From NCBI GenBank assembly GCA_038040445.1, contig JBBPIG010000012.1, positions 62,001 to 126,000 on the forward strand: a stretch of 64,000 nucleotides of DNA, read 5' to 3'. Below are positions 1 to 64,000 of the stretch, in pieces. Position 1 is the stretch's first letter, and each line of letters opens with the position of its first letter. The notes beneath the pieces were generated by a model, which had not been told where the DNA came from, did not search any database, and was given only the letters and a program-made list of their open reading frames with translations. The position numbers and the translations under genes were made by a program. The stretch comes from Acidobacteriota bacterium. GTDB taxonomy: Bacteria > Acidobacteriota > Blastocatellia > UBA7656.

Positions 1-1922
1 GAATGCGGAACGAACATGTATTCGGTCGGCGGCTCGCCGAGCAGAAAGTACTTGCCGTCCTTGGCTACTCCGACGACTTCGCGAAATGGGCTTAGCGCGT
101 TGCCAAGCTGCAAGCGTTTGCCGATCGGGCTCTCGTTTGGCCAGAAGCGCCGCGCCATCGTCTCGTTGACAACTACCACGCCCGGCGCGTTTTGATCGTC
201 GTGTTCAGTGAAGCCCCGGCCTTCGACGATCGCCGTGTCCATCGCCTGAAAGTAGTCGTGGCCAACGATGCTGTAGTTCACGCTGAGCCGTTCGTTCTCA
301 TACGCGGGCATTGCGCCTTCGACGGTCAATCTCGCGCCGTTGCTGTAGGCGTCCAGCGGCAACGGCCCGGCGAGGCTGGCGGCTTGCACGCCAGGCAGCG
401 ATTTAACGCGCTCGACTATCTGCTTGAAGAAATTCCGTCCCTTCGTCTCGTCGTAGCCGTGCAGGCCGACATCAACTGAAGCCAGCAGGATCTGCTTCGG
501 CTCAAAGCCGGGATTCATCTCTTGCACATTGCGCGTGCTCCTGATGAACAGCCCCGCGCTTATCAAAAGCATCAGCGACAACGCCACCTGCGCGACGACC
601 AGCAGGTTGCGCAGACTCAACCGCCGCGTGCCCGAAGTCACCGAGGGACCCTCGCCCTTCAACACGGTCACCAGATCGGTCCTCGAAGCTTGCAACGCCG
701 GCAGCAAGCCGAAGATGACCCCGGTCAGCGCGGACACACACAACGTGAAACCCACTACGCGGTGATCGAGCGCGAGATCGTAACTGAAGTCGATTGTCGC
801 AAAGTCGAGTTGAGGGTTCGCCAGCGGAACAACTGCGTTGAACCACTGAGCCAGCAACAATCCCAAACCGCCGCCGATCAACGAAAGCAATACGCTTTCA
901 GTCAACAACTGACGCACGAGCCGCCGGCGGCCTGCGCCGAGCGCCAGGCGAATCGCGATCTCGCGCCGCCGCACCGAAGCCCGAGCCAACAGAAGATTTG
1001 CTACATTCGCGCAAGCGATCAACAGCACCAGACCCACTATCCCCATCATGAGTCCGGCAACTATCGGGATGTATCCGAGCAGAGTGAGCGCAGGCTGAGT
1101 CTTGCTGCCGCCCGGAACCATGCCAACGCTGATGTTGGCATTCGTCTTCGGATAGGCTTCGGCAAGTTGCTGCGCGTAGGTGTTCATCGCCGCGGTCGCT
1201 TGCTCGATGGTAACGCCCGGTTTGAGACGCCCGTTGACATTGAATGATTGGCGGCCGCGGTTTTCGAGCCAATCTTCGCTTCCGGCGACGACCTGGGTAT
1301 GCATTGCAATCGGGATCCACACATCAGGAATGAAGCCGACGAAGCGCGTTCCCGAAAAGCCTTGCCGCGCAACTCCGACAACCGTGAAGTCGTGGCCATT
1401 CAACCGTACGTCTTTGCCGACGATGTTCGGGTCGGCGCCAAATCGCTGCTTCCAGAACCCGTGACTCAGGACTGCGACCGGGTGCCCGCCCTCGGCGCGA
1501 TCGTCGTCCGGCGTGAGGACACGCCCGGCCGCCGGCGTAACGCCAAGCCCAGTGAAGTAGTTCCCTGAGACCAACTCACCCCAGATCAGCTCGGCCTTGT
1601 CGGCGCTGTTTTTCATGCTGACCGGCGTACCGTCGTGCAGGAACAGATCGCTGAAGACTTCGTTGTGGTCTCGATAGTCCCGGTAGTCGGGATAGGAGAA
1701 TGCGTCCGGATATCTCGAATTCGGTTCGATGGTGTAGAGCGCCACGAGTTGTTCGGGATGCGGCACCGGCATCGGCTTAAACAAAACCGCGTTGACGAGT
1801 GTGAAGATGGACGTATTTGCCGCAAGGCCCAACGCAATCGACAACACGGCGATGAGCGTAAAGCCCGGAGCTTTTATGAACGTACGGGCGGCATATCGGA
1901 GATCCTGCCACAATCTATTCAT
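1..1922 (-). CDS. ADOP-family orphan permease, 3' end outside window
   Basis: The minus strand is open from the ATG at 1922 to the window edge, giving about 640 residues without a stop. An AAGGTGA ribosome site precedes the ATG. The N-terminus shows the family hallmark WQDLRYAARTFIKAPGF, followed by a membrane segment ending in GLAANT, where most family members have GIGANT. A MacB-like periplasmic domain follows, then the first permease domain with [20 protein letters not shown] and LALGAGRRRLVRQLLTES. The second periplasmic domain runs to the window edge. The second permease domain is outside. It is closest in style to the ADOP at 7213-9720. A heptamer inverted element separates it from the PQQ gene upstream. 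Confidence 0.9.
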   Translation of the reverse strand, partial: MNRLWQDLRYAARTFIKAPGFTLIAVLSIALGLAANTSIFTLVNAVLFKPMPVPHPEQLVALYTIEPNSRYPDAFSYPDYRDYRDHNEVFSDLFLHDGTPVSMKNSADKAELIWGELVSGNYFTGLGVTPAAGRVLTPDDDRAEGGHPVAVLSHGFWKQRFGADPNIVGKDVRLNGHDFTVVGVARQGFSGTRFVGFIPDVWIPIAMHTQVVAGSEDWLENRGRQSFNVNGRLKPGVTIEQATAAMNTYAQQLAEAYPKTNANISVGMVPGGSKTQPALTLLGYIPIVAGLMMGIVGLVLLIACANVANLLLARASVRRREIAIRLALGAGRRRLVRQLLTESVLLSLIGGGLGLLLAQWFNAVVPLANPQLDFATIDFSYDLALDHRVVGFTLCVSALTGVIFGLLPALQASRTDLVTVLKGEGPSVTSGTRRLSLRNLLVVAQVALSLMLLISAGLFIRSTRNVQEMNPGFEPKQILLASVDVGLHGYDETKGRNFFKQIVERVKSLPGVQAASLAGPLPLDAYSNGARLTVEGAMPAYENERLSVNYSIVGHDYFQAMDTAIVEGRGFTEHDDQNAPGVVVVNETMARRFWPNESPIGKRLQLGNALSPFREVVGVAKDGKYFLLGEPPTEYMFVPH

Positions 1923-1936
1923 CAGGTCACCTTCCG

Positions 1937-2078
1937 TTTCTGGTTCCGGGTTCAGGGTTCAGGGTTCCGAGTTCAGGGTTCAGGGTTTGTAGTTTTTGGT
2001 TTGGTTTTGGTTACGAGACTGGACACCCGAAACCAGAAACCAGAAACCCTGAACCCTGAACCAGGAACCCGGAACCCT
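1937..2078. repeat. Heptamer inverted element (H1 type) with core
   Basis: The left arm is built from GGGTTCA and GGTTTCT-like words. The right arm is the complementary AGAAACC and TGAACCC words. Between them at about 2009-2024 lies a non-repetitive core, GGTTACGAGACTGGAC. The element can fold into a long hairpin on either strand. Its right arm stops 6 bp before the stop codon of the PQQ-propeller gene, and its left arm stops 15 bp before the start of the downstream ADOP. Confidence 0.9.
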
Positions 2079-2084
2079 TCTTCG

Positions 2085-3410
2085 TCAGCTCAAGTCCAAC
2101 GCCACAATCGTCTTTCGATCGCGGACGTAGAGCCTGGTTCCCGTCACGGTCGGCGGGGTCCACGCCAGGTTGGTCAACAGATTCGTCTTTGAGATGACCT
2201 TCATTCCCTGCGGCGAAAACGTGACCAGCGCGAGCACACCGTCTTCATCGAGCAGAATCACCTTGCCGTCGACATAAACAAGGTTGGCTTTGGGAAAGCT
2301 GCGATCCTGCCAGACCGTGTTGCCTGTGCGCACATCAACCGCGGTCATCGGCGCGGGCCCGAAATCTCCGCTCGATCCAAAGACCAGATCGCCAAGACGA
2401 ATCATCGTGGTGTGATGCACGCGCATTCGACGGGAGGCCCACAATTCCTTGACGGTGGTTTTTCCGGCTGATTGATTCAACTGAAGCGCGCGGCTCCCGC
2501 CGCTGTAAGCGGATGACACAACCAGAATGTTTCCAGCTCCCCAGACCGGTATGCTGATGTTCAAGCCCCAGTCGCAATCGTGCGGATGGCTCCAGAGCAG
2601 CTCCCCGTTGTTAGGATTCATTCCGACGATGTGATCGCCGAGCGCGATCACTAACTGATCCTGCCCGTCAACGTTGATGATGGTCGGGGTCGACGGCGAA
2701 AGCTTGAAGTCCTGTTTCTTCCAGACCACCGCGCCCGTCTTTTGATCAAACGCCATCAGCGCCTGCCCCGCGCCGCCTACGGTCACAATGACAGTGTTTT
2801 TCCAGGCGAGCGGACTGCACGAATAACCGCGATCCATCAATTTTCCGCCATACTCTTTCCAAAGTTCGTGAGACCACACGACTCTCCCCGTTTGTTTGTC
2901 AAAGGCGTGCATCTTTCCGATCACGCCGACGGTGAAAAGAAGGTCTCCGGCGACGAGCGGCGTCGAGTGCGGGCCGTTGCCGTTTTCCAAATCGAGCCCG
3001 GTAGGCGGCGCCGCATTGCTCTTTTCCCAAATCGTTTTTCCGTTTGCCGCATCGAGGGCAACCACAAACTCCTGGTCGCCTTTACTGTACATCGTGTAGA
3101 GCCGAGCGCCATCCGCAAGTATCGACGAATGACCTTCGCCGAGTTCGCGACTCCACAGTCGCTTCGGCCCATTGTCGGGCCATGCCACCGCCAGCCCCTT
3201 CGCTTCAACCATGAAGTTGCGCTGCGGCCCACCCCACTGCGGCCAGCCGGCTGATTGCGCAAGCGCGCCGGCACTCACGAATAAGAGCAATAGCAAGAGC
3301 CATCCTCCCTTCGCAACCTGTGATCCGGCACTGAGCTCGATTCTCCTGAAGCGCGGCTTCCGGGCAGGAACGCTCGCGACATAGCTATGGTCTTGCTGCA
3401 ATGTTTGCAT
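2085..3410 (-). CDS. Secreted PQQ-type beta-propeller protein
   Basis: A protein of about 441 residues with repeated propeller blades of the PQQ/BamB-like kind, such as VALDAANGKTIWEK, HAFDKQTGRVVWSH and MAFDQKTGAVVWKK. A hydrophobic signal (WLLLLLLFVSAGALAQ) precedes the mature part, so it is probably exported. I chose the ATG at 3410 because GGAGGG lies just upstream. The first residues, MQTLQQDHSYVASVPARKPRF, follow the ADOP start pattern MQTL.QDLRYG....KPGF, so the leader looks like a degraded ADOP N-terminus. The gene begins within 12 nt of the serine hydrolase stop and is probably co-transcribed with it. The ligand or enzymatic role cannot be told; it may be a quinoprotein-like or scaffold protein. 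Confidence 0.85.
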   Translation of the reverse strand: MQTLQQDHSYVASVPARKPRFRRIELSAGSQVAKGGWLLLLLLFVSAGALAQSAGWPQWGGPQRNFMVEAKGLAVAWPDNGPKRLWSRELGEGHSSILADGARLYTMYSKGDQEFVVALDAANGKTIWEKSNAAPPTGLDLENGNGPHSTPLVAGDLLFTVGVIGKMHAFDKQTGRVVWSHELWKEYGGKLMDRGYSCSPLAWKNTVIVTVGGAGQALMAFDQKTGAVVWKKQDFKLSPSTPTIINVDGQDQLVIALGDHIVGMNPNNGELLWSHPHDCDWGLNISIPVWGAGNILVVSSAYSGGSRALQLNQSAGKTTVKELWASRRMRVHHTTMIRLGDLVFGSSGDFGPAPMTAVDVRTGNTVWQDRSFPKANLVYVDGKVILLDEDGVLALVTFSPQGMKVISKTNLLTNLAWTPPTVTGTRLYVRDRKTIVALDLS

Positions 3411-3421
3411 CATCCCTCCTA

Positions 3422-4570
3422 TCACTGTTTCTTGAGCACGGTGTTAACGATCGGTGCTACCAGTTCTTCGCAGAAGGCTCTTTCAAGGTTCGTCATCAGC
3501 GCGATGGTAAAGCGTTTTTCGGGGATGAGATACAGATACGTGCGTGTGCCGGCTTGGCTGCCGTCGTTCCATACCCGTTTCGGTTCGCCTTGACCAGCAT
3601 CGGCGATCAGCCAGCCCAGACCGTAAGACTGCAATTGCTTACCGTCCGCGGTTTTCTGGCGCGTCCACATCTGCTCAAGCGTCCGCGGCTTCACCAGCTT
3701 GCCCTGCTGGATCGCGATGGCAAACTTCGCGAGGTCTTCTACGGTCGAAACAAGACCGCCGCCGGGCAGCCTGCCGCTGGTGTCGAGCGGCGGAGCATCC
3801 CTCACGTCGCCGTTCGCGGACTTGCTGTACAGCCGGGCGCGGTCCGGAATATTCGCCTTGAGGTCATCAGTCTGCGTTCGCGTCATGCCCGCAGGCTTGA
3901 AGATTTTTTCGCGCAGGTAATCAGGGTACTTCATCCCGGAAGCGCCTTCGATCACGCAGCCCAGCACCGAGTAACCGAGAGTCGAGTAGAGATACTTCGT
4001 ACCCGGTTCGTGCAGCAGCGGTTCGTCCTTGAAGAAACTCAATGATTCAACGACGCTGTCGAAATGACGATTTGAAGGATCGGAAAACCTGTGATGGCGG
4101 ATGCCGCTCAGATGCGCAAGCAGTTGTCGCGAAGTGATTTGCCATTGTTTTGCCGGGAAAGCCGGGCAGTATTTCTGAACCGGCGCATCAAGATCGATTT
4201 TCCCCTGCTCTGCCAACTGCATCACGGCTGTGGCTGTGATCGACTTGCCTATTGAAGCCAGTCGGTAAACCGTAGTCGCGGTGGCCGGTATCCTCTTCTC
4301 GGGATCCGCCAGGCCGAAGCCTTTCGCCCAGAGTAGGCGATTGTCAGCAACGATCGCTATGGAAAGAGCCGGCGCTTTGTGCTTCGCCATCCACTCTGAA
4401 ACGGCCCCTTCGATCTTTTCGGTTTCGCCGGTCGACAGGCCCCGCGCGCCTTGCGCAAAGGTGTTCGCGCCGATGCCGAGCGCGAGCGTTATGACCGCGA
4501 CCGTCGCGAAGGCGCGCTTCTTGAGAAGTATTCGAACGGCGTACCTCAGGTCTGGAAAGAGAGTGTGCAT
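3422..4570 (-). CDS. Serine beta-lactamase-like hydrolase with ADOP-derived leader
   Basis: 382 residues. Residues about 50-375 are a class C beta-lactamase/penicillin-binding-type domain (beta-lactamase family, as in EstB and D-aminopeptidases). The nucleophile motif SIGK is at 106-109 and a Y-S-T triad, in place of the usual Y-S-N, is at 195-197. Residues 1-37 are not a normal signal peptide: [15 protein letters not shown] followed by a membrane helix ending GIGANT is the exact N-terminal signature of ADOP permeases. The match breaks after GANT into FAQGA, a plausible signal-peptidase site. The gene therefore looks like a fusion in which an ADOP start region now exports a periplasmic hydrolase. 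The substrate is unknown (peptide, ester or beta-lactam). Confidence 0.9.
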
Positions 4571-4604
4571 GATTCCTCGGAGTTCAGGACTACTTAGGGT
4601 TTGC

Positions 4605-4706
4605 AGTCCGCCTTCTGACGGAAGTCGTGTCGCTTTGCCAGAGAGCTAATCCAACACCTTCCGCCTGAAGGCGGGACTACGAACCACGAACCCGGAACCC
4701 GGGTTC
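4605..4706. repeat. Inverted repeat plus heptamer half-arm downstream of an ADOP
   Basis: Two arms, AGTCCGCCTTCTGACGGAAG (4605-4624) and its near complement at 4658-4678, can form a 20-bp imperfect stem. At 4681-4706 a short H1-type arm (GAACCACGAACCCGGAACCC) follows and meets the ADOP stop codon at 4706. It could act as a transcript 3' end between the ADOP and the hydrolase gene. Confidence 0.7.
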
Positions 4707-7132
4707 TATTCATATCGCAGCGCGATTATCGGATCGACTTTCGCAGCGCGACGCGCTGGCAGGTAACAGGCTAGCAACGCGACCAACGCGAGCAGCAGTG
4801 CTACCCCACCCAGGGTCAACGGATCAGTTGCGCTCGTGTTGAATAACAGGCTTGCCATCAATCGCGTCATAGCGAACGATGCGATCAGGCCAATAACGAC
4901 ACCGGTCAACGCCAGCTTCACTCCTTGTCCGAGCACCAGCTTCAGCACCTGGCTCTTCTCTGCACCCAACGCCATTCGAATCCCGATCTCACGAGTCTGC
5001 TGCGATACGACATACGACAGCGCTGCATATATGCCGGTGACCGCCAACAACAGGGACAACACCGAGAAGATCGCCAGCAGCGACATTACGAATCGCGTGC
5101 GCCAGTCCAGTCCGCTAACGATGTCTTCCATAGACCGCACCAGATAAACCGGCATCGCCCGATCAACCGCTCTCACTTCTTTCGCTGCTGCCTCCGTGAA
5201 GGCGAGCGGATTGGACGTGGTGCGCAGCACATAAGCGAATGCGGCCGGCGCGGTGTCCTGTTCCAGCGGTAGATACAAGGTCGGCTGCGGGTCGGGTGGA
5301 AAAGAATCGGTGCGCACGTCGCCGACAATGCCGACGACCTGGCGCAGGATGTTGCGGTTGCTTCCAATCGCCACTCTCTTGCCCAGCGGGTCTTCAGCGC
5401 CCCAAAGCTGGCGAGCCATCTTCGCACTGATTACCGCGACCGACGGAGTACCGGCAGTGTCGTTCTCGGTGAAGAGCCGTCCTTGTAGCAGGGGGATCTT
5501 CATCGCGCTGAAATAATCAGGAGTGCTCCGGATGGCGGTCGCTCGCGGTTCCTTTCCGGGTTCCGGCACAGGCTGTCCTTCGACCATCACCGTCGTCAAC
5601 CCGAACTGAGGATAGAAGGGATGGAACTGCGCTCCGCCGACCGACTGCACTCCCGGAATCGCCGCGAAGCGGTCCCGGATCTCCTTGAAGAATCGCTGTC
5701 GCTGTTCGCTGTCTTTGTAAGCCGCCCCGCGCGTCGAAACGCGAAACGTGAGGAGATTGTCCGAATCGAATCCCTGGTCCAGACGCTGAAGATTTCGGAA
5801 GCTCTGCACCATCAGCCCGGCGCCGACCAGCAGCGCCAACGACAAAGCAGTTTCTGCGATTACCAGAAACCGTTGCATTCGCCGGCTGCTGGGGCTGCCG
5901 GTGGCGCGCCCGGTTCCAGCGAGCCCGGAGACAATGCTGACCCGCCGCGCATAGAGCGCCGGAATCAATCCGAGCACGATGCCGGGCAACACCGAAATTG
6001 CCAGCGTGAATAGAATGACGTTGCGATCCACCCGAAAATCGAAGTGTGGAATGTTGAGGCCGGTGGGAATGAGCATGCCAACGCTCTCTGTTCCCCAAAT
6101 CGTCAGCAACAATCCAGGCCCAGCGCACAGCATCATGAGCAACAGACTTTCGATCACAAGCTGACGCAGCAACCGCAATGTTCCTGCGCCGAGCGCCCGG
6201 CGCAATGCGAACTCACGCTCGCGCGCGACCGAACGCGTCAACAACAGATGGGCCACGTTGCTGGAAGCGATCAACAATACGAACAGCACAGCGCCCATCA
6301 GCAGCAGCACTGCGGGGCGCACTCCGCGAACAACGCTCTCCTTGAGAGGTGCGACAAGCGCAGCGCTGTTCTGGTTCGTGTCCGGGTATTGCTGTTTGAG
6401 CTCCTGAGAAATACGCGTGAGTTCCTGCTGCGCTTGGCTAAGGGTCACCCCATTGGCGAGACGCGCGACGACAACATGATCGTTCCCGCGCCGATCCAGC
6501 CCGCTTTGATTCAACGCCAATGGCAACCAGGCGTCGGGGCGCACCGTCAGCCCGAATATCGGATTATCGAACTCAGCCGGCATCACCCCGATGATCTCGT
6601 AAGGCACGCCGTCCAACTCCGTAGTTCGTCCGAGAATGTTCCGATCCTCACCAAAGCGGCGCTGCCACAACTCATAGCTCATCACCATCACCGCCCTTGC
6701 TCCCGGACGATCTTCTTCAGGCGCAAAAGTCCGGCCCATCATCGGCTGAACTCCGAGCGTATCGAAGTAGCCGGCTGACACCGTCTGCATCAACGGAGTG
6801 TCAGGCTCGTCAAAGCTGGTCAGCGTCTTTGAAATACTCACCGCCGCGCCGATCTTATCGAACGACTGACTCATCCGTTGCCAGTCGGCGTAATTGCCCG
6901 CGGCGACGGGCCGCCAGAGCGCCGCATTCGCAGGATCGATCTGCCAGATGGCGACCAGCCTCTCGGGATCGCTGAAGGGCAGAGGCTGAATCAGCACAGC
7001 GTTGGCCACGCTGAATACCGTCCCCGCAACGCCGATGGCGATCGACATCGCCAGTACGGCAACCACGGTGACTTCGGGATTCCTGCGCAGCAGCCGCAAC
7101 CCAAATCGAACGTCAGACAGCCATCCAGACAT
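4706..7132 (-). CDS. ADOP-family orphan permease (divergent member)
   Basis: 808 residues. The order is: one N-terminal membrane helix (about 20-42), a MacB-like periplasmic domain (about 50-260), a three-helix FtsX permease domain (about 275-405), another helix near 430-450, a second periplasmic domain, and a second FtsX domain (about 685-800). The C-terminus is [19 protein letters not shown]. ADOPs form large paralogous families in Acidobacteriota and normally have no ATPase gene beside them; none is seen here. The transported substrate is unknown. I start at the ATG at 7132 behind AAAGGAC rather than the GTG 15 nt upstream. It is divergent: IGVAGT replaces GIGANT, and SSNVAHLLLTRS replaces [12 protein letters not shown]. 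Confidence 0.93.
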   Translation of the reverse strand: MSGWLSDVRFGLRLLRRNPEVTVVAVLAMSIAIGVAGTVFSVANAVLIQPLPFSDPERLVAIWQIDPANAALWRPVAAGNYADWQRMSQSFDKIGAAVSISKTLTSFDEPDTPLMQTVSAGYFDTLGVQPMMGRTFAPEEDRPGARAVMVMSYELWQRRFGEDRNILGRTTELDGVPYEIIGVMPAEFDNPIFGLTVRPDAWLPLALNQSGLDRRGNDHVVVARLANGVTLSQAQQELTRISQELKQQYPDTNQNSAALVAPLKESVVRGVRPAVLLLMGAVLFVLLIASSNVAHLLLTRSVAREREFALRRALGAGTLRLLRQLVIESLLLMMLCAGPGLLLTIWGTESVGMLIPTGLNIPHFDFRVDRNVILFTLAISVLPGIVLGLIPALYARRVSIVSGLAGTGRATGSPSSRRMQRFLVIAETALSLALLVGAGLMVQSFRNLQRLDQGFDSDNLLTFRVSTRGAAYKDSEQRQRFFKEIRDRFAAIPGVQSVGGAQFHPFYPQFGLTTVMVEGQPVPEPGKEPRATAIRSTPDYFSAMKIPLLQGRLFTENDTAGTPSVAVISAKMARQLWGAEDPLGKRVAIGSNRNILRQVVGIVGDVRTDSFPPDPQPTLYLPLEQDTAPAAFAYVLRTTSNPLAFTEAAAKEVRAVDRAMPVYLVRSMEDIVSGLDWRTRFVMSLLAIFSVLSLLLAVTGIYAALSYVVSQQTREIGIRMALGAEKSQVLKLVLGQGVKLALTGVVIGLIASFAMTRLMASLLFNTSATDPLTLGGVALLLALVALLACYLPARRAAKVDPIIALRYE

Positions 7133-7148
7133 GATTTGTCCTTTCACT

Positions 7149-7211
7149 GGAAGAGTCCGTAGTCCGTAGTCAATAGTCCGTAGCTACGGACCACGGACTA
7201 CCGACTCTTCC
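7149..7211. repeat. AGTCCGT heptamer hairpin between two ADOPs
   Basis: The left arm repeats the 7-bp word AGTCCGT (with one AGTCAAT variant). The centre is GTAGCTAC. The right arm returns as CTACGGACCACGGACTACC. The outer ends GGAAGAGT and ACTCTTCC pair exactly. The hairpin begins 16 bp upstream of one ADOP start and ends 1 bp before the stop codon of the next ADOP. No poly-T tract follows, so a classical intrinsic terminator is not clear. Confidence 0.85.
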
Positions 7212-7212
7212 A

Positions 7213-9720
7213 TCATTGGTATCTCAGCGCCTCCATCGGATCGACCTTCGTCGCCCGTCGAGCTGGTAGATAGTTGGCCAGCAACGCGACCAGCGCCAGC
7301 ACGAGCGGGATCGCCACAAACGTGGTCGCGTCCATCGGGCTGACGCCGTACAAGAAACTCGCCAGCAGTCGAGTCAACGCGGCCGCCGCTATCAAGCCTG
7401 CTGCGACTCCGCCGCCGACGAGCGTCATCCCTTCCTTCAAAACCAGCCGCAGCACGTTGCCGCTTCCCGCTCCGAGCGCCATTCGTATTCCGATCTCGCG
7501 CGTCCTCCGAGATACCGAGTAAGACATCACGCCGTACAATCCGACCGCCGCCAGCACCAACGCCAGCAAACCAAAGATCGCCAACAGAACCGCGCCCATA
7601 CGCGCCGCGAAGAGTGAGCCTCCAACCACGTCGGCCATCGACTCGACGCTTGTCACGGCGAGGTTCGGTTCGATTGATTGCACCTCGCGCCAGACGGTTG
7701 CGGCGAGGCTCGCCGGCTTGCTACTGGTGCGCGCGTGGAGCGCCATTCCGGTCTCGTGGTTTTGCGCCAGCGGTTGATAGACCGTCGATCTCGGGTTTTC
7801 GCCGAGAGTGCGGTACTTGCTATCGCGAACGACTCCGACGATCTCAGACCACGGGCCTTGCGGTCCGCGAAAGCTCACGCGCTTGCCGAGCGCTTCCTGA
7901 CCCTCGAAGAAGCGCCGCGCGAAAGCTTCGTTGATAACAATCACCATCGGCGCGCCCTCTTTGTCTTGCGCGGTGAAGTCGCGGCCGCGAAGCAACCCGA
8001 TGCCCATCGTCTTAAAGTATTTCAAGCCGACAACATTCGCGCTCGCTGTGTTTGGGTCTTCCTGACTCCCCGTACCCTCGCTGCGAACGGTGTTCTCGGG
8101 TGCCTCCTGACCTTCGATCTGGAAACTGGTGGAGCGGCCGGTGCCGCTCATCGGAACGACACGCGCGAGGCTGGCGGACTCGACGCCGGGCAGCGCTTCA
8201 ACTCGCTCGATAACTTGACGGTAGAATTCCTGGCCTTGCGCTTTTGTGTAGCGCAGCAGATTGATATTGAGCTGGGCATTCAGGACCTTGTCAGCCTCGA
8301 AGCCGGGATCAATGTCTTGCGCGTTCTTTAAGCTCCGCAAGAACAATCCCGCGCCTATCAGCAGCACCAGCGACAACGCGACCTGGGCCACCACTAGAAG
8401 ATTCCGAAGACTCAGGCGCCGGCGACCTTGCGCAACCACGGACACTTCATCCTTGAGCGCCGGCACCAGGTCAGGCCGCGAAGCTTGCAACGCAGGCGCC
8501 AGCCCGAAGATGACTCCTGTCGCAAGTGACAACGCGAAGGTAAAGGCGAGCACCCGGCCGTCGAGGTGGTAATCCAGGGTGAAGGAAAAGACTCCGGATG
8601 TCGGTGTTGCCGTCTTCAGAAGATCGATTGTCCATAGCGCCAGCAGGAGTCCGACCACTCCGCCTGCCAGCGAAAGCAGCACGCTCTCAGTCAACAACTG
8701 GCGCACGAGCCGCGAGCGGCTTGCGCCCAGTGCAAGCCTCACCGCGATCTCTTTTCGCCGCGCCGACGCTCTTGCGAGCAGCAAGTTAGCGACGTTCGCG
8801 CAAGCGATGAGTAGAACAATGGCGACTACGGCCAGCAACAGCCCGGCCACTGATATCAGTTGGGTGTAGGCTTGCGGATCAACCTTGCTCAGGGGAAACA
8901 ACGTGGCGATCGTGTTGCGGTTCTGGTCCGGATAGGCTTGCTCGAGCCCGGCGGCCAGGGTGGTCATCCCCGCCTGGGCTTGCTCGGGTGTGACGCCAGG
9001 CTTGAGACGACCGACGATCCTTAACCAGCGCGAGCCACGCCGCCCCAACAAGTCGGGGTTCATGTCACCCGAGAATCCACCTCGCGGAGGACGCACCAAG
9101 GCCTGCATCATCATCGGAACATATATGTCGTTAGTCTCGAGAACTTCGGGTCCGTCAAAGCCTGACGGCGCGACCCCAACGATAGTAAAGGCGTGCCCGT
9201 TCAAAGCCAGTTGCTGGCCAATAACCTTCGGATCGCTGCCGAATCGCCGCTCCCACAAGCCGTGACTGATCACCGCTACCGGGTGCGTGTTGGGTGTAAC
9301 GTCTTCTTCGGGCAAAAAGGTTCGGCCCAACGCGGGTCGCACGCCGAGCGCATCGAAAAAATTGCCCGACACGATTGAGCCGGAGAGCAAGTCGGTCTGA
9401 TCATCAGCCCGGGAGCTCATTGTGATGCTCGAGTAAGTGAGCAGATCGCTGAAGACTTCGTTCTTGTCTCGATAGTCAATGTAGTCCGGGTAGGAGGAAA
9501 CGCTGTACGGGCTCGACAGGGACCTGCCGGTGTACACGAACATCAATCGATCGGGTTCCGTGACGGGCAGCGGTCTGAGCAACGCGGCATTGACTACGCT
9601 GAAGATCGATGTGTTAGCGCCGATGCCAAGTGCCAGCGAAAGCACGGCCACGGCGGCGAATCCCGGACTCGCGCGCAGAACTCGAAAACCGTAACGAAGG
9701 TCCTGCCATATGGTTTCCAT
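7213..9720 (-). CDS. ADOP-family orphan permease
   Basis: 835 residues with the full two-half ADOP layout. The N-terminus is METIWQDLRYGFRVLRASPGF, then a GIGANT helix. The first permease half contains [19 protein letters not shown]. The C-terminus ends [13 protein letters not shown], with Q where most copies have E. I start at the ATG at 9720, preceded by GGGAGGACTA, and not at the TTG four codons upstream. It lies directly upstream of the divergent ADOP at 4706-7132 with an 80-nt gap holding a heptamer hairpin, so the two may share a transcript. Its sequence is nearest the partial copy at 1-1922. Confidence 0.94.
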   Translation of the reverse strand: METIWQDLRYGFRVLRASPGFAAVAVLSLALGIGANTSIFSVVNAALLRPLPVTEPDRLMFVYTGRSLSSPYSVSSYPDYIDYRDKNEVFSDLLTYSSITMSSRADDQTDLLSGSIVSGNFFDALGVRPALGRTFLPEEDVTPNTHPVAVISHGLWERRFGSDPKVIGQQLALNGHAFTIVGVAPSGFDGPEVLETNDIYVPMMMQALVRPPRGGFSGDMNPDLLGRRGSRWLRIVGRLKPGVTPEQAQAGMTTLAAGLEQAYPDQNRNTIATLFPLSKVDPQAYTQLISVAGLLLAVVAIVLLIACANVANLLLARASARRKEIAVRLALGASRSRLVRQLLTESVLLSLAGGVVGLLLALWTIDLLKTATPTSGVFSFTLDYHLDGRVLAFTFALSLATGVIFGLAPALQASRPDLVPALKDEVSVVAQGRRRLSLRNLLVVAQVALSLVLLIGAGLFLRSLKNAQDIDPGFEADKVLNAQLNINLLRYTKAQGQEFYRQVIERVEALPGVESASLARVVPMSGTGRSTSFQIEGQEAPENTVRSEGTGSQEDPNTASANVVGLKYFKTMGIGLLRGRDFTAQDKEGAPMVIVINEAFARRFFEGQEALGKRVSFRGPQGPWSEIVGVVRDSKYRTLGENPRSTVYQPLAQNHETGMALHARTSSKPASLAATVWREVQSIEPNLAVTSVESMADVVGGSLFAARMGAVLLAIFGLLALVLAAVGLYGVMSYSVSRRTREIGIRMALGAGSGNVLRLVLKEGMTLVGGGVAAGLIAAAALTRLLASFLYGVSPMDATTFVAIPLVLALVALLANYLPARRATKVDPMEALRYQ

Positions 9721-9738
9721 TAGTCCTCCCAAAATACC

Positions 9739-9907
9739 GGTTCCGAGTTCAGGGTTCAGGGGTTTCGGGTTTCTGGTTTCGACCTCTGGTTTCGGGTGGT
9801 GTCCAGTCTCGTAACTAGAAACTAGAAACCAAAAATTAGAAACGCGAAACCAAAAACTCTGAACCCTGAACCCTGAACCCGGAACTCCGAACCCTGAACC
9901 CTGAACT
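9739..9907. repeat. Heptamer inverted element (H1 type), core in reverse orientation
   Basis: GGGTTCA/GGTTTCT words on the left and AGAAACC/TGAACCC words on the right. The core at 9801-9815, GTCCAGTCTCGTAAC, is the reverse complement of the core at 2009-2024. The right arm ends 14 bp before the stop of the TPR gene and the left arm starts 19 bp from the ADOP start. Confidence 0.9.
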
Positions 9908-9921
9908 TCTAACCGTAAAAG

Positions 9922-11217
9922 TTATTTCTCGCTCTTATGCCCGGCTTTGTGCTCGTCGGCGGCTAATTCCAGGAAACGTTTGAAGCGCGGATCGGATCGG
10001 AGGTTGTTAAGATCTTCGTCTCCGTGTATGTAACCCCCGATGTCGAAGTCCGCCTTAACAGCCTTATCGAGCCAATCAAACGCCGCATCGCGATGGTTCA
10101 TCATCGCGTGCGCGCACGCGATGTTGTACATGGAAGTCGGCGGCCGATACCCAAACTGAATTGCGCGCTCGAAAGCCTCAATAGCCTTGGTGTGCTCGCT
10201 CGAAAAATGGAGCGCGTAGCCAAGGTTGAACCAGCCGCGGCCATTGTTCGGCTCGTTCCGCAGGAATGATTCATACTTGTGGACCGCAGGCGCCCAACGT
10301 TGCTTCGAGTACTGCGAGCGCTCAGATTCTTGTCCGCTGAATTGGGAGAGCGTAAGCAGCCCGCTCAACTCTTGAATGTTCTTGAACCGCGCTTCACCGC
10401 GGAGGCTTGCTATATCGGGATCGTGCGTAAGCTTGTCGACTTCGTCGAAGCCCGCATTGATCGACTTCTCGAGCCATTCAAGCCCCAGAGCTCGATCGCC
10501 CTTGAGCGAGTAGGTGCACGCAAGATTGTACATGGCAGACGCGCCGCGATAACCGAGATGCTCGACCGCCTGGGCTAATGCGGCCGCAGCCCGGTCAAAA
10601 TCGCGAAGCCTGAGTAGCCGCGAGCCCACTCGGTACCATTCATAACCATCCTGAGAAGACTCTCTCCTGAGCTGCTCGAAATTGCTGATCGCTTCCTCGA
10701 GTCTGGAGACGGTTTTATCCTTGGCGTGATTGTCTGATTTCTTGGTGAACGACACCTTCTGCAGGATCGCCTTGAATCGAGGGTCGGAACGCAACGGATC
10801 GAGGTCCGAATCGTCTCTCAAGAGATCGGGCCTGTCGAATCCGACCGCCAGCGACCGCTCGAGCCAGAACAGGGCGTTGTCTTTATCGTTCAGCAAGGAG
10901 TACCCGCACGCGACGTTGTACATACACGTCGCCTGGCGATGGCGGAGACTAATCGAACGAGTGAAGGCTTCAATCGCTTCGATGTAATGGTCCGCTTGAT
11001 GCAGCGCGTAGCCCCGGCTGAACCAATACTCGCCGTCGCGAACCTCTTTCGTGTCGTCCTCATTCTTGGCATTTCTTATGCTGGCGTTGTGAACGGATGC
11101 GTCTTTCGACTGATCGGATTTGCGTTGCGCGTTCGACTCGTCAGGCTGCGAGTAAACCGGCAACGATATGCACGAGAGCACGATCAAGAATGCTAACCGC
11201 TTCAGATTTGATTTCAT
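9922..11217 (-). CDS. Exported TPR-repeat protein
   Basis: 431 residues from the ATG at 11217, which has a strong AAGGAGG site. The signal peptide is KRLAFLIVLSCISLPVYSQ. After a charged linker there are three copies of a long tetratricopeptide unit: YSLGYALH-type helices followed by MYN.AC.YSL..D...AL.WLE.S...GF and a closing D.DL..LR.DPRFK. This layout is common in exported acidobacterial TPR proteins and implies a protein-protein scaffold in the envelope. The gene lies 40 nt downstream of the ADOP at 11258-13672, in the same direction, so it probably forms an operon with that ADOP and the NTF2-like gene. No partner can be named. Confidence 0.85.
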   Translation of the reverse strand: MKSNLKRLAFLIVLSCISLPVYSQPDESNAQRKSDQSKDASVHNASIRNAKNEDDTKEVRDGEYWFSRGYALHQADHYIEAIEAFTRSISLRHRQATCMYNVACGYSLLNDKDNALFWLERSLAVGFDRPDLLRDDSDLDPLRSDPRFKAILQKVSFTKKSDNHAKDKTVSRLEEAISNFEQLRRESSQDGYEWYRVGSRLLRLRDFDRAAAALAQAVEHLGYRGASAMYNLACTYSLKGDRALGLEWLEKSINAGFDEVDKLTHDPDIASLRGEARFKNIQELSGLLTLSQFSGQESERSQYSKQRWAPAVHKYESFLRNEPNNGRGWFNLGYALHFSSEHTKAIEAFERAIQFGYRPPTSMYNIACAHAMMNHRDAAFDWLDKAVKADFDIGGYIHGDEDLNNLRSDPRFKRFLELAADEHKAGHKSEK

Positions 11218-11257
11218 TGTTCCAGACCTCCTTGAATTAAGACCCCCAGTCGCGTTG

Positions 11258-13672
11258 TCACTCATAACGAAGCGCGATCATCGGATCGACCTTCGTCGCC
11301 CGCCGCGCCGGAAGATAACAAGCCAGCAGCGCGACGCCAACCAGCAACACTGAAACGCCGGCGAAGGTCAGCGGATCAGTGCCGCTCACGTTGTAGAGCA
11401 GACTCTCGAGAAACCTGGTCAGCCCCACCGCGGCGACAACTCCGCACCCTAGCCCTACCGCAACCATCTTCAGACCCTCGCCGATCACCATGCTCAAGAT
11501 CTGCGCGGGCTTCGCCCCGAGCGCCATTCGCACGCCGATTTCATGCGTGCGCTGCGCGGTCGTGAAGCTGAGCAACCCGTATATGCCGATGCCCGCCAGG
11601 ACCAGCGCGAGCACCGCGAACGATCCGAGCAGCAACAGATTGAAACGCCGCTGGCTGATCGAGCGATCGACCAGTTGCTCAATCGTCGCAATGCTCGAGA
11701 AGGTTTGGTTGCGGTTCACCTCGCGGATTTTTTCCTTCACCGCCGGCAAGAGACTGCCCGGATCATCCGCCGTTCGCACAACGTAGGTCATCCCACCGGC
11801 GGGCAATTGCGCATATGGAACGAAGACTTCCGGACGTGGTTCGCTGTCAAACCCATTAGGCCGGACATCGCCGGTCACACCCACGATCTCGGAAGTCAAA
11901 GTTCGACCTAGCGATTGAAAAGTGATCTTCTTACCTAACGGGTCTTCCGCCGGCCAATGTCGCAGCGCCATCGCCTGGTTGATCAACACGACCGGGGCCG
12001 CGTCCTGTTTGTCGAACTGATTCAACCCGCGGCCACGCAACAGCGGCACTCCGAGCGCGCGCAGATAGTCGGGCGTGATGTCGATCAGATAAGCCGTCGG
12101 GTCTTGTCCCGATGGAGAGGCGGGACGGCCTTCGACGCGGATGGTGACCGGCAGTGTCACTTGATTATCGTGAAACGGCAGCGCCGAGGCGGCTCCAACG
12201 GACTGAACGCCAGCCAGCGACGTCAGCCGCTCGATCGTTTGCTCGACGAAAACCACGCGCTGTTCCGGCGTGCGGTTTCTTCCGAGCTGCATTTCAAGCG
12301 TCAACGCGCGGTCGGTAACAAAGCCCGGATCGACGCGCAGCAACGCAACGAAACTGCGCGCCAGCAACCCCGCGCCGGCCAACAGCACCAACGCCAACGC
12401 CACTTCGGAAACGACCAGGACAGAGCGAAAGCGTCGCCGGCCACGCCCGCCGGCCACACCGCGCCCTTCTTCTTTGAGCGTGGACACGAGATCAGTCCGC
12501 GAGCTTTCGAGCGCCGGGGCCAGTCCGAAAATCAGCGCGGTCAAGACCGAAACGCCAAACGCGAATACAAGAACAGAGCCGTTGAGGCTGACTTGATTGA
12601 GGCGGGGAAGATTGCCGGGACTGAACGCGGCGATAAGATCGATCAGCCATCCCGATAGCAGGACGCCGCCCGCGCCGCCTGCCAACGCGAGCACGACGCT
12701 CTCGGCCAGCAACTGACGCAGCAACCGGCCTCGTCCTGCGCCGAGCGCGGCTCGAATCGCAAACTCGCGCGAGCGTTCCGTGGAGCGCGCAAGCAGCAAG
12801 TTGGCGACATTGGCGCATGCAATCAACAAGACGAAGCTTACCGCGCCGAACAGGATCAGCAGCGCCGGCCGCACCTGCCCGACGAGCGATTCGCGCAACG
12901 GCACCGCGGTCGCGCCGACGTTCCCATTGGTTCGCGGATACTCCTGCGCGAGTTGCGCCCCGACTGCTTGCGCCTCAGCTTGCGCTTGCTCAACCGTGAT
13001 TTCAGGCTTCAGCCGCCCGACGACTCTGATGTAGCTTCCGCCGCGAATCCGTGCGTCGTTCTCGCGCGGCGGACGCGGCGCCCAGACTTCACGATCCGGC
13101 GGATATTGAAACTCCGGCGGCATGATCCCAACCACCATGTGAGGCTGGCCGTTGAGCACCAGTTTCTGCCCCACCAAATCCGGATCGCCGCCGAAGCGCC
13201 GCTGCCACAGCCCATAACCGAGCACGACAACCTGGGCCTGACCCGGTTGATATTCTTCGGGCAGGAACGTGCGGCCATACAAGGCGGGCACGCCCAGAAT
13301 GTCGAAGAACCCCGCGCTCACGACCCACGAGCGAAAGGCCTCCGGCTCACCGCGATCGATCAAGCTGTGGCCGAATGGTTCCGCGGCGGCGATGGCTTCG
13401 CAAGCGTTCATGCGTTCACGCCAATCGAGGAAATTGGCTGGTGAAGTTTCTTCGCGTTCGACGCCGCTCTTCAGATTGGTCTGCCACAACGTGACGACGC
13501 GCGCCTCATCTCGATAGGGCAACCGCCGCAACAACACACCGTTGACGACGCTAAAGATGGCCGTCGTCGCGCCAATCCCGAGCGCGAGTGTGAGCACGGC
13601 CACCGCGGTGAACCCGGGTCTCTTCAGAAGAGCCCGAACGCTAAAACGCACGTCTTGAAAAAAAGCATCCAT
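11258..13672 (-). CDS. ADOP-family orphan permease in operon with NTF2-like and TPR genes
   Basis: 804 residues with the complete two-half layout and a C-terminus of [20 protein letters not shown]. The natural start is the ATG at 13672 (MDAFFQDVRFSVRALLKRPGF). The longer reading frame upstream overlaps the preceding gene and is not ADOP-like. It starts only 7 nt after the stop of the NTF2-like gene with no clear ribosome site of its own, which suggests translational coupling. The TPR gene follows 40 nt downstream. This is one of the few ADOPs here not separated from its neighbours by a heptamer element on both sides. Confidence 0.94.
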   Translation of the reverse strand: MDAFFQDVRFSVRALLKRPGFTAVAVLTLALGIGATTAIFSVVNGVLLRRLPYRDEARVVTLWQTNLKSGVEREETSPANFLDWRERMNACEAIAAAEPFGHSLIDRGEPEAFRSWVVSAGFFDILGVPALYGRTFLPEEYQPGQAQVVVLGYGLWQRRFGGDPDLVGQKLVLNGQPHMVVGIMPPEFQYPPDREVWAPRPPRENDARIRGGSYIRVVGRLKPEITVEQAQAEAQAVGAQLAQEYPRTNGNVGATAVPLRESLVGQVRPALLILFGAVSFVLLIACANVANLLLARSTERSREFAIRAALGAGRGRLLRQLLAESVVLALAGGAGGVLLSGWLIDLIAAFSPGNLPRLNQVSLNGSVLVFAFGVSVLTALIFGLAPALESSRTDLVSTLKEEGRGVAGGRGRRRFRSVLVVSEVALALVLLAGAGLLARSFVALLRVDPGFVTDRALTLEMQLGRNRTPEQRVVFVEQTIERLTSLAGVQSVGAASALPFHDNQVTLPVTIRVEGRPASPSGQDPTAYLIDITPDYLRALGVPLLRGRGLNQFDKQDAAPVVLINQAMALRHWPAEDPLGKKITFQSLGRTLTSEIVGVTGDVRPNGFDSEPRPEVFVPYAQLPAGGMTYVVRTADDPGSLLPAVKEKIREVNRNQTFSSIATIEQLVDRSISQRRFNLLLLGSFAVLALVLAGIGIYGLLSFTTAQRTHEIGVRMALGAKPAQILSMVIGEGLKMVAVGLGCGVVAAVGLTRFLESLLYNVSGTDPLTFAGVSVLLVGVALLACYLPARRATKVDPMIALRYE

Positions 13673-13679
13673 CGCTTTG

Positions 13680-14129
13680 TCAGTTCTTGGGTGGCGGACT
13701 CTGCCACAGCACATTCACGATCATCCATTTGCCGTTGTACTTGGCGAGATGGAAATAGTCCGTTCCCCAGGCCGCCACCAGCTTTGCGGAAGCCGTTTGA
13801 TCCTGTACGTCGAATATAGTGATCTCTTTCGGCGCGTCCTTCGGACGCTTGCCGCTCTTGTTCCAGGTCTTTGCGACTTCGACCAATTCGGCATAAGACA
13901 TCTTGCCAGTTGTGTAACCGTCTTTGCCTTTCTCACGCCAGTAGCCGTGCTTCGACAAATCGGGGTGGACACTGCGTTCTATGCGAGCGGGTTCAACCTG
14001 ATAGACGCCTTCGACGTAGTCGAGTACGGCTTGCCTTACCATGTCTCGTTCGTCGTTCGATTGTGACAGTGCAGTGGCGACGCCAATAACAAACGTCAGA
14101 ACTACAGCCAACGGAATTAGTCTCTTCAT
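13680..14129 (-). CDS. Exported NTF2-like (lumazine-binding-type) protein
   Basis: 149 residues from the ATG at 14129, which follows AAGGAGAT; a 16-codon longer frame exists but is less likely. The signal peptide is KRLIPLAVVLTFVIGVATALSQ. The mature domain of about 125 residues (VRQAVLDYVEGVYQ, HPDLSKHGYW, FHLAKYNGKWMIVNVLW) fits the NTF2/SnoaL fold, in particular the group often annotated as putative lumazine-binding. It is probably periplasmic with an unknown ligand. It is the first gene of a likely operon with the ADOP and TPR genes downstream. Confidence 0.8.
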   Translation of the reverse strand: MKRLIPLAVVLTFVIGVATALSQSNDERDMVRQAVLDYVEGVYQVEPARIERSVHPDLSKHGYWREKGKDGYTTGKMSYAELVEVAKTWNKSGKRPKDAPKEITIFDVQDQTASAKLVAAWGTDYFHLAKYNGKWMIVNVLWQSPPPKN

Positions 14130-14200
14130 CTCGATCTCCTTCATTCCAAGGTTCCTCGAATTAGGAAGCTCCATCATCCCTCATCCTCGGTTAGGTTGCC

Positions 14201-14360
14201 ATTTCTGGTTTCTGGTTTTCGGTTTCTGGTTGCAAAAGGGACTCGAAGTCTCAAACACAAAGAACTAGAAACCAGAAACCGTGAACTCTGAACCCTGAAC
14301 TCTGAACCCTGAACCCTGAACCCTGAACCCTGAACCCTGAACTCTGAACCCTGAACCCCC
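14201..14360. repeat. Heptamer inverted element with long TGAACCC run
   Basis: A short left arm of GGTTTCT words and a long right arm with about ten consecutive TGAACCC or TGAACTC words at 14282-14358. The centre lacks the GGTTACGAGACTGG core. The right arm ends 3-4 bp before the stop codon of the ADOP at 14364. In that gene's transcript the segment right after the stop would therefore be a run of GGGUUCA, which has four or more G3 tracts and could form a G-quadruplex. Confidence 0.9.
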
Positions 14361-14363
14361 TGC

Positions 14364-16817
14364 CTATTCGTAACGAAGCGCGACCATCGGATCGACCTTC
14401 GCTGCCCGACGCGCCGGTACGAAGCAAGCCAATAGACCGACGGCGGTCAAACCGACCCCAACCAGCGTGAAGGTGAGCGGATCAGTCGCGCTCACTTCAA
14501 ACAACAGGCTCGCCATAACGCGAGTCAACATATATGCGCCGGTCAAACCTACTGCCAGGCCGACCGCGGTCATCCTCAATCCTTCTCCCACCACCATCGC
14601 CAGCACGTTTCGTGTTGTAGCTCCAAGCGCCACGCGCACGCCAATCTCCTGGGTTCGCTGGGTGACTGAATAAGCCATCACGCCGTAAATCCCAATCGCC
14701 GCCAGCAACAACGCGATAGCTGAAAACGTCCCCAGCAACAGGGAAAGAAAACGCGGTCTCACCAGCGAAGCCCCGACGACCTCGCCCATGGTTTGCAGTT
14801 GATAAATCGGCACGCTCGGATCCAGATCGCTGACGGCCGAACGGATGCCCGACGCAACTGCCCCCGCCGAAGAGCCTTCGGTTTTCACCACGAAGCTCAT
14901 GCGGGTGCCGATTCCGAACGCGACCGTTTGAGGCAACAAGAAGTAGAGCTCGGTTCCCGCCGGCTTATCCACGCCCAGGTTCTTTGTGTCTTCGACTATG
15001 CCGACTACCGTGAACCAAACCGCCGGAGTGTTGAACGCCGGGTTCACGCGGCGGCCTATTGGGCTGCCTTGCCAAAACCGCCGCGCCATCGCTTGATTGA
15101 TCACCATGACCTTCTGCGCGCTGTCGTTGCGGTCGGACGCCTCGAAGGTGCGGCCTTCGAGCGTTCGGATGCCCATCGTCTTGAAGTAGTCCTCGTTCAC
15201 CGTGTTCCAGTAATCGACGTTCTCGGCCGGCCCATCAGGCGTCCCTTGATAATCCTCGATGTCGGTGTCGTTCGCGTTTATCGGCCGCAACGGCGGCAGA
15301 CCCGTCACCAGAGAAGCCGACTTGACTCCGGGCAGCCCGGCCAACTTTTCCTCTAGCTGGTTGGCAAAACGCATTCGATCCGGACTTTGGTATCGCGAAG
15401 CCGGCAGTTGAAGACTGAACGCTGTAACGCTACGCGGCTCAAATCCGACCTCCACCTGCTGAAGCTTCCAGAACGCGCGAATCATAAGGCCGGACCCGAC
15501 GACCGGAATCACCGCAAGAGCGATCTCTACGACAACCAGAGTCTTTCTTAGGCGGTGACTGCCCCCACCACCCGACGTTCTTTGTCCCGACCCGCGCAGC
15601 GTTGTTGCCAGGTCCCGATCGCGCATCTGGAGCAGCGGCGCCATCGCAAAAACTATTATCGAGAGAATCGAGACGCCGAGCGTGAACGCCAGCACCGTCA
15701 AGTCGATTCCGATTTCAGCGGTGCGCGGTATGCTGTCAGGCGCGGCGGCCATTATCAGGCCCAGCCCGACTTTGGCGAGGACTATCCCGGCTATTGCCCC
15801 GAGCACGACGAGGATCATCCCCTCGGCAAGAAACTGTCTGAGCAATCTGTTTCGGCCGGCTCCAAGCGCGAGACGTATCGAGAACTCACGGCGTCTTGCT
15901 TCAGCGCGCGCCAACAAAAGATTCGCGACGTTCACACAAGCGATCAACAGGACAAAAGCCACGGCGCCCAGCAGCATAAGCACCGCCGGGCGCGCCGCGC
16001 CCACCACGTCTTCGTGAAGCGGCACCATCAGGATCGGGTGGCCATCGGGACCGGGCAGGTGCTGAGCCCGATTCTGACTCTTCCAACCAGCCATCAGCGA
16101 GTCGATCTCGGAGCGCGCCTGTTCTACCCTAACGTCCGGTTTGAGTCTGCCGATGACGTAGAGGAAATGCCCGCCTCGATTGCCGGGATTGGCCGGATCG
16201 AACTGAAGAGGCAGCCACACCTCAGCTGGATCGTTGCTGCCGGGAGGAAAAACGAATCCGGGCGGCATAACGCCGGCCACTGTTGTTGGCTGAGAGTTGA
16301 TTTGAATTTCTTTTCCTACGATGTCGTCCTGGCCACCGAAGGCGCGGCGCCACAATCCGTCGGAGATGAGCGCGGTAAGTGGTCCGCCGTTGCGGTCTTC
16401 TTCGGGCGTGAAGTTGCGACCCTTCGTCGGTTGCACTCCCAACGCATCTATCAAACCGCGAGTTACTAGCGCGGCGGTGACTCTGATGGGCTCCTCGGAA
16501 GTGGCGATGTTCCTTCCGGCGGTAGTCCACGCGCCGATGCTGTCCCACGATTGCCCTTCGTTCTGAATGTCTAAGAACTCCGGCGCGGACATCCAGAACT
16601 TTCTCAGGTTCATGGTCGGGAATTCGGTATAGATTCGCACGAGCTTGCCAGGCTCGTTAAAAGGCAGCGGGCGCAGGAGGACGGCGTTGACGACGCTGAA
16701 GATCGCGGTGTTGGCGCCGATGCCAAGAGCCAGAGTGACGACAGCGACTGCGGCGAACCCCGGTTTGTGAATCAGCATTCGCAGTCCGTATCGTAAGTCC
16801 TGCACTAGAGTTTGCAT
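14364..16817 (-). CDS. ADOP-family orphan permease
   Basis: 817 residues with both permease halves. The start is the ATG at 16817 ([21 protein letters not shown]), 4 nt downstream of GGGAGG. The 23 extra codons upstream are not family-like. First-half motifs are [27 protein letters not shown], interrupted only by conservative changes, and the C-terminus is [19 protein letters not shown]. Nucleotides around its start closely resemble those at the start of the PQQ gene at 3410 (ATGCAAAC..T...GCA.GAC), which supports the idea that the PQQ gene took over an ADOP start. It is the most upstream gene of the 16.8-kb minus-strand block. Confidence 0.94.
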
Positions 16818-17130
16818 CGTTCCTCCCGAAGGGCAGACACGAAATCCCCACGGACCTAATGATCGTAATGCGCTACAGGCGGGCACACGAGCGCACTTTT
16901 GCCTAATTACCTGAGGGTACTAACCAACTGGCGTGCCAACGTGGTCGCGGTGGACCTCACGTCTCCGGTTACGCATCAAGAGTAGACAGGGCTGGTCGAG
17001 CACGTGAGTAAGTACAGGGTTGATAGAGGTTGTGCAGGATCTTGGCAACCGGATCGCGGCAAGAGTGAGGCAGCGTCGCCCAATGTCCGAAATTGGGAGT
17101 TCGCAATTCGAAATGCTGACTGTCCGTCTA

Positions 17131-17158
17131 CAGGAATAGCTTTCCCAGAATCGCGCAG
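17131..17158 (+). repeat. Left copy of direct repeat bounding the R-M-like module
   Basis: CAGGAATAGCTTTCCCAGAA followed by TCGCGCAG matches the segment at 19678-19704 with one gap and about two substitutions. The two copies bracket the methyltransferase, nuclease and DUF433 genes, as expected for an insertion scar or recombination site. No integrase is nearby. Confidence 0.5.
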
Positions 17159-17280
17159 AGTGCTCCACCAATGGTCGCGCCCTGATCGTCGCGTTGAGTC
17201 ACGCGAAAAGTTTGAGGGCAGACTGCCCTTCTGCGTAGGTTCGCCCAAATTTCCTTAGCGACAGAAGCAACATTTGGCGG

Positions 17281-17308
17281 TTGACTAATTTGTCACCTGC
17301 TGTAGAAT
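17281..17308 (+). promoter_or_regulatory. Sigma-70-like promoter for leaderless transcript
   Basis: TTGACT (17281-17286), a 16-nt spacer and TAGAAT (17303-17308). The ATG of the downstream gene starts 7 nt after the -10 box, where transcription would begin, so the mRNA is probably leaderless. The same arrangement occurs at 61442-61470. Confidence 0.65.
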
Positions 17309-17315
17309 CGCACGT

Positions 17316-18386
17316 ATGGTGTTGGGGCCGAGACTCAGGCAAATCAGGATCGAAAGCGGGCTGAGCATAAAGGCGCTCGCGCGCAAGGTCAAAGTAAACC
17401 ACGCGTATCTCTCGCGTATCGAATCCGGGCAGGTTCAACCGTCTGAGCAGGTGCTGCGCAAGATATCAAAGGCGTTAAAGCACGACGAAGCAGAGCTAAT
17501 GATTCTTGCCGATCGTATTCCTCCCAAATGGAGATCAGCAATTAGGAAAACGCCAAAGGAAGCTGCTCTATTGATTCGAGAATCTATTGGAGAGTATGGC
17601 GGATCGGAAGACGGGAACGGCGCTTTGGGACTAGCCAAACTGGCGACTGCACGCGGCAAATCGAAACGGAAATCGCCGGCCGGAGTCTCCACCAATGAGC
17701 TTGTTTTTAGCGCACACAGCGGAACGAATGATGGTTTGTTTCCTCAAATACTTTCGTTGTACGTGATCCCCGGAAGCGTTGTCGCGGATGTGACCTACGG
17801 CAAAGGGGTCTTCTGGAAAAACATTCCAGAAGGACTGTACCAGTTGAAAGCCAGCGACCTCACTCAGGGAATAGACTGCCGATCGTTGCCTTATGAAGGT
17901 GAGACGATTGACTGCTTAGTTTTGGATCCGCCATATATGCACACCCCTGGTGGGACGGCACATGTGGGCCATCAGAACTACGAAGGCTACTATCGGAACA
18001 ACACTGCCGAGAATGGGTCCGGCAAGAAGTATCACGAGGCGGTTCTGGATCTCTACTTCAAAGCGGCGGATGAGGCAGGTCGGGTTCTGCGGGAAGAAGG
18101 GATTTTTATCGTCAAGTGCGCCGATGAGGTTTGTGCAAATCAACAGCGGTTGACCCACGTGGAGCTGATCAACGAATTTAGGAAGAAAAGTTTCATTGTG
18201 GAAGACCTTTTTGTTCTAATGCGGAGCAACCGGCCTGGGGTGAGCAGGATTTTGAAGCAAGTACACGCCAGAAAGAATCACTCCTACTTCCTGGTTTTCC
18301 GTAAATCAAATGGAAAGAGCCGCTGGACAGGACCGAAAAAAGCTAACGCCCGGCAGCCAAGTCTGTTACCTCATCAAAAAACTTAG
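17316..18386 (+). CDS. HTH (XRE)-fused DNA methyltransferase
   Basis: 356 residues. Residues 4-60 are an XRE/Cro-type helix-turn-helix (LRQIRIESGLSIKALARKV, YLSRIESGQVQPSEQVLRKI). After a linker (about 65-125) comes an amino-methyltransferase domain with SAM-binding motif I ADVTYGKGVFW (157-167) and catalytic DPPY (204-207), so the order is motif I before motif IV. It should methylate adenine N6 or cytosine N4 in DNA; the target is unknown. The HTH may let the enzyme regulate its own promoter, as in some R-M systems. It converges on the candidate nuclease gene with a 44-nt tail-to-tail overlap. No ribosome site precedes the ATG, in keeping with the leaderless promoter. Confidence 0.88.
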   Translation: MVLGPRLRQIRIESGLSIKALARKVKVNHAYLSRIESGQVQPSEQVLRKISKALKHDEAELMILADRIPPKWRSAIRKTPKEAALLIRESIGEYGGSEDGNGALGLAKLATARGKSKRKSPAGVSTNELVFSAHSGTNDGLFPQILSLYVIPGSVVADVTYGKGVFWKNIPEGLYQLKASDLTQGIDCRSLPYEGETIDCLVLDPPYMHTPGGTAHVGHQNYEGYYRNNTAENGSGKKYHEAVLDLYFKAADEAGRVLREEGIFIVKCADEVCANQQRLTHVELINEFRKKSFIVEDLFVLMRSNRPGVSRILKQVHARKNHSYFLVFRKSNGKSRWTGPKKANARQPSLLPHQKT

Positions 18387-19254
18387 CAAAGGGCACGACC
18401 GCCATCGGTGGATCGCCGGTCGCTAATGCTTCGTATTTCTTAGGCACGTCGAAATAATAGAAACGGTGCATCACGGCGATAAATCGATAGTAAAGATTCC
18501 ATTGCTTCGGCACACAAATCTCCACGACTTCTTTTGAGGTGTGGTCCAGCTTTGTTTCTGCAAGGCACACCAATATACCTTTGAACTTACCAAAACCATG
18601 GACGCCGTCGAGAACCCGTTGATGAGCAAACACCTGTATAACTCGCTCTCGGGTTGAGGTCTTTACAGGGACGTGGAACTTGGGTTTAGCCGGTCCGAGA
18701 TCGTAAATGAAGTCTGTGGGAAGTGTTCTCTTCTCATCTTCGAGTTGGAGGACTTCGACCTGAGTGCGGGGATTGACCCTGAAGGCCCGAGCGAAAAAAT
18801 GGCCAATCAGACATTCAAAGAAAGTGGCCGGTGTCTTTTGGTCTCCAGTTTTGAGAAGATCAGCCGCGCAGCAATAGGATATGGCAATCGTGTAAAGGAA
18901 TCGCGTTCGTTCCTGCAATTGAATTGTATCTAGCGTTCCTTGGAGTAGATTGTCTAGTTGACGTTTCGCGGAATCTGCGTCAAATAGGCTTTCGTTGACT
19001 GCCCGAGATAGCTTGGGCTTCCTCCCGGCTTTGGCAAAGGAGAAATAGGTCTTTTCGGGCACCTTCGAAATAAGTCGGACGCGTTGACACGAAGAAAGAA
19101 AATCAAGAGCCGCAGAGGTAAAGTGCGCGATCATCTCTGCGACTTCGGGCGATTTTGCATCCTTGGCCGTTTGCTTCTTGAGCGTCTTGTAACGAGTAGA
19201 CAGTGCTTCGAGAATTGGATTCACACGAGGAGCCATAGGCTCGTAATATAACAT
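18343..19254 (-). CDS. Candidate restriction endonuclease (PD-(D/E)xK-like)
   Basis: 303 residues, no named family recognised with certainty. The centre has the arrangement of a PD-(D/E)xK core: FFECLIGHFFARAF (helix with E147), then LPTDFIYDLG (D181), then FHVPVKTSTRERVIQ (K198). The acidic residue normally two before the lysine is replaced by P, so E147 may supply the missing charge; this is inference. Position next to and convergent with a DNA methyltransferase makes a restriction enzyme the best guess. The start may instead be the ATG at 19236 (MAPRVNP), since the first codons overlap an AT-rich stretch. It overlaps the end of the DUF433 gene upstream, so the two are probably co-expressed. 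Confidence 0.7.
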   Translation of the reverse strand: MLYYEPMAPRVNPILEALSTRYKTLKKQTAKDAKSPEVAEMIAHFTSAALDFLSSCQRVRLISKVPEKTYFSFAKAGRKPKLSRAVNESLFDADSAKRQLDNLLQGTLDTIQLQERTRFLYTIAISYCCAADLLKTGDQKTPATFFECLIGHFFARAFRVNPRTQVEVLQLEDEKRTLPTDFIYDLGPAKPKFHVPVKTSTRERVIQVFAHQRVLDGVHGFGKFKGILVCLAETKLDHTSKEVVEICVPKQWNLYYRFIAVMHRFYYFDVPKKYEALATGDPPMAVVPFAKFFDEVTDLAAGR

Positions 19255-19577
19255 TGAATAAGCAAGCTAGACATTCTCTTTCGCTGTCCTTCGTTACTTC
19301 CGAGCCTGTCCAGAACCCGTCGCCCTTTCGCGCTTCTGCGCCTTTCAATCTTGGTGGTGAGCGCCTCGCTGGCGAGATTGATTGCCTCTCCGATTGCCTC
19401 CCGGCTGATGCTGTTTCGATAGGCCGAGACAATCCAGTTCCAGTCTTTGCCTTGACCCGCGTAGTAGAGGACGTCTTTGACGAGGACGCGCGTGCCCTTA
19501 AAGGTCAGGTCTCCTCCGCAGATCTCCGGATCGGAAACTATGTAGTCGCCGAACTCCTTCCGTCTCCTGGCTGCCAT
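19221..19577 (-). CDS. DUF433-family protein (antitoxin-like)
   Basis: 118 residues with the DUF433 signature: DYIVSDPEICGGDLTFKGTRV at about 11-31, then the Y..A.G..W..I...Y..I helix region. DUF433 proteins have a small helix-turn-helix fold and are often antitoxins of PIN or DUF5615 toxins, but no such toxin is adjacent here. GGGAGAAAC precedes the ATG. Its 3' end overlaps the start of the candidate nuclease, so it may instead serve as a controller of the R-M-like module. The last 20 residues (SLLIQCYITSLWLLV) look unlike the family and lie in the overlap. Confidence 0.75.
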   Translation of the reverse strand: MAARRRKEFGDYIVSDPEICGGDLTFKGTRVLVKDVLYYAGQGKDWNWIVSAYRNSISREAIGEAINLASEALTTKIERRRSAKGRRVLDRLGSNEGQRKRMSSLLIQCYITSLWLLV

Positions 19578-19677
19578 GATGTTTCTCCCGATTTACTAAG
19601 AACCTCGATGAGTCTACCATCGGGCGAGCGAGCCAAACAACGATTCAGATTGCAAACGTATGCGCGGTGTTTGTCAC

Positions 19678-19704
19678 CAGGAATGCTTTCCCAGAATCGT
19701 GCGG
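19678..19704 (+). repeat. Right copy of direct repeat bounding the R-M-like module
   Basis: CAGGAATGCTTTCCCAGAAT followed by CGTGCGG; partner of 17131-17158. It lies between the DUF433 start and the end of the PQQ-propeller gene. Confidence 0.5.
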
Positions 19705-19729
19705 CGCCCATCCCGGTTGGCAGCGATGT

Positions 19730-21031
19730 TCAATTCCTGATGCAGTAGAGCGCCTCCTGACTCCGAAGATAAAGGCTGCCTCCGGCGATCGCCGGCGTCG
19801 CAATGAACATCTGGTCCGTCAGTGTGTTTACCGCGAGCACCTCATACTTCTCGCCCATTTTGACGACCACCACGTCACCCTCTTCGGTAGCGAGATATAG
19901 CTTGCCGTTTGCGCCCACCGGAGAGGCTTTGAAGTTGTAAGACCTGGGCAAGCGCTGCTGTTGGTAGTGCGCCTTGCCGGTGCGTGCATCCAGGCAGCTC
20001 AGCATGCCGCTGTCACTAACAAAGTAGAGCTTGCCGTCGTGCAGCACGGGCGAGCCAGTATAGGAATTGCCGCGATTGTTAGTCCAAAGAACCGCGTCCG
20101 TCCCGGTAAGGTCGCCCTCTTGACCAAGCCGGATCGCGAGCAAGTTCGGTTCGCGATGTCCGCTCATCACGTAGACGACCCCGGCGTTGATCACCGGCGC
20201 CGGGATCACGTTGCTGCCTAGACCGGCGCATTCCCAAATAAGCTTGCCCGTCGCAGGATCATACGAACGCACCTTGGCCGAGGCGCTGACCACCATCTGC
20301 TTGCGTCCGTTGTGTGTGACGATCAGCGGCGGTGACCAGGAGCTGCCTTCGTCACGCGGTACCCGCCAGACTTCCTTCCCGGTTTGCTTGTCGAGCGCCA
20401 GCAAGTAAGAGCCCTGCTCCTGATCGAACTTCAGATAGAGTAAATTGCCGTCAAGGACCGCGGCTACGCCTTCGCCGAATCCGAGCCGCATGCGCATAGG
20501 CTGAAACGCCTTCTCCCAGACGAGCTTGCCGTTGAGGTCATAGCAGTAGATACCGCGCGATCCGAAGAAGGCATACAAGTGCTTGCCGTCGGTCACGGGA
20601 GTGTTGGACGCGAAGCTCCCGTATTGGTGATGGTAGCCTTCGTGTGTCGTCGCGACCTTGGCGACGCGCTCCCACAGGACTTTGCCGTTTCGGCGATCGA
20701 GGCACATCACGATAAACTTATGCTCGCGCCCGGCGTTAGCGCCGCCTCCGGGACCGCGCCCCTGACGTCGCGGCTGCGGAGTCGCGGCTGCTGTCGCGCC
20801 GTCAGTGGGCACGGCAGTCGTGAGAAAAATCTTGTCGCCCCAGATGACTGGCGAAGAATTGCCCCGTCCGGGAATGGCCACGCGCCAGGCAATGTTCTTC
20901 GAGTCGCTCCACTCGTGGGGCGCGTCGCCGCGGGCCATTCCGTCGTTGTTGAGCCCGCGCCACTGGGGCCAATCATCTTGCGCCGTGAACAGCGCGAAGC
21001 CTAACAACAAAGCCACATGGATCACGTTCAC
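19730..21031 (-). CDS. Exported PQQ-type beta-propeller protein
   Basis: 433 residues. A short signal (MNVIHVALLLGFALFTAQ) is followed by DWPQWRGLNNDG, the typical opening of exported PQQ-like outer-membrane propeller proteins in Acidobacteriota and Planctomycetes. Blades include VWRVPRD, LLALDKQTGKEVW, RSYDPATGKLIWEC and LSCLDARTGKAHY. The start is a GTG at 21031 behind GGGAGGTAA; there is no in-frame ATG nearby. The protein is related in architecture to the one at 2085-3410 but lacks any ADOP-like leader. Ligand and catalytic activity cannot be deduced. Confidence 0.85.
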   Translation of the reverse strand: MNVIHVALLLGFALFTAQDDWPQWRGLNNDGMARGDAPHEWSDSKNIAWRVAIPGRGNSSPVIWGDKIFLTTAVPTDGATAAATPQPRRQGRGPGGGANAGREHKFIVMCLDRRNGKVLWERVAKVATTHEGYHHQYGSFASNTPVTDGKHLYAFFGSRGIYCYDLNGKLVWEKAFQPMRMRLGFGEGVAAVLDGNLLYLKFDQEQGSYLLALDKQTGKEVWRVPRDEGSSWSPPLIVTHNGRKQMVVSASAKVRSYDPATGKLIWECAGLGSNVIPAPVINAGVVYVMSGHREPNLLAIRLGQEGDLTGTDAVLWTNNRGNSYTGSPVLHDGKLYFVSDSGMLSCLDARTGKAHYQQQRLPRSYNFKASPVGANGKLYLATEEGDVVVVKMGEKYEVLAVNTLTDQMFIATPAIAGGSLYLRSQEALYCIRN

Positions 21032-21238
21032 TTTCGGGTTACCTCCCTATGTTTGACCGACCAATAGTTTTTCCCTGCGCTAGTGCGATAGCGTATGCGA
21101 CTACTCTGCTTTTTATGAGCCTTGCAGAGGCCAGATTATATCCTCAGATCACCTGACCGGGTCAAAGCGGTTTGTTGAAAGGGTGCGCGTCAGGTTTTCG
21201 TGCATACCCAACGCGCCAGAGATTGTGTAAGACTCCGG

Positions 21239-21422
21239 AAATACCCCCAACTTCAGTTGGGGGATGTTTCAGTTCCGCCTACGACGGGGACAATGGCGCG
21301 TCCCCCGCTTTCGCTTAACCTTTCATCCATCTCGCGGGCGAGATGGATGAAAGACCAGAGACAGGCCGGAACTTCGACGTAGGTTGAACCTAACCATCCC
21401 CCAACTGAAGTTGCGGGTATTT
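21239..21422. repeat. Large nested inverted-repeat element
   Basis: Outer arms at 21239-21266 (ATACCCCCAACTTCAGTTGG...) and 21395-21422 are near complements. Middle arms around 21271-21285 and 21374-21388 also pair. At the centre is a perfect 16-bp stem, CTTTCATCCATCTCGC (320-335) with its complement at 338-353. The outer arms also form their own small hairpins. It looks like a non-autonomous palindromic element or transcript barrier between two divergent genes. No coding capacity is seen. Confidence 0.75.
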
Positions 21423-21461
21423 CGCTTTTCACACATTCCATCGAAGTTTCGTTCTCTCGCG

Positions 21462-21491
21462 TTCTGATTTCGCGAATCGCAATGCTATAAT
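21462..21491 (+). promoter_or_regulatory. Promoter of the small coiled-coil membrane protein
   Basis: TATAAT at 21486-21491, a perfect -10 box, with a weak -35 (TTCTGA, 21462-21467, 18-nt spacer). The gene start is 35 nt downstream with its own AAAGGAG site. Confidence 0.55.
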
Positions 21492-21526
21492 GCGCGTGAG
21501 ATCCTGGGCTCGCACAAAGGAGCCTC

Positions 21527-21907
21527 ATGAGCACAACGTTGAATCCTGAAATCGCGGCCCTCCGGGAAGAGGTTGCAGGGTACGGCAAGGAACTCGCCGA
21601 AATGCGCGGTACTGTCAATCAACTCAATAAGATCGTTAGCGCCTCCGTTCGTCAGTCCATCTGGCAACTGATTGCGCTGCTGGTTAGTCTCTGTGTGACG
21701 ATCGCCGGCGGATTGGCTTACCAAGGCAGCGTGATGGACAAGCGATTCGAGCAGATCGAAAAGCGCATCGAGCAATCCGACAAGAATATGACCGCGCGCT
21801 TCGAGGACCTCGGAAAGAATGTGACCGCGCGGATCGAGCAATCCGAGAAGAACATCACCGCGCGTTTTGAAGATCTCAAACAGGAAGTTCGCGCCCAGCG
21901 CAAATGA
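21527..21907 (+). CDS. Small membrane protein with coiled-coil repeats
   Basis: 126 residues. An N-terminal coiled coil (about 8-35) is followed by one membrane helix (about 45-66, WQLIALLVSLCVTIAGGLAY). A C-terminal coiled coil has two copies of a 22-residue unit built on RIEQS.KN.TARFEDL (about 80-118). AAAGGAGCCTC precedes the ATG. Similar small proteins are often annotated as hypothetical or DUF1640-like; function unknown. It is divergent from the PQQ gene and convergent with the tricorn-like protease gene, so it is probably a single-gene unit. Confidence 0.8.
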   Translation: MSTTLNPEIAALREEVAGYGKELAEMRGTVNQLNKIVSASVRQSIWQLIALLVSLCVTIAGGLAYQGSVMDKRFEQIEKRIEQSDKNMTARFEDLGKNVTARIEQSEKNITARFEDLKQEVRAQRK

Positions 21908-21970
21908 CCTTCACGCAAGAGGCCGCGCATGGCCATTCCAAAACAACGCAGTCACCGGGTATCGTGAAGA

Positions 21971-24900
21971 TCACTTGTGCACTGGATACTTCGGCTTGAT
22001 CGGCCGCACGGCAGCATTCTTCTTGATCTCCTCAAGCCCGACCTGAATCGCTTTCTCGAGCTGAGGGTCGCGCCCAGCCAACGCGTCTTTGGGAATGATC
22101 TCGACTTCGTAGTCCGGAATCACGCCGACGTTCTCGATTCCCCACGATGTGCCGTCAGGATTGTAAGCCGCGCGATTGGGCAGTTGAATGTTTCCGCCGT
22201 CAATGAATCTGGGCGTGTAGGCGTAAGGCCCGATTCCGCCCCCGCCGGTTCGCGTGCCCACTATCGGACCGACCTTCGCGAGCTTGTACATGAAAGCGAA
22301 AGTCTCCGCCGCCGAGAAGTTCTCCTGATTGACGATCAGCACCTTTGCCGCCGGTCCGGGATTCACCGGCGTTGCGATGTCATCGCCTTCGCGGAACGTG
22401 TAGTAGTAAATCGGCCGCCGCTGGAGCCATTCGATCAAATAATCAGGGGTGATGCCGCCGCCGTTGAAGCGCTGGTCTATGATCAGGCCGGGGCGATCGC
22501 TGTAGCCCACAAGCCCGCGAATGACATCCATAGTCCCCGAGCCGTAGTCGCCGACAAAGATATAGCCGAGCTTCCCTGCCGATGCTTCTTCGACTCGGCG
22601 GCGATTCGCTTCCGCCCAATTGGCGCCTCGCAGGTTGCCTTCATTAGGGATCGGAAACACGGTTAGCGTTCGCGCGCCGTCTTGAGTCGGGTTCGAGCCG
22701 ACCGTGATCTTAACGGCTTGATTTGCCTTGCCGTCAAAGTACGAATAAATGCTCTTCGACGCGTCAATGTCTTGCCCGTCAACCGCGAGCAAGTACTCTC
22801 CCTCGCGCACGCTGACTCCCGGCGCGTCCAGAGGCGCCTGCACGGAGCCGGAAGGGCTGTTGTATTTGGTCGCACGATAGATGCGTTTGAAGCGATAGCG
22901 ATTGCCGGCGATTTCGTAGTCGGCGCCCAGCAGTCCGATGCGCACGGGCGGCCCCGCCGGTTGAGGCAAGTCGCCGCCCCCGATACCAAGATGGCTCACG
23001 GAGACATGGCCGAGCATTCGATTCATCAGCGCGTTCAAATCCGCTCGACGGGTGACGCTTGGCAAGTACTCGGCGTAATGAGCTTCGAGCTCGGTGAGAT
23101 TCAATCCGTGATGATTCTGGTCGTAGAACCAGTCTCGCATTATGCGCCAGGCTTCGCGGTAAATTTGCTTCCACTCGGCTCGCGGGTCGACCGTAACTTC
23201 CATCTTCTTGAGATCGAGCTTTCCTTCCTCAGGTTTAGGCGCAGCGTCGGCGGAGACCAGGAACCAACTGCCTGCCTTTACGAAGAGCAATCGACTTCCG
23301 TCGCGCGAAATCTCGAAACCGCCGACGCCTTCGATGAGCTTTTCGAGCCGAGCAGGCTGCGCGAGATCAAATTTGTAAAGCACCTGCGAAGGATTGCCGC
23401 CAAGCCCAGGCGAGGCAGGCCATTCGTTGATTTGGACGATTAGCACGCCGGGTTTGCCCGGCGCAAGCGACGAGTAATCACGGGCAGGCGCCGGCAGATC
23501 GACTACGCGGCGACCGATGTCTTCGAAGTCGATTCGCACCGTCGAGACCGGCTCGCCCGCTTTCGCTTCCGGGTTGGATTGGGTGTTTGGAAGAACCGGA
23601 GACGGCGCATCGTTCTGCAAGACCACTGCGTGCAATCGACGCACGACAAGCGGCCGCGCCAAAATGCCGTTCAGTACGCCCCAGCCGAATTGGCTCGTCC
23701 CCGCATTCGGGCTCGATGCGAAATATAGGTACTTGCCATTCGCATCGAAGCAAGGAATCTCAGTGTGCATGCGGCCATCGGTGATCTGGCGGACGCGCCT
23801 GGCTCCCACATCGTAGATGAAAACTGTTCGCACGCGATTGCGGAGATGCTTCGAGTAGGTGAGCCAGCGGCTGTCAGGCGACCACGCAGGATACCACTCC
23901 TCTTGATACGAATAGGATGAAGTGTCTACCTTCGAGACCGAACCGTTCTCCGTGTCCGCGCACCAGAGCGTAAGGCGCTTGTCGGTGAAAGCAATCTTCT
24001 TTGAATCAGGCGACCAGGTAGGCTCGCGATAGAACGTCGGCTTCGGTTCGATCGAAATCTTTTTCACCGGCCCTTCGCCTTCCGCGGGCCGGACGTGCAG
24101 TTGATACTCGCCCGATTCATCCGAAAAATACGCAATCGATTTGCCGTCCGGCGAAAGCGCCGGGAATCGCTCGGCGACGGCGGAAGATTTGGTGATGTTT
24201 CGCGCATCGCCGGTTGACGGATCCAGGATGAAGACTTCGCCGCGTGCGCCGAAAACGACTCGATCTCCGGTCGCGCTGGGTATCACCCATTCAATCGCTC
24301 GCGTTGGATTGACCGCGCGCGGCTTCAACTCCGCGGTGTCGGGATTCACTCGCACGTCAACGACTCGCGTTTGACCGGTAGCAGTGTCGTGAAGATGAAT
24401 GCGGCCATCGCGCACGAAGACGACGGCGCCGGCGCCAGCGCCGATCCATCGAACGCCGTACTTCTCAAAGTTGGTGAGTTGGCTGCTCTGCTTCGATGAA
24501 AGATCGTAAGACACGAGGTTGTAGATTCCCGTGCGGTCTGAAAGGAAGTAAATTCTGTTGGCGGCCCAGGCCGGGAAATCGTCGTTGTAGTTACCCTGCG
24601 GCAGTTTTTCAATCTCGCCGTTGAGCGGATTGGCGAGCCAGACTTGCCCCTTGCTGCCGCCGCGATAAAAACGCCAGTCGCCGATCGCCGACGTCGGCGC
24701 GTAAGCGATGCGCTTGCCGTCGGGCGAGAATGAGCCGTTGACCGCTTCAGGCAAGAGCGGCAACTCAGTCTGCAACACGCCGCCGAGTCGAATCGTGTAC
24801 AGGCGCGGGCCTCCGCTGAGGTTCGACATAAACAGAATGCTGGTTCCGTCGGGCGTCCAGCCGTTTGCGTAATCGTTGCGCGGCTGAAAAGTGATCTGAC

Positions 24901-25210
24901 GCGCCTCGCCGCCGGCAGCCGGCATGACGTACAGGTCCCAGTTGCCGCCGATCTGTCTCGAAAAGGCGAGTTGTGAGCCGTCGGGCGAGAATACCGGAAA
25001 GCTCTCTTCGCCCGGATGCGTGGTGAGCCGCCGAGTTTCACCGCCGCTTCGTTCTACCGACCACAGGTCTCCGGCGTAGGAGAACACGATGTGAGTTTGG
25101 TTGACTGTCAACCGTCCGAACATCGCCGGCGCCGGCGATTGACCCATCGCCATCAACGATCCTGTCATCATCAGTAGGATTGCAATTGGGAGCTTCGTCG
25201 CGAACTTCAT
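21971..25210 (-). CDS. Tricorn-like S41 peptidase with propeller domain
   Basis: 1079 residues from the ATG at 25210 (GAGGAGG upstream; the 20-codon longer frame is unlikely). After a signal peptide (LPIAILLMMTGSLMAMGQ) there are WD40-like/TolB-type blades (FSPDGSQLAFSR, LSPDGKSIAYFSDESGEYQL, WSPDSKKIAFTD), a helical C1 region with the charge-relay pair in GHVSVSH, a PDZ domain (about 830-900) and an S41 core with nucleophile serine in NFSAAETFAF and glutamate near GIENVGV. This is the domain order of tricorn protease, a large oligomeric peptidase; this form would be exported. It sits directly downstream of, and parallel to, an AraC-type regulator. Confidence 0.93.
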   Translation of the reverse strand: MKFATKLPIAILLMMTGSLMAMGQSPAPAMFGRLTVNQTHIVFSYAGDLWSVERSGGETRRLTTHPGEESFPVFSPDGSQLAFSRQIGGNWDLYVMPAAGGEARQITFQPRNDYANGWTPDGTSILFMSNLSGGPRLYTIRLGGVLQTELPLLPEAVNGSFSPDGKRIAYAPTSAIGDWRFYRGGSKGQVWLANPLNGEIEKLPQGNYNDDFPAWAANRIYFLSDRTGIYNLVSYDLSSKQSSQLTNFEKYGVRWIGAGAGAVVFVRDGRIHLHDTATGQTRVVDVRVNPDTAELKPRAVNPTRAIEWVIPSATGDRVVFGARGEVFILDPSTGDARNITKSSAVAERFPALSPDGKSIAYFSDESGEYQLHVRPAEGEGPVKKISIEPKPTFYREPTWSPDSKKIAFTDKRLTLWCADTENGSVSKVDTSSYSYQEEWYPAWSPDSRWLTYSKHLRNRVRTVFIYDVGARRVRQITDGRMHTEIPCFDANGKYLYFASSPNAGTSQFGWGVLNGILARPLVVRRLHAVVLQNDAPSPVLPNTQSNPEAKAGEPVSTVRIDFEDIGRRVVDLPAPARDYSSLAPGKPGVLIVQINEWPASPGLGGNPSQVLYKFDLAQPARLEKLIEGVGGFEISRDGSRLLFVKAGSWFLVSADAAPKPEEGKLDLKKMEVTVDPRAEWKQIYREAWRIMRDWFYDQNHHGLNLTELEAHYAEYLPSVTRRADLNALMNRMLGHVSVSHLGIGGGDLPQPAGPPVRIGLLGADYEIAGNRYRFKRIYRATKYNSPSGSVQAPLDAPGVSVREGEYLLAVDGQDIDASKSIYSYFDGKANQAVKITVGSNPTQDGARTLTVFPIPNEGNLRGANWAEANRRRVEEASAGKLGYIFVGDYGSGTMDVIRGLVGYSDRPGLIIDQRFNGGGITPDYLIEWLQRRPIYYYTFREGDDIATPVNPGPAAKVLIVNQENFSAAETFAFMYKLAKVGPIVGTRTGGGGIGPYAYTPRFIDGGNIQLPNRAAYNPDGTSWGIENVGVIPDYEVEIIPKDALAGRDPQLEKAIQVGLEEIKKNAAVRPIKPKYPVHK

Positions 25211-25340
25211 TGTTAAATTCCCTCCTCGTTCCGTTCCGCGTCGCGCGCCGTTCACGGCGCTGTTTGTCACAGTTCACCATCTGAACTGTAGACCAGACCG
25301 GCTGACAATGTCTTGGATTTCCAAAGCCACTTGGATGAGA

Positions 25341-26162
25341 TTAACCCGCGCGGCAAATCGCGCGGTAGGCTGTAGGCGTCATTCCGGTGAACCGCCGGAA
25401 CATATTGGAGAAGTGGCTCTGATCGTAGAAGCCGGCGGCAAGCGCGACTTCGCTGAGAGGAGCGTCTGTTTCGGCAATCTCGCGGCATGCGAATTCGACG
25501 CGCACTCGCCGGATGAAATCGCCTATCGTGCATCGGAAGTGCCTGCGAAACTCGCGAGCTAGATGGACCGGATGAACGCCGGCGCTTGCGGCCAATTCGG
25601 CCAGGGGCGGCGTCTCGCAAATTCGAGAAGCAAGCTTTTGCCTCACCTCGTCGAGCCACGCCGGGACTCCTCCGTCAGACTGCTTCGTAGAGCAACGCGC
25701 GAGTTCGGCCATCATCTCGAGCGTCAGACCTTCAATCGCAAGTCCCGACCATGAATCGCGACTGCGAAACTCGTTGTGCAAGCGGAGCGCAAGCGAAGCC
25801 AGCGGACCTCCATCGGACTGGGCGGGCTCGTCTGGAAGCTGCACGTACTGGCCAACGCGCTTACACCATTCTCCGGTGATCTCGATCCGAAAGATCCGCA
25901 CGCGTGAGTTGTGAAAAGTAACCGAGTGGCACTCTTCAGGAGGATGAAACACCGTGGTCAGTGCCTTGCACTCGCGAGTCTTCGTCCCAACTCTTTCGGT
26001 GTAGCCGCCGCTCAGAACGATCCCCAGATACGCTTGCTGGTGAGCGTGCGAAGACATTCTGAGATTTGCCGGATATGTAGATTCGGAGAGCCTCAACCCG
26101 GCTTGCTGCAAGGCGTCGGAGCGAACGCCATAAAACTGGGAAGCCTCAGCCCTCGACGGCAT
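25341..26162 (-). CDS. AraC-family transcriptional regulator
   Basis: 273 residues from the ATG at 26162, which follows GAGGAGCAACACGTT; a 19-codon longer frame exists. The N-terminal half has a cupin-like sensor region (SSHAHQQAYLGIVLSGGYTERV, VFHPPEECHSVTF). The C-terminal 100 residues are a double HTH of the AraC type: LAELAASAGVHPVHLAREFRRHF and LSEVALAAGFYDQSHFSNMFRRFTGMTPTAYR. It probably senses a small effector and may control the tricorn-like gene starting 131 nt downstream. No operator was identified. Confidence 0.93.
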   Translation of the reverse strand: MPSRAEASQFYGVRSDALQQAGLRLSESTYPANLRMSSHAHQQAYLGIVLSGGYTERVGTKTRECKALTTVFHPPEECHSVTFHNSRVRIFRIEITGEWCKRVGQYVQLPDEPAQSDGGPLASLALRLHNEFRSRDSWSGLAIEGLTLEMMAELARCSTKQSDGGVPAWLDEVRQKLASRICETPPLAELAASAGVHPVHLAREFRRHFRCTIGDFIRRVRVEFACREIAETDAPLSEVALAAGFYDQSHFSNMFRRFTGMTPTAYRAICRAG

Positions 26163-26342
26163 AACGTGTTGCTCCTCGTACTGTGAACTGTCTTGCGATA
26201 AATAAGGTTGCCTCTGCATTCGCTGCTCTGAAAGCGACCCTGCCGGTGACCACTACTAGCAGGCGAACGTTGAGGACGATGTTGACAGCTATTAGAACGC
26301 GAGCGGGAACGCCGTTGTTCCGCACTTCGTGTGACGAGATGA

Positions 26343-26547
26343 GAGTTCAGGGTTCAGGGTTCAGGGTTCAGGGTTCAGGGTTTTTGGTTTCTAGTTTCGG
26401 GTTTCTGGTTTCTGGTTTCTAGTTTCGGGTTTCGGCCCTCAAGGTCACGCCGCCCGGAAATGAACGCTGAACCCAACTCTGAACCAGAAACCACAAACCA
26501 GGAACCAGGAACCCCGAACCCTGAACCCGAAACCACAAACCAGAAAC
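26343..26547. repeat. Heptamer inverted element, second core type
   Basis: The left arm has five GGGTTCA words in a row at 26345-26380, then GGTTTCT and AGTTTCG words. The right arm carries GAACCCT and AGAAACC words and runs directly into the ADOP stop codon at 26548. The centre holds AAGGTCACGCCGC (26441-26453), whose complement recurs at 58509-58520 in another element. Four or more consecutive G3 tracts with 4-nt loops give G-quadruplex potential. Confidence 0.9.
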
Positions 26548-29021
26548 CTATTCGTGGCGTAGCGCAACCATCGGGTCAACTCTCGTCGCCCTTCGAGCCG
26601 GAATGTAGCACGCCACAAGCGACACAACTGAAAGCAACGCTGCCAGAACCGCAAAGCTTACCGGATCAGTGGGCGCCACACTGAACAGCAACCCTTTGAG
26701 CAACCGCGTGAGCGCGAACGCACCAACCAACCCCATCGACACTCCCGCCAACGTCAGTCGCATGCCGTGCTTCAGCACCCATCCCATGATGTCACGAGTA
26801 TTCGCTCCAAGCGCCAATCGAATTCCAATCTCGCGGGTTCTCTGGTTTACCGAATAGGCCATCACTCCATAAATGCCGACGCCTGCCAGCAGCAGCGCGA
26901 CGACGCCGAACGCGGTTACCAACTGCATCGCGAACCGGCGTTGGGCGAGAGACGCTGCGACGACGTCTTCCATGGTTCGCTCGCCGAACACCGGCAGATC
27001 CGGATCGACCGCCTGCACCTGTTGCCGAAGCGCTTGCGTGAGGCTTGCCGGATTCACGCTTGTTTTCAGATAGACCGCCATCGAGTAGCCCAGGTTCTGA
27101 AGTACCGCCACATAGACGTGAGGCTGTTCCGGCGCATCAAACCCGTCAGTCTTGATATCGCCGACGACCCCGATGACAGAAATCCACGGACCCTTCGAGT
27201 CTCTTCTGCCAAACTTGATATGCTTGCCGATAGGATTCTCGTCCGGCCAGAAACGCTTGACCGTCGCCTGATCCACCAGCGCAACTCTCGGCGACTCGCT
27301 TTCGTCGCGGTCTGAGAAGAATCGCCCTTCAACGAGGGGCGTTCCAAGAACCGAAAAGTAGTCCGGGCTAACGGCAGAGGTCTGCACCAGCGGAAGAACC
27401 GCCTCGTCGGGTTGATCTTCGATCACAAAGGGGGCGTTGTTATGCGGGCCAATCAACGGAACTCCATTACCGCCTCCGACCGCCGCGTATTGCACTCCCG
27501 GTAGCGCCGAAGCGCGACGCAGCACCTCTTTGATAAACTGAGCGCGCTTTGCGGGCGGGCGATACGGATCCATCTCGGGGTTGTTTGGCACCGGCAGCCA
27601 GATGCGAGCCAACAACACGTTCTGTGGATTGAAGCCTCCATTCACTTCCAGCAATTGCCAGAAGCTCCGCAGTAACAATCCGGCTCCGATCATCAGCACC
27701 AGCGACAGCGCGAACTCGGTGACCACCAGCGCCCCGCGAAGCCGATTGCTGCGCGTGCCGGTTCCCGAGCCCAACGTGCCCTCCTTCAACCCCGCTAGAA
27801 CGTCCGGCCGCGATGCCTGCAATGCCGGAACCAGCCCGAAGAGGACGCCCGTCAGCACCGAGACCGTGAACGTAAACAAAAGCACGCTGCCGTTGAGGCC
27901 TACCTCGTGGAGGCGCGGTATCGTGGCGGGTACCAGGCGCAGCAATAGATCAGTCACCCAGCTAACCATCAACAGCGCGACTGCTCCGCCCAGCAGCGCG
28001 AGCACCAGGCTTTCGTTGAGAAGCTGCAAGATCAGACGCCGGCGGTTTGCTCCGAGCGCGAGCCGAATAGCCATCTCGCGCTGTCGAGCCAGCGAGCGTG
28101 CCAGCATCAGGTTGGCGAGATTAACACAGGCGATCAACAACACGACTCCGACCGCGCCGAGCAACACCAGCAGCGTAGGTCGCACCTCGCCGACGAGATT
28201 CTCGCGGGCGGGCAGCAACCGAACGGTCCAACCCGAATCGGCGGGATAGTCGTTGGGAAACTCGTTCGTCAGTTGCCCGACGAAGGCGTCAAGTTGCGCC
28301 TGCGCCTGCTGCACAGTGAGGCCCGGCTTCAGTCGCGCTATTGCTCCGGGGAGCATTCGCACGCTGCGTCTGGGAGGGCCGAAGGGATTGGCGGAAAAGC
28401 CTGCCGTCCCCCACATATCGACTGCATCGCGGAGCGTTCGCCCGGGATGGCGAAAGCTGGGCGGCATCACTCCGACGATCGTGTAAAGGTCGCTGTCAGC
28501 CCGGACCTTTCTCCCCAACACGTTTGGGTCGGCGCCAAACAAGCGCCGCCACAGACCGTCGCTGATAACGACACCCTCGGCAAAACCTTGAGCCTTATCC
28601 TCGGGGCCCAGGATGCGGCCGAGTTGCGCGGTCGCGCCTAGTAAAGAAAAGTAGTTGGGACTGACCGCGAGCAGCTCGATGCGCTCGGGTCTGTCGGAGC
28701 CGGTCAGATTGGCATCGACCGGCCAGACTGCGGAGATTTCTTCGAACACGCCGGAGCGCTCCTGCAGATCCTGAAGCTCAGGGACCGACATCCCTATATT
28801 GGTCACCTGCCGCCCGGTCAAATCATCGGAGACCAGCACGAGCTGTTCGGCGTTCGGGAATGGAAGCGGGCGCAGCAATACAGCATTGACCACGCTGAAG
28901 ATCGCCGTGTTCGCGCCGATGCCCAGCGCCAGCGTTGCGATTGCGACTGCCGTGAACGCAGGCTGTTTCCAGAGCATTCGAATCGCAAAAACAGAATCAC
29001 GAATTGCAAAGTTGGTCATCA

Positions 29022-29022
<1 letters not shown>
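26548..29022 (-). CDS. ADOP-family orphan permease, coupled to upstream ADOP
   Basis: 824 residues, ending [19 protein letters not shown]. It begins ATGATGACC, and the first ATG overlaps the TAA of the upstream ADOP (TAATG), a classic translational coupling. Starting at the second ATG would remove one residue. The N-terminus is unusual: instead of a QDLRYG-type opening it reads TNFAIRDSVFAIRMLWKQPAF before the GIGANT helix. The remaining domains are standard (LACVNLANLMLARSLARQREM in the first permease half). The heptamer element lies directly at the stop codon. Confidence 0.94.
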
Positions 29023-31436
<2,414 letters not shown>

Positions 31437-31687
31437 GACTCACCTCCATAGCGGCTGGGACTCGTCAGTCCGGAGCCAGGCCAGAAAAACTGGTGTCGTT
31501 ACGGAATGGTTCCTGCCTTAAGCCAATCTGCGTGCCAGAAAGTGCAGGCGAAGAAGTTGTCGTATTGCGACGTTTAGTGGACTGAGTTCACCGCGAGCGG
31601 CGCGGTTGTGTTCACCTTTGTAACGGGATTTTCCCAGAAACGAGAATGCTAGGCGATTCCGAGCGCGGTCTGAGTCGGACATTTGAG
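31437..31687. other. Intergenic stretch upstream of ADOP pair
   Basis: No gene was found here. The first 15 bp hold the ADOP ribosome site. The rest probably includes the promoter of the ADOP pair, but no convincing -10/-35 pair could be assigned. Confidence 0.4.
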
Positions 31688-31965
31688 ACAATCCCAACGG
31701 GATTGCATCTCGCAGCCCAAGGTTGTCGTACTCGGCTACCTTGGGACACGATATCGCGACTACCTCAACCCCGACGGGGTTGTGGCTGGAACGATTCGAA
31801 TGATGAACCACCAAAAGTGACGGCGTAAGGTAACGGCTACCGTGGGCCGCAACCCCGTCGGGGTTGCCACCAACCACCGACTCCGCGTTGGCGCGGCACA
31901 ATCACCCAGGGTAGCCGAGTACGGCAACCCTGGGTTGAGAGATGCAACCCCCTTGGGGTTGGGAT
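31688..31965. repeat. Large palindromic element with internal hairpins
   Basis: A left arm at 31688-31748 and right arm at 31904-31965 are near-perfect complements over about 60 bp (left contains CGTACTCGGCTACCTTGGG, right contains CCCAGGGTAGCCGAGTACGG). Between them are two further hairpins, CAACCCCGACGGGGTTG (31766-31782) and GCAACCCCGTCGGGGTTGC (31849-31867). The arms contain sub-palindromes as well. No open frame is credible. It resembles a non-autonomous palindromic (MITE- or REP-like) element. Confidence 0.8.
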
Positions 31966-32059
31966 CCCGGCCCGAGCCGGTGTGGGTATAACGCACTCTT
32001 GGGAGAGAATCTGAAGAATGTGGGTCGATGAGAGCGGGACTCTCTATCGCTCTCCTTCG

Positions 32060-32566
32060 TCACGAACTCCTTCCGATCTTTTCCATCAAGTACCAGGACA
32101 TGTAGCCCGCATACTTCTCCTGCAAATCCTTTCTTCGCCAATCCTGACCGGTGATCACTTTGCGGCAGGTCTCAGCGCCGCACTTACATTCCATCTCGTA
32201 AGTGTCATCGTCGGTCGTCGCCCAATCGTGAGTCAGCTCTTCACCGGCTTGTATGTCGCGCAAGGCGACAAAAACAATCTGCCCTTGAACGCCAATGTTC
32301 GGCTCGCATGAGTGATTGCTGAAGATCATGCTGCCTTCTCTTTCGGCCTCAGTCAGAGGACCTATGAAGAAGTCTTCAGCGATTTGAATCTCGGCAGGGC
32401 CAAGCGTCTTGGTCACCTCTTGAAGAGTGCGGCGGTTGAAGATGGAGCCGCCCTTGATACAAACGATTTCTCCTTTTTCGATTGGCTCTGCCGCGAAGAG
32501 CCCTCTTCCTTGAATAGAGCTTTCTTTCACGACTGCTTTTGGAGAAATGTAAGACAAGTTGGGCAT
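32060..32566 (-). CDS. SET-domain protein (lysine methyltransferase-like)
   Basis: 168 residues. SET motifs are clear: GRGLFAAEPIEKGEIV (20-35), the SAM- and pseudoknot-forming FSNHSCEPNIG (82-92), and AGEELTHDW (107-115). A post-SET-like cysteine cluster CKCGAETC follows at 127-134. These residues are those required for SAM-dependent methylation of protein lysines. Bacterial targets are mostly unknown. The start lies about 14 bp from the end of a heptamer element with no good ribosome site, so promoter and translation signals would have to be in the repeat. The gene is flanked on both sides by structured repeats. Confidence 0.85.
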   Translation of the reverse strand: MPNLSYISPKAVVKESSIQGRGLFAAEPIEKGEIVCIKGGSIFNRRTLQEVTKTLGPAEIQIAEDFFIGPLTEAEREGSMIFSNHSCEPNIGVQGQIVFVALRDIQAGEELTHDWATTDDDTYEMECKCGAETCRKVITGQDWRRKDLQEKYAGYMSWYLMEKIGRSS

Positions 32567-32579
32567 ACGGCGCTCGCGC

Positions 32580-32798
32580 GGTTCAGGGTTCAGGGTTCCG
32601 GGTTCAGAGTTCAGAGTTCAGGGTTCAGAGTTCAGGGTTCACAGTTCAGGGTTCCTGTGGATAAAGGTTCCTAACCCTGAACCACGAACCCGGAACCCTG
32701 AACTCGGAACCCCTGAACCGGTCCCTAACCCGGAACCCTGAACTCGGAACCCTGAACCGGTCCCTAACCCTGAACCACGAACCCTGAACCCTGAACCT
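32580..32798. repeat. Heptamer inverted element, arms with internal duplication
   Basis: The left arm has about ten words of GGGTTCA/GAGTTCA. A short loop around CTGTGGATAAA follows. The right arm is TGAACCC words and contains a direct duplication of a roughly 50-bp block (CCTAACCCGGAACCCTGAAC... at about 32,727 and earlier at 32,672). The right arm ends 7-9 bp before the stop of the ADOP at 32805. The GGTTACGAGACTGG core is absent. Confidence 0.9.
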
Positions 32799-32804
32799 CA
32801 ATCC

Positions 32805-35228
32805 CTATTCATACCTCAACGCTACCATCGGATCAACTTTAGCCGCTCGCCGCGCGGGTATGAAACAAGCGCCCAGAGCCACTCCTGTCAGAAGCACCGA
32901 AACTGCCGCAAAAGTTATCGGATCGGTCGCGGTAACCCCAAACAGGAGGCTCGACATCAACCGTGTCATCGCCACTGCCGCGACGAGCCCGACTCCAACA
33001 CCGATCGCGGCAAGTACAATTCCCTGCCCTACGACCAGCTTCATCACGTCTTGTCGCTGCGCGCCCAGCGCCATTCGAAGCCCGATCTCACGCGTGCGCT
33101 GCGTCACCGCATAAGACATCACGCCGTAGATTCCAACCGTCGCCAGGATCAAAGCCACCACCGCGAACACGCCGAACAGCGCGGTGTACAGTCGCGGCTG
33201 CCAGACTGATCTCGCTACGACCTCGGCCATTGGCATTACGCGAATCAAAGGCAGATCGGGATCGAGTTCCTTCACTTGAGCACGCACCGCGGCGATCAGG
33301 GTCTCCGGCCGGCCCGAGGTCCTGATAGCTAGACTGGAGCCGCCGACCGGCATCTGAGCAAAAGACAAGTAGACAGATTCTCGCGTTGATGCGTCCAGCC
33401 GTTGGTGCTTCACTTCGCCGACGACGCCGACGATCGTATGCCAGGGCTCGTTGTCCTCGGGCGGTCCAAAGCGGATTCGCTTGCCAATCGGATCTTCGCC
33501 GGGCCAGTACTCGCGCGCGAGCCGCTCGTCGACGATCGTGACCTTCGGTGCTTCGCGGGCATCCCGCTCGTCGAAGTCTCTTCCCTTCAAGATCGTGATT
33601 CCCATCGCGCTAAAATAGCTTGAGCTGATCACGCAGTGGTTGATGGCCGGCGCTTCGCCAACCGGCAACAGCGGACGCCCTTCGACGGTCAGGCTTCGAC
33701 CCCAGTTGTTGCCGCCGAGAGGCAAACCCGTAGTTGTTCCCGCGCTCTGAACACCTGGAACCGCTCTCACGCGGTCGAGCAACTGACTGAAAAATGCGAG
33801 ACGCTTTTCCGGCCCGCGATACTTGGCGCCCGGCAACGCGATGTACATCGAGAGCACGCCTTCGGGCTTAAAGCCGGCGTTCACACTCTGCAAGCTTACG
33901 AAGCTGCGCATCATCAACCCCGCGCCGACCAACAACACCAGCGAGAGCGCAATCTCGGCGACTACAAGCACGCTTCGCAGACGATGACGTCGCCCGCCCG
34001 CCCCGCTTCGGCCGCCTTCTTTGAGTGTCTCATGCAAGTCGGGATTCGACGCTTCGAGCGCCGGAACCGTGCCGAACACAAAGCCCGTCAGCAGCGAGCA
34101 CGCGGCGGTAAAGCCAAGCACTCGACCGTCGAGGTCGAACTTCATCCAGAACGGAATGTCTATCGGAATCGCCGCGAGCAACAGTTCCATACCCCACAGC
34201 GCCAGCATCAACCCGAGCGCTCCGCTTATCAGACCGAGCAGCAAACTCTCGGTGAGCAGTTGTCGAAAGATTCGTCTGCGATTCGCTCCGAGCGCCGCTC
34301 GAATCGCGATCTCTTTCTGTCGAGCCGTCGCTCGAGCGAGCAACAGGTTCGCGACATTCACACAAGCGATCAGCAACACGAACGCGACTACTCCCAGCAG
34401 AATCAAAAGCGCTTTCTTGTAGTCACCGACCAACCCCGCGCGCAAACTCGTGAGGCTCACGCTGAGGTCTTCGTTAGTGATGGGATTCTGCTGCTCGATG
34501 TTCGACGCGATGGTGATCATCTCGGCTTGCGCTTGCTCGATAGAGACTCCGGGCTTCAAGCGCGCGATCGCCAGCAAGCCGTGATCGTTGCGAGTCCAGA
34601 TCTTGGTGTTGAGCGCCAGCGGGCCCCACGCTTCCGCGACCTCAGGAAACTGAAAGCCTTTCGGCATAACTCCGATCACCGTGCGCGAGCGATTATTGAG
34701 CAACACGGTCTGACCGACGACATTCGGATCGGACCCGAAGCGCCGCTGCCACAGAGCGTGACTCAGGATGACTACCTGATCGTGATCGGGCTGATCTTCA
34801 TCGGCGGTGAAGGTGCGGCCGAGGATGGGAGCTACACCTAAGACTTCGAAGAGCCCTTGAGTGACGAACGCGGCTTTTAGTAGTTCGGGCTCGCCGCCGC
34901 CGCCCCCGCCTGCAATGATGAACCCGTCTGCCTGGTAGCAGGCGATGTCTTCGAAGGAGTGGTTCTGCTCGCGCCAATCGACAAAGTTCGGGAACGAGAC
35001 GTTCATCGAAGGGCTTCCTCGCTTGAAGGCGGTCTCGTCGACCAGCACCAGCCGCTCGGGTTCTTGATAAGGAAGCGGCCTGAGCATTATTCCGTTCACA
35101 AAGCTGAATATGGTGCTGATCGCCCCGATGCCGAGCGCCAGCGAAAGCACGGCGACTGAGGTTAAGCCAGGACTCTTCCTGAGCATGCGTGCGCCGTACC
35201 TGGTGTCTTGTAGAAGATCACGAATCAT
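32805..35228 (-). CDS. ADOP-family orphan permease with poly-glycine insert
   Basis: 807 residues, opening MIRDLLQDTRYGARMLRKSPGL and ending [28 protein letters not shown] lies just before the ATG at 35228. In the first periplasmic domain there is a run of six glycines (IIAGGGGGGEPELL, about residue 108-120), encoded by a CCG/CCC-rich tract near 34,900; most family members have a single GDGEP-like turn there. GAIST replaces GANT in the first helix. Otherwise the layout is standard. Confidence 0.94.
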   Translation of the reverse strand: MIRDLLQDTRYGARMLRKSPGLTSVAVLSLALGIGAISTIFSFVNGIMLRPLPYQEPERLVLVDETAFKRGSPSMNVSFPNFVDWREQNHSFEDIACYQADGFIIAGGGGGGEPELLKAAFVTQGLFEVLGVAPILGRTFTADEDQPDHDQVVILSHALWQRRFGSDPNVVGQTVLLNNRSRTVIGVMPKGFQFPEVAEAWGPLALNTKIWTRNDHGLLAIARLKPGVSIEQAQAEMITIASNIEQQNPITNEDLSVSLTSLRAGLVGDYKKALLILLGVVAFVLLIACVNVANLLLARATARQKEIAIRAALGANRRRIFRQLLTESLLLGLISGALGLMLALWGMELLLAAIPIDIPFWMKFDLDGRVLGFTAACSLLTGFVFGTVPALEASNPDLHETLKEGGRSGAGGRRHRLRSVLVVAEIALSLVLLVGAGLMMRSFVSLQSVNAGFKPEGVLSMYIALPGAKYRGPEKRLAFFSQLLDRVRAVPGVQSAGTTTGLPLGGNNWGRSLTVEGRPLLPVGEAPAINHCVISSSYFSAMGITILKGRDFDERDAREAPKVTIVDERLAREYWPGEDPIGKRIRFGPPEDNEPWHTIVGVVGEVKHQRLDASTRESVYLSFAQMPVGGSSLAIRTSGRPETLIAAVRAQVKELDPDLPLIRVMPMAEVVARSVWQPRLYTALFGVFAVVALILATVGIYGVMSYAVTQRTREIGLRMALGAQRQDVMKLVVGQGIVLAAIGVGVGLVAAVAMTRLMSSLLFGVTATDPITFAAVSVLLTGVALGACFIPARRAAKVDPMVALRYE

Positions 35229-35737
35229 AGCTTCCTCATTCCTCTCTTATTCGCAATTCGAGATGCGAAATTCGGAATCCGAAATCGCCTCCGGCCCTTA
35301 GCCTTTGCCCTGCTCCCTTTGCCCTGCTCCCTTTGCCCTGCGCCCTTGGCTCTTCGCCCTGCGTACCAATCGTCGTGCCACGTCGGGGCTGCTCGCAGGG
35401 TGTTGAAGAGCTGAGGCTTAGTCTCCGCTCTAGTGTCCGGCCCTCTGTCTCTTGGTCGCTTTCGGGACTTAAAATTCCCACTACTGCGAACACGCGTGTG
35501 GACCTGTCACGTTCCAAGCTCTGAGTGCTCACTGTCGTCCTTCCAGATTCCCGCTCGTTGATTACATCGGCACTCCGACGTAAGATTCTGGGCGGGCCGA
35601 CAGGTTCGGCTCCGGGGCTGACGCTGGAAATGTTGGGGCGGAGTAGCGCGCCGATGAATGCTCGACGTGCCAACAAGCCATGGCCAACTATTAACTGAGT
35701 CAGTCAGCCGCGAACAGCCTGCGGACTGGATCAAAAA
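35229..35737. other. Intergenic region with heptad-periodic patches and shared 40-bp motif
   Basis: No credible gene in 500 bp. Patch 1 (about 35,245-35,287) has 7-bp words of the TTCGCAA, TGCGAAA, TCCGAAA kind. Patch 2 (about 35,296-35,363) repeats CCCTTTG and CCCTGCT words every 7 bp. At 35454-35493 lies a 40-bp segment that recurs at 52606-52645. The end of the region should hold the promoter of the five-gene operon that follows, but no clear boxes were found. Confidence 0.6.
35454..35493 (+). repeat. Copy 1 of a shared 40-bp intergenic motif
   Basis: GGTCGCTTTCGGGAC, then AAAATTCCCACTAC and GCGAACAC, nearly identical to 52606-52645. Both copies lie upstream of a plus-strand gene, so it may be a regulatory site or a relic of a mobile repeat. 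Confidence 0.6.
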
Positions 35738-36712
35738 ATGGAAGCTGAAAGACAAGTTATGCAAACACAATCAATCGAACCGCATCGCGTCACTAAGCCG
35801 ATTCAGCTGTTGGCAACGTGGTTTGCTGGCTTGCTACTCGTTGACGGTTCTTTCCTCACTGCCGCTCACTTGCTCACTAACCCTAGCTGGCTCTCTCCGC
35901 TGCTAGTGATCGCGGCCGTCGTCAATGTGCCCCTGTTTCTTGTCTCGATTTTCGTCCTACAAACAAAGTTCAGACCGGAAATGTTGGAAGACCGGTACTA
36001 CTCAAAGCACCTAGATCGAGGGGGTATAGAGGAAAGCCAGCTGAAGGTTATTGATGGCTTGAAGGAAGAGTTGAAGACTAAAGCGAGTGAACTGGATGCA
36101 GTACAACGTAGCATCGAATCTGAAAGCGAGCGTGAGCGACCAAACGTAAGCACGACGTTTCTCGATCAACTGGACCAGCAACGCTCGGAACTTGAGAGAC
36201 AGATTGGTAGTCTGAACGAGCATTTACAGCAAGTACAAAGCGCCCAAGAAGAATTGAAGGATCGGGGAGCCTTATTACCTTCAATCGCTTATGTAAGAGA
36301 ACTCAATGTTGTGGACAAGAAGGGAAGAGTTCGGGCGCAGCTAACAACGTTGATCGACGACTCTCCGAACCTTTTCATCTATCGTGAGGATGGATATGAA
36401 CCGGGCAAGGATTTAGATTTCGCCATAGCGTTGGGGTTGGATGACAACGATGGCGAAGCCGCTCTTGATTTACGAAGCAAATTGCGCGGGGCGGGATTGC
36501 GCTTAGATACGGATGACACGGGCCACTGCGGAATAAGCCTAATGGGAGACAAACGGGAGGGGAGCATAAATCTCAGCACGTCCCAGAGTGAGTCGAACAT
36601 CAGTGTTGGCGGCAAGAGTCTGGACACACAGATAATACTCAGGGCACGGGCTAATGGTACAACTTGGCTAACTACCATTGAAGATGGAAAACAGACATGG
36701 AGTTCGTCGTAG
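35738..36712 (+). CDS. Two-helix membrane protein with long coiled coil (operon gene 1)
   Basis: 324 residues, family not recognised. Two adjacent membrane helices (about 22-45 and 52-74) are followed by a charged coiled coil (about 98-175: LKEELKTKASELDAVQ, LDQQRSELERQIGSL). A C-terminal beta-rich domain (about 180-324) has short repeats ending in GISLMGDKREGSINLSTSQ. The ribosome site is poor; an in-frame ATG at residue 8 is an alternative. GC content is visibly lower than in the ADOPs around it. It is the first gene of a tightly packed set ending with two putative nucleases. A membrane sensor or effector role is possible, but only by analogy. Confidence 0.75.
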   Translation: MEAERQVMQTQSIEPHRVTKPIQLLATWFAGLLLVDGSFLTAAHLLTNPSWLSPLLVIAAVVNVPLFLVSIFVLQTKFRPEMLEDRYYSKHLDRGGIEESQLKVIDGLKEELKTKASELDAVQRSIESESERERPNVSTTFLDQLDQQRSELERQIGSLNEHLQQVQSAQEELKDRGALLPSIAYVRELNVVDKKGRVRAQLTTLIDDSPNLFIYREDGYEPGKDLDFAIALGLDDNDGEAALDLRSKLRGAGLRLDTDDTGHCGISLMGDKREGSINLSTSQSESNISVGGKSLDTQIILRARANGTTWLTTIEDGKQTWSSS

Positions 36713-36867
36713 ACGAGATTGTAGAGGCATCAAGGGTAGGGTTGCAGATTGCAATTGGCACGGAATCGCCGAACGGCAGGCCCGGCCTTGCTTCCGAGTT
36801 GACGCCGTACGCATATCGCTTCGCTCAGCGTCTTGAGCAACTATCGGATGTAATCGGATATGTCTAA
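36697..36867 (+). CDS. Small 56-residue protein (operon gene 2)
   Basis: A reading frame too short for many gene callers: MEFVVDEIVEASRVGLQIAI at the start and LEQLSDVIGYV at the end. It overlaps the preceding gene by 16 nt, and its stop overlaps the next ATG (ATGTCTAA) by 8 nt. Such double overlap strongly suggests translational coupling and so a real gene. No family is recognised. It could be a small regulator or immunity-type partner of the neighbouring nucleases; this is inference. Confidence 0.5.
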   Translation: MEFVVDEIVEASRVGLQIAIGTESPNGRPGLASELTPYAYRFAQRLEQLSDVIGYV

Positions 36868-38008
36868 TCCCGGCTTCATCTACTTGCTTATGAATCCTTC
36901 GATGGAAGGCTTAGTCAAGATTGGCAAGACAACGCGCGATCCCAAAGAACGAGCTAAGGAATTATCAGCAACAACCGGAATTCCGACGCCGTTCGTTCTC
37001 GTCTTTGACGCTTACTTCGACGATCACTCACGTGCCGAAGAGTACATACATGCGCTCCTGCAACAGCGGGGCTATAGAATCTCCATGAACAGGGAGTTCT
37101 TCAGTATTCCGGTGAACGAAGCGATCAAAGCCATTCTGGACACGCAGAAGATGTTTGAGAATCAAGACGGGCTCCCCCTCGGCAAGCAAGCGGACCCACA
37201 TAACTTTTCGGACTTAACGGATTTTCACAAGAACAATGCTGAGCCTTGGCTTGATGTCTTCGGAATGGCCGAAGATGCACATTACGGCTTGCGCGATACG
37301 CTCGAAGATGTTGATGAGGCTCTACGGCTATACCTGCACGCCAACAGGTTGGGGGCTCCTAAGGCTTGCCTGAGAATTGGTCAAATCTACAAGGATAACG
37401 AAAGGCTCCAAAACCCCAATCAGGCACTTGTTTATTTCAAGGAGGGCGTGAAGAGGGGCTTGGGCGAGTGCTACGCCGAAATGGCCTCAATCTTTTTTGA
37501 CGGCAATGAACTCGACAACTTCCGAAAGTGCTGGGCAATGTATTTTGAAAGCGATAGCTTCAGTGGTTGTACGCACGATAGAGCACTCTACGCATACACG
37601 TATCTCTTCCAGACGAAGCATCATCGTCTTCCGCTTGATCATCGGACGGAGCTCTTTCGGCTGAGAGATGAAATACTCAAAATAGAAGAGGAATCGCTAG
37701 ACCGCGCTGGGAAGAAACACAGAGGCGCTCATGACGGTGACCTTCGTTTTATCCGATACACTCTATTTCCAGAAATCCAAAGAGAGATCGGTAAGGGACC
37801 AGTGATATCGCTTGATAGAGAGAGGGGTAGCGGGCTTATAGAGAATGCTGACGGAAAGGAGCTTTTTGTTTTCTGGTTGTCTGACGTGATAGATGAACCG
37901 TTGCTCTTACGGGCGGGACAGAGGGTTGAGTTTGAAATCGCGGACGGTCGAGATGGCCGCTGGGCTTGTAATGTAATCCTCGCGGTGGAAAGCCCGAAGC
38001 CGCTCTAG
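36860..38008 (+). CDS. GIY-YIG (T5orf172/MUG113) - Sel1-like - cold-shock fusion protein
   Basis: 382 residues in three parts. Residues 5-92 form a GIY-YIG-type domain of the T5orf172/MUG113 group: FIYLLMNPSMEGLVKIGKTTRDPKERAKELS, with the conserved IPTPF, AEEYIH and NREFF blocks. Residues about 110-265 contain Sel1-like helical repeats (ALRLYLHANRLGAPKACLRIG, ALVYFKEGVKRGLGECYAEMA). Residues 312-375 match a cold-shock domain: GPVISLDRERGSGLIE, GKELFVFWLSDV, LLRAGQRVEFEI, RWACNVILA. A nuclease-like domain joined to a scaffold and a single-strand nucleic-acid binding fold is unusual and suggests RNA or ssDNA targeting. Cleavage itself is not proven. Confidence 0.85.
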   Translation: MSNPGFIYLLMNPSMEGLVKIGKTTRDPKERAKELSATTGIPTPFVLVFDAYFDDHSRAEEYIHALLQQRGYRISMNREFFSIPVNEAIKAILDTQKMFENQDGLPLGKQADPHNFSDLTDFHKNNAEPWLDVFGMAEDAHYGLRDTLEDVDEALRLYLHANRLGAPKACLRIGQIYKDNERLQNPNQALVYFKEGVKRGLGECYAEMASIFFDGNELDNFRKCWAMYFESDSFSGCTHDRALYAYTYLFQTKHHRLPLDHRTELFRLRDEILKIEEESLDRAGKKHRGAHDGDLRFIRYTLFPEIQREIGKGPVISLDRERGSGLIENADGKELFVFWLSDVIDEPLLLRAGQRVEFEIADGRDGRWACNVILAVESPKPL

Positions 38009-38016
38009 GCGAGGAC

Positions 38017-38259
38017 GTGCTGGTTCTGTCGGGCTTCCACCGGACAGGTCGAACAGATCAATTCCAAGAAGGGCGTGGTCGATGTTGGGAATGCGATATT
38101 CGGTCGGTCGAACTGACCTTTCTTGACGTTGAGAAGCTGACCCTCTCGGACGAGGGGTATCAGCCTCTAGGCACCGGGTGTCACTGGAGATGGTTGACTA
38201 GGAACTTGAAAGGGAAGCGCAACGGCTTCCGGAGTTTTTCAGGGAACGGCTGGTGGTGA
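38017..38259 (+). CDS. Small 80-residue protein (operon gene 4), uncertain
   Basis: Starts with GTG eight bases after the stop of the GIY-YIG gene. It ends in TGATG, overlapping the ATG of the PD-(D/E)xK gene by one base. No family recognised; the middle reads CWECDIRSVELTFLDVEKLTLSDEGY. The junctions at both ends argue for a real, coupled gene, but the GTG start lacks a clear ribosome site and composition alone is not decisive. Confidence 0.4.
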   Translation: MLVLSGFHRTGRTDQFQEGRGRCWECDIRSVELTFLDVEKLTLSDEGYQPLGTGCHWRWLTRNLKGKRNGFRSFSGNGWW

Positions 38260-39053
38260 TGGACAAAGACAAAGCTAGGGCAAGGATTGGCCGTCTTCTA
38301 GCGGTCAATGGTTTCACGGTTGAATATATTTCAGAAGAGGAGTGGCCAACTGCTGACCTGAAGGTGTCGGAGAACGTCTATACATATTTCATCGAAATCA
38401 AGGCCAAAGGTGATGACGAGGAGAAACTTCACAGAGAGAGGCAAGAGTTACTCAAAAAGAAAGTAGTGAATCCTCCTCCAGAAAGTATCCGTAGAAGAAA
38501 TCGCCTATCCGGGATAATAAGATACGGAGCGGAACAACTTCGAGATTACCCGTCTAGCGACAGATCTTTCAAACTTATGTGGGTCCAGTGTGCCGGCAAT
38601 GACCCTGTTGGACAAATGGAGCGAGTGCGTGCAACGCTTTACGGAATAGTCTATCTGGGGCGTCGAGGTCATGATGAACTCCGACTTTGCTATTACTTCG
38701 ACTTCAACGAATTCTTCTATCTACAAAATGAACTCGACGCTGTAATAGTAGAGTCCGACAAGGATGCGCAACTCTGCATTAACAGCTTCTCTCCACGAAG
38801 ACATTCGCTGAGGCAATCAGGACTGTACCGGTGGTTAGAAGATGGTATCTGCGATCCAGAGATCATTGAGCAAGCAGGCCATGCGTACAGTGCACACGAT
38901 TGCAACCTCAGCAGGCACGATGTGCAGGCAATCTTAGATTTTGTGCGTAGCAAATATGACGCACCAAGCCTTATGCTTATGCATATGATGCGGCACTCGG
39001 GGACAATCCTAGTGCCGACGTCGGGTTCTGATTCCAATCGGAATGATGAATAA
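38259..39053 (+). CDS. Putative PD-(D/E)xK nuclease (operon gene 5)
   Basis: 264 residues from the ATG at 38259. The N-terminal part shows a nuclease-type core: a helical start (ARIGRLLAVNGFTVEYISEE), then PTADLKV (D33) and YFIEIKAKGDD with the E46-I-K48 signature, the standard spacing of PD-(D/E)xK enzymes. The next 200 residues (LCYYFDFNEFFYL, DAQLCINSFSPRRHSLRQSGL) are not recognised. It probably cleaves DNA or RNA. It closes the operon that starts at 35738. Similar stand-alone enzymes occur in defence islands, and the toxin-antitoxin cluster directly downstream fits that setting. Confidence 0.75.
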   Translation: MDKDKARARIGRLLAVNGFTVEYISEEEWPTADLKVSENVYTYFIEIKAKGDDEEKLHRERQELLKKKVVNPPPESIRRRNRLSGIIRYGAEQLRDYPSSDRSFKLMWVQCAGNDPVGQMERVRATLYGIVYLGRRGHDELRLCYYFDFNEFFYLQNELDAVIVESDKDAQLCINSFSPRRHSLRQSGLYRWLEDGICDPEIIEQAGHAYSAHDCNLSRHDVQAILDFVRSKYDAPSLMLMHMMRHSGTILVPTSGSDSNRNDE

Positions 39054-39162
39054 CGCTTGTCAGATGATCGTTGCACGCGATCTCGGGAACGCACTGACTC
39101 GTCCTCACTGGAGGTCGAGGGTGAGCCGGTTCTTGCGATTCTGCGGTTCGGCGCCGTCAATG

Positions 39163-39435
39163 TCACCAAGTGAATAGCTCTCGTTGTCCAAACAGCTTCG
39201 TGTCTCGTGCTCGCGGGAGAGCGGTCAAGATGAAATCGGCAGTCACGTTTGCCAGCTCTTTCGGCTCCAACTTGTGAGGCCCGCCGCCGTAGACTCTTCC
39301 TTCTCCCAGCAACGACTCAGTAATCGATGACAGAGCTTTCCAAATGGCTCGGTACAGTTCCTGGTCAACTTCAGGCGTGGCATTGTAGCGGGAGAACCGG
39401 CCCGGCTGGTTTGGAGACCCTCTTGTGCCGACTGT
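39163..39435 (-). pseudogene. C-terminal fragment of a DNA methyltransferase (copy 1)
   Basis: Directly after the antitoxin stop, the same frame stays open for about 90 codons to a TGA at 39163. It reads ELYRAIWKALSSITESLLGEG then RVYGGGPHKLEPKELANV. The GGG..K.EPKEL.N block is the usual C-terminal end of Eco57I/TaqI-type N6-adenine methyltransferases. No start codon and no catalytic domain are present, so this is a relic. A second, further decayed copy is at 40851-41181. Confidence 0.55.
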
Positions 39436-39847
39436 CTACTTCCTGGCTTCTTGATGCAAGCGTTCTTCGATCCATTTTCTGACCATCGTTTGATAGCCCC
39501 GCTCACCCTCCGACTCAGCAATAACTTTCAAAGTCTCAACCATCTCACCGGGCAAACGTATCGAGCCGGCAACGTGTTTTTTCCCCTTGGACATTTGCTC
39601 ATCAAATTCATCAGGGTTGGTTTGATGGTATTCAAGTTCTATTTTTTCTTGCTCTGCTTTGGACAACTTGCCGAATCGCTTTTTCATTTCTTTCTCTTCT
39701 TCTTACGTTTCAAATTGCGTTTCAAATCCCAACCGGTGAAGACGCGGGCTAGCCCGTTCCCTCCATCCTGGAAGACCAGACGCAACCGTCGCCCGCGATC
39801 AGTTTGGCCATCCAAAATGTAGACATCATCAAACCGGCGCTCATTCC
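39206..39847. repeat. Direct repeat unit, copy 1 (642 bp)
   Basis: Matches 40952-41593 over 642 bp with over 90 percent identity by eye. The unit carries the methyltransferase fragment, the complete antitoxin gene and the 3' two thirds of the BrnT-like toxin gene. The divergence is highest in the fragment and almost absent in the antitoxin. Confidence 0.85.
39436..39687 (-). CDS. BrnA/CopG-like antitoxin, copy 1
   Basis: 83 residues: a helical N-terminus (SKAEQEKIELEYHQTNPDEFDEQ) and a ribbon-helix-helix-type end (SIRLPGEMVETLKVIAESEGERGYQTMVRKWIEERL). This is the layout of BrnA-type antitoxins that follow BrnT toxins. The gene overlaps the end of the toxin-like gene upstream by 4 nt. The protein is identical to that of copy 2 at 41182-41433, so the duplication is recent or under strong selection. 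Confidence 0.85.
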   Translation of the reverse strand: MKKRFGKLSKAEQEKIELEYHQTNPDEFDEQMSKGKKHVAGSIRLPGEMVETLKVIAESEGERGYQTMVRKWIEERLHQEARK

Positions 39848-39973
39848 GGCAGAATTCATAATCGTGGAAGAAACATTCCTCCGCTTCATCGGGCTCGATT
39901 CCGTGATCGCGCAAATGCTGAACGTTTCCATTCTTCTTGTTCTCATCATCCCAGTCAAACTTGTCTCAACCAT
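39684..39973 (-). pseudogene. BrnT-like toxin, copy 1, with probable 1-nt frameshift near the start
   Basis: The frame ending at 39684 codes KFDWDDENKKNGNVQHLRDHG, then IEPDEAEECFFHDYEF and VFTGWDLKRNL, a BrnT-like RNase toxin (the family begins KFDWD..K). No start codon exists in this frame before a stop at 39966. In the neighbouring frame an ATG at 39973 gives MVET and would join KFDWD if one A were restored near 39,962. Either the gene is broken, or the assembly lost a base, or a weak TTG further in is used (which would remove the first 18 or so residues). Confidence 0.6.
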
Positions 39974-40142
39974 ATGCAGGCACTGGCTAATAGCAATCCA
40001 CTTAGCCGCGCGGTAAAGATTCTGTGCTTGCTGCATTCTCTTGGAGGCAGGCCGTCGGCTGAGGCTGGAAAAGTATCTGGCAGCGACGGGACAAGATCGC
40101 GTATATTGATGCTAAACCGTGGTAGCGCCTTTGGAGGCTAAT

Positions 40143-40400
40143 ATGACCAGGACACTTGAAGCGACATTCGACGGCGAAGCCTTGATTCTGGATGAACCGC
40201 TTGATCTAAAGCCTAATACGCGCGTTCGCGTGACTATCGAAACGAGCGGTGCGCCCCACATGTCTGGCAAAGCCTCCCTGGGCAGCTTGCGTGAGTTGTT
40301 TGGCTCGGTCGATTTGGGATATCCAACCGGCGCCGATAACGACGCCATTGATGCTGACCTGGCTCGCGACTACGCCTCAACCCATGAGGAAACCCGCTGA
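40143..40400 (+). CDS. VapB-like antitoxin of a PIN toxin
   Basis: 85 residues from the ATG at 40143, preceded by TTGGAGG. MTRTLEATFDGEALILDEPLDL is typical of the DUF104/AbrB-like antitoxins found before PIN-domain toxins, with a helical C-terminus (DADLARDYASTHEE) that would bind the toxin. Its stop overlaps the ATG of the PIN gene (TGATG), so the two are coupled. A GTG eight codons upstream is less likely. The pair sits between the two copies of the 642-bp repeat. Confidence 0.85.
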   Translation: MTRTLEATFDGEALILDEPLDLKPNTRVRVTIETSGAPHMSGKASLGSLRELFGSVDLGYPTGADNDAIDADLARDYASTHEETR

Positions 40401-40798
40401 TGTTTCTTGATACTTCTGGTTTGCTTTGCCTGATCCACGTCCGCGAGCCGCTACATGAGAACGCCGTCTCAAGCTACGACGCCGCAACGACGCCACGGCT
40501 AACGCACAGCTATGTTTTGGATGAGTTCATCGCGCTGGCGCAGTCGCGCAAGTTGTGGCGCGGAGCTGCGTTGGACTTCAGCGAAAGACTGACTGACGAC
40601 GCCGATATCGAAACCGTGTCGGTGGATGAAACGCAGCATCGCGAGGCGTTGGAGTTGCTACGCGCGAGACCGGATAAGGCGTACAGTCTCTGCGATGCGG
40701 TCAGCTTTGGACTTATGCGGGAACGCGGCATAACCGACGCTCTCACCACTGACCGCCACTTCGAACAAGAAGGTTTTGTTCGTTTGCTCATTCCTTAA
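40400..40798 (+). CDS. PIN-domain toxin (VapC-like RNase)
   Basis: 132 residues. The acidic catalytic residues of PIN RNases are in place: D4 in FLDTSGL, E42 in DEFIALA, D99 in SLCDAVS and D118 in LTTDRHFEQEGF. Such toxins cut tRNA, rRNA or mRNA and are neutralised by the antitoxin encoded just upstream. The start ATG overlaps the antitoxin stop. No sign of damage. Confidence 0.9.
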   Translation: MFLDTSGLLCLIHVREPLHENAVSSYDAATTPRLTHSYVLDEFIALAQSRKLWRGAALDFSERLTDDADIETVSVDETQHREALELLRARPDKAYSLCDAVSFGLMRERGITDALTTDRHFEQEGFVRLLIP

Positions 40799-40850
40799 CT
40801 CACAGGGAACCCGTCAGAGTTACGGTTCAGCGGTAGAGGGTTGACGCAAC

Positions 40851-41181
40851 TTAGATTTCATCGCCGGGTTGCGGAGGAACATCTGGCACGCGCGCGAGAA
40901 TGTCGTCTACCTTTTGCCAGTCTACCCGCTTGGCGCGTGACGCGCTTCTCACGTGCTCGAGGGAGAGCGTTCAAGATTAATTCGGCAGTCACGTTCGCCA
41001 GCTCTTTCGGCTCCGGCTTGTGAAGCCCGCCGCCGTAAACTCTTCCTTCTCCCACCAACGACTCAGTAATCGATGACAGAGCTTTTCTAAATGGCTCGGT
41101 ACAGTTCCCAGTCAACTTCAGGCGCGATATTGTAGCGGGAGAACCGGCCGGCTGGCCTGGAGACCCTCTTGTGCCGCCTGT
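40851..41181 (-). pseudogene. C-terminal fragment of a DNA methyltransferase (copy 2)
   Basis: Second copy of the fragment at 39163-39435. The region that reads AIWKALSS in copy 1 has an extra A and a TAG here (ATTTAGAAAAGC). Beyond it the GRVYGGGLHKPEPKELANV block continues in a shifted frame. After the repeat ends, a further frame reads VDWQKVDDILARVPDVPPQPGDEI to a TAA at 40851, which may be the natural C-terminus of the ancestral gene or of another small protein. Confidence 0.5.
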
Positions 41182-41593
41182 CTACTTCCTGGCTTCTTGA
41201 TGCAAGCGTTCTTCGATCCATTTTCTGACCATCGTTTGATAGCCCCGCTCACCCTCCGACTCAGCAATAACTTTCAAAGTCTCAACCATCTCACCGGGCA
41301 AACGTATCGAGCCGGCAACGTGTTTTTTCCCCTTGGACATTTGCTCATCAAATTCATCAGGGTTGGTTTGATGGTATTCAAGTTCTATTTTTTCTTGCTC
41401 TGCTTTGGACAACTTGCCGAATCGCTTTTTCATTTCTTTCTCTTCTTCTTACCTTTCAAATTACGTTTCAAATCCCAACCGGTGAAGACGCGGGCAAGCC
41501 GGTTCCCTCTATCCTGGAAGGCCAGACGCAACCGTCTCCCGCGATCAGTTTGGCCATCCAAAATGTAGACATCATCAAACCGGCGCTCATCCC
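40952..41593. repeat. Direct repeat unit, copy 2 (642 bp)
   Basis: Partner of 39206-39847. It ends at 41593 within the toxin frame, after which unrelated sequence starts, so the toxin copy here has lost its 5' third. Confidence 0.85.
41182..41433 (-). CDS. BrnA/CopG-like antitoxin, copy 2
   Basis: 83 residues, identical in sequence to the antitoxin at 39436-39687. Its toxin partner is truncated, so this is an orphan antitoxin that could act as an anti-addiction copy against the toxin at 39684-39973 or any related toxin. It overlaps the truncated toxin frame by 4 nt. Confidence 0.85.
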   Translation of the reverse strand: MKKRFGKLSKAEQEKIELEYHQTNPDEFDEQMSKGKKHVAGSIRLPGEMVETLKVIAESEGERGYQTMVRKWIEERLHQEARK

Positions 41594-41693
41594 ATGGTGC
41601 ACAGACACGGCGCGGGCGGCCGACGCTCTTGCGAATACCAAGGCTCGCGGTGGTGACAAAGATAGCCTTCGTGCACACGCTGATCGACCTCAC
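41430..41693 (-). pseudogene. BrnT-like toxin, copy 2, 5'-truncated
   Basis: The C-terminal 53 residues (ERRFDDVYILDGQTDRGRRL ... VFTGWDLKRNL) match copy 1 with few changes. The first 34 residues (RSISVCTKAIFVTT...) come from unrelated sequence beyond the repeat boundary at 41593. The BrnT N-terminus needed for the fold is absent, so a working RNase is unlikely. Confidence 0.7.
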
Positions 41694-41760
41694 CGGGTAG
41701 CCACGGGGTAATCTTACCTTGCCCTACAATCGTGGTACACTTTGGCTCGAAGGACTGATG

Positions 41761-42044
41761 ATGAGACTGGATTTTGAATGGGATGACGAAAGGCTAAAGA
41801 GAACAAGCGCAAACACAAGGTCGATTTCGAAGAAGCCATCACCGTCTTTAGTGATCCCTTCTCACTCACTATCGAAGACCCCGATCATTCAATTGAGGAA
41901 CCGCGCTATATCGACTTGGGCCGTTCTGAGAGCGGGCGGGTTTTGGTCGTGAGCTACACTGAAAGCGGTGCGAAGATACGCATCATCAGTTGCCGTCGAG
42001 CATCGCGCAGCGAAGGGAGACGATATGAAGAAGGCACCGCGTAG
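41761..42044 (+). pseudogene. brnT: BrnT-type toxin with single-base frameshift
   Basis: The ATG at 41761 gives MRLDFEWDDER and then leaves frame. From 41799 the next frame continues perfectly as ENKRKHKVDFEEAITVFSDP, then SLTIEDPDHSIEEPRYIDLG, SGRVLVVSYTE and IRIISCRRAS to a TAG at 42044. This is a complete BrnT RNase toxin if one G is restored in the run at about 41,791-41,793 (AGG to AGGG, giving DDERAKENKRKHK). The antitoxin gene overlaps its 3' end by 20 nt. The lesion is either real inactivation or a homopolymer assembly error. Confidence 0.8.
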
Positions 42045-42354
42045 TACGGCCCGGAACGACAAAGATACCTTGCGTCGCGAATATGACTTCTCTGGCGGCG
42101 TGCGTGGCAAGCACTATCGGGCGATGCAGAGTGGCTATACGATTACGGTTCATCACCGTGACGGCTCGACAGTGATCAAAGAGGTGAAGCCCAAAGAAGG
42201 CGCGGTGACTTTGGCGCCGGATGTTCGCGAGTACTTCCCCGACTCTGAGTCTGTAAACGCGGCTTTGCGTTCGTTGATTGGCCTCATACCTAAAAAGCGC
42301 GGAACGGTAGCGAAGAGAACACCGGATGACCAGAGAAGAAGCCCTTCTCAGTAA
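42025..42354 (+). CDS. brnA: BrnA-type antitoxin
   Basis: 109 residues from the ATG at 42025 inside the end of the toxin gene. REYDFSGGVRGKHYRAMQSG is the conserved opening of antitoxins paired with BrnT. EVKPKEGAVTLAPDVREYFP then PDSESVNAALRSLIGL gives the C-terminal DNA-binding or dimer part. The 20-nt overlap indicates coupling to the toxin. It should repress the operon and neutralise the toxin, if the toxin is made. Confidence 0.85.
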   Translation: MKKAPRSTARNDKDTLRREYDFSGGVRGKHYRAMQSGYTITVHHRDGSTVIKEVKPKEGAVTLAPDVREYFPDSESVNAALRSLIGLIPKKRGTVAKRTPDDQRRSPSQ

Positions 42355-42420
42355 ACCGGTAACCGTACAAGCCACTACTCGTCAGCAGATTACGTTTAGG
42401 TTGCGAACTGCGAGGTTCAT

Positions 42421-42535
42421 TCATGAATAAGACCCTCATCAGATACTAGGATAAAGGTCAGCGGGTCTCGCGCAGTGATTCCGTAAAGGTAACTCGACAG
42501 CACGCGAGTCAACGCGAGAGACCCCGCCAACCCGG
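42421..42535 (-). pseudogene. ADOP C-terminal fossil cut by heptamer element
   Basis: The minus strand reads GLAGSLALTRVLSSYLYGIT then ARDPLTFILVS before leaving the family and stopping. This matches the next-to-last membrane region of ADOPs (for example [20 protein letters not shown] at 42,860). Only about 35 codons remain. The 5' boundary coincides with the start of the GGGTTCA array at 42533, so the array marks the deletion edge. Confidence 0.7.
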
Positions 42536-42740
42536 GTTCAGGGTTCAGGGTTCAGGGTTCAGGGTTCCGAGTTCAGGGTTTCTGGTTTCTCGTTTCGGGT
42601 TTCTCATTTCTGGCGCCGCCTGTCTGATTCTTGGTCACGAGACTGGAACCAGCAAACAAAAACGAGAAGCTGGAACCAGCAACTAGAAACCAGAAACCCG
42701 GAACCCTGAACCCTGAACTCCGAACCCGGAACCCTGAACC
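42533..42740. repeat. Heptamer inverted element with core
   Basis: A left arm of GGGTTCA and GGTTTCT words, a core at 42611-42650 (TGGCGCCGCCTGTCTGATTC, then GGTCACGAGACTGGAACC), and a right arm of AGAAACC and TGAACCC words. The right arm abuts the ADOP stop codon at 42741 with no gap. The left edge cuts into an ADOP fossil. Confidence 0.9.
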
Positions 42741-45208
42741 CTATTCACATCTCAACGCAACCATCGGGTCCACTTTCGTCGCGCGGCGCGCGGGAATGTA
42801 GCTGGCCAACAAGGCCACGCCTCCAAGCACCAACGAGACGACAACAAACGTCCCCGGATCAGTCGGACTCACGCCAAACAGCAACCCCGAGATAACCCGG
42901 GTCAACGCGACAGCTCCGGCTAATCCGATCCCTACACCCAACAGCGTAAGAACCATGCCTTGACCAACGACCAGCCTCACGATATCCCGGCGCTGCGCGC
43001 CTAACGCGACGCGAACGCCGATTTCATGCGTGCGCTGAGTCACGGAATAGTTGATGACGCCAAAAACTCCTACCACTGCGAGGACCAGCGCAAGCGCTCC
43101 AAAAATACTGAGCAACAGCATATTGAAACGCTGGGCGCCAACCGAGTCGGAAAAGATCTGATCCATCGTTGTGATAGCAACCGGTTGATCCTTGTCGATG
43201 GCCATCACTTGCTCACGCACAACCGCAGCCAGCTTCAATGGGTCACTCGAGGTTCGGACCATAACCGCCATGGAAGGGTCCGGCTCTTGAAGGTCGGACA
43301 GGTACATCTCCGGGTTGGGCCTCGTGTTCAGACCCATGTGACGGATGTCTCCAACTACGCCAACAATCGTCAGCCACGGACTCGCGATGATGCGTATTCG
43401 TTTGCCAAGCGGCTCCTCATTCGGGAAGAACATGCGGGCCATCGTTTCGTTGATGATAATTGCAGGAGCCGGCTGCGACTCGTTGTAGTGTTCGGGATAA
43501 GGCTGCTGCTCAAACCAGCGCATTACCGGTAGCGCAATCCGGGCGTCCGCTTCAGCGAAGTATCTCCCTTTGTGAAGCGGAACTCTCATCGTCCGGAAGT
43601 AGTCGGAGCTTACGCTGCGCATGGCGGCATTCGGTTCCTGACCGGGGGGCGGCGCGGGATGACCGTCTATCGAGAAGGGCCCCCAGTTATCACCAGGACT
43701 CAGTGGAGTCTGAGTCGTTGCCCCGACCGATTCTACGCCGGGCAAAGCTCGGATCCGGTCTTTGAGCTCTTCATAGAACCTCATCTGTTGCTGCGGCGTG
43801 GTGTATCTCGGACCTGGTAAGGATAGGTCCAGCCTCAGAACATTGTGCGGGTCGAAGCCCGGATCGATACTGACCGGTCGTACAAAGCTCTTGAGCATCA
43901 GACCGCCGCCGGCCAATAACACGAGGGCAAGCGCTACCTCGAGAACCACGAGCAGACTCCCGATCCTTCGCCGGCTCACGCCGGCCGATGCCCTTGTTCC
44001 TTCATTCAACGACTGGCTCAAGTTGAGCTTGGAGCCTCGCAGCGCGGGCATCAGCCCGGTGATGATTCCGGTCAATAGTGAGAAGCCAACGGTTGCCGCC
44101 AGCACCTGGCCGTCAATTCTTATCTGCTCGATGCGGGGAATATTGATCGCCCTGATTCCTGGCAGCAGATCGATGATCCACATCGCCATTAGCACGCCAA
44201 CTCCTCCACCCATCGCCGCCAGCAGACAACTTTCGGTCAACATCTGACGAACCAGTCGCAGTCGTCCTGCGCCCAGAGCGATTCTGATGGCAATTTCTTT
44301 CTGACGGGCCGCGGCTCGCGTGAGCAGAAGGTTGGCGACATTCGCACACGCGATCAGCAATACAAATCCAACGGCGCCAAACAACACCAACAACGCAGGA
44401 CGAACATTGCCTACAATGTCTTCGCGCAGGGAATCGACCTTCACGCCATGCCCGATATTGCTATTCGGATATTGATGTTCGAGCTGCTCGGCGACATGAG
44501 CCAACTCCGCCTGCGCTTGCTCCACGGTCACGCCTGGTTTGAGCCGAGCTATCACATTGTTGTTGTGCCTGCCCACTTTTTGAACTTCCCCGGGCAAGTC
44601 GATGGGAAGCCAGACGTCCGGATCCGTATTCAGCCAGACCCCCACGCACTGCCGCTGCATGACCCCGATCACCATATACTTCTGATCGCTCAAGGTTATT
44701 GTCTTGCCGACGATGTCCGGGTCCGAGCCGAAGCGCCGCTTCCATAGGTGCGCGTTCAGCACAACGATGGGATTGGTGCGCGCCTGATCCTCTTCGGGCG
44801 AGAAGGTGCGGCCCAGAAGAGGCTCCACGCGCAGCACTGAAAAGAAATCAGCCGAAACCCTCGCGGCGGAAATCGCCGCCGGGTCACCCGCACCCGTCAG
44901 CGTGAAGCCGTCACCCGTAAGGATGCCATCTGCTCGAAGCTGCCGGCTTGTTCTCTCCAGCCAACGAACTCGTGTCCCGAGATTGGAAGGTTCGAGTCGT
45001 TGGAGGAAGCCCGTCTCTCCCATATCATCACGAGCCGGTCAGGCTCTTCGAAGGGCAACGGTCTCAGCAGGACCGTGTTGATCAAACTGAAGATGGAACT
45101 GTTGGCTCCAATTCCCAAAGCGAGCGTGAGAACCGCTACGACAGTGAAGCCGGGACTCTTGGCCAGCGTCCGCCAGCCGTATCGCAGATCTTGCAAGAAC
45201 CCATTCAT
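42741..45208 (-). pseudogene. ADOP-family orphan permease with single-base frameshift
   Basis: The ATG at 45208 (behind GGAGGTGACCCTG) starts [21 protein letters not shown] and stays in frame to SFEQMASL. At about 44,920 the frame is lost; the other frame continues [13 protein letters not shown] and runs intact for about 730 codons to [20 protein letters not shown]. Restoring one C in the TCC run (CATCCTTA to CATCCCTTA) gives a normal 822-residue ADOP. As no other damage is seen, this is either a very recent mutation or a sequencing error. Confidence 0.85.
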
Positions 45209-45225
45209 CAGGGTCACCTCCAGAT

Positions 45226-45433
45226 TACGAGGATCGAGGATAGAAGATAGAGGATAGAAGATAGAAGATAGAGGATAGAAGATAGAGGATAGAAGATTCG
45301 CGTGGGCGTTCGCGATCCTCAATCCTCAATCCTCGATCCTCAATCTTCAATCCTCAATCCTCGATCCTCAATCCTCGATCCTCAATCCTCGATCCTCGAT
45401 CCTCGATCCTCGATCCTCAATCTTCGATCTGCG
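45226..45433. repeat. Heptamer inverted element of a different word (GAGGATA)
   Basis: The left arm (45226-45295) repeats AGGATAG and AAGATAG words every 7 bp. The centre is TTCGCGTGGGCGTTCGCG. The right arm (45313-45433) has about 16 words of TCAATCC and TCGATCC. The outer parts (ACGAGGATCGAGG left, ATCCTCGATCC right) pair. It lies between the DUF4097 gene and the frameshifted ADOP. It has the same architecture as the GGGTTCA elements but an unrelated word. Confidence 0.9.
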
Positions 45434-45435
45434 GA

Positions 45436-46326
45436 TCAGTGTTTCTCCAGCCGGATCGAGCCGTCGCTGGTCTTCAAAGAAAGCAGTTTCCCGCCCCCGT
45501 TGATCTGACCATGCACCTCCCTTTTTCCCTGGCGACCCGAAACCGTGACCGGCATATCGAAATCAATGCTTCCGTCGTTGGTCTCCAGCTCGACATCCGC
45601 GGCGATCGTTCCTGGCAGTCGCAAAGTCAAATTGCCGTCGCCTGTGTTCAGCCGCCAATTCGTTTCCAGCTTCGAGCCTTCGTTTGCCATCGCGTCAATG
45701 CCGCCGTCGCCGGTCTTAACGTCCAGCACGTCGAAGCGTCCATTGACTCGGACACGGCCATCGCCTGTTTCCGCGTGCAAGGAGCCATCGATCCCGGTTA
45801 GATCAATGCGCCCGTCGCCGGTATGCAGCGTCAGGTTGCCTCGCACGTTGCGCACATCGATATTGCCGTCGCCGGTATCGGCCTTCAGCGTTCCTTGCAA
45901 CTCCGACAGCTTCAGGTTGCCGTCGCCGCTTCGCAAAAGGATGGTTCCTTTCACGCTTTGAACGTCGACATTGCCGTCGCCAGTGTGCAAATCGAGATCG
46001 GCATCGCGCGGCACCTTGATCTCAATATCGACGCGCCTGTTGCGCCAGTTCATCTGGAACGTGTGGCGCGGGAAGCGCACTTCGATATCGATCTGGTCGC
46101 CGGTTTGCCGGTCGACGATGTTGATGCCGTCCCCGCCAATCTTCCAACCCTGGGTTGTGATTCGCGCCTCGACGGTCGAACACTCGCAAGACGTCACGCG
46201 AATGTTCGCGTCGCTGGTTTCGACGCGCAGTTTTGCCGCGCGTTCGATGTTGAAACTCTTCGTCCATTCATCCGGGGAACCCGACGGCAGGACAGATAGA
46301 ACCACCATGCAAATCATCCAAATCAT
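45436..46326 (-). CDS. Exported DUF4097-type beta-helix repeat protein
   Basis: 296 residues. A short signal (MIWMICMVVLSVLPSG) is followed by tandem beta-strand repeats of about 16-20 residues built on the turn TGDG (HTGDGNVDVQSVKGTILL, DTGDGNIDVRNVRGNLTL, ETGDGRVRVNGRFDVLDV). These are typical of the DUF4097 putative adhesin-like family, which forms a right-handed beta-helix. GGAGGTAACTC precedes the ATG, only 21 nt after the stop of the upstream ADOP, so the two are probably co-transcribed. DUF4097 proteins are often linked to envelope stress loci; the function here is unknown. Confidence 0.85.
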   Translation of the reverse strand: MIWMICMVVLSVLPSGSPDEWTKSFNIERAAKLRVETSDANIRVTSCECSTVEARITTQGWKIGGDGINIVDRQTGDQIDIEVRFPRHTFQMNWRNRRVDIEIKVPRDADLDLHTGDGNVDVQSVKGTILLRSGDGNLKLSELQGTLKADTGDGNIDVRNVRGNLTLHTGDGRIDLTGIDGSLHAETGDGRVRVNGRFDVLDVKTGDGGIDAMANEGSKLETNWRLNTGDGNLTLRLPGTIAADVELETNDGSIDFDMPVTVSGRQGKREVHGQINGGGKLLSLKTSDGSIRLEKH

Positions 46327-46347
46327 GAGTTACCTCCAGAGAGAATA

Positions 46348-48783
46348 TCACTCACACCGCAGCGCCTCCATCGGATCGACTTTCGTAGCGCGGCGAGCCG
46401 GCACAAGGCAAGCTGCCAGAGCCGCTACCGTCAAAAGGAGCGATACAGCGACAAATGTCACCACGTCTGTCGCGCTAACGCCATAGAGCAAGCTCGCCAT
46501 GAAGCGGGTCAGCGCAAATGCCGCAACTGCCCCGATGCCGACGCCCACGAGCGTCAGCTTCATGCCCTGCCCGATCACGAGCCGCAGCACATCGCTCGAC
46601 CGCGCGCCCAGCGCGATTCGCACGCCGATCTCTTGCGCGCGACCGGCGACCGTGTAAGAGAGCACGCCATAGATCCCGATAACTGCAAGGAGCGCCGCGA
46701 TGACGCCAAAGCCAACGAGCAGGAGCATGATCGCTCGGCGCGGCGCGACCGAGCGGTTGAGAATCGTAGTCATCGTTTCGAGATTGGCGACGGCTAGCTC
46801 TTTATCCACGGAGGCGATCTGGCTGCGGATGGCGCTCGATATGCTCGCCGGATCCGCGTGCGTCCGCACGGTCAGCGCCATCGACCGCCAGGCGTCCTGT
46901 GCATGCGGCACATAGACCAGTCCGCGCAAATCATCATCGCGACCGAAGTAGCGCACGTCTTCCACCACGCCGACGATCTCACGTAACTGGTCTTCATCGC
47001 GCCACGAGCGGATGCGTCTACCGAGCGGGTCGTCCTCGCCGAACATCCGCCGCGCCATCGTCGCGTTGATGATGATTACCTTGTTGCTTTCGGCGCGGTC
47101 GCCCTCATCAAAGTCACGACCCTTGATCAGCCTAATGCCCGTGGTCGCGAAGTAACCGGGACTGATGACGTTCCACGACGCTGGGAAGTCTGAGCTTGCG
47201 GGCGGCTGCGGCTGGCCTTCAACGAGGAACACACGGCCCAGGTAAAAACCACCGCCGCCCAGGGGCAGCGCCGAACTCACGGCCGCCGACTCGACGCCGG
47301 GGCCGGCGCTAACACTATCGACGACGCTCTTGTAAAAAGCAGTGACGCGCCCCTGGTCGCGGTATCTCACACCGGGAGCGTTGAGTGTCATCGTAATGAG
47401 GCGATCAATTTTGAATCCCGGATCGATCTGCTGCACGCGCATGAAGCTGCGAATCGCCAGACCTGCGCCGATCAGAAGCATGAGCGACAGCGCCAACTCA
47501 GAGACCACCAGCGCATTGCGGACGAACCGACTGCGCCTGCCGCCCGTGGCGCTGCGCGACGATTCCTTGAGCGCCAGTTGAAGATCGGCGCTTGAAGACT
47601 GTAACGCGGGGATCAGGCCGCAGATGACCGTCGTCGCCAACGAGGCTGACAGGGCGAATAACAACACGCCCGCGTCAATTTGGACCCCGGCCAGTCTGGG
47701 CGTATCGCCCGGTACGATCGACTTCAGCAGATCAATTCCCCAGACGGCCAGTAACAAGCCGGCGCTGCCGCCGATGATCGTCAGCAGCAGACTCTCAGTC
47801 AGTAGTTGCCTGATCAATCTGAATCGGCCCGCGCCAAGCGCCAGGCGAATCGCCATCTCGCGTTCGCGCGCCGCGGCGCGCACCAGCATTAGGTTGGCGA
47901 CGTTGACGCACGCGATCAACAGCACGCAGCCGACGACCGCGAGCAGGATAAGCAGCGAAGTCCGCGTTTGTTTGCCGACGACATAATCGCGAAGGTTGAC
48001 GATGCGGTTGCTCCACCCCGGCCGCGACTCCGGGTAATCCTGCTCCAGGCGCGCGGCGATGGCCGCCATTGCGGCGTTCACTTGTGCAGTAAGCACGTCC
48101 GGTTTTAATCGCGCGACACCGGAGAAGATCATGTTGTCGCGCCGCAGCAGATCAGGACCCGGATTGGGTCCGACGGCCAGCGGCGCGATAACGTCGCGGT
48201 CTGCCGGCCAGGTCGAATCCCGCGGCATCACCCCGATGACCGGATACGGACGTCCATTGAGATAGATCTTCTGGCCTACGATGCTCGAATCGCCGCCGAA
48301 GCGTCTCTGCCACAAGCCGTACGTGATGATCAATCCGCGCGCTGGGCCGGGAGGGTTGTAGTCCTCAGGAAGAAACGTCCGACCCAGCAGAGCGTCGCTG
48401 CCCATCACCGAGAAGTAATCTTCGGATACCGCCGCCACACGCACTCGTTCCGGCTCGCCATCCCCGCCCGTCAGGTCAGCGGAACTCAGTAGGTTGAGCG
48501 CCGCTACGTGCTCGAAAACGCCTTCATTCTTCCAGTCCAGATAATCGGCGTATGTGATGCCGGCGTCGTCCGAGTTGCGCGAAGGATTGAAGGAGATGGG
48601 AACCGCCAGCCGATCGGCGTCCTTGTACGGCAGCGGACGCAGGAGAATCGCATTGACGAAACTGAAAATAGTCGTGTTTGCTCCGATGCCCAGTGCGAGC
48701 GTGAACACGGCAATCAAGGTGAAGCCGGGCTTCTTCAGAAGCATTCGTGCGCCAAAGCGCAGGTCTCGCATCACTGTTTCCAT
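46348..48783 (-). CDS. ADOP-family orphan permease in operon with DUF4097 gene
   Basis: 811 residues from the ATG at 48783 ([21 protein letters not shown]); a GTG two codons upstream is also possible. Both permease halves are intact ([21 protein letters not shown] in the first) and the C-terminus is [19 protein letters not shown]. The DUF4097 gene follows after 21 nt without a heptamer element, unlike most ADOP ends here. A heptamer element with core lies upstream. Confidence 0.94.
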
Positions 48784-48792
48784 AATCACTCC

Positions 48793-48965
48793 AGGTTCCG
48801 AGTTCAGGGTTCAGAGTTCCGGGTTCAGAGTTCCGGGTTTCTGGTTTCTGGTTTCTTGGTTTCTCGCTCCTGGCATCGCCTTTCTGATTGTGGTTACGAG
48901 ACTGGAACCAGAAACCATAAACGAGTAACCGTGAACCTTGAACCACGAACCCTGAACCCTGAACC
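48793..48965. repeat. Heptamer inverted element with full core
   Basis: Left arm GGGTTCA, GGTTTCT; core at 48871-48909 (TGGCATCGCCTTTCTGATTG then GGTTACGAGACTGGAACC); right arm of mixed words ending GAACCCTGAACC, whose last base is part of the ADOP stop codon at 48965. The core matches those at 42611-42650 and, in reverse, 51499-51538. Confidence 0.9.
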
Positions 48966-51436
48966 TATTCATATCTCAGTGCGACCATCGGGTCCACCTT
49001 CGTGGCGCGGCGGGCAGGAACCAAACTGGCTCCCAGAGCCGCTCCTGCCAACACCAGCGAAACGATCGTGAAGGTCACCGGGTCGGTCGGGCTCACGCCA
49101 TACAGAAAACTCGCAATCAATCGCGTCAACCCGTAGGCGGCGGCGAGCCCGAGCGCAACTCCCACAATCGTGAGCTTCATGCCCTCTTTGATAACAAGCG
49201 TCAACACGTCCCCAACTTGAGCCCCGAGCGCCATTCGCACGCCGATCTCGCGGGTGCGCTGCGCAACCCCGTAAGCCATGACGCCGTAAAGCCCGATCGC
49301 CGCCAGCAGCAGCGCGACAAGTCCAAAAACTCCGATGAGCGTCGAAGCGAGACTCATGGCTGCCAGCGCATTGCCTATCTGGTCGGACATCGTCTTGATG
49401 TCGGAAACCGGCAACGAAGAATCAAGCGCGCGCAGCTCCTCGCGCACCGCTGAGATCGAATCCGCCGCTCGCCCTCTCACGCGGACGACGATGTTGGTGT
49501 AAGCGCCATAGTCCCGCTGCAAGGCAGGCAAGTCGAAATGCGGGATCGGCGCTTCTGTCAGGTCGTGATGCTTGATGTCAGCTGCGATGCCGATGATCTC
49601 CAGCGAAGGTGCATTCGTGCCTAACATTAATCTCTTGCCCAGTGCCTTCTCGCCAGGAAAGAAGTTCAGGGCCATCGCCTTATTGATGATCACAACGCCG
49701 GGCGCGCCCTTGCGATCCAGCTCCGTGAAGCCGCGCCCCTCGACCATCCGTATTCCCATTGTTTCGTGATATCGCGGGCCGGCGAAATTGGCGTCGAAGG
49801 CCATCTGTTCGTTCGGAAGCGGCTGCCGGCCTTCGACGAAGATGCTGTTCATATATCGGCTGCCGCTGAGTGGCATAATAAGCCCGTAGCTCACCGCGTC
49901 GACTCCCGGTATCGAGGACAACCGTTCAATGATCTGCTGCTGCAACGCGCGACCGCGCCCCTCGTCATACTTCTTCTCGTCCAGTTCGAGCGGCGCGACC
50001 AGCACGCTTTCAGTCTGATAGCCGGGATCGATCGCAAGAAGGTTTCTCAGACTCTTGATGCACAGTCCGGCGCCGATCAGCACGATCACCGCCAGCGCGA
50101 GCTGCGCAACGACAAGCAGGCCTCGGAGATTCAATCGGTGTTCGCGTTGACTGGAGAGGCCGCCTTCTTCCTTCAACGCGGGGACGAGATCCGCTTTCGC
50201 GCCCTGCCATGCCGGAACGACACCGAACACGACTCCGGCGAGCAGGGTGGTCAGCGCGCTGAAGGCGAGCACACGCTGATCGAGCCCTTCGCCAAAAAGC
50301 CCCTGTGCGAGGCTGAGCCTAGCCTGCGTCTTCACCAACAACGCCACCAGCCAGGGCGCAAGCAGCAGTCCCGCAGCGCCGCCCGCCGCCGCAAGCAGCA
50401 GGCTCTCGGTCAGCAGTTGCCGCGCCAGCCGCCATCCGCTTGCGCCCATTGCCCGCCTGATAGCCATCTCCTTGCGCCGCGCGACCCCGCGCGCCAGCAG
50501 CAAACCAGCTACGTTGGCGCAAGCGATCAGCAGCACCAGGCCGACAACCGCCATCAGCAATCTGAGCGGCGATGAGAAGCGGTTCCGCAGAGCCGAAATG
50601 CCCTGGCCGCCCGGCTCAAACTTGATGTGTTGCTCGGAGAACGGCAGACCTTTGGTGATGACCCCCGGCGGCGTATTGGCCTCTTTGATCTGTTGCACCA
50701 GCAGGTCCATTCGCGTTTCCGCTTGCGCCTGACTGATGCCGTCCTTGATGCGTCCCAGCATTAACAGCCAGCGGACCTGGCGATTCTCGATGAACTTCGA
50801 TTGAGCAAGCTGTGGATGCATCAGCGCGGGAACCCAGATCTCGGTTGGGTCTTCGAGGATCATCCCGGTGAAGTCCGGCGGGGCAATGCCGATCACGGTC
50901 AGAGGAAAGTCGTTAAGCGTGATGGTCTGGCCGACCAGATTCGGATCTGCGCCGAAGCGTTTGTGCCAGAAGGCGTCGCTCACCACCACCACTGGCTGCG
51001 TGCCCGGCGTCCTGTCTTCTTCGGGAGAGAACGAGCGGCCGTGCCCAGTGCTGACACCGAGCACATCGAAGTAATTAGCCGACACATACTCGCTCTCCAC
51101 CCTCTCAATCTGATCCCTGGTGTTCAATTCCAACTGCGTCCTGGTAAAGGTAAGCAGACCGGAGAGGACTTCGTTCTGCGCGCGGTAGTCGTTGAAGTCA
51201 CGATAAGAAAACAGGTTGCTGACAAAATGCGGGCTCACGCTGACGGAGTTGATCAGCACGAGTCGTTGCGGCTCCTCAACGGGCAGCGACCGGATCAGCA
51301 GTTTGTCGGTCACGCTGAAGATGGCAGTATTCGCGCCGATGCCCAAAGCGAGCGTGATGACAGCAATCAGAGAAAACCCTGGCTTCTTCATCAGCACTCG
51401 CGCGCCGTAACGCAGATCTTGCAACAACGTTTCCAT
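48966..51436 (-). CDS. ADOP-family orphan permease
   Basis: 823 residues ([21 protein letters not shown] to [19 protein letters not shown]), with GAGGTTTCAG before the ATG. The stop codon occupies 48965-48967, so its last base is shared with the repeat arm. Both permease halves are complete. The loop motif is [21 protein letters not shown], with G instead of N. The last 85 residues are closest to those of the deleted pseudogene at 51607-52384 ([21 protein letters not shown]), so the two arose by a recent tandem duplication. Confidence 0.94.
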
Positions 51437-51448
51437 CTGAAACCTCGC

Positions 51449-51605
51449 AGTTCAGGGTTCAGGCTTCCGAGTTCAGGGTTTCGGGTTTCTGGTTTCTGGT
51501 TCCAGGCTCGTAACCAACAATCAGAAAGGAGATGCCAGAAGCAAGAAACCAGAAACTAGAAACCAGAAACCCTAACCCGGAACCACGAACCCGGAACTCG
51601 GAACC
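51449..51605. repeat. Heptamer inverted element, core reversed
   Basis: GTTCAGGGTTC and GGTTTCT words on the left, AGAAACC and GGAACCC on the right. The core at 51499-51538 is GGTTCCAGGCTCGTAACC followed by AATCAGAAAGGAGATGCCAG, the reverse complement of the core at 48871-48909. It ends 1 bp before the stop of the ADOP pseudogene. Confidence 0.9.
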
Positions 51606-51606
51606 A

Positions 51607-52384
51607 TTATTCATATCTCAACGCAACCATCGGATCGACCTTCGCCGCTCGGCGGGCTGGCACGAAACAGGCTCCCAGAGCCACCCCTGTCAACATCAGC
51701 GAAATGACCGCGAACGTCAACGGATCGGTAGGGCTCACGCCATAGAGAAAGCTCGCGACCAGTCTCGTCAAGCCATAGGCCGCCGCAAGTCCCAGACCGG
51801 CGCCGATAAGGGTCAGGTTCATACCTTGCTTGATGACGAGTTTCAACACATCGCCCACCTGCGCGCCGAGCGCCATGCGCACGCCGATTTCGCGCGGGCG
51901 CTGGGCGACCGCGTAGGCCATCACACCGTAGTTTCCGACCGCCGCCAGCCCTAGAGCCAGCGCTCCAAACACCCCGACTAATCGCGCGGCCAGCAACGGC
52001 GGCGCAAGCGCGGAGTCCATCTGCGCCGACATAGTGGATACCTTGAACAACGGCAGGTTTTGTCCAACACACTCACTTCATGTGTTGAACCGCGCCGATG
52101 AGCTTTGACGGATCGCCTGCGGCGCGCACGTGCATCGCCGCTTCAGCCTGATACTGCTGAAGCAGCGGCAAAAACATGTTCGCGCGCGGCCGGTCGAACA
52201 CGGTTCGGTACTTCCCGTCCTTGGCGACTCCAACCACCTCCATGAGCGGGCTCATGCCTCTGCCTTCCGCCATGGCGAGCCGCTTGCCCAATGGGTTCTG
52301 ATCCGGCCACACGGCGCGCCATCGTTTCAGTTACGATCACAACCCGAGCGCTCTCGGCGTTGTCCTGCCAAGATCGCGAATCAT
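51607..52384 (-). pseudogene. ADOP pseudogene with large internal deletion
   Basis: An intact ADOP start (AGGAGAAAGAAA, then ATGATTCGCGATCTTGGCAG at 52384) is joined after about eight codons to the late second periplasmic domain (ARVVIVTETMARR). About 500 codons are missing. Further damage follows: a 2-nt loss after MARR shifts the frame (WPDQNPLGKRLAMAEGRG continues in another frame), and a stop occurs near 52073. The final 140 codons ([21 protein letters not shown] to [19 protein letters not shown]) are preserved. It cannot make a working permease. Confidence 0.85.
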
Positions 52385-52429
52385 TTTCTTTCTCCTGACC
52401 GATCTCTTTCCCGCGAAACCGAAATTCTC

Positions 52430-52500
52430 GATTCATATTCACACTGCATTCATTCGCAATCGGGCGCCGCCGCCGGACCGGCACACAACAGGCTACGCTC
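52430..52500 (-). pseudogene. Possible ADOP C-terminal relic
   Basis: The minus strand reads VACCVPVRRRRPIANECSVN, which resembles the last 20 residues of an ADOP ([20 protein letters not shown]) with several changes and a small deletion. Its position directly upstream of the ADOP pseudogene is where the preceding ADOP would end. The match is short, so this is tentative. Confidence 0.4.
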
Positions 52501-52605
52501 ATTCTGCGCAAAGAGACCAAATTCTGTGCCATGTCTTAAAACACCACAGATCATTGAAAAGTCGAGGTTTGAATTTAGCGACCCACTGAAGGGTAAGCCG
52601 AAGAT

Positions 52606-52645
52606 GGTCGCTTTCGGGACAAGAAATTCCCACTACCGCGAACAC
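52606..52645 (+). repeat. Copy 2 of the shared 40-bp intergenic motif
   Basis: GGTCGCTTTCGGGAC, AGAAATTCCCACTAC, GCGAACAC; near-identical to 35454-35493. It is located 73 bp upstream of the glycosyltransferase start. Confidence 0.6.
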
Positions 52646-52717
52646 ACCTCCCGACTCGGCAAGCTCCATCAACAGGATTCCACTCATAGGCTGCGCGGGA
52701 TGATACAATAGGCGCCC

Positions 52718-54559
52718 GTGATCGACGACTCTTCTTACTCGGCTGGTATATCGGTCAATAGATACTCGCCCGCAACCATCGTCAAGTGCTTCATAGGAAT
52801 CGCAGCGGTCTCCTTCATTTTGCGTATCTTCTATGCGGGAGACCTCTACCAGGATGACGGACTATGGTTCACCGCAGCCGAAGAGATTCTGCGCGGCAAA
52901 GCACTCTATCGCGAAATGTTCTTTGATAAGCCACCTGGTCTCCCGCTTCTCTACGCGGGGCTATTCAAAACCTTCGGCGCTCACATCATAACCATTCGAC
53001 TATTCACGATCTGCTACGCGGTGGTTGTCTCAGTGGTGCTGTATCTGTTCGGCTCGTGGCTCTACGACAAACCGACCGGGCTGACAGCCGCTGTGATGTT
53101 CTCAGTGTTCAGCACCACCTACATAAGCGGCGACATGCAAAGCCTCAACACCGACTTTCTGATGATGCCGTTTTATGCGGCAGGCGCATACCTGCTCATA
53201 CGATCAGGCGCTGATTTCATTCGCCCCGGCTCAACGCGCGACCGCTCAATTTGGCTCGCCTTTGCCGGCGGTGCGATGGTCGGCGTGGCATCTCAGATCA
53301 ACCCTAAAGCCATTTTCGACCTCATCTTTTTTGCTCTCTTTCTGATCGCTGCCGTCCTTTGGAAGGTCAGAGAGAGTGAGATCCGCGCAGGCACAACGAT
53401 AGCCAGTCGCCTAAGTGTGATCAAATACATTGGCGCCGCATCGAAACCAATTGCGCTAACCGTCGCAGGGTTCGTATTGACTTCGCTGCCTTTCTTGCTT
53501 TACATCGCAGCAACGCAATCGCTCTCCCGCTATAAGCTCTACGTGTGGGACTTGAGCTCTAGCTATGCTCGCTACTATCCGGTGTCGAGAGCGGGCGTCA
53601 TTTTCCTTCGATACGGGACAGACTATTTCTTGATTAACAACACGCTGTTTATCACGCTAGTCGTTATGGCCGCGGTCACTATCCGGCAAGTGTGGCGATA
53701 TGCGAGGGGGCGGCAACTAAGAAGCGCGGATGAGGTTCAAGCGGATGATGATTCAAGATTCAACGCCACGGCCTGCCGCACATTCACATCAGACGCAGCG
53801 CTCCTCATGTGGTTTGCAGTCTCTTTCGCAGGTGTCGCCACCGGTGGGCGGTTCTTTGCCCACTATTATTTTCAAGTGTTGCCGAGCTTATGCTTGATCG
53901 GCGCACGCGGCCTCGTTGTCATTAACATGCACCTGAGAGCGCGCAACCGACTATTGCGGGGAGCTGCGATCACAGTGCTGATCACCGGTTTTCTCTACAC
54001 GCTCGTACGTTCTCACAGCGAGACTGCGGGGCTCGCCGTTGATTGGGTGCGTGGCAAGAACAGTGTTCTCAACCGTGAAGCGCGAATAGTTGCTGCAATG
54101 GTCAGGGACATACCTGATCCGGCTAACACTGTGGATCGTGTCGGCGTAGAAAGCATCCGCGAAGGCGGGCCACGCACGCGCGCGGTTAACGGGTCATCCG
54201 ACTATCTTTTCATCTGGGGTAACTGGCCTGAGATTTACTACCGGTCAGGGTTGCTTCCAGCCTCCGGATACCTGGCTGCGCCACCGCTCACGGGTATACC
54301 TGCTGATGTGCAATACGGCAAGGAAGAATACCGGTCACTTCTCTACGCGAACCTGACCGCCGCCGCGCGTACGGAGCTCGCGCGAGATATGGAACAGACT
54401 CAGCCTAAGTACATCGTTGATCAACTTGGCTTTCTCGACCGGCAACTGTCTATTGAAAGATATCCGGAGTTGCACGAGCTCATGAACAGTTATGAAAGAT
54501 ATACACCGGACAATAGCTTGCCGATCTACATCAGGAGAGTTCCCGCGAAGGCACGTTAG
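52718..54559 (+). CDS. Membrane glycosyltransferase (PMT_2/ArnT-like)
   Basis: 613 residues with about ten or more membrane helices. The N-terminal loop has the catalytic acid pair QDDGLWFTAAEEILRGKALY followed by FFDKPPGLPLLYAG, the signature of the dolichyl- or undecaprenyl-phosphate-sugar-dependent PMT_2/ArnT-like GT-C enzymes. A C-terminal soluble part (about 440-613) includes YLFIWGNWPEIYYRSG. It would add sugar to lipid A, a protein or another envelope target; the acceptor is unknown. The start is a GTG 8 nt after a TGATACAAT extended -10 box, so the message may be leaderless. Confidence 0.87.
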   Translation: MIDDSSYSAGISVNRYSPATIVKCFIGIAAVSFILRIFYAGDLYQDDGLWFTAAEEILRGKALYREMFFDKPPGLPLLYAGLFKTFGAHIITIRLFTICYAVVVSVVLYLFGSWLYDKPTGLTAAVMFSVFSTTYISGDMQSLNTDFLMMPFYAAGAYLLIRSGADFIRPGSTRDRSIWLAFAGGAMVGVASQINPKAIFDLIFFALFLIAAVLWKVRESEIRAGTTIASRLSVIKYIGAASKPIALTVAGFVLTSLPFLLYIAATQSLSRYKLYVWDLSSSYARYYPVSRAGVIFLRYGTDYFLINNTLFITLVVMAAVTIRQVWRYARGRQLRSADEVQADDDSRFNATACRTFTSDAALLMWFAVSFAGVATGGRFFAHYYFQVLPSLCLIGARGLVVINMHLRARNRLLRGAAITVLITGFLYTLVRSHSETAGLAVDWVRGKNSVLNREARIVAAMVRDIPDPANTVDRVGVESIREGGPRTRAVNGSSDYLFIWGNWPEIYYRSGLLPASGYLAAPPLTGIPADVQYGKEEYRSLLYANLTAAARTELARDMEQTQPKYIVDQLGFLDRQLSIERYPELHELMNSYERYTPDNSLPIYIRRVPAKAR

Positions 54560-54855
54560 TCGGGTCCAATCAAGGGTCTGACTTCTGACCTCCGGCCTCT
54601 GACTCGACTGGCCGCTTCCGGTGTCGACCAACTTCATTCCCGCGATTGCCTTTTTGCCCATCGCGCTTTGCTCCTTCCGTCTGCTTGTCGCGGTGATCTC
54701 GTCTGATGAAAAGAGGCTTCGAAGCAGGAATTCGTGAGGGAAGACATGAAGTTCTCGAGGGAGCGATAAAGTTTCTGGACTCGAGCGCCAAGAAGTAGCC
54801 TCGAAGCCGCAGAGCTTGAGAATGCGAACGGCGCCCTGTCGTTGACCCGTTCGGA
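54560..54855. other. Intergenic stretch with TCTGACC heptad patch
   Basis: About 300 bp without a convincing gene. At 54576-54604 the words TCTGACT, TCTGACC, TCCGGCC, TCTGACT follow each other at a 7-bp period directly downstream of the glycosyltransferase. The remainder shows only short frames. Confidence 0.5.
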
Positions 54856-55287
54856 TCATACGCCAACGGGCGGGTGTTCACCGTGCGCGAAAAGGAGGCT
54901 GCGCAGATTGACAACCTCGGCGCGGTTTAGCTGTAAGGCCTCCACCGTGGCGCGTCCTATCGGGGTGAGACCAAGAATCAACTTGTAGTTGGCGCTCCAG
55001 GTGAAGTGATCCGTCCACGTGTGCTTGCGAGGGTGAAACAGGAGCGCAAGCTTCTTAGTTAACGGATCTCGCGCCTTGGTTTTGGTGTACTTGTGATTGT
55101 TACAGCCCTGACAAGACAGCGCGAGGTTAGACGCGGTCGTCAGGCCGCCACGGACTCTGGGGATGATGTGTTCAATGACGAAAGGATGGGTCGAGTAGCG
55201 GGCTTGGCTCAAACAATACTCACAGCAGTCTTGCGCGCGAGTCATTGTAAGACGCCGCAGTTCCGCGCGCGTGCGCGACTCAGGCAT
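54856..55287 (-). CDS. HNH endonuclease
   Basis: 143 residues. The core is complete: C22-EY-C25, IEHIIPRVRGG (H40), SNLALSCQGCNNHKY (N54, C59, C62, H65), as in the small zinc-containing HNH group. The C-terminal half (HPRKHTWTDHFTW, ILGLTPIGRATVEALQLNR) is a conserved extension often seen in this group. It is probably a DNA nuclease; whether it serves defence, repair or mobility is unknown. It overlaps the gene upstream by 8 nt, and the two form a standard pair found in many bacteria. A decayed version of such a pair lies at 61478-62002. Confidence 0.9.
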   Translation of the reverse strand: MPESRTRAELRRLTMTRAQDCCEYCLSQARYSTHPFVIEHIIPRVRGGLTTASNLALSCQGCNNHKYTKTKARDPLTKKLALLFHPRKHTWTDHFTWSANYKLILGLTPIGRATVEALQLNRAEVVNLRSLLFAHGEHPPVGV

Positions 55288-55675
55288 AGTCCGGTTCCGG
55301 CGCCTCGATGCCGAGCGCCCGCATCAGGTCGGGCAGTGAAAGTCCTCGCAACCGCGCCAGGTCGGACAACCGCTTCAGACGCTCGACATCGTGGCACTCG
55401 ATCTCTCGCGTCAGCGCCAATAGGTCGCGATGTTCTGCTCTGGTCAGCTTGTGGCGGCGGCGCTTCCTCATCAGCGAGTCGTAACGCCGTTGAACCTCTA
55501 CCGGCACTCCCTGATTGATCTTCATCAGCAACTCCGACTCTCCCGGCGTCAGACTCGGCGCTTCCTGTCTCGCCTTTAGAGCGAACAGTCTCGCGACAAA
55601 TCGTTCCAGCTCAGCCCGCGACATCTGCAACGCGGCGTCGAGTAACCGCTCGGTTTCGAGTTGACTGGTTGACAT
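55280..55675 (-). CDS. Partner protein of HNH endonuclease
   Basis: 131 residues, mostly helical. An N-terminal helix pair (ELERFVARLFALKARQEAP) precedes a conserved region PVEVQRRYDSLMRKRRRHKL, TRAEHRDLLALTREIECHD and RLSDLARLRGLSLPDLMRAL. The same helical pattern occurs in the protein at 61478-61924 (RRYSTLLRQANAGRLNAREQ). Proteins of this kind commonly precede small HNH genes, and the 8-nt overlap with the HNH gene indicates coupling. Function unknown; a specificity or regulatory subunit is possible. Confidence 0.75.
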   Translation of the reverse strand: MSTSQLETERLLDAALQMSRAELERFVARLFALKARQEAPSLTPGESELLMKINQGVPVEVQRRYDSLMRKRRRHKLTRAEHRDLLALTREIECHDVERLKRLSDLARLRGLSLPDLMRALGIEAPEPDYA

Positions 55676-55974
55676 ATGGTTGGCGTTCCCTCGCAGCCTT
55701 AGGCGCGACAGACTTATTGAACCTCAGCCTGCATACGTCCACGATAATCGTAACTCGCGATTGCGTCAATTGGTTGTGAACTCGAGTGACACGCATCGCA
55801 GCGTTTTCCCTTTTGAATTCACACGAAAGGCGCACACTTTCCCGGTGAGAGCGCGCGCTTCGGATGGTTGACGCGCGATGCTCGCGCCTTCAATGCCTTG
55901 TCTGAGCCGCTATCCGCGCTCACCGCCTTGACAGTTTCTTGCTCGAACCTCCGCTCGCGAGAATCGAGGCTCAT
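55676..55974. other. Intergenic region between HNH pair and ADOP
   Basis: About 300 bp with no credible gene and no heptamer element. This is one of the few ADOP stop codons in the window without an adjoining array. The promoter of the HNH pair should lie in its left part, but no clear boxes were found. Confidence 0.4.
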
Positions 55975-58407
55975 CTACTCGTGACGTAGCGCGACCATCG
56001 GATCCACTCTCGTAGCTCGCCTCGCCGGAAGGTAGCACGCCACCAAAGCCACCACACCCAGCAGCAACGACGCGACGACAAACGTTATTGGATCAGTCGC
56101 GCTCACGCCGAACAGCACCGTTTTCATCAATCGCGTCAAGACCAACGCCGCCGATAAGCCGATCGCCACGCCGATCAACGTCAGCCTCATTCCTTGTCCA
56201 AGCACCAGCTTCAATACATCGGCTTTTTGCGCGCCCAACGCCATGCGAACGCCGATCTCGTGTGTGCGCGTCGACACCGCATAAGAGATCACGCCGTAGA
56301 TCCCGATCGCTGCAAGCACCAAGGCCAGCAACCCGAAGCCGCCCAGGACCGATCCCACGATGCGCGCCGGAAGCAACGGCAGATTCATCTTTTCGACCAG
56401 CGTGGCGCTGGACATCGGAATGTGCGAATCCAATTCAAGGACTTCACGCCGAACTGCGGCGATCAATCTTTGCGAATCGCCGTCGGTGCGAATTATCACG
56501 CTCGTCGATCCAACGTCCGACTGCCACAGCGGGCGGGCGACGAATGGCTTCGGGTCTTCGCCCAACCCTGCGTACTTGCCGTCCTGGACAACCCCGATGA
56601 TCTGAGTCTTCGTCCCTTCGGGACTGCCCAGACTGAAGCGCTTGCCGATCGGGTCTTCTCCGGAGAAAAAGCGGCGCGCAAAGGTTTCGTTGACGATCGC
56701 CACCGGGGGCGACTTCTCATCGTCCTGCTCGGTGAAGTCGCGGCCTTGCAGGAGACGCGTGCTCATAGCTTCGAAATATCCGGGCGTTACGCGATTGCGC
56801 ATCGCAGTCGGCGTGTTCGCGGCGCGTTGAACGGCCTGGCCCTCGATGAAAACAGCGGCGCGCGAGAAGTGGAGATCGACGGGGACCAGATCGGCGATAC
56901 CGGCGGACCGCGCTTCGGGCAAAGCGCGCACCCGTTCGAGCAATCGCTTTTGAAACTCCTTGCCCTGCGCGCTTTCATAACCCTGCAATCGCAGATGGAA
57001 CGACACTTCAACGGCGTTATTCGGATCGAAGCCGAGGTTGATTGTTTGCGCCTGCTCGAGCGCGCGCATCATCAAGCCTCCGCCCACCAGCAGCACCAAA
57101 GACAACGCCATCTGAGAAACAATCAGACTGCTCTTCCACCACGAGCGGCGATGACTTCCGAATGAGGCTTCATCCTTCAACGCGTGCATCAGATCAGTCT
57201 TGGTCGCTTGAAGCGCCGGCAATAATCCGAACAGCACGCCGGTCGCAAGCGAGAGCAGAAGGGTAAAGATGAACACGCGATAGTCGATGTGCAGATCAAT
57301 CGCCACCGGAACGTTGACCGGCAGTCTGAAAGCCATCAGCAGATTGACCAGCCAGAAGGCCGGCAGCAGTCCCAACGCGCCGCCAGCCAAAGCCAGCAGC
57401 AAGCTCTCAGTCAGCAGTTGCCGCACGAGCCGGAAGCGGCTCGCTCCCAACGCCAGGCGCACGGCGATTTCCCGGCGGCGTTCGGCCGCGCGCGCCAACA
57501 ACAGATTGGCGAGATTGATGCAGGCCAGCAGCAGAACCATCCCAACTACCGCCATCAATAATCCTACAAACCCCAATACCGGGCCGCGCATTGTAAGCCC
57601 GATAAAACCCGGAGATGACAGCACGACTCGCTTGCGTTCATTGATTTCCGGATACTCGCGTTCGAGCTGCGCGGCAATTGCGTTGATCGCCGTTTGCGCC
57701 TGGGTCATCGAGACGCCGGGTTTGAGCCGGCCTTGCACAAAGATGTTTTCGACATTTCTTTTGTCCAGCCACTGGGCGCCGCTTTCGATTTGCGCCTGCA
57801 TCGCCATCGGGAAGAACAACTCCGGCGCTGAGACGACTTCAGTCCCGTAAAACCCCTTGGGCGCAACGCCGATGATCATGTAGCTGCGGCCATTCACGAT
57901 CACGTCTTTGCCGATGATGTTTTGATCGCCGCCGAAACGCTGCCACCAGCATTTGTAGCTCATCACTGCCACCGGATGTGCGCCCGCCGTTCGGTCATCA
58001 TCGGATGAAATCACCCTGCCCAACGCCGCTTCGACGCCCAACACTTCGAAATAATTACCGGTGACCTGGTAGCCCCACACTCGTTCATTGATGCCGTCGT
58101 GGCTGAGGCTCAACGGCGCGTAGCGGTAACCAATGAGACCGGAAAACACATCGTTTCGATCGCGAAAGTCTTTGTAGTTTGGATAAGAAAAAGAGGCGAA
58201 CGCGAACGCGTGGTTCTCCTCGGTGTTGTTGAGTGAGACTAGTTGCCGCGGCTCATCTATTGGAAGCGGACGCAGCAGAACGGTATTAATCAGGCTGAAG
58301 ATCGCTGTGTTAGCTCCAGTGCCGAGCGCCAAAGAGACCACGGCAACTAGAGTAAAGCCTTTGTGCTTGAACAACATTCGCACGCCGTAACGTAAGTCTT
58401 GAATCAT
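55975..58407 (-). CDS. ADOP-family orphan permease
   Basis: 810 residues, MIQDLRYGVRMLFKHKGF to [19 protein letters not shown]. The ATG at 58407 is preceded by GGGAGGATGAA. The first helix ends GTGANT. Both permease halves are intact ([21 protein letters not shown]). It is the closest relative in the window of the ADOP directly upstream at 58631-61111 (same MIQDLRYGVRML start and similar ends), which suggests tandem duplication. The two are separated by a heptamer element. Confidence 0.94.
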   Translation of the reverse strand: MIQDLRYGVRMLFKHKGFTLVAVVSLALGTGANTAIFSLINTVLLRPLPIDEPRQLVSLNNTEENHAFAFASFSYPNYKDFRDRNDVFSGLIGYRYAPLSLSHDGINERVWGYQVTGNYFEVLGVEAALGRVISSDDDRTAGAHPVAVMSYKCWWQRFGGDQNIIGKDVIVNGRSYMIIGVAPKGFYGTEVVSAPELFFPMAMQAQIESGAQWLDKRNVENIFVQGRLKPGVSMTQAQTAINAIAAQLEREYPEINERKRVVLSSPGFIGLTMRGPVLGFVGLLMAVVGMVLLLACINLANLLLARAAERRREIAVRLALGASRFRLVRQLLTESLLLALAGGALGLLPAFWLVNLLMAFRLPVNVPVAIDLHIDYRVFIFTLLLSLATGVLFGLLPALQATKTDLMHALKDEASFGSHRRSWWKSSLIVSQMALSLVLLVGGGLMMRALEQAQTINLGFDPNNAVEVSFHLRLQGYESAQGKEFQKRLLERVRALPEARSAGIADLVPVDLHFSRAAVFIEGQAVQRAANTPTAMRNRVTPGYFEAMSTRLLQGRDFTEQDDEKSPPVAIVNETFARRFFSGEDPIGKRFSLGSPEGTKTQIIGVVQDGKYAGLGEDPKPFVARPLWQSDVGSTSVIIRTDGDSQRLIAAVRREVLELDSHIPMSSATLVEKMNLPLLPARIVGSVLGGFGLLALVLAAIGIYGVISYAVSTRTHEIGVRMALGAQKADVLKLVLGQGMRLTLIGVAIGLSAALVLTRLMKTVLFGVSATDPITFVVASLLLGVVALVACYLPARRATRVDPMVALRHE

Positions 58408-58426
58408 TTCATCCTCCCATCAAGGA

Positions 58427-58624
58427 GTTCAGGGTTTCTGGTTTCGGGTTTCGGGTTTCTGGTTTCTGGTTCAGGGTTCAGGGTTCAGGGTTCAGTGCCC
58501 AATGACGTGCGGCGTGACCTGGGCTTGGAGTTCGAAAACCACAAACCAAAAGAACAAACCAGAAACCCTGAACGCTGAACCCTGAACCCTGAACCCCGAA
58601 CCCTGAACTCTGAACCAGAAACCC
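58427..58624. repeat. Heptamer inverted element, second core type
   Basis: Left arm GGTTTCT, GGTTTCG, GGGTTCA words; core GCGGCGTGACCTGGG (58509-58523), complement of 26441-26453; right arm AGAAACC and about six TGAACCC-type words. The right arm ends 6 bp before the ADOP stop codon at 58631. Confidence 0.9.
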
Positions 58625-58630
58625 CGATTC

Positions 58631-61111
58631 TCATTCGTGCCGCAGTGCCATCATCGGATCAACTTTCGTCGCACTCCGCGCTGGGAGATAGCAAGCGGCG
58701 AGGACCGCCATCGTCAGCAATAGGGAGACCACCACAAATGTTAATGCATCGGTTGCGCTCACGCCGTAAAGCACACTCGACATCAGACGAGTCAGGGCCA
58801 GAGCCGCGGCAAAGCCGATGGCCAGTCCGATCGCAGCCAACGCCATGCCTTGTCGCACTATCATTGTAAGCACATCACCCGCCCGCGCGCCGAGCGCGAT
58901 TCGAATGCCGATCTCACGGGTGCGCAGGCTGACCGCGTAGGCCATCACACCATAAATGCCGATAGCTGCCAGCATCAGCGCGAGCAGCCCGAAGCTGCCC
59001 GCGCTGGCAGCGCCAACGCGCAGCGGAAACAGCGACAGCCGCATGTGTTCGGTCAAGGTCTTGACATCGAAGACGGGAAGGCTCGCATCCAGTTGCTGAA
59101 CTTCGCGGCGCACAGCGGCGATGATCGCGCTGGCGCCGGCCGCGGTGCGAACGATGAGTGTCCCATCATTGTTGGCGCCCCCAACGTAGTTTTGGAGCAG
59201 CGGGCGGTACACGAATGCTCTCGGCTCTTCACTCAGGCTGAAATACTTCCCGTCCTTAGCGACACCGATGACTTCGATGAGCGGCCCCTCGCTCCCGCCG
59301 GTGCTCAATCGCTTCCCGACGGCGTTTTGACCCGGCCAGAAGCGCCGCGCGAAGGTCTCGTTGATGATCGCAACAGGCGGCGCATCTTTTTTGTCTTGCT
59401 CCGTGAAATCGCGCCCTGCGATGAGTGGAATACCCATCGTCGAGAAGTAATTCAAGGCGACGCTGCCTTGCATCGCTTCGGAAACGCCGGCGCCGCGCGC
59501 TGACGCCGGAGCTTCTATATAAATCGGGACGCCCACGTAGTGAAGGCTGAGCGGCAGAAAGCTGGTGACCGACGCCGACAATACTCCGGGCAGTGACTCG
59601 GCGCGCGCGATGAGCTGCCGGTAGAACTCCTGTCCTCTTGCTTCGTCGTAGCCTTGAAGCGACAGGTTAACGGACATCACCACGCGGTTCTCGGTCTCAA
59701 ATCCCGGCCCGAGCACTTGTACGCGTTGCAAGCTGCGAACCATCAGACCGGCGGCAACAAGCAGCACGAATGATAAAGCGACCTGCGCGACAATCAGGCC
59801 GTTGCGCAACCCGGAGCGGCGATAGCCGGAAATTGAGGCATCGTCTTTGAGCGCCGGTACCAGATCGGTTTTGGTCGCTTGCAACGCGGGGATCAGCCCG
59901 CACAGCACTCCGCTCACCAGCGACAGCAGCAGTGTGAAGCTCAGCACGCGCACATCCATCTGCAAATCAATGGTGACCGCGAAGTCCAAAGATGGTTTCC
60001 AGGCCACTATCAATTCCAATATCCAAAAGGCGAGCAGCAACCCCAGGCCGCCGCCCGCTGCCGCCAGCAGCACGCTCTCGGTCAGCAACTGACGCACAAG
60101 CCGCCAACGGCTGGCGCCGAGCGCCAGACGAATTGCAATCTCCCGGCGTCGCTCAGTCGCACGCGCCAGTAGCAAGCCCGCCAGATTGGCGCAAGCAATC
60201 AGCAGAACCAGCCCGACCGTCACCATCAACATCCCGGCAAAACCGATCGCTAGAGTGCGAGCGGCCGGAATCACCAGACCCGGAGGAGTGAGCTGGATGG
60301 TCATCCCTTCATTCGTCTGCGGATGCTCTCGTGCCAGCTCGGTGGCAAGTGCGTTGAGCGCCGTCTGAGCCTGAGCCACGCTCACGCCAGGCTTCAATCG
60401 GCCGACGGTGAACCATTGAACACTCTCGCGCTGTTCCAAGCCGCCCGCTCCTGGGTCGATCCACGACTGCATCATACTCGGCACCCAGATCTCCGGCGTG
60501 AAGATGAGTTCGGTGCCGGTGAAACCTTCAGGCGCAATCCCGATGACGGTGAATTGGCGCCCATTCAAGGTGATCGTTTGGCCCACGATGGAGGGATCCG
60601 CGGCGAAGCGCCGCTCAAAGCAGCGGTGGCTCAGCACTACCACAGGATGCGCGCCGGGCGTGCGATCCTCTTCCGTAGAAAAAGTGCGGCCCAGGACGGC
60701 TTTGATACCGAGTACATCGAAGTAATTGCCCGAGACGAGGTAGCCCCAGATTCGTTCGTTGCTGCGCTCATCGTTGCGTTCTTTGTCTGCGATGCCGCTG
60801 AAGCTCATCGGAGCAAACCGGTGCGCGGCCAGCCCCGACAGAGATTCGTTATTGTCGCGGAAGTCTCTGTAATTGGGATAGGAGAAGAGCCCAAGGCCGG
60901 CGCCCTGTCTGTTCACCGACGAGACGCAGACTACCTGCGCCGGATCGGCCACCGGCAGCGGACGTAACAGAATGGAGTTGACGAGGCTGAAAATGGCTGT
61001 GTTGGCGCCGATGCCTAGTGCCAGCGTCGCCACGGCCACGAAAGTAAAGCCGGGGTGCTTCACCAACATTCGAACGCCGTAACGCAGGTCTTGAATCATC
61101 TCATCCGCCAT
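58631..61111 (-). CDS. ADOP-family orphan permease
   Basis: 826 residues from the ATG at 61111 (MADEMIQDLRYGVRMLVKHPGF); the family-like start MIQDLRYG four codons later at 61099 is equally possible, with GATGAG before it. The C-terminus is YLPARSATKVDPMMALRHE, where S replaces the usual second R of PARRA. Permease halves are complete (CANLAGLLLARATERRREIAI). The first gene of the 55.9-61.1 kb ADOP pair. Confidence 0.94.
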   Translation of the reverse strand: MADEMIQDLRYGVRMLVKHPGFTFVAVATLALGIGANTAIFSLVNSILLRPLPVADPAQVVCVSSVNRQGAGLGLFSYPNYRDFRDNNESLSGLAAHRFAPMSFSGIADKERNDERSNERIWGYLVSGNYFDVLGIKAVLGRTFSTEEDRTPGAHPVVVLSHRCFERRFAADPSIVGQTITLNGRQFTVIGIAPEGFTGTELIFTPEIWVPSMMQSWIDPGAGGLEQRESVQWFTVGRLKPGVSVAQAQTALNALATELAREHPQTNEGMTIQLTPPGLVIPAARTLAIGFAGMLMVTVGLVLLIACANLAGLLLARATERRREIAIRLALGASRWRLVRQLLTESVLLAAAGGGLGLLLAFWILELIVAWKPSLDFAVTIDLQMDVRVLSFTLLLSLVSGVLCGLIPALQATKTDLVPALKDDASISGYRRSGLRNGLIVAQVALSFVLLVAAGLMVRSLQRVQVLGPGFETENRVVMSVNLSLQGYDEARGQEFYRQLIARAESLPGVLSASVTSFLPLSLHYVGVPIYIEAPASARGAGVSEAMQGSVALNYFSTMGIPLIAGRDFTEQDKKDAPPVAIINETFARRFWPGQNAVGKRLSTGGSEGPLIEVIGVAKDGKYFSLSEEPRAFVYRPLLQNYVGGANNDGTLIVRTAAGASAIIAAVRREVQQLDASLPVFDVKTLTEHMRLSLFPLRVGAASAGSFGLLALMLAAIGIYGVMAYAVSLRTREIGIRIALGARAGDVLTMIVRQGMALAAIGLAIGFAAALALTRLMSSVLYGVSATDALTFVVVSLLLTMAVLAACYLPARSATKVDPMMALRHE

Positions 61112-61441
61112 CTCAGTGGTTGCAGCCAGAGCGCATCCCAGAACGCGCGGAGACTGCGCCAGAGCTAACCGGATACTTAGAGTTCAGAGTCCAAGCTTTA
61201 GCTTGGCGGCCTCTCACAGCAACCTAAAGGTTGTACTCTGAACTTAGTTTGTTTTCCAGTTGAGCTTCGTCCAATCGAGTAGGAATCAGCCATCAGCTTC
61301 AATCGTGCCGCCAGCTTTCAACAGCGCGGGAATCAGTGAGACTGCGAATGTGTTTCATCAGGTGATTGCGGACGAGGTTTTCGAACTGAGCTTCAGAATC
61401 GGGTCAATCAGCCCCTGACGGGCAACTATCCGGCAACTATT
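61112..61441. other. Divergent intergenic region
   Basis: About 330 bp with no credible gene. It contains the inverted element at 61175-61248, and its right end adjoins the promoter of the gene at 61478. The ADOP promoter must lie in the left part but could not be assigned. Confidence 0.4.
61175..61248. repeat. Small inverted-repeat element
   Basis: Arms ACTTAGAGTTCAGAGTCCAA with GCTTTAGCTTGG, and the complementary CAACCTAAAGGTTGTACTCT with GAACTTAGT, each holding its own mini-hairpin (AAGCTTTAGCTT, AACCTAAAGGTT). The spacer is CGGCCTCTCACAG. It lies 64 bp upstream of the ADOP start and is probably a palindromic extragenic element. Confidence 0.75.
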
Positions 61442-61470
61442 TTGACGCTCCCGTGAAGAGCCGCTAGAAT
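61442..61470 (+). promoter_or_regulatory. Sigma-70-like promoter for leaderless transcript
   Basis: TTGACG (61442-61447), 17-nt spacer, TAGAAT (61465-61470). The ATG follows after exactly 7 nt. The sequence around it (TAGAATCGC..GTATG) is almost the same as that at 17303-17318. Confidence 0.65.
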
Positions 61471-61477
61471 CGCGAGT

Positions 61478-61924
61478 ATGAAACGCAGAGCACCCAGTGC
61501 ACGAAAAGCCGCGACCAGAGCCGTGAAGATCCAATTGTCCCAGCGACTCTACCAACGAGTCGAACAGACCGCACACCAGACCGGTTGTGGCGTTTCGGAA
61601 TTGATCGTCTCGACGCTGGAAACCAGACTGCCGCCGTTGCCTGACCGCCTGCCGCCGGAACTCGCCGCTGATCTCGCGCGCTGGTCTTTGCTCGACGACG
61701 AAGCGCTGCTGGCCATCGCGAATGCCTTTCTTCCCGCGAAGCAGCAACGGCGCTATTCGACGCTCCTGCGCCAGGCAAATGCCGGTCGCCTCAACGCCCG
61801 CGAGCAGGCTGAATGGGATGCCCTGCAGCAGGAATACCTGCGCTTTTCACAGAACAAAGCCAAAGCCCAATTCCTGCTCGCCCAAAGAAAGAGAGGGACC
61901 CATGTTGAGGGAGTCCCTGCGTGA
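61478..61924 (+). CDS. Partner protein of an HNH module (second copy type)
   Basis: 148 residues. A basic N-terminus and a CopG-like stretch (VKIQLSQRLYQRVEQTAHQT, GVSELIVSTLETRL) precede a helical region (LLAIANAFLPAKQQRRYSTLL, LNAREQAEWDALQQEYLRF) related to the HNH partner at 55280-55675. Transcription is probably leaderless. The stop TGA overlaps a GTG that starts a short HNH-like remnant. The role is unknown; by position it would be the specificity or regulatory half of an HNH pair whose nuclease has been lost. Confidence 0.7.
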   Translation: MKRRAPSARKAATRAVKIQLSQRLYQRVEQTAHQTGCGVSELIVSTLETRLPPLPDRLPPELAADLARWSLLDDEALLAIANAFLPAKQQRRYSTLLRQANAGRLNAREQAEWDALQQEYLRFSQNKAKAQFLLAQRKRGTHVEGVPA

Positions 61925-62004
61925 GTTCGATCCCGCCACTTTTACGGCGGCGTTTGCGCGCGGAAGCGATCGAACTGTACTGCGAAATGAAACCACGTGT
62001 CTGA
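61921..62004 (+). pseudogene. Possible 5' remnant of an HNH gene
   Basis: A frame from the GTG at 61921 (overlapping the previous stop as GTGA) reads SSIPPLLRRRLRAEAIELYC and then EMKPRV to a stop. Small HNH proteins often open with a similar arginine-rich helix followed by C.YC. Nothing of the HNH core follows; the sequence soon becomes a heptamer arm. The identification rests mainly on gene order. Confidence 0.3.
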
Positions 62005-62055
62005 GTGGAATCGGCCATCGGTTTCATTTGATTGCAGCGCCAGCGTCGAGCCATC

Positions 62056-62089
62056 AACTCCGAACCCGGAACTCTGAACTCGGAACCCC
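62056..62089. repeat. Single heptamer arm at an ADOP stop codon
   Basis: Words CGAACCC, GGAACTC, TGAACTC, GGAACCC at a 7-bp period. It ends 4 bp before the ADOP stop codon at 62094. No matching left arm is present. Confidence 0.8.
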
Positions 62090-62093
62090 AAAA

Positions 62094-64000
62094 TTATTCG
62101 TGCCGCAACGCAACCAGCGGATCGACTTTGGTGGCCCGCCGCGCCGGCAGGTAGCAGGCCAACAGCGCGACGCCGGTCAGCAAAAGAACAATCGCCCCCA
62201 GGGTAAGCGGATCGGTCGTGCTGACGCCGAACAGCAAGCTCTTTAGCGTCCGCGTCAATGCCAACGACGCCACCACCCCAATTGCCGAACCAATCATCGC
62301 CAACTTCATTCCTTGCCCAACCACCATTTTCAAGACCTCGCCCGTCGGCGCACCCAACGCCAGCCGGATGCCGATCTCATGGGTGCGTTGTGCGGCCGCA
62401 TATGACACCACGCCATAAATGCCTACGGCAGCCAGGATCAGCGCCAGTGCGGCAAACAAGCCGAGCAGCATCAGATTCAACCGCTCAGGCGCGATGGAGT
62501 CGGCGCGAATCTGTTCCAATGTGCGCAGGTTGTAAATCGGCTGGCTTGAATCGAGGGCCTGTACTTGCTGCCGGGCAGCGGCGATCATCTGCGCCGGCTC
62601 GAGCTGTGACTTGATGACCACCGCCATGTTGGAGAACGGAAACTGCAAATAGGAGAAGTAGCCCTGGACTCGATTCGATTCAGCGCTCAGCTTATCCATC
62701 TTCACGTGGCCGACGACACCGACGACCGACAGCAATGGGGAGCCAGGATCTACACTTCCGAACCGGATGCGCTTGCCAACCGCGTCTTCATTCGGCCAGT
62801 AGCGCCGCGCGAACTCTTCGTCAATGACGATTGCGTTCAACCCGACCACCCCCTGCGCCCCTTCATTGAGCCCGCTCAGGTCGCGGCCCGCGAGGTGCTG
62901 CCGGTTGTCCTGCCCGGTGAAGTAGCGACCGGCGCGCAATGGAATTCCCATCGTGCGGAAGTAATCGGGGCTAACCAAACAGGCTTCCAGCAACGGTAGT
63001 TCGCTCGGCGGGGAAATCGGCCGGCCTTCGACGACAAACGAATTCCGCCAACTACTGCTGCCGAATGGCAACCCCGAAGCGAGGCCGACCGATTGCGCGC
63101 CGGGCAGCGCGCTCAGGTTCTCGGTCAAATTGCTAAAGAAGTCGATTCGCTGTTCGAGCTTTGCATATTTTCTCTGCGGCAGCGAAAGACTGAACGACAG
63201 CAGATGATCGTAGTCGAAGCCCGGATCGACTTTGTTGAGTTGGTAGAAGCTGCGCAGCAGCAGCCCCGCTCCCACAAGCAGCACAAGCGCCATTGCCATC
63301 TCAGCGACGATCAAAACGCTGCGCACCCTTTGCTTCCCGGCGCTCAGGCTGCGCCCTGCCTCCTTGAGGGTCCGCTGAAGCGACGCTTTGCCGGTTTGCC
63401 AGGCCGGAGCCAGACCAAACAAGACGCCGGTCAGAAGTGACGCCGCCACGGCGAACACGAGCACGCGGCCATCGAGACCGATTTCGCTTGCGCGCGGAAG
63501 GACAATGCCACCGCCTGCGACGAGCAGCTTCACGCTCCACTGTGCAAGCAACAATCCGGCGCCGCCGCCGAGCAGAGCAAGCATCACGCTCTCAGTGAGC
63601 AATTGCCGGGCAAGCCTCGCGCGGCTTGCGCCCAACGCCGCGCGAATCGCCATTTCGCGTTTTCTCGCCGCGGCTCGTACGAGCAGCAGGCTTGCGACAT
63701 TCGCGCAGGCTATCGCGAGCACCAAGCTCGCCGCGCCGAGCAACACCCACAACGCCCAGCCTACATCGCCAACGATGTTTTCCAGCAGCGGCGTGAGCAT
63801 CACGCGATGGTCGCGATTGGTGTCGGGGTATTGTTGTTCCAAACCGAGGGCGATGGCCTCGGTGTCGGCTCGCGCCTGTGAGATCGTCACGCCCGGCTTG
63901 AGTCGCGCGACGCCATACAAACCCGGATGATTGGCGCGGTGTTGCCAATCACGGCTCAATTGTCCGGCAGGAACCCACAACTCGACGCGGGCCGGAAATT
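62094..64000 (-). CDS. ADOP-family orphan permease, 5' end outside window
   Basis: The frame is open from the right window edge to the stop at 62094, about 635 residues. It lacks the N-terminal helix and most of the first periplasmic domain. The first permease half ([21 protein letters not shown]), second periplasmic domain and second permease half are present, ending [19 protein letters not shown]. The apparent ATG at 63980 lies inside the periplasmic domain and is not a real start. No damage is visible in the part seen. Confidence 0.93.

Follow-up and report, generated by a model that had tools for sequence, protein, structure and literature searches.

A putative worn ADOP leader at the start of a beta-propeller gene in an acidobacterial permease array

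Deletion-made fusions and the ADOP array

Gene fusions born of deletions have been reported across bacteria (Kaul et al. 2026, PMC12803068), and both in-frame deletion fusions and promoter capture have been described in Pseudomonas fluorescens (eLife 2015;4:e07074, PMC4395868). In the former set, pieces of two genes are brought together in a new reading frame by a deletion; in the latter, deletions created in-frame fusions between an upstream and a downstream gene, partly raising expression of the downstream partner. The leader on the beta-propeller gene described here is, on our reading, a new example of this known kind of event, namely a deletion-made gene fusion. It departs from the precedents in several respects. 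Whereas the fusions of Kaul et al. were recognised by comparing intact with deleted genomes, the propeller locus is known from its fused state alone, and here only a 21-codon start has been added to an otherwise complete gene. Likewise, the P. fluorescens fusions were laboratory-selected, new and functional, whereas the propeller fusion would be old and decayed. The putative source of the leader is the ADOP family of duplicated permeases (TIGR03434), to which the surrounding genes belong. We found no account of ADOP leaders on other genes in a literature search that left many journals outside its reach.

The genome comprises 6.7 Mb in 72 contigs, with 133 matches to MacB_PCD, many of which fall in ADOP permeases (TIGR03434 itself was tested on two genes of the window). 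These permeases form long arrays on contigs C12, C10, C3, C23 and C32. The window, i.e., the whole 64,000-nucleotide stretch that was analysed, corresponds to G000:C12:62001-126000, and coordinates without a contig label refer to it. On its minus strand lie, in order, an ADOP permease (4706-7132; TIGR03434), a serine hydrolase (3422-4570), the propeller gene (2085-3413) and a second ADOP permease (1-1922, minus strand), which starts at 1922 with MNRLWQDLRYAARTFIKAPGF and runs off the window. A further ADOP (14364-16817, minus strand; 939.9 bits against TIGR03434) had served as the point of comparison in the original prediction. The ADOP at 42741-45208 (minus strand) is apparently broken by a frameshift, its start lying in a 103-codon frame and the remainder in a separate one. 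The array spacers (1930-2084 and 4571-4705 in the window, and that beside the orphan ADOP leader at G000:C10:69922-70056) carry repeated motifs, e.g., GGTTTCTGG / GAACCCTGAACC, which could mediate duplication and deletion.

Layout of the propeller gene and its homologues

The propeller gene (start MMQTLQQDHSYVASVPARKPRF) opens with two ATGs, at 3413 and 3410, and the ADOP register runs from the second of these. Directly before them, just past the hydrolase stop, is a Shine-Dalgarno-like AGGAGGG (3414-3420, minus strand); AGGAGG likewise precedes the start of the ADOP on contig C31. The gene can be divided into three parts, all on the minus strand: a putative worn ADOP leader (3348-3413), a signal peptide of native type (3258-3347, RRIELSAGSQVAKGGWLLLLLLFVSAGALA) and the mature propeller (2085-3257). 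The signal peptide was delineated by alignment and hydropathy: it aligns with the orthologue start MKKSLSRSF, and the hydropathy maximum falls at residue 38 (counted from 3413), where the hydrophobic segment WLLLLLLFVSAGALA begins. This is the separate hydrophobic signal that the original prediction had placed after the leader. Its probable cleavage site, placed by eye, lies between ALA and Q. The mature part matches PQQ_2 (PF13360) with an E-value of 2.1e-28 and hits only beta-propeller families of this kind; it contains neither the MacB_PCD nor the FtsX halves that typify TIGR03434, such that the leader is all that the gene has in common with ADOPs. Against the BamB model (TIGR03300) it reaches 72.9 bits, below the equivalog cut-off of 285.2 bits, and from its sequence we predict a PQQ-like propeller that, by this cut-off, is not BamB.

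The nearest orthologue (contig C34 of the related genome G015) is 73% identical and sits directly between two ADOPs, giving an ADOP-propeller-ADOP order. It starts with an ordinary signal peptide (MKKSLSRSFLTAQTGCALLL / MKKSLSRSFLTAQTGCALLLCCLLLTSAHAQ) that matches the query from about residue 23 onwards. In eight further homologues and a paralogue on contig C3, too, the protein opens with its native signal peptide, without any ADOP-like start. Since the homologues begin at their own signal peptide, the leader is an addition in front of a complete signal peptide of native type. Moreover, no in-frame ATG, GTG or TTG occurs from codon 5 to the hydrophobic core, so that the leader would now provide the start codon; its start appears to be the only plausible one for the gene, the native start presumably having been lost. 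Searches of the genome_contigs set, of 11 genomes from the G015 family, of 396 from the phylum and of plasmids gave no closer propeller orthologue. Nor did the genomes searched contain an intact ancestor, an intermediate or a second strain with the leader, and hence the deletion itself is not seen. In another acidobacterial MAG (L088:2800-3057), the gene immediately after an ADOP is a propeller of the same family reduced to its last 86 residues, an arrangement that looks like a decayed ADOP-propeller pair.

Resemblance of the leader to ADOP starts

We compared the leader with ADOP starts without gaps, anchoring the comparison at the second ATG and extending it over 21 residues or 63 bases, using a position profile derived from 32 ADOP starts in the same genome and control starts drawn from the DNA of this genome and its relatives. 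On this profile the leader scores 9.7 bits, a value reached by none of 200,000 residue shuffles (mean -48, maximum 2.1); genuine ADOPs score at least 16.7 bits when each is left out in turn. Among 3,416 scanned ORF starts, with ADOP-sized frames left out, the leader ranks second, the neighbouring hydrolase being first at 39.5 bits and the third-placed start lying 15 bits under the leader at -5.6. It also stands 11 bits over the best unrelated 21-mer from a six-frame scan of 588,570 distinct 21-mers that excluded ADOP-like frames.

The DNA points in the same direction. The closest ADOP leader, G000:C31:38831 (MQTLLQDLRFAARILARKPGF), shares 12 of 21 residues and 42 of 63 bases with that of the propeller, while 4,193 unrelated starts share at most 9 of 21 residues and 34 of 63 bases with any ADOP leader. 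The DNA identity of the leader was reached by none of 20,000 codon shuffles, and its best value (42/63) is no lower than the mean identity between ADOPs (39.4/63). With the peptide held fixed, the synonymous codons favour those of ADOPs over random choice when scored by mean identity (P = 0.016), the corresponding best-match test giving P = 0.11. The degraded ADOP-derived start of the original prediction is thus borne out by the profile, shuffle, 21-mer and DNA identity tests, all of which lie beyond chance; a score no better than that of random N-termini of the same composition, which it had named as the result that would undo it, was not what the shuffles returned. The peptide it quoted and the spared positions it listed (M-Q-T-L-x-Q-D, Y and K-P-x-F) are correct. 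It had further likened the DNA to that of the ADOP starting at 16817: the likeness to ADOPs holds, but this copy is not the nearest one, sharing 10 of 21 residues and, by our own count, 33 of 63 bases.

The leader is nevertheless worn. It lacks the conserved ADOP residues R9, R13 and G20, the two arginines being invariant in the aligned ADOP set. Its resemblance to ADOPs ends at residue 21, just ahead of their first membrane helix (LALGIGANT), into which the propeller leader does not continue; such a stop is expected if the join sits at codon 21. A profile HMM of the ADOP leader (hmmsearch --max) gives it 1.6 bits over its first 7 residues only, and in a genome-wide search with the 21-residue leader at E<=10 it is absent from the matches. 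We ascribe this miss to the reduced sensitivity of the HMM for a 21-residue match that has decayed and not to the failure of a defining feature; as the HMM does not detect the leader, its significance rests on the start-anchored ungapped comparison. Taken on that comparison, the start of the propeller gene reads as a degraded version of the opening 21 codons of an ADOP gene.

Alternatively, selection could maintain the ADOP-like start because it initiates translation efficiently or serves as a targeting module, in which case it would be no passive remnant. The best-kept part, M-Q-T-L-x-Q-D following AGGAGG, does open the gene, and both operon neighbours use ADOP-like starts. However, the remainder of the leader has decayed, and the gene retains an intact signal peptide of native type that suffices alone in the homologues, which makes selection quite improbable. 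Chance, by which a long n-region would agree by accident with ADOP starts at some ten residues, is very improbable: the loss of the two strongly conserved arginines and the failure of HMMER to call the leader speak for it, but neither set of shuffles reaches the leader, which stands well apart from the rest of 4,195 starts and 588,570 21-mers, and we estimate, by extrapolating the tail of the 21-mer scan, that about 0.0001 such starts would be expected among those of the DNA analysed.

The neighbouring hydrolase, orphan leaders and a proposed origin

The serine hydrolase upstream (PF00144; 3422-4570, minus strand) offers a clearer and more interesting case than the propeller. The ADOP profile, the domain match and the homologues together establish that an ADOP leader replaces its signal peptide: the leader is well kept, includes the first membrane helix and runs straight into FAQGARG, while all 18 homologues whose starts were read have ordinary N-termini (0/18 ADOP-like). 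It is undoubtedly a fusion to an ADOP 5' end and shares 48 of 63 bases with its best ADOP. The propeller case is of the same kind, in the same operon and from the same donor family, but whereas the ADOP membrane helix replaces the signal peptide in the hydrolase, the propeller retains its native one. The two leaders share 35 of 63 bases and are not each other's closest match, which makes two donors likelier than one; they probably derive from different ADOP copies, fitting two events. That the propeller leader was instead copied from the hydrolase by local duplication, making one capture out of two, is the least probable alternative, for although the genes adjoin, both have ADOP-like starts and strong decay could blur a comparison of base identities, the 35 shared bases are fewer than those that each leader has in common with the ADOP closest to it (42 and 48 of 63).

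The original prediction took the adjacent starts as a sign that leader capture recurs. The pair of genes with ADOP-derived starts stands, but recurrence does not follow from one operon in one genome with no third case in the searches that follow. A survey of other propellers, proposed at the same time, showed the leader on one of 38 propeller-like ORFs in this genome and its relatives, namely the one described here. A search of the genome with the leader HMM at E<=1 gave 63 matches, the last ones at chance level; besides the hydrolase, these are ADOPs, broken ADOPs and orphan leaders, with no third capture among them. About 260 leader matches in seven related genomes yielded no further capture either, the odd frames inspected being ADOPs that were cut, frameshifted, internally deleted or fused, weak matches, or leaders without a body; such searches register well-kept leaders only, and decayed ones of the propeller type can escape them. 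Leader capture as a recurring process is thus weakly supported.

Broken and orphan forms of ADOP genes occur in several of these genomes. In a relative, at G005:C89:40780 (minus strand), about 120 N-terminal residues are joined to the C-terminal permease part in a 368-codon frame, which is an ADOP with an internal deletion. Two orphan leaders lie on contig C10 of the present genome: one (G000:C10:69922-70056) comprises 45 codons of perfect ADOP start followed by a stop, and the other (G000:C10:29949-30032, minus strand, at 29970) 26 codons followed by a stop. In both, a short spacer and then an intact ADOP lie downstream; they are leaders left by deletion of ADOP bodies. Comparable remnants are found in relatives at G019:C33:35306, G002:C34:34222 and G011:C174:7308. 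A single open frame of 1,496 codons with two ADOP leader matches (from G027:C146:9022) is apparently two fused ADOPs.

We put at roughly 0.83 the probability that the 21 codons from 3410 are an ADOP 5' end, joined in frame to the propeller gene by deletion with loss of the native start. This reading draws on the resemblance of the leader to ADOP starts, its absence from homologues, its position before a signal peptide of native type, the lone start codon and the orphan leaders; the deletion, its order in time, the export and cleavage of the protein and the near-neutrality of the leader are parts that we infer. An ADOP copy would formerly have lain directly ahead of the propeller gene, and a deletion of the type that left the orphan leaders, running from about codon 21 of that ADOP to the propeller start codon, would have produced an in-frame join. 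With the native start lost, translation would begin at the acquired ADOP start codon, which would place 22 extra residues as an over-long n-region before the intact native signal peptide. They would presumably stay cytoplasmic and be discarded along with the cleaved signal peptide, leaving them free to decay, with the consequent loss of R9, R13 and G20. Apart from providing a start codon, the leader probably has no role.

A broader scenario, in which large ADOP arrays shed 5' ends that neighbours repeatedly adopt as start or membrane-targeting leaders, such that ADOP expansion gives rise to new N-termini in acidobacterial genomes, is unlikely as matters stand. The propeller leader itself is a genuine, if minor, instance in which one gene has acquired another's start: it is readable as a gene that lost its own start and survives on that of a neighbour, beside a fresher example of the same kind. 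The orphan leaders may show the first step of such a capture, and the series from intact ADOP through orphan and fused leader to decayed leader could be dated if sister strains were sequenced. More generally, gene starts in ADOP-rich genomes may bear permease-derived residues that lie outside the mature protein.

Follow-up and report, generated by a model that had tools for sequence, protein, structure and literature searches.

Restriction systems must avoid cutting the DNA of a new host, and how they do so is a long-standing question. Endonucleases of the CCGG family combine a permuted PD...K...D/E(Q) active site with an R-(D/E)R recognition motif, and in Kpn2I a Gln takes the place of the Glu in the active-site motif (excerpts of PMC6344858). 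In M.SsoII and EcoRII, a methyltransferase with an N-terminal helix-turn-helix (HTH) domain represses its own gene (excerpts of PMC3978073 and PMC3874152), and the C-boxes of other systems have a GACT/TATA form (excerpt of PMC3758141).

Here we describe a locus in a 64,000-nucleotide stretch of DNA from an Acidobacteriota bacterium (the window) that has features of both the Kpn2I and the SsoII systems. Its elements, with positions in the window, are as follows.

17131-17156, + strand: left copy of the flanking direct repeat (from self-match, shuffles and genome motif search)
17279-17296, + strand: candidate operator GGTTGACTAATTTGTCAC, over the −35 box of the methyltransferase gene
17281-17308, + strand: putative promoter of the methyltransferase gene (a consensus reading)
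17316-18386, + strand: methyltransferase, 356 aa, with an XRE HTH domain (residues ~3-65), a linker and an N6/N4-type methylase with DPPY
18343-19236, − strand: Kpn2I-like restriction endonuclease, 297 aa from the ATG at 19236
19221-19577, − strand: DUF433 ORF, 118 aa (Pfam DUF433, 8.5e-10)
19678-19702, + strand: right copy of the flanking direct repeat (from the same three analyses)

We hold it to be quite probable that this module was moved horizontally, that its XRE-methyltransferase represses its own gene, and that the DUF433 protein is an adjoining orphan antitoxin.

The restriction-modification pair and its relatives

The methyltransferase and nuclease genes converge, as an earlier note on this DNA had read them, and the tail-to-tail overlap of 44 nt that it gave is exact. 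The same note had the DUF433 frame overlapping the start of the nuclease, which also holds; the overlap is 34 nt when the nuclease is read from an alternative ATG at 19254 (303 aa), but the relatives of the nuclease align from the later ATG at 19236, so that an overlap of 16 nt is likelier. The proposal of a restriction-modification module is borne out by the nuclease sequence, by its predicted fold, and by the tail-to-tail architecture in relatives. A nuclease of Type II restriction fold adjoins a DNA methyltransferase, and the pair (17316-19254) is a genuine Type II restriction-modification module. The system is of an ordinary kind; its regulatory form is uncommon, and one relative, with a LexA fusion, is striking.

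Pfam gave no family match for the nuclease. It was matched by PADLOC REase_II (E = 5.3e-26) and, by sequence, by PDB entry 6ekr (E = 1.4e-26), which the fold library names as Kpn2I. An AlphaFold2 model built from 13 relatives reached a mean pLDDT of 86.8, and a Foldseek search with this model returned Kpn2I (6ekr) at the top (E = 1.3e-13, TM-score ~0.77), followed by the CCGG-family enzyme PspGI (E = 5.5e-4); the modelled protein thus has the DNase fold on which the earlier note had made its reading depend. Residues D175, K192, R196-E197-R198 and Q206 (numbered from the ATG at 19236) lie at the Kpn2I motif positions, and in an alignment of 13 nuclease sequences all are invariant except R196, which is nearly so. 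Judged from these motifs, the protein is a CCGG-family, Kpn2I-like endonuclease, and the recognition and active-site motif by itself suggests that it recognises a CCGG-type site.

The methyltransferase matches the Pfam families HTH_31 (2.4e-13), HTH_3 (5.2e-13) and N6_N4_Mtase (1.7e-7), and its methylase core shares 47-76% identity with its relatives. On our own reading, the order of its motifs suggests a gamma-like enzyme, hence presumably one that may modify adenine at N6. A profile search of solved structures gave nothing meaningful, and the AlphaFold2 model was poor (pLDDT 53.6).

The tail-to-tail overlap recurs in 15 of 15 loci, the window included, and spans 11-60 nt (11 nt in L060); three of these loci, L054 and L061 among them, are cut short or truncated. 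The methylase core also occurs on plasmids and as a solitary phage gene (Mycobacterium phage Wheeler, 58%), and it lies together with the nuclease on the viral contigs L060 and L061; phages may therefore carry the pair between hosts. Whole-genome sampling found a methyltransferase match in 14 of 396 genomes of the window's own phylum, 1 of 384 of the phylum of L030, 5 of 395 of that of L032 and 4 of 340 of that of L031, several of these matches being distant, and the nuclease was present in 3 of 58 near relatives, its own genome counted. The system was found in Acidobacteriota-like, Omnitrophota, Elusimicrobiota, Myxococcota, Chloroflexota, Verrucomicrobiota and Pseudomonadota genomes, and this scatter points to horizontal movement of the module.

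In 464 kb of the host's own genome (the window and L114-L133), CCGG-centred hexamers are not strongly avoided: TCCGGA was seen 95 times against 112.3 expected, and ACCGGT 128 times against 161.7. The nearest relative of the nuclease (L054/L095, 83% over the last 144 residues) is truncated on its N-terminal side. Both observations would suit a module that is intact in sequence and inactive in restriction-modification, either domesticated or consisting of a solitary methyltransferase and a silent nuclease. We regard such inactivity as unlikely, since both reading frames run to full length and no expected motif is missing, and a young module would likewise leave no avoidance. Counts in other genomes vary. 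TCCGGA was seen 3 times against 96.6 expected in G025, which has the module, but it is also scarce in congeners in which the nuclease was not found (10 against 63.1 in G017; 8 against 32.2 in G037 and G040 together), and these congeners avoid many palindromes, not TCCGGA alone. In G804, ACCGGT was seen 4 times against 18.5 expected in the first 146 kb and 19 times against 36.4 in 285 kb (rank 8 of 59), and it was not scarce in G1368. As a separate observation, CAGCTG is almost absent from the 464 kb (6 seen, 96.4 expected by a Markov estimate) and is scarce in several other sampled genomes as well, which may reflect older restriction pressure or some other bias.

Regulation of the methyltransferase gene

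Enough upstream sequence was available for nine of the more distant loci. A free XRE gene of 59-80 codons immediately precedes the nuclease in six of them (L018, L019, L033, L034, L035 and L048) and is not seen in the other three (L036, L049 and L060). By eye, tandem C-box-like repeats before the free controller are clear in five of the six, with half the arrangement in L019; a single C-box-like repeat before the methyltransferase is likewise clear in five and weak in L035. In the window, L031, L032 and L106, by contrast, the XRE domain is fused to the N terminus of the methyltransferase; L106 breaks off at a contig end, and any nuclease gene would lie beyond it. No free XRE frame lies beside either gene in the window, whereas six relatives have one, and the separate controller gene seems to have been lost because its domain became fused to the methyltransferase. 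In the trees, the window falls with L030, L031 and L032 at moderate support (93/91 for the nuclease, 92/93 for the methylase), and the case for the fused group as a clade is not strong. Two further candidate fusions were rejected: the long open frame of L105 is an overlap with another gene, and the contig of L054/L095 begins inside the methyltransferase.

The putative promoter of the methyltransferase gene, as read from the sequence, consists of a −35 box TTGACT (17281-17286), a 16-nt spacer and a −10 box TAGAAT (17303-17308). The near-palindrome GGTTGACWAWWYWGTCAC overlies this −35 box, 35-36 nt before the ATG. Indeed, TTGAC-N6-GTCAC stands at that distance in all four XRE-fused genes (window, L031, L032 and L106), as a perfect inverted repeat in L031 and L032 and with one mismatch in the window and L106. 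Its left arm, TTGAC, coincides with the −35 box and is also plain −35 consensus, while its right arm falls in the spacer, a stretch not expected to hold a promoter element. The four fusion-bearing genomes (G000, G804, G805 and G1368) each contain GGTTGACWAWWYWGTCAC exactly once, at this position; six other genomes held no exact match, and two single-mismatch matches were found elsewhere. Since the pattern was derived from its four sites, its uniqueness and position are informative and its presence is not. Upstream of the nuclease, no operator-like site with at most one mismatch was found in the window, L030 or L031, and L032 has one imperfect match.

The best reading of this arrangement is that the methyltransferase would repress its own gene through the fused XRE domain, as M.SsoII does. 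Upon entry into a new cell, the unrepressed promoter would allow the methyltransferase to be made quickly; as the enzyme accumulates, its XRE domain would bind the C-box-like operator and shut its own promoter, and this shut-off would hold methylation at a level that protects the host while sparing few invaders. Expression of the nuclease would start at a promoter of its own farther upstream, with transcription in this case probably running through the DUF433 gene, and the fused XRE domain would assume the job that the free controller protein has in the sister group.

A different regulator occupies the N terminus in L030, from the single-cell genome of Candidatus Omnitrophus fodinae SCGC AAA011-A17. 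Here a complete LexA, fused in frame, stands where the window enzyme has its XRE domain, giving a methyltransferase of 440 aa (L030:4874-6196); the fusion scores 196.9 bits with NCBIfam lexA (cut-off 110.95) and matches Pfam LexA DNA-binding and Peptidase_S24, and what we take to be the Ser-Lys pair and the Ala-Gly cleavage site of LexA are visible by eye. The fusion comes from one genome obtained by single-cell amplification, and no second one was found in 384 genomes of the same phylum; a chimera would have to be joined, by coincidence, in frame and exactly where the conserved core begins. The promoter region of the fusion is overlain by a perfect 9-bp inverted repeat, AAATAAACC-N9-GGTTTATTT, the strongest among 19 upstream regions scanned; on a rough count, a repeat like it would turn up about once in 200 regions, and it could still have arisen by chance. 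The same genome encodes another LexA-like protein over the cut-off (154.5 bits), whose gene immediately precedes that of a SMODS nucleotidyltransferase (L065:411-2220); the two are possibly a CBASS-type defence locus.

We tentatively suggest that the N terminus of the methyltransferase may be an exchangeable regulator slot, filled by XRE four times and by LexA once, and that the LexA form may constitute a damage-sensing antidote loop. In such a loop, the protecting enzyme would be its own DNA-damage-sensitive repressor: when protection runs short, DNA breaks would trigger self-cleavage of LexA, which would free the methyltransferase promoter and restore methylation. If the fusion is real, it would tie protection directly to DNA damage, an arrangement of LexA and methyltransferase for which we found no description in the open-licence literature.

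The DUF433 protein and the flanking repeats

The earlier note gave the DUF433 protein the place of the controller, which would have been a new role for the family; our analysis takes that role away. DUF433 proteins can bind DNA, and VapB10 (COG2442/DUF433) binds and activates its own promoter (excerpt of PMC3834315). As a functional controller, the window protein would be a winged-helix protein, co-transcribed with the nuclease, that activates or delays the nuclease in place of a C protein. Its gene does precede that of the nuclease on the same strand, with an overlap from the likely start resembling the ~20 nt of C and R genes (excerpt of PMC2997769), and no operator for the fused XRE domain is seen upstream of the window nuclease. 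Such a role is nonetheless very unlikely. No DUF433 gene was found upstream of the nuclease in 13 relatives, by tblastn and by reading the ORF list, and the module already has a regulator in the XRE domain of its methyltransferase.

The paralogs of the protein in the host genome, moreover, appear to be antitoxins of toxin pairs. The host genome holds seven matches to it, itself included, and matches occur in 12 of 58 relatives. Directly behind two of the host's paralogs, and overlapping each by 4 nt, lies a 128-codon ORF that would encode a DUF5615/PIN-like toxin; one of the two ORFs matches DUF5615 at 2.4e-4 and falls slightly short of the curated cut-off (21.4 of 23.8 bits), and the other has no Pfam match and is alike in sequence to the first. 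Similarity between the window protein and its paralogs ends at about residue 87, where the paralogs stop, and its last 31 residues, which run into the nuclease gene, have no counterpart in them, which argues further against a controller and suits an antitoxin gene that has lost its toxin partner and now borders the module at its 3′ end. The protein is thus most likely an orphan antitoxin beside which the module landed, although, by analogy with its DNA-binding relatives, an effect on the nuclease is possible. Elsewhere in the host genome (L088:987-1529), two DUF433 units share one 180-codon frame.

Matching segments at both ends of the locus, which the earlier note had taken for an insertion scar, do stand above chance. 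The copies agree at 92% over 26 alignment columns with a 1-nt gap; when the 3.9-kb region was dinucleotide-shuffled 200 times, no shuffle reached their self-match score of 35.6 bits (highest 30.1), and a search of the 6.7-Mb genome that allowed up to three mismatches found the motif nowhere else. The repeats enclose the DUF433 gene as well, and the G+C content is ~0.49-0.53 in the module and ~0.60 in its flanks. The PQQ-repeat gene of the right flank is present in 29 of 58 relatives. In five stretches of 15-16 kb (from G027, G005, G004, G003 and G006), the gene order of the left neighbour and the repeat (up to four edits) are absent; no close copy exists in the sole congeneric genome, and no relative examined keeps the flanking gene order of the window. 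An insertion scar is one possible reading of the direct repeats.

The repeats might instead serve to regulate the module, as operators or similar sites, with one copy ahead of each transcription unit. The copies lie upstream of gene starts, ~160 nt from the methyltransferase and ~100 nt from the DUF433 gene, and their core looks nearly palindromic by eye, yet the two copies point opposite ways relative to the genes, and by eye no such repeat is present in the upstream regions inspected for L031 and L032, where the −35 palindrome is. We therefore give this alternative little credence.

Comparison with described systems

Kpn2I (T/CCGGA) is the nearest solved structure to the window nuclease in both sequence and fold, and shares with it the Lys, the R-E-R and the Gln. 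On Kpn2I-like plasmids, nuclease and methyltransferase genes converge as they do here, accompanied by a separate HTH gene. Their methyltransferase is of cytosine-5 type by annotation, whereas that of the window is of N6/N4 type, and their regulator is a free C protein, whereas that of the window is fused to the methyltransferase.

With the SsoII, Ecl18kI and EcoRII systems, the window shares an N-terminal, 434-repressor-like HTH domain on the methyltransferase, an inverted repeat over the methyltransferase's own promoter, and a nuclease of the CCGG/CCNGG family. These methyltransferases are cytosine-5 enzymes (excerpt of PMC3978073), in contrast to the N6/N4-type enzyme of the window, which would therefore stand outside the SsoII group and resemble it in regulation only. 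In SsoII, moreover, the two promoters overlap, which they cannot do in the window because the genes converge tail to tail.

Controller domains are also attached to a restriction-modification enzyme in the C-REase fusions of PvuII-like systems (PMC3850674), but there the partner is the nuclease, and here it is the methyltransferase. The DUF433 protein is of the same sequence type as the host antitoxins of DUF433-PIN pairs (VapBC10 type); in those pairs the next gene encodes the toxin, while in the window it encodes the restriction enzyme, with no toxin gene.

The sister group (L018, L033 and others) follows the Esp1396I type, with a free XRE gene of 75-80 aa before the nuclease, tandem C-boxes before the XRE gene and one before the methyltransferase. 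The window operator keeps GACT...AGTC-like half-sites; it differs in being single, in having an AATT rather than a TATA spacer, and in serving a module without a free C gene. Two solutions can thus be compared within a single enzyme family: a free controller accompanied by C-boxes, and one joined to the methyltransferase that has an operator of its own.
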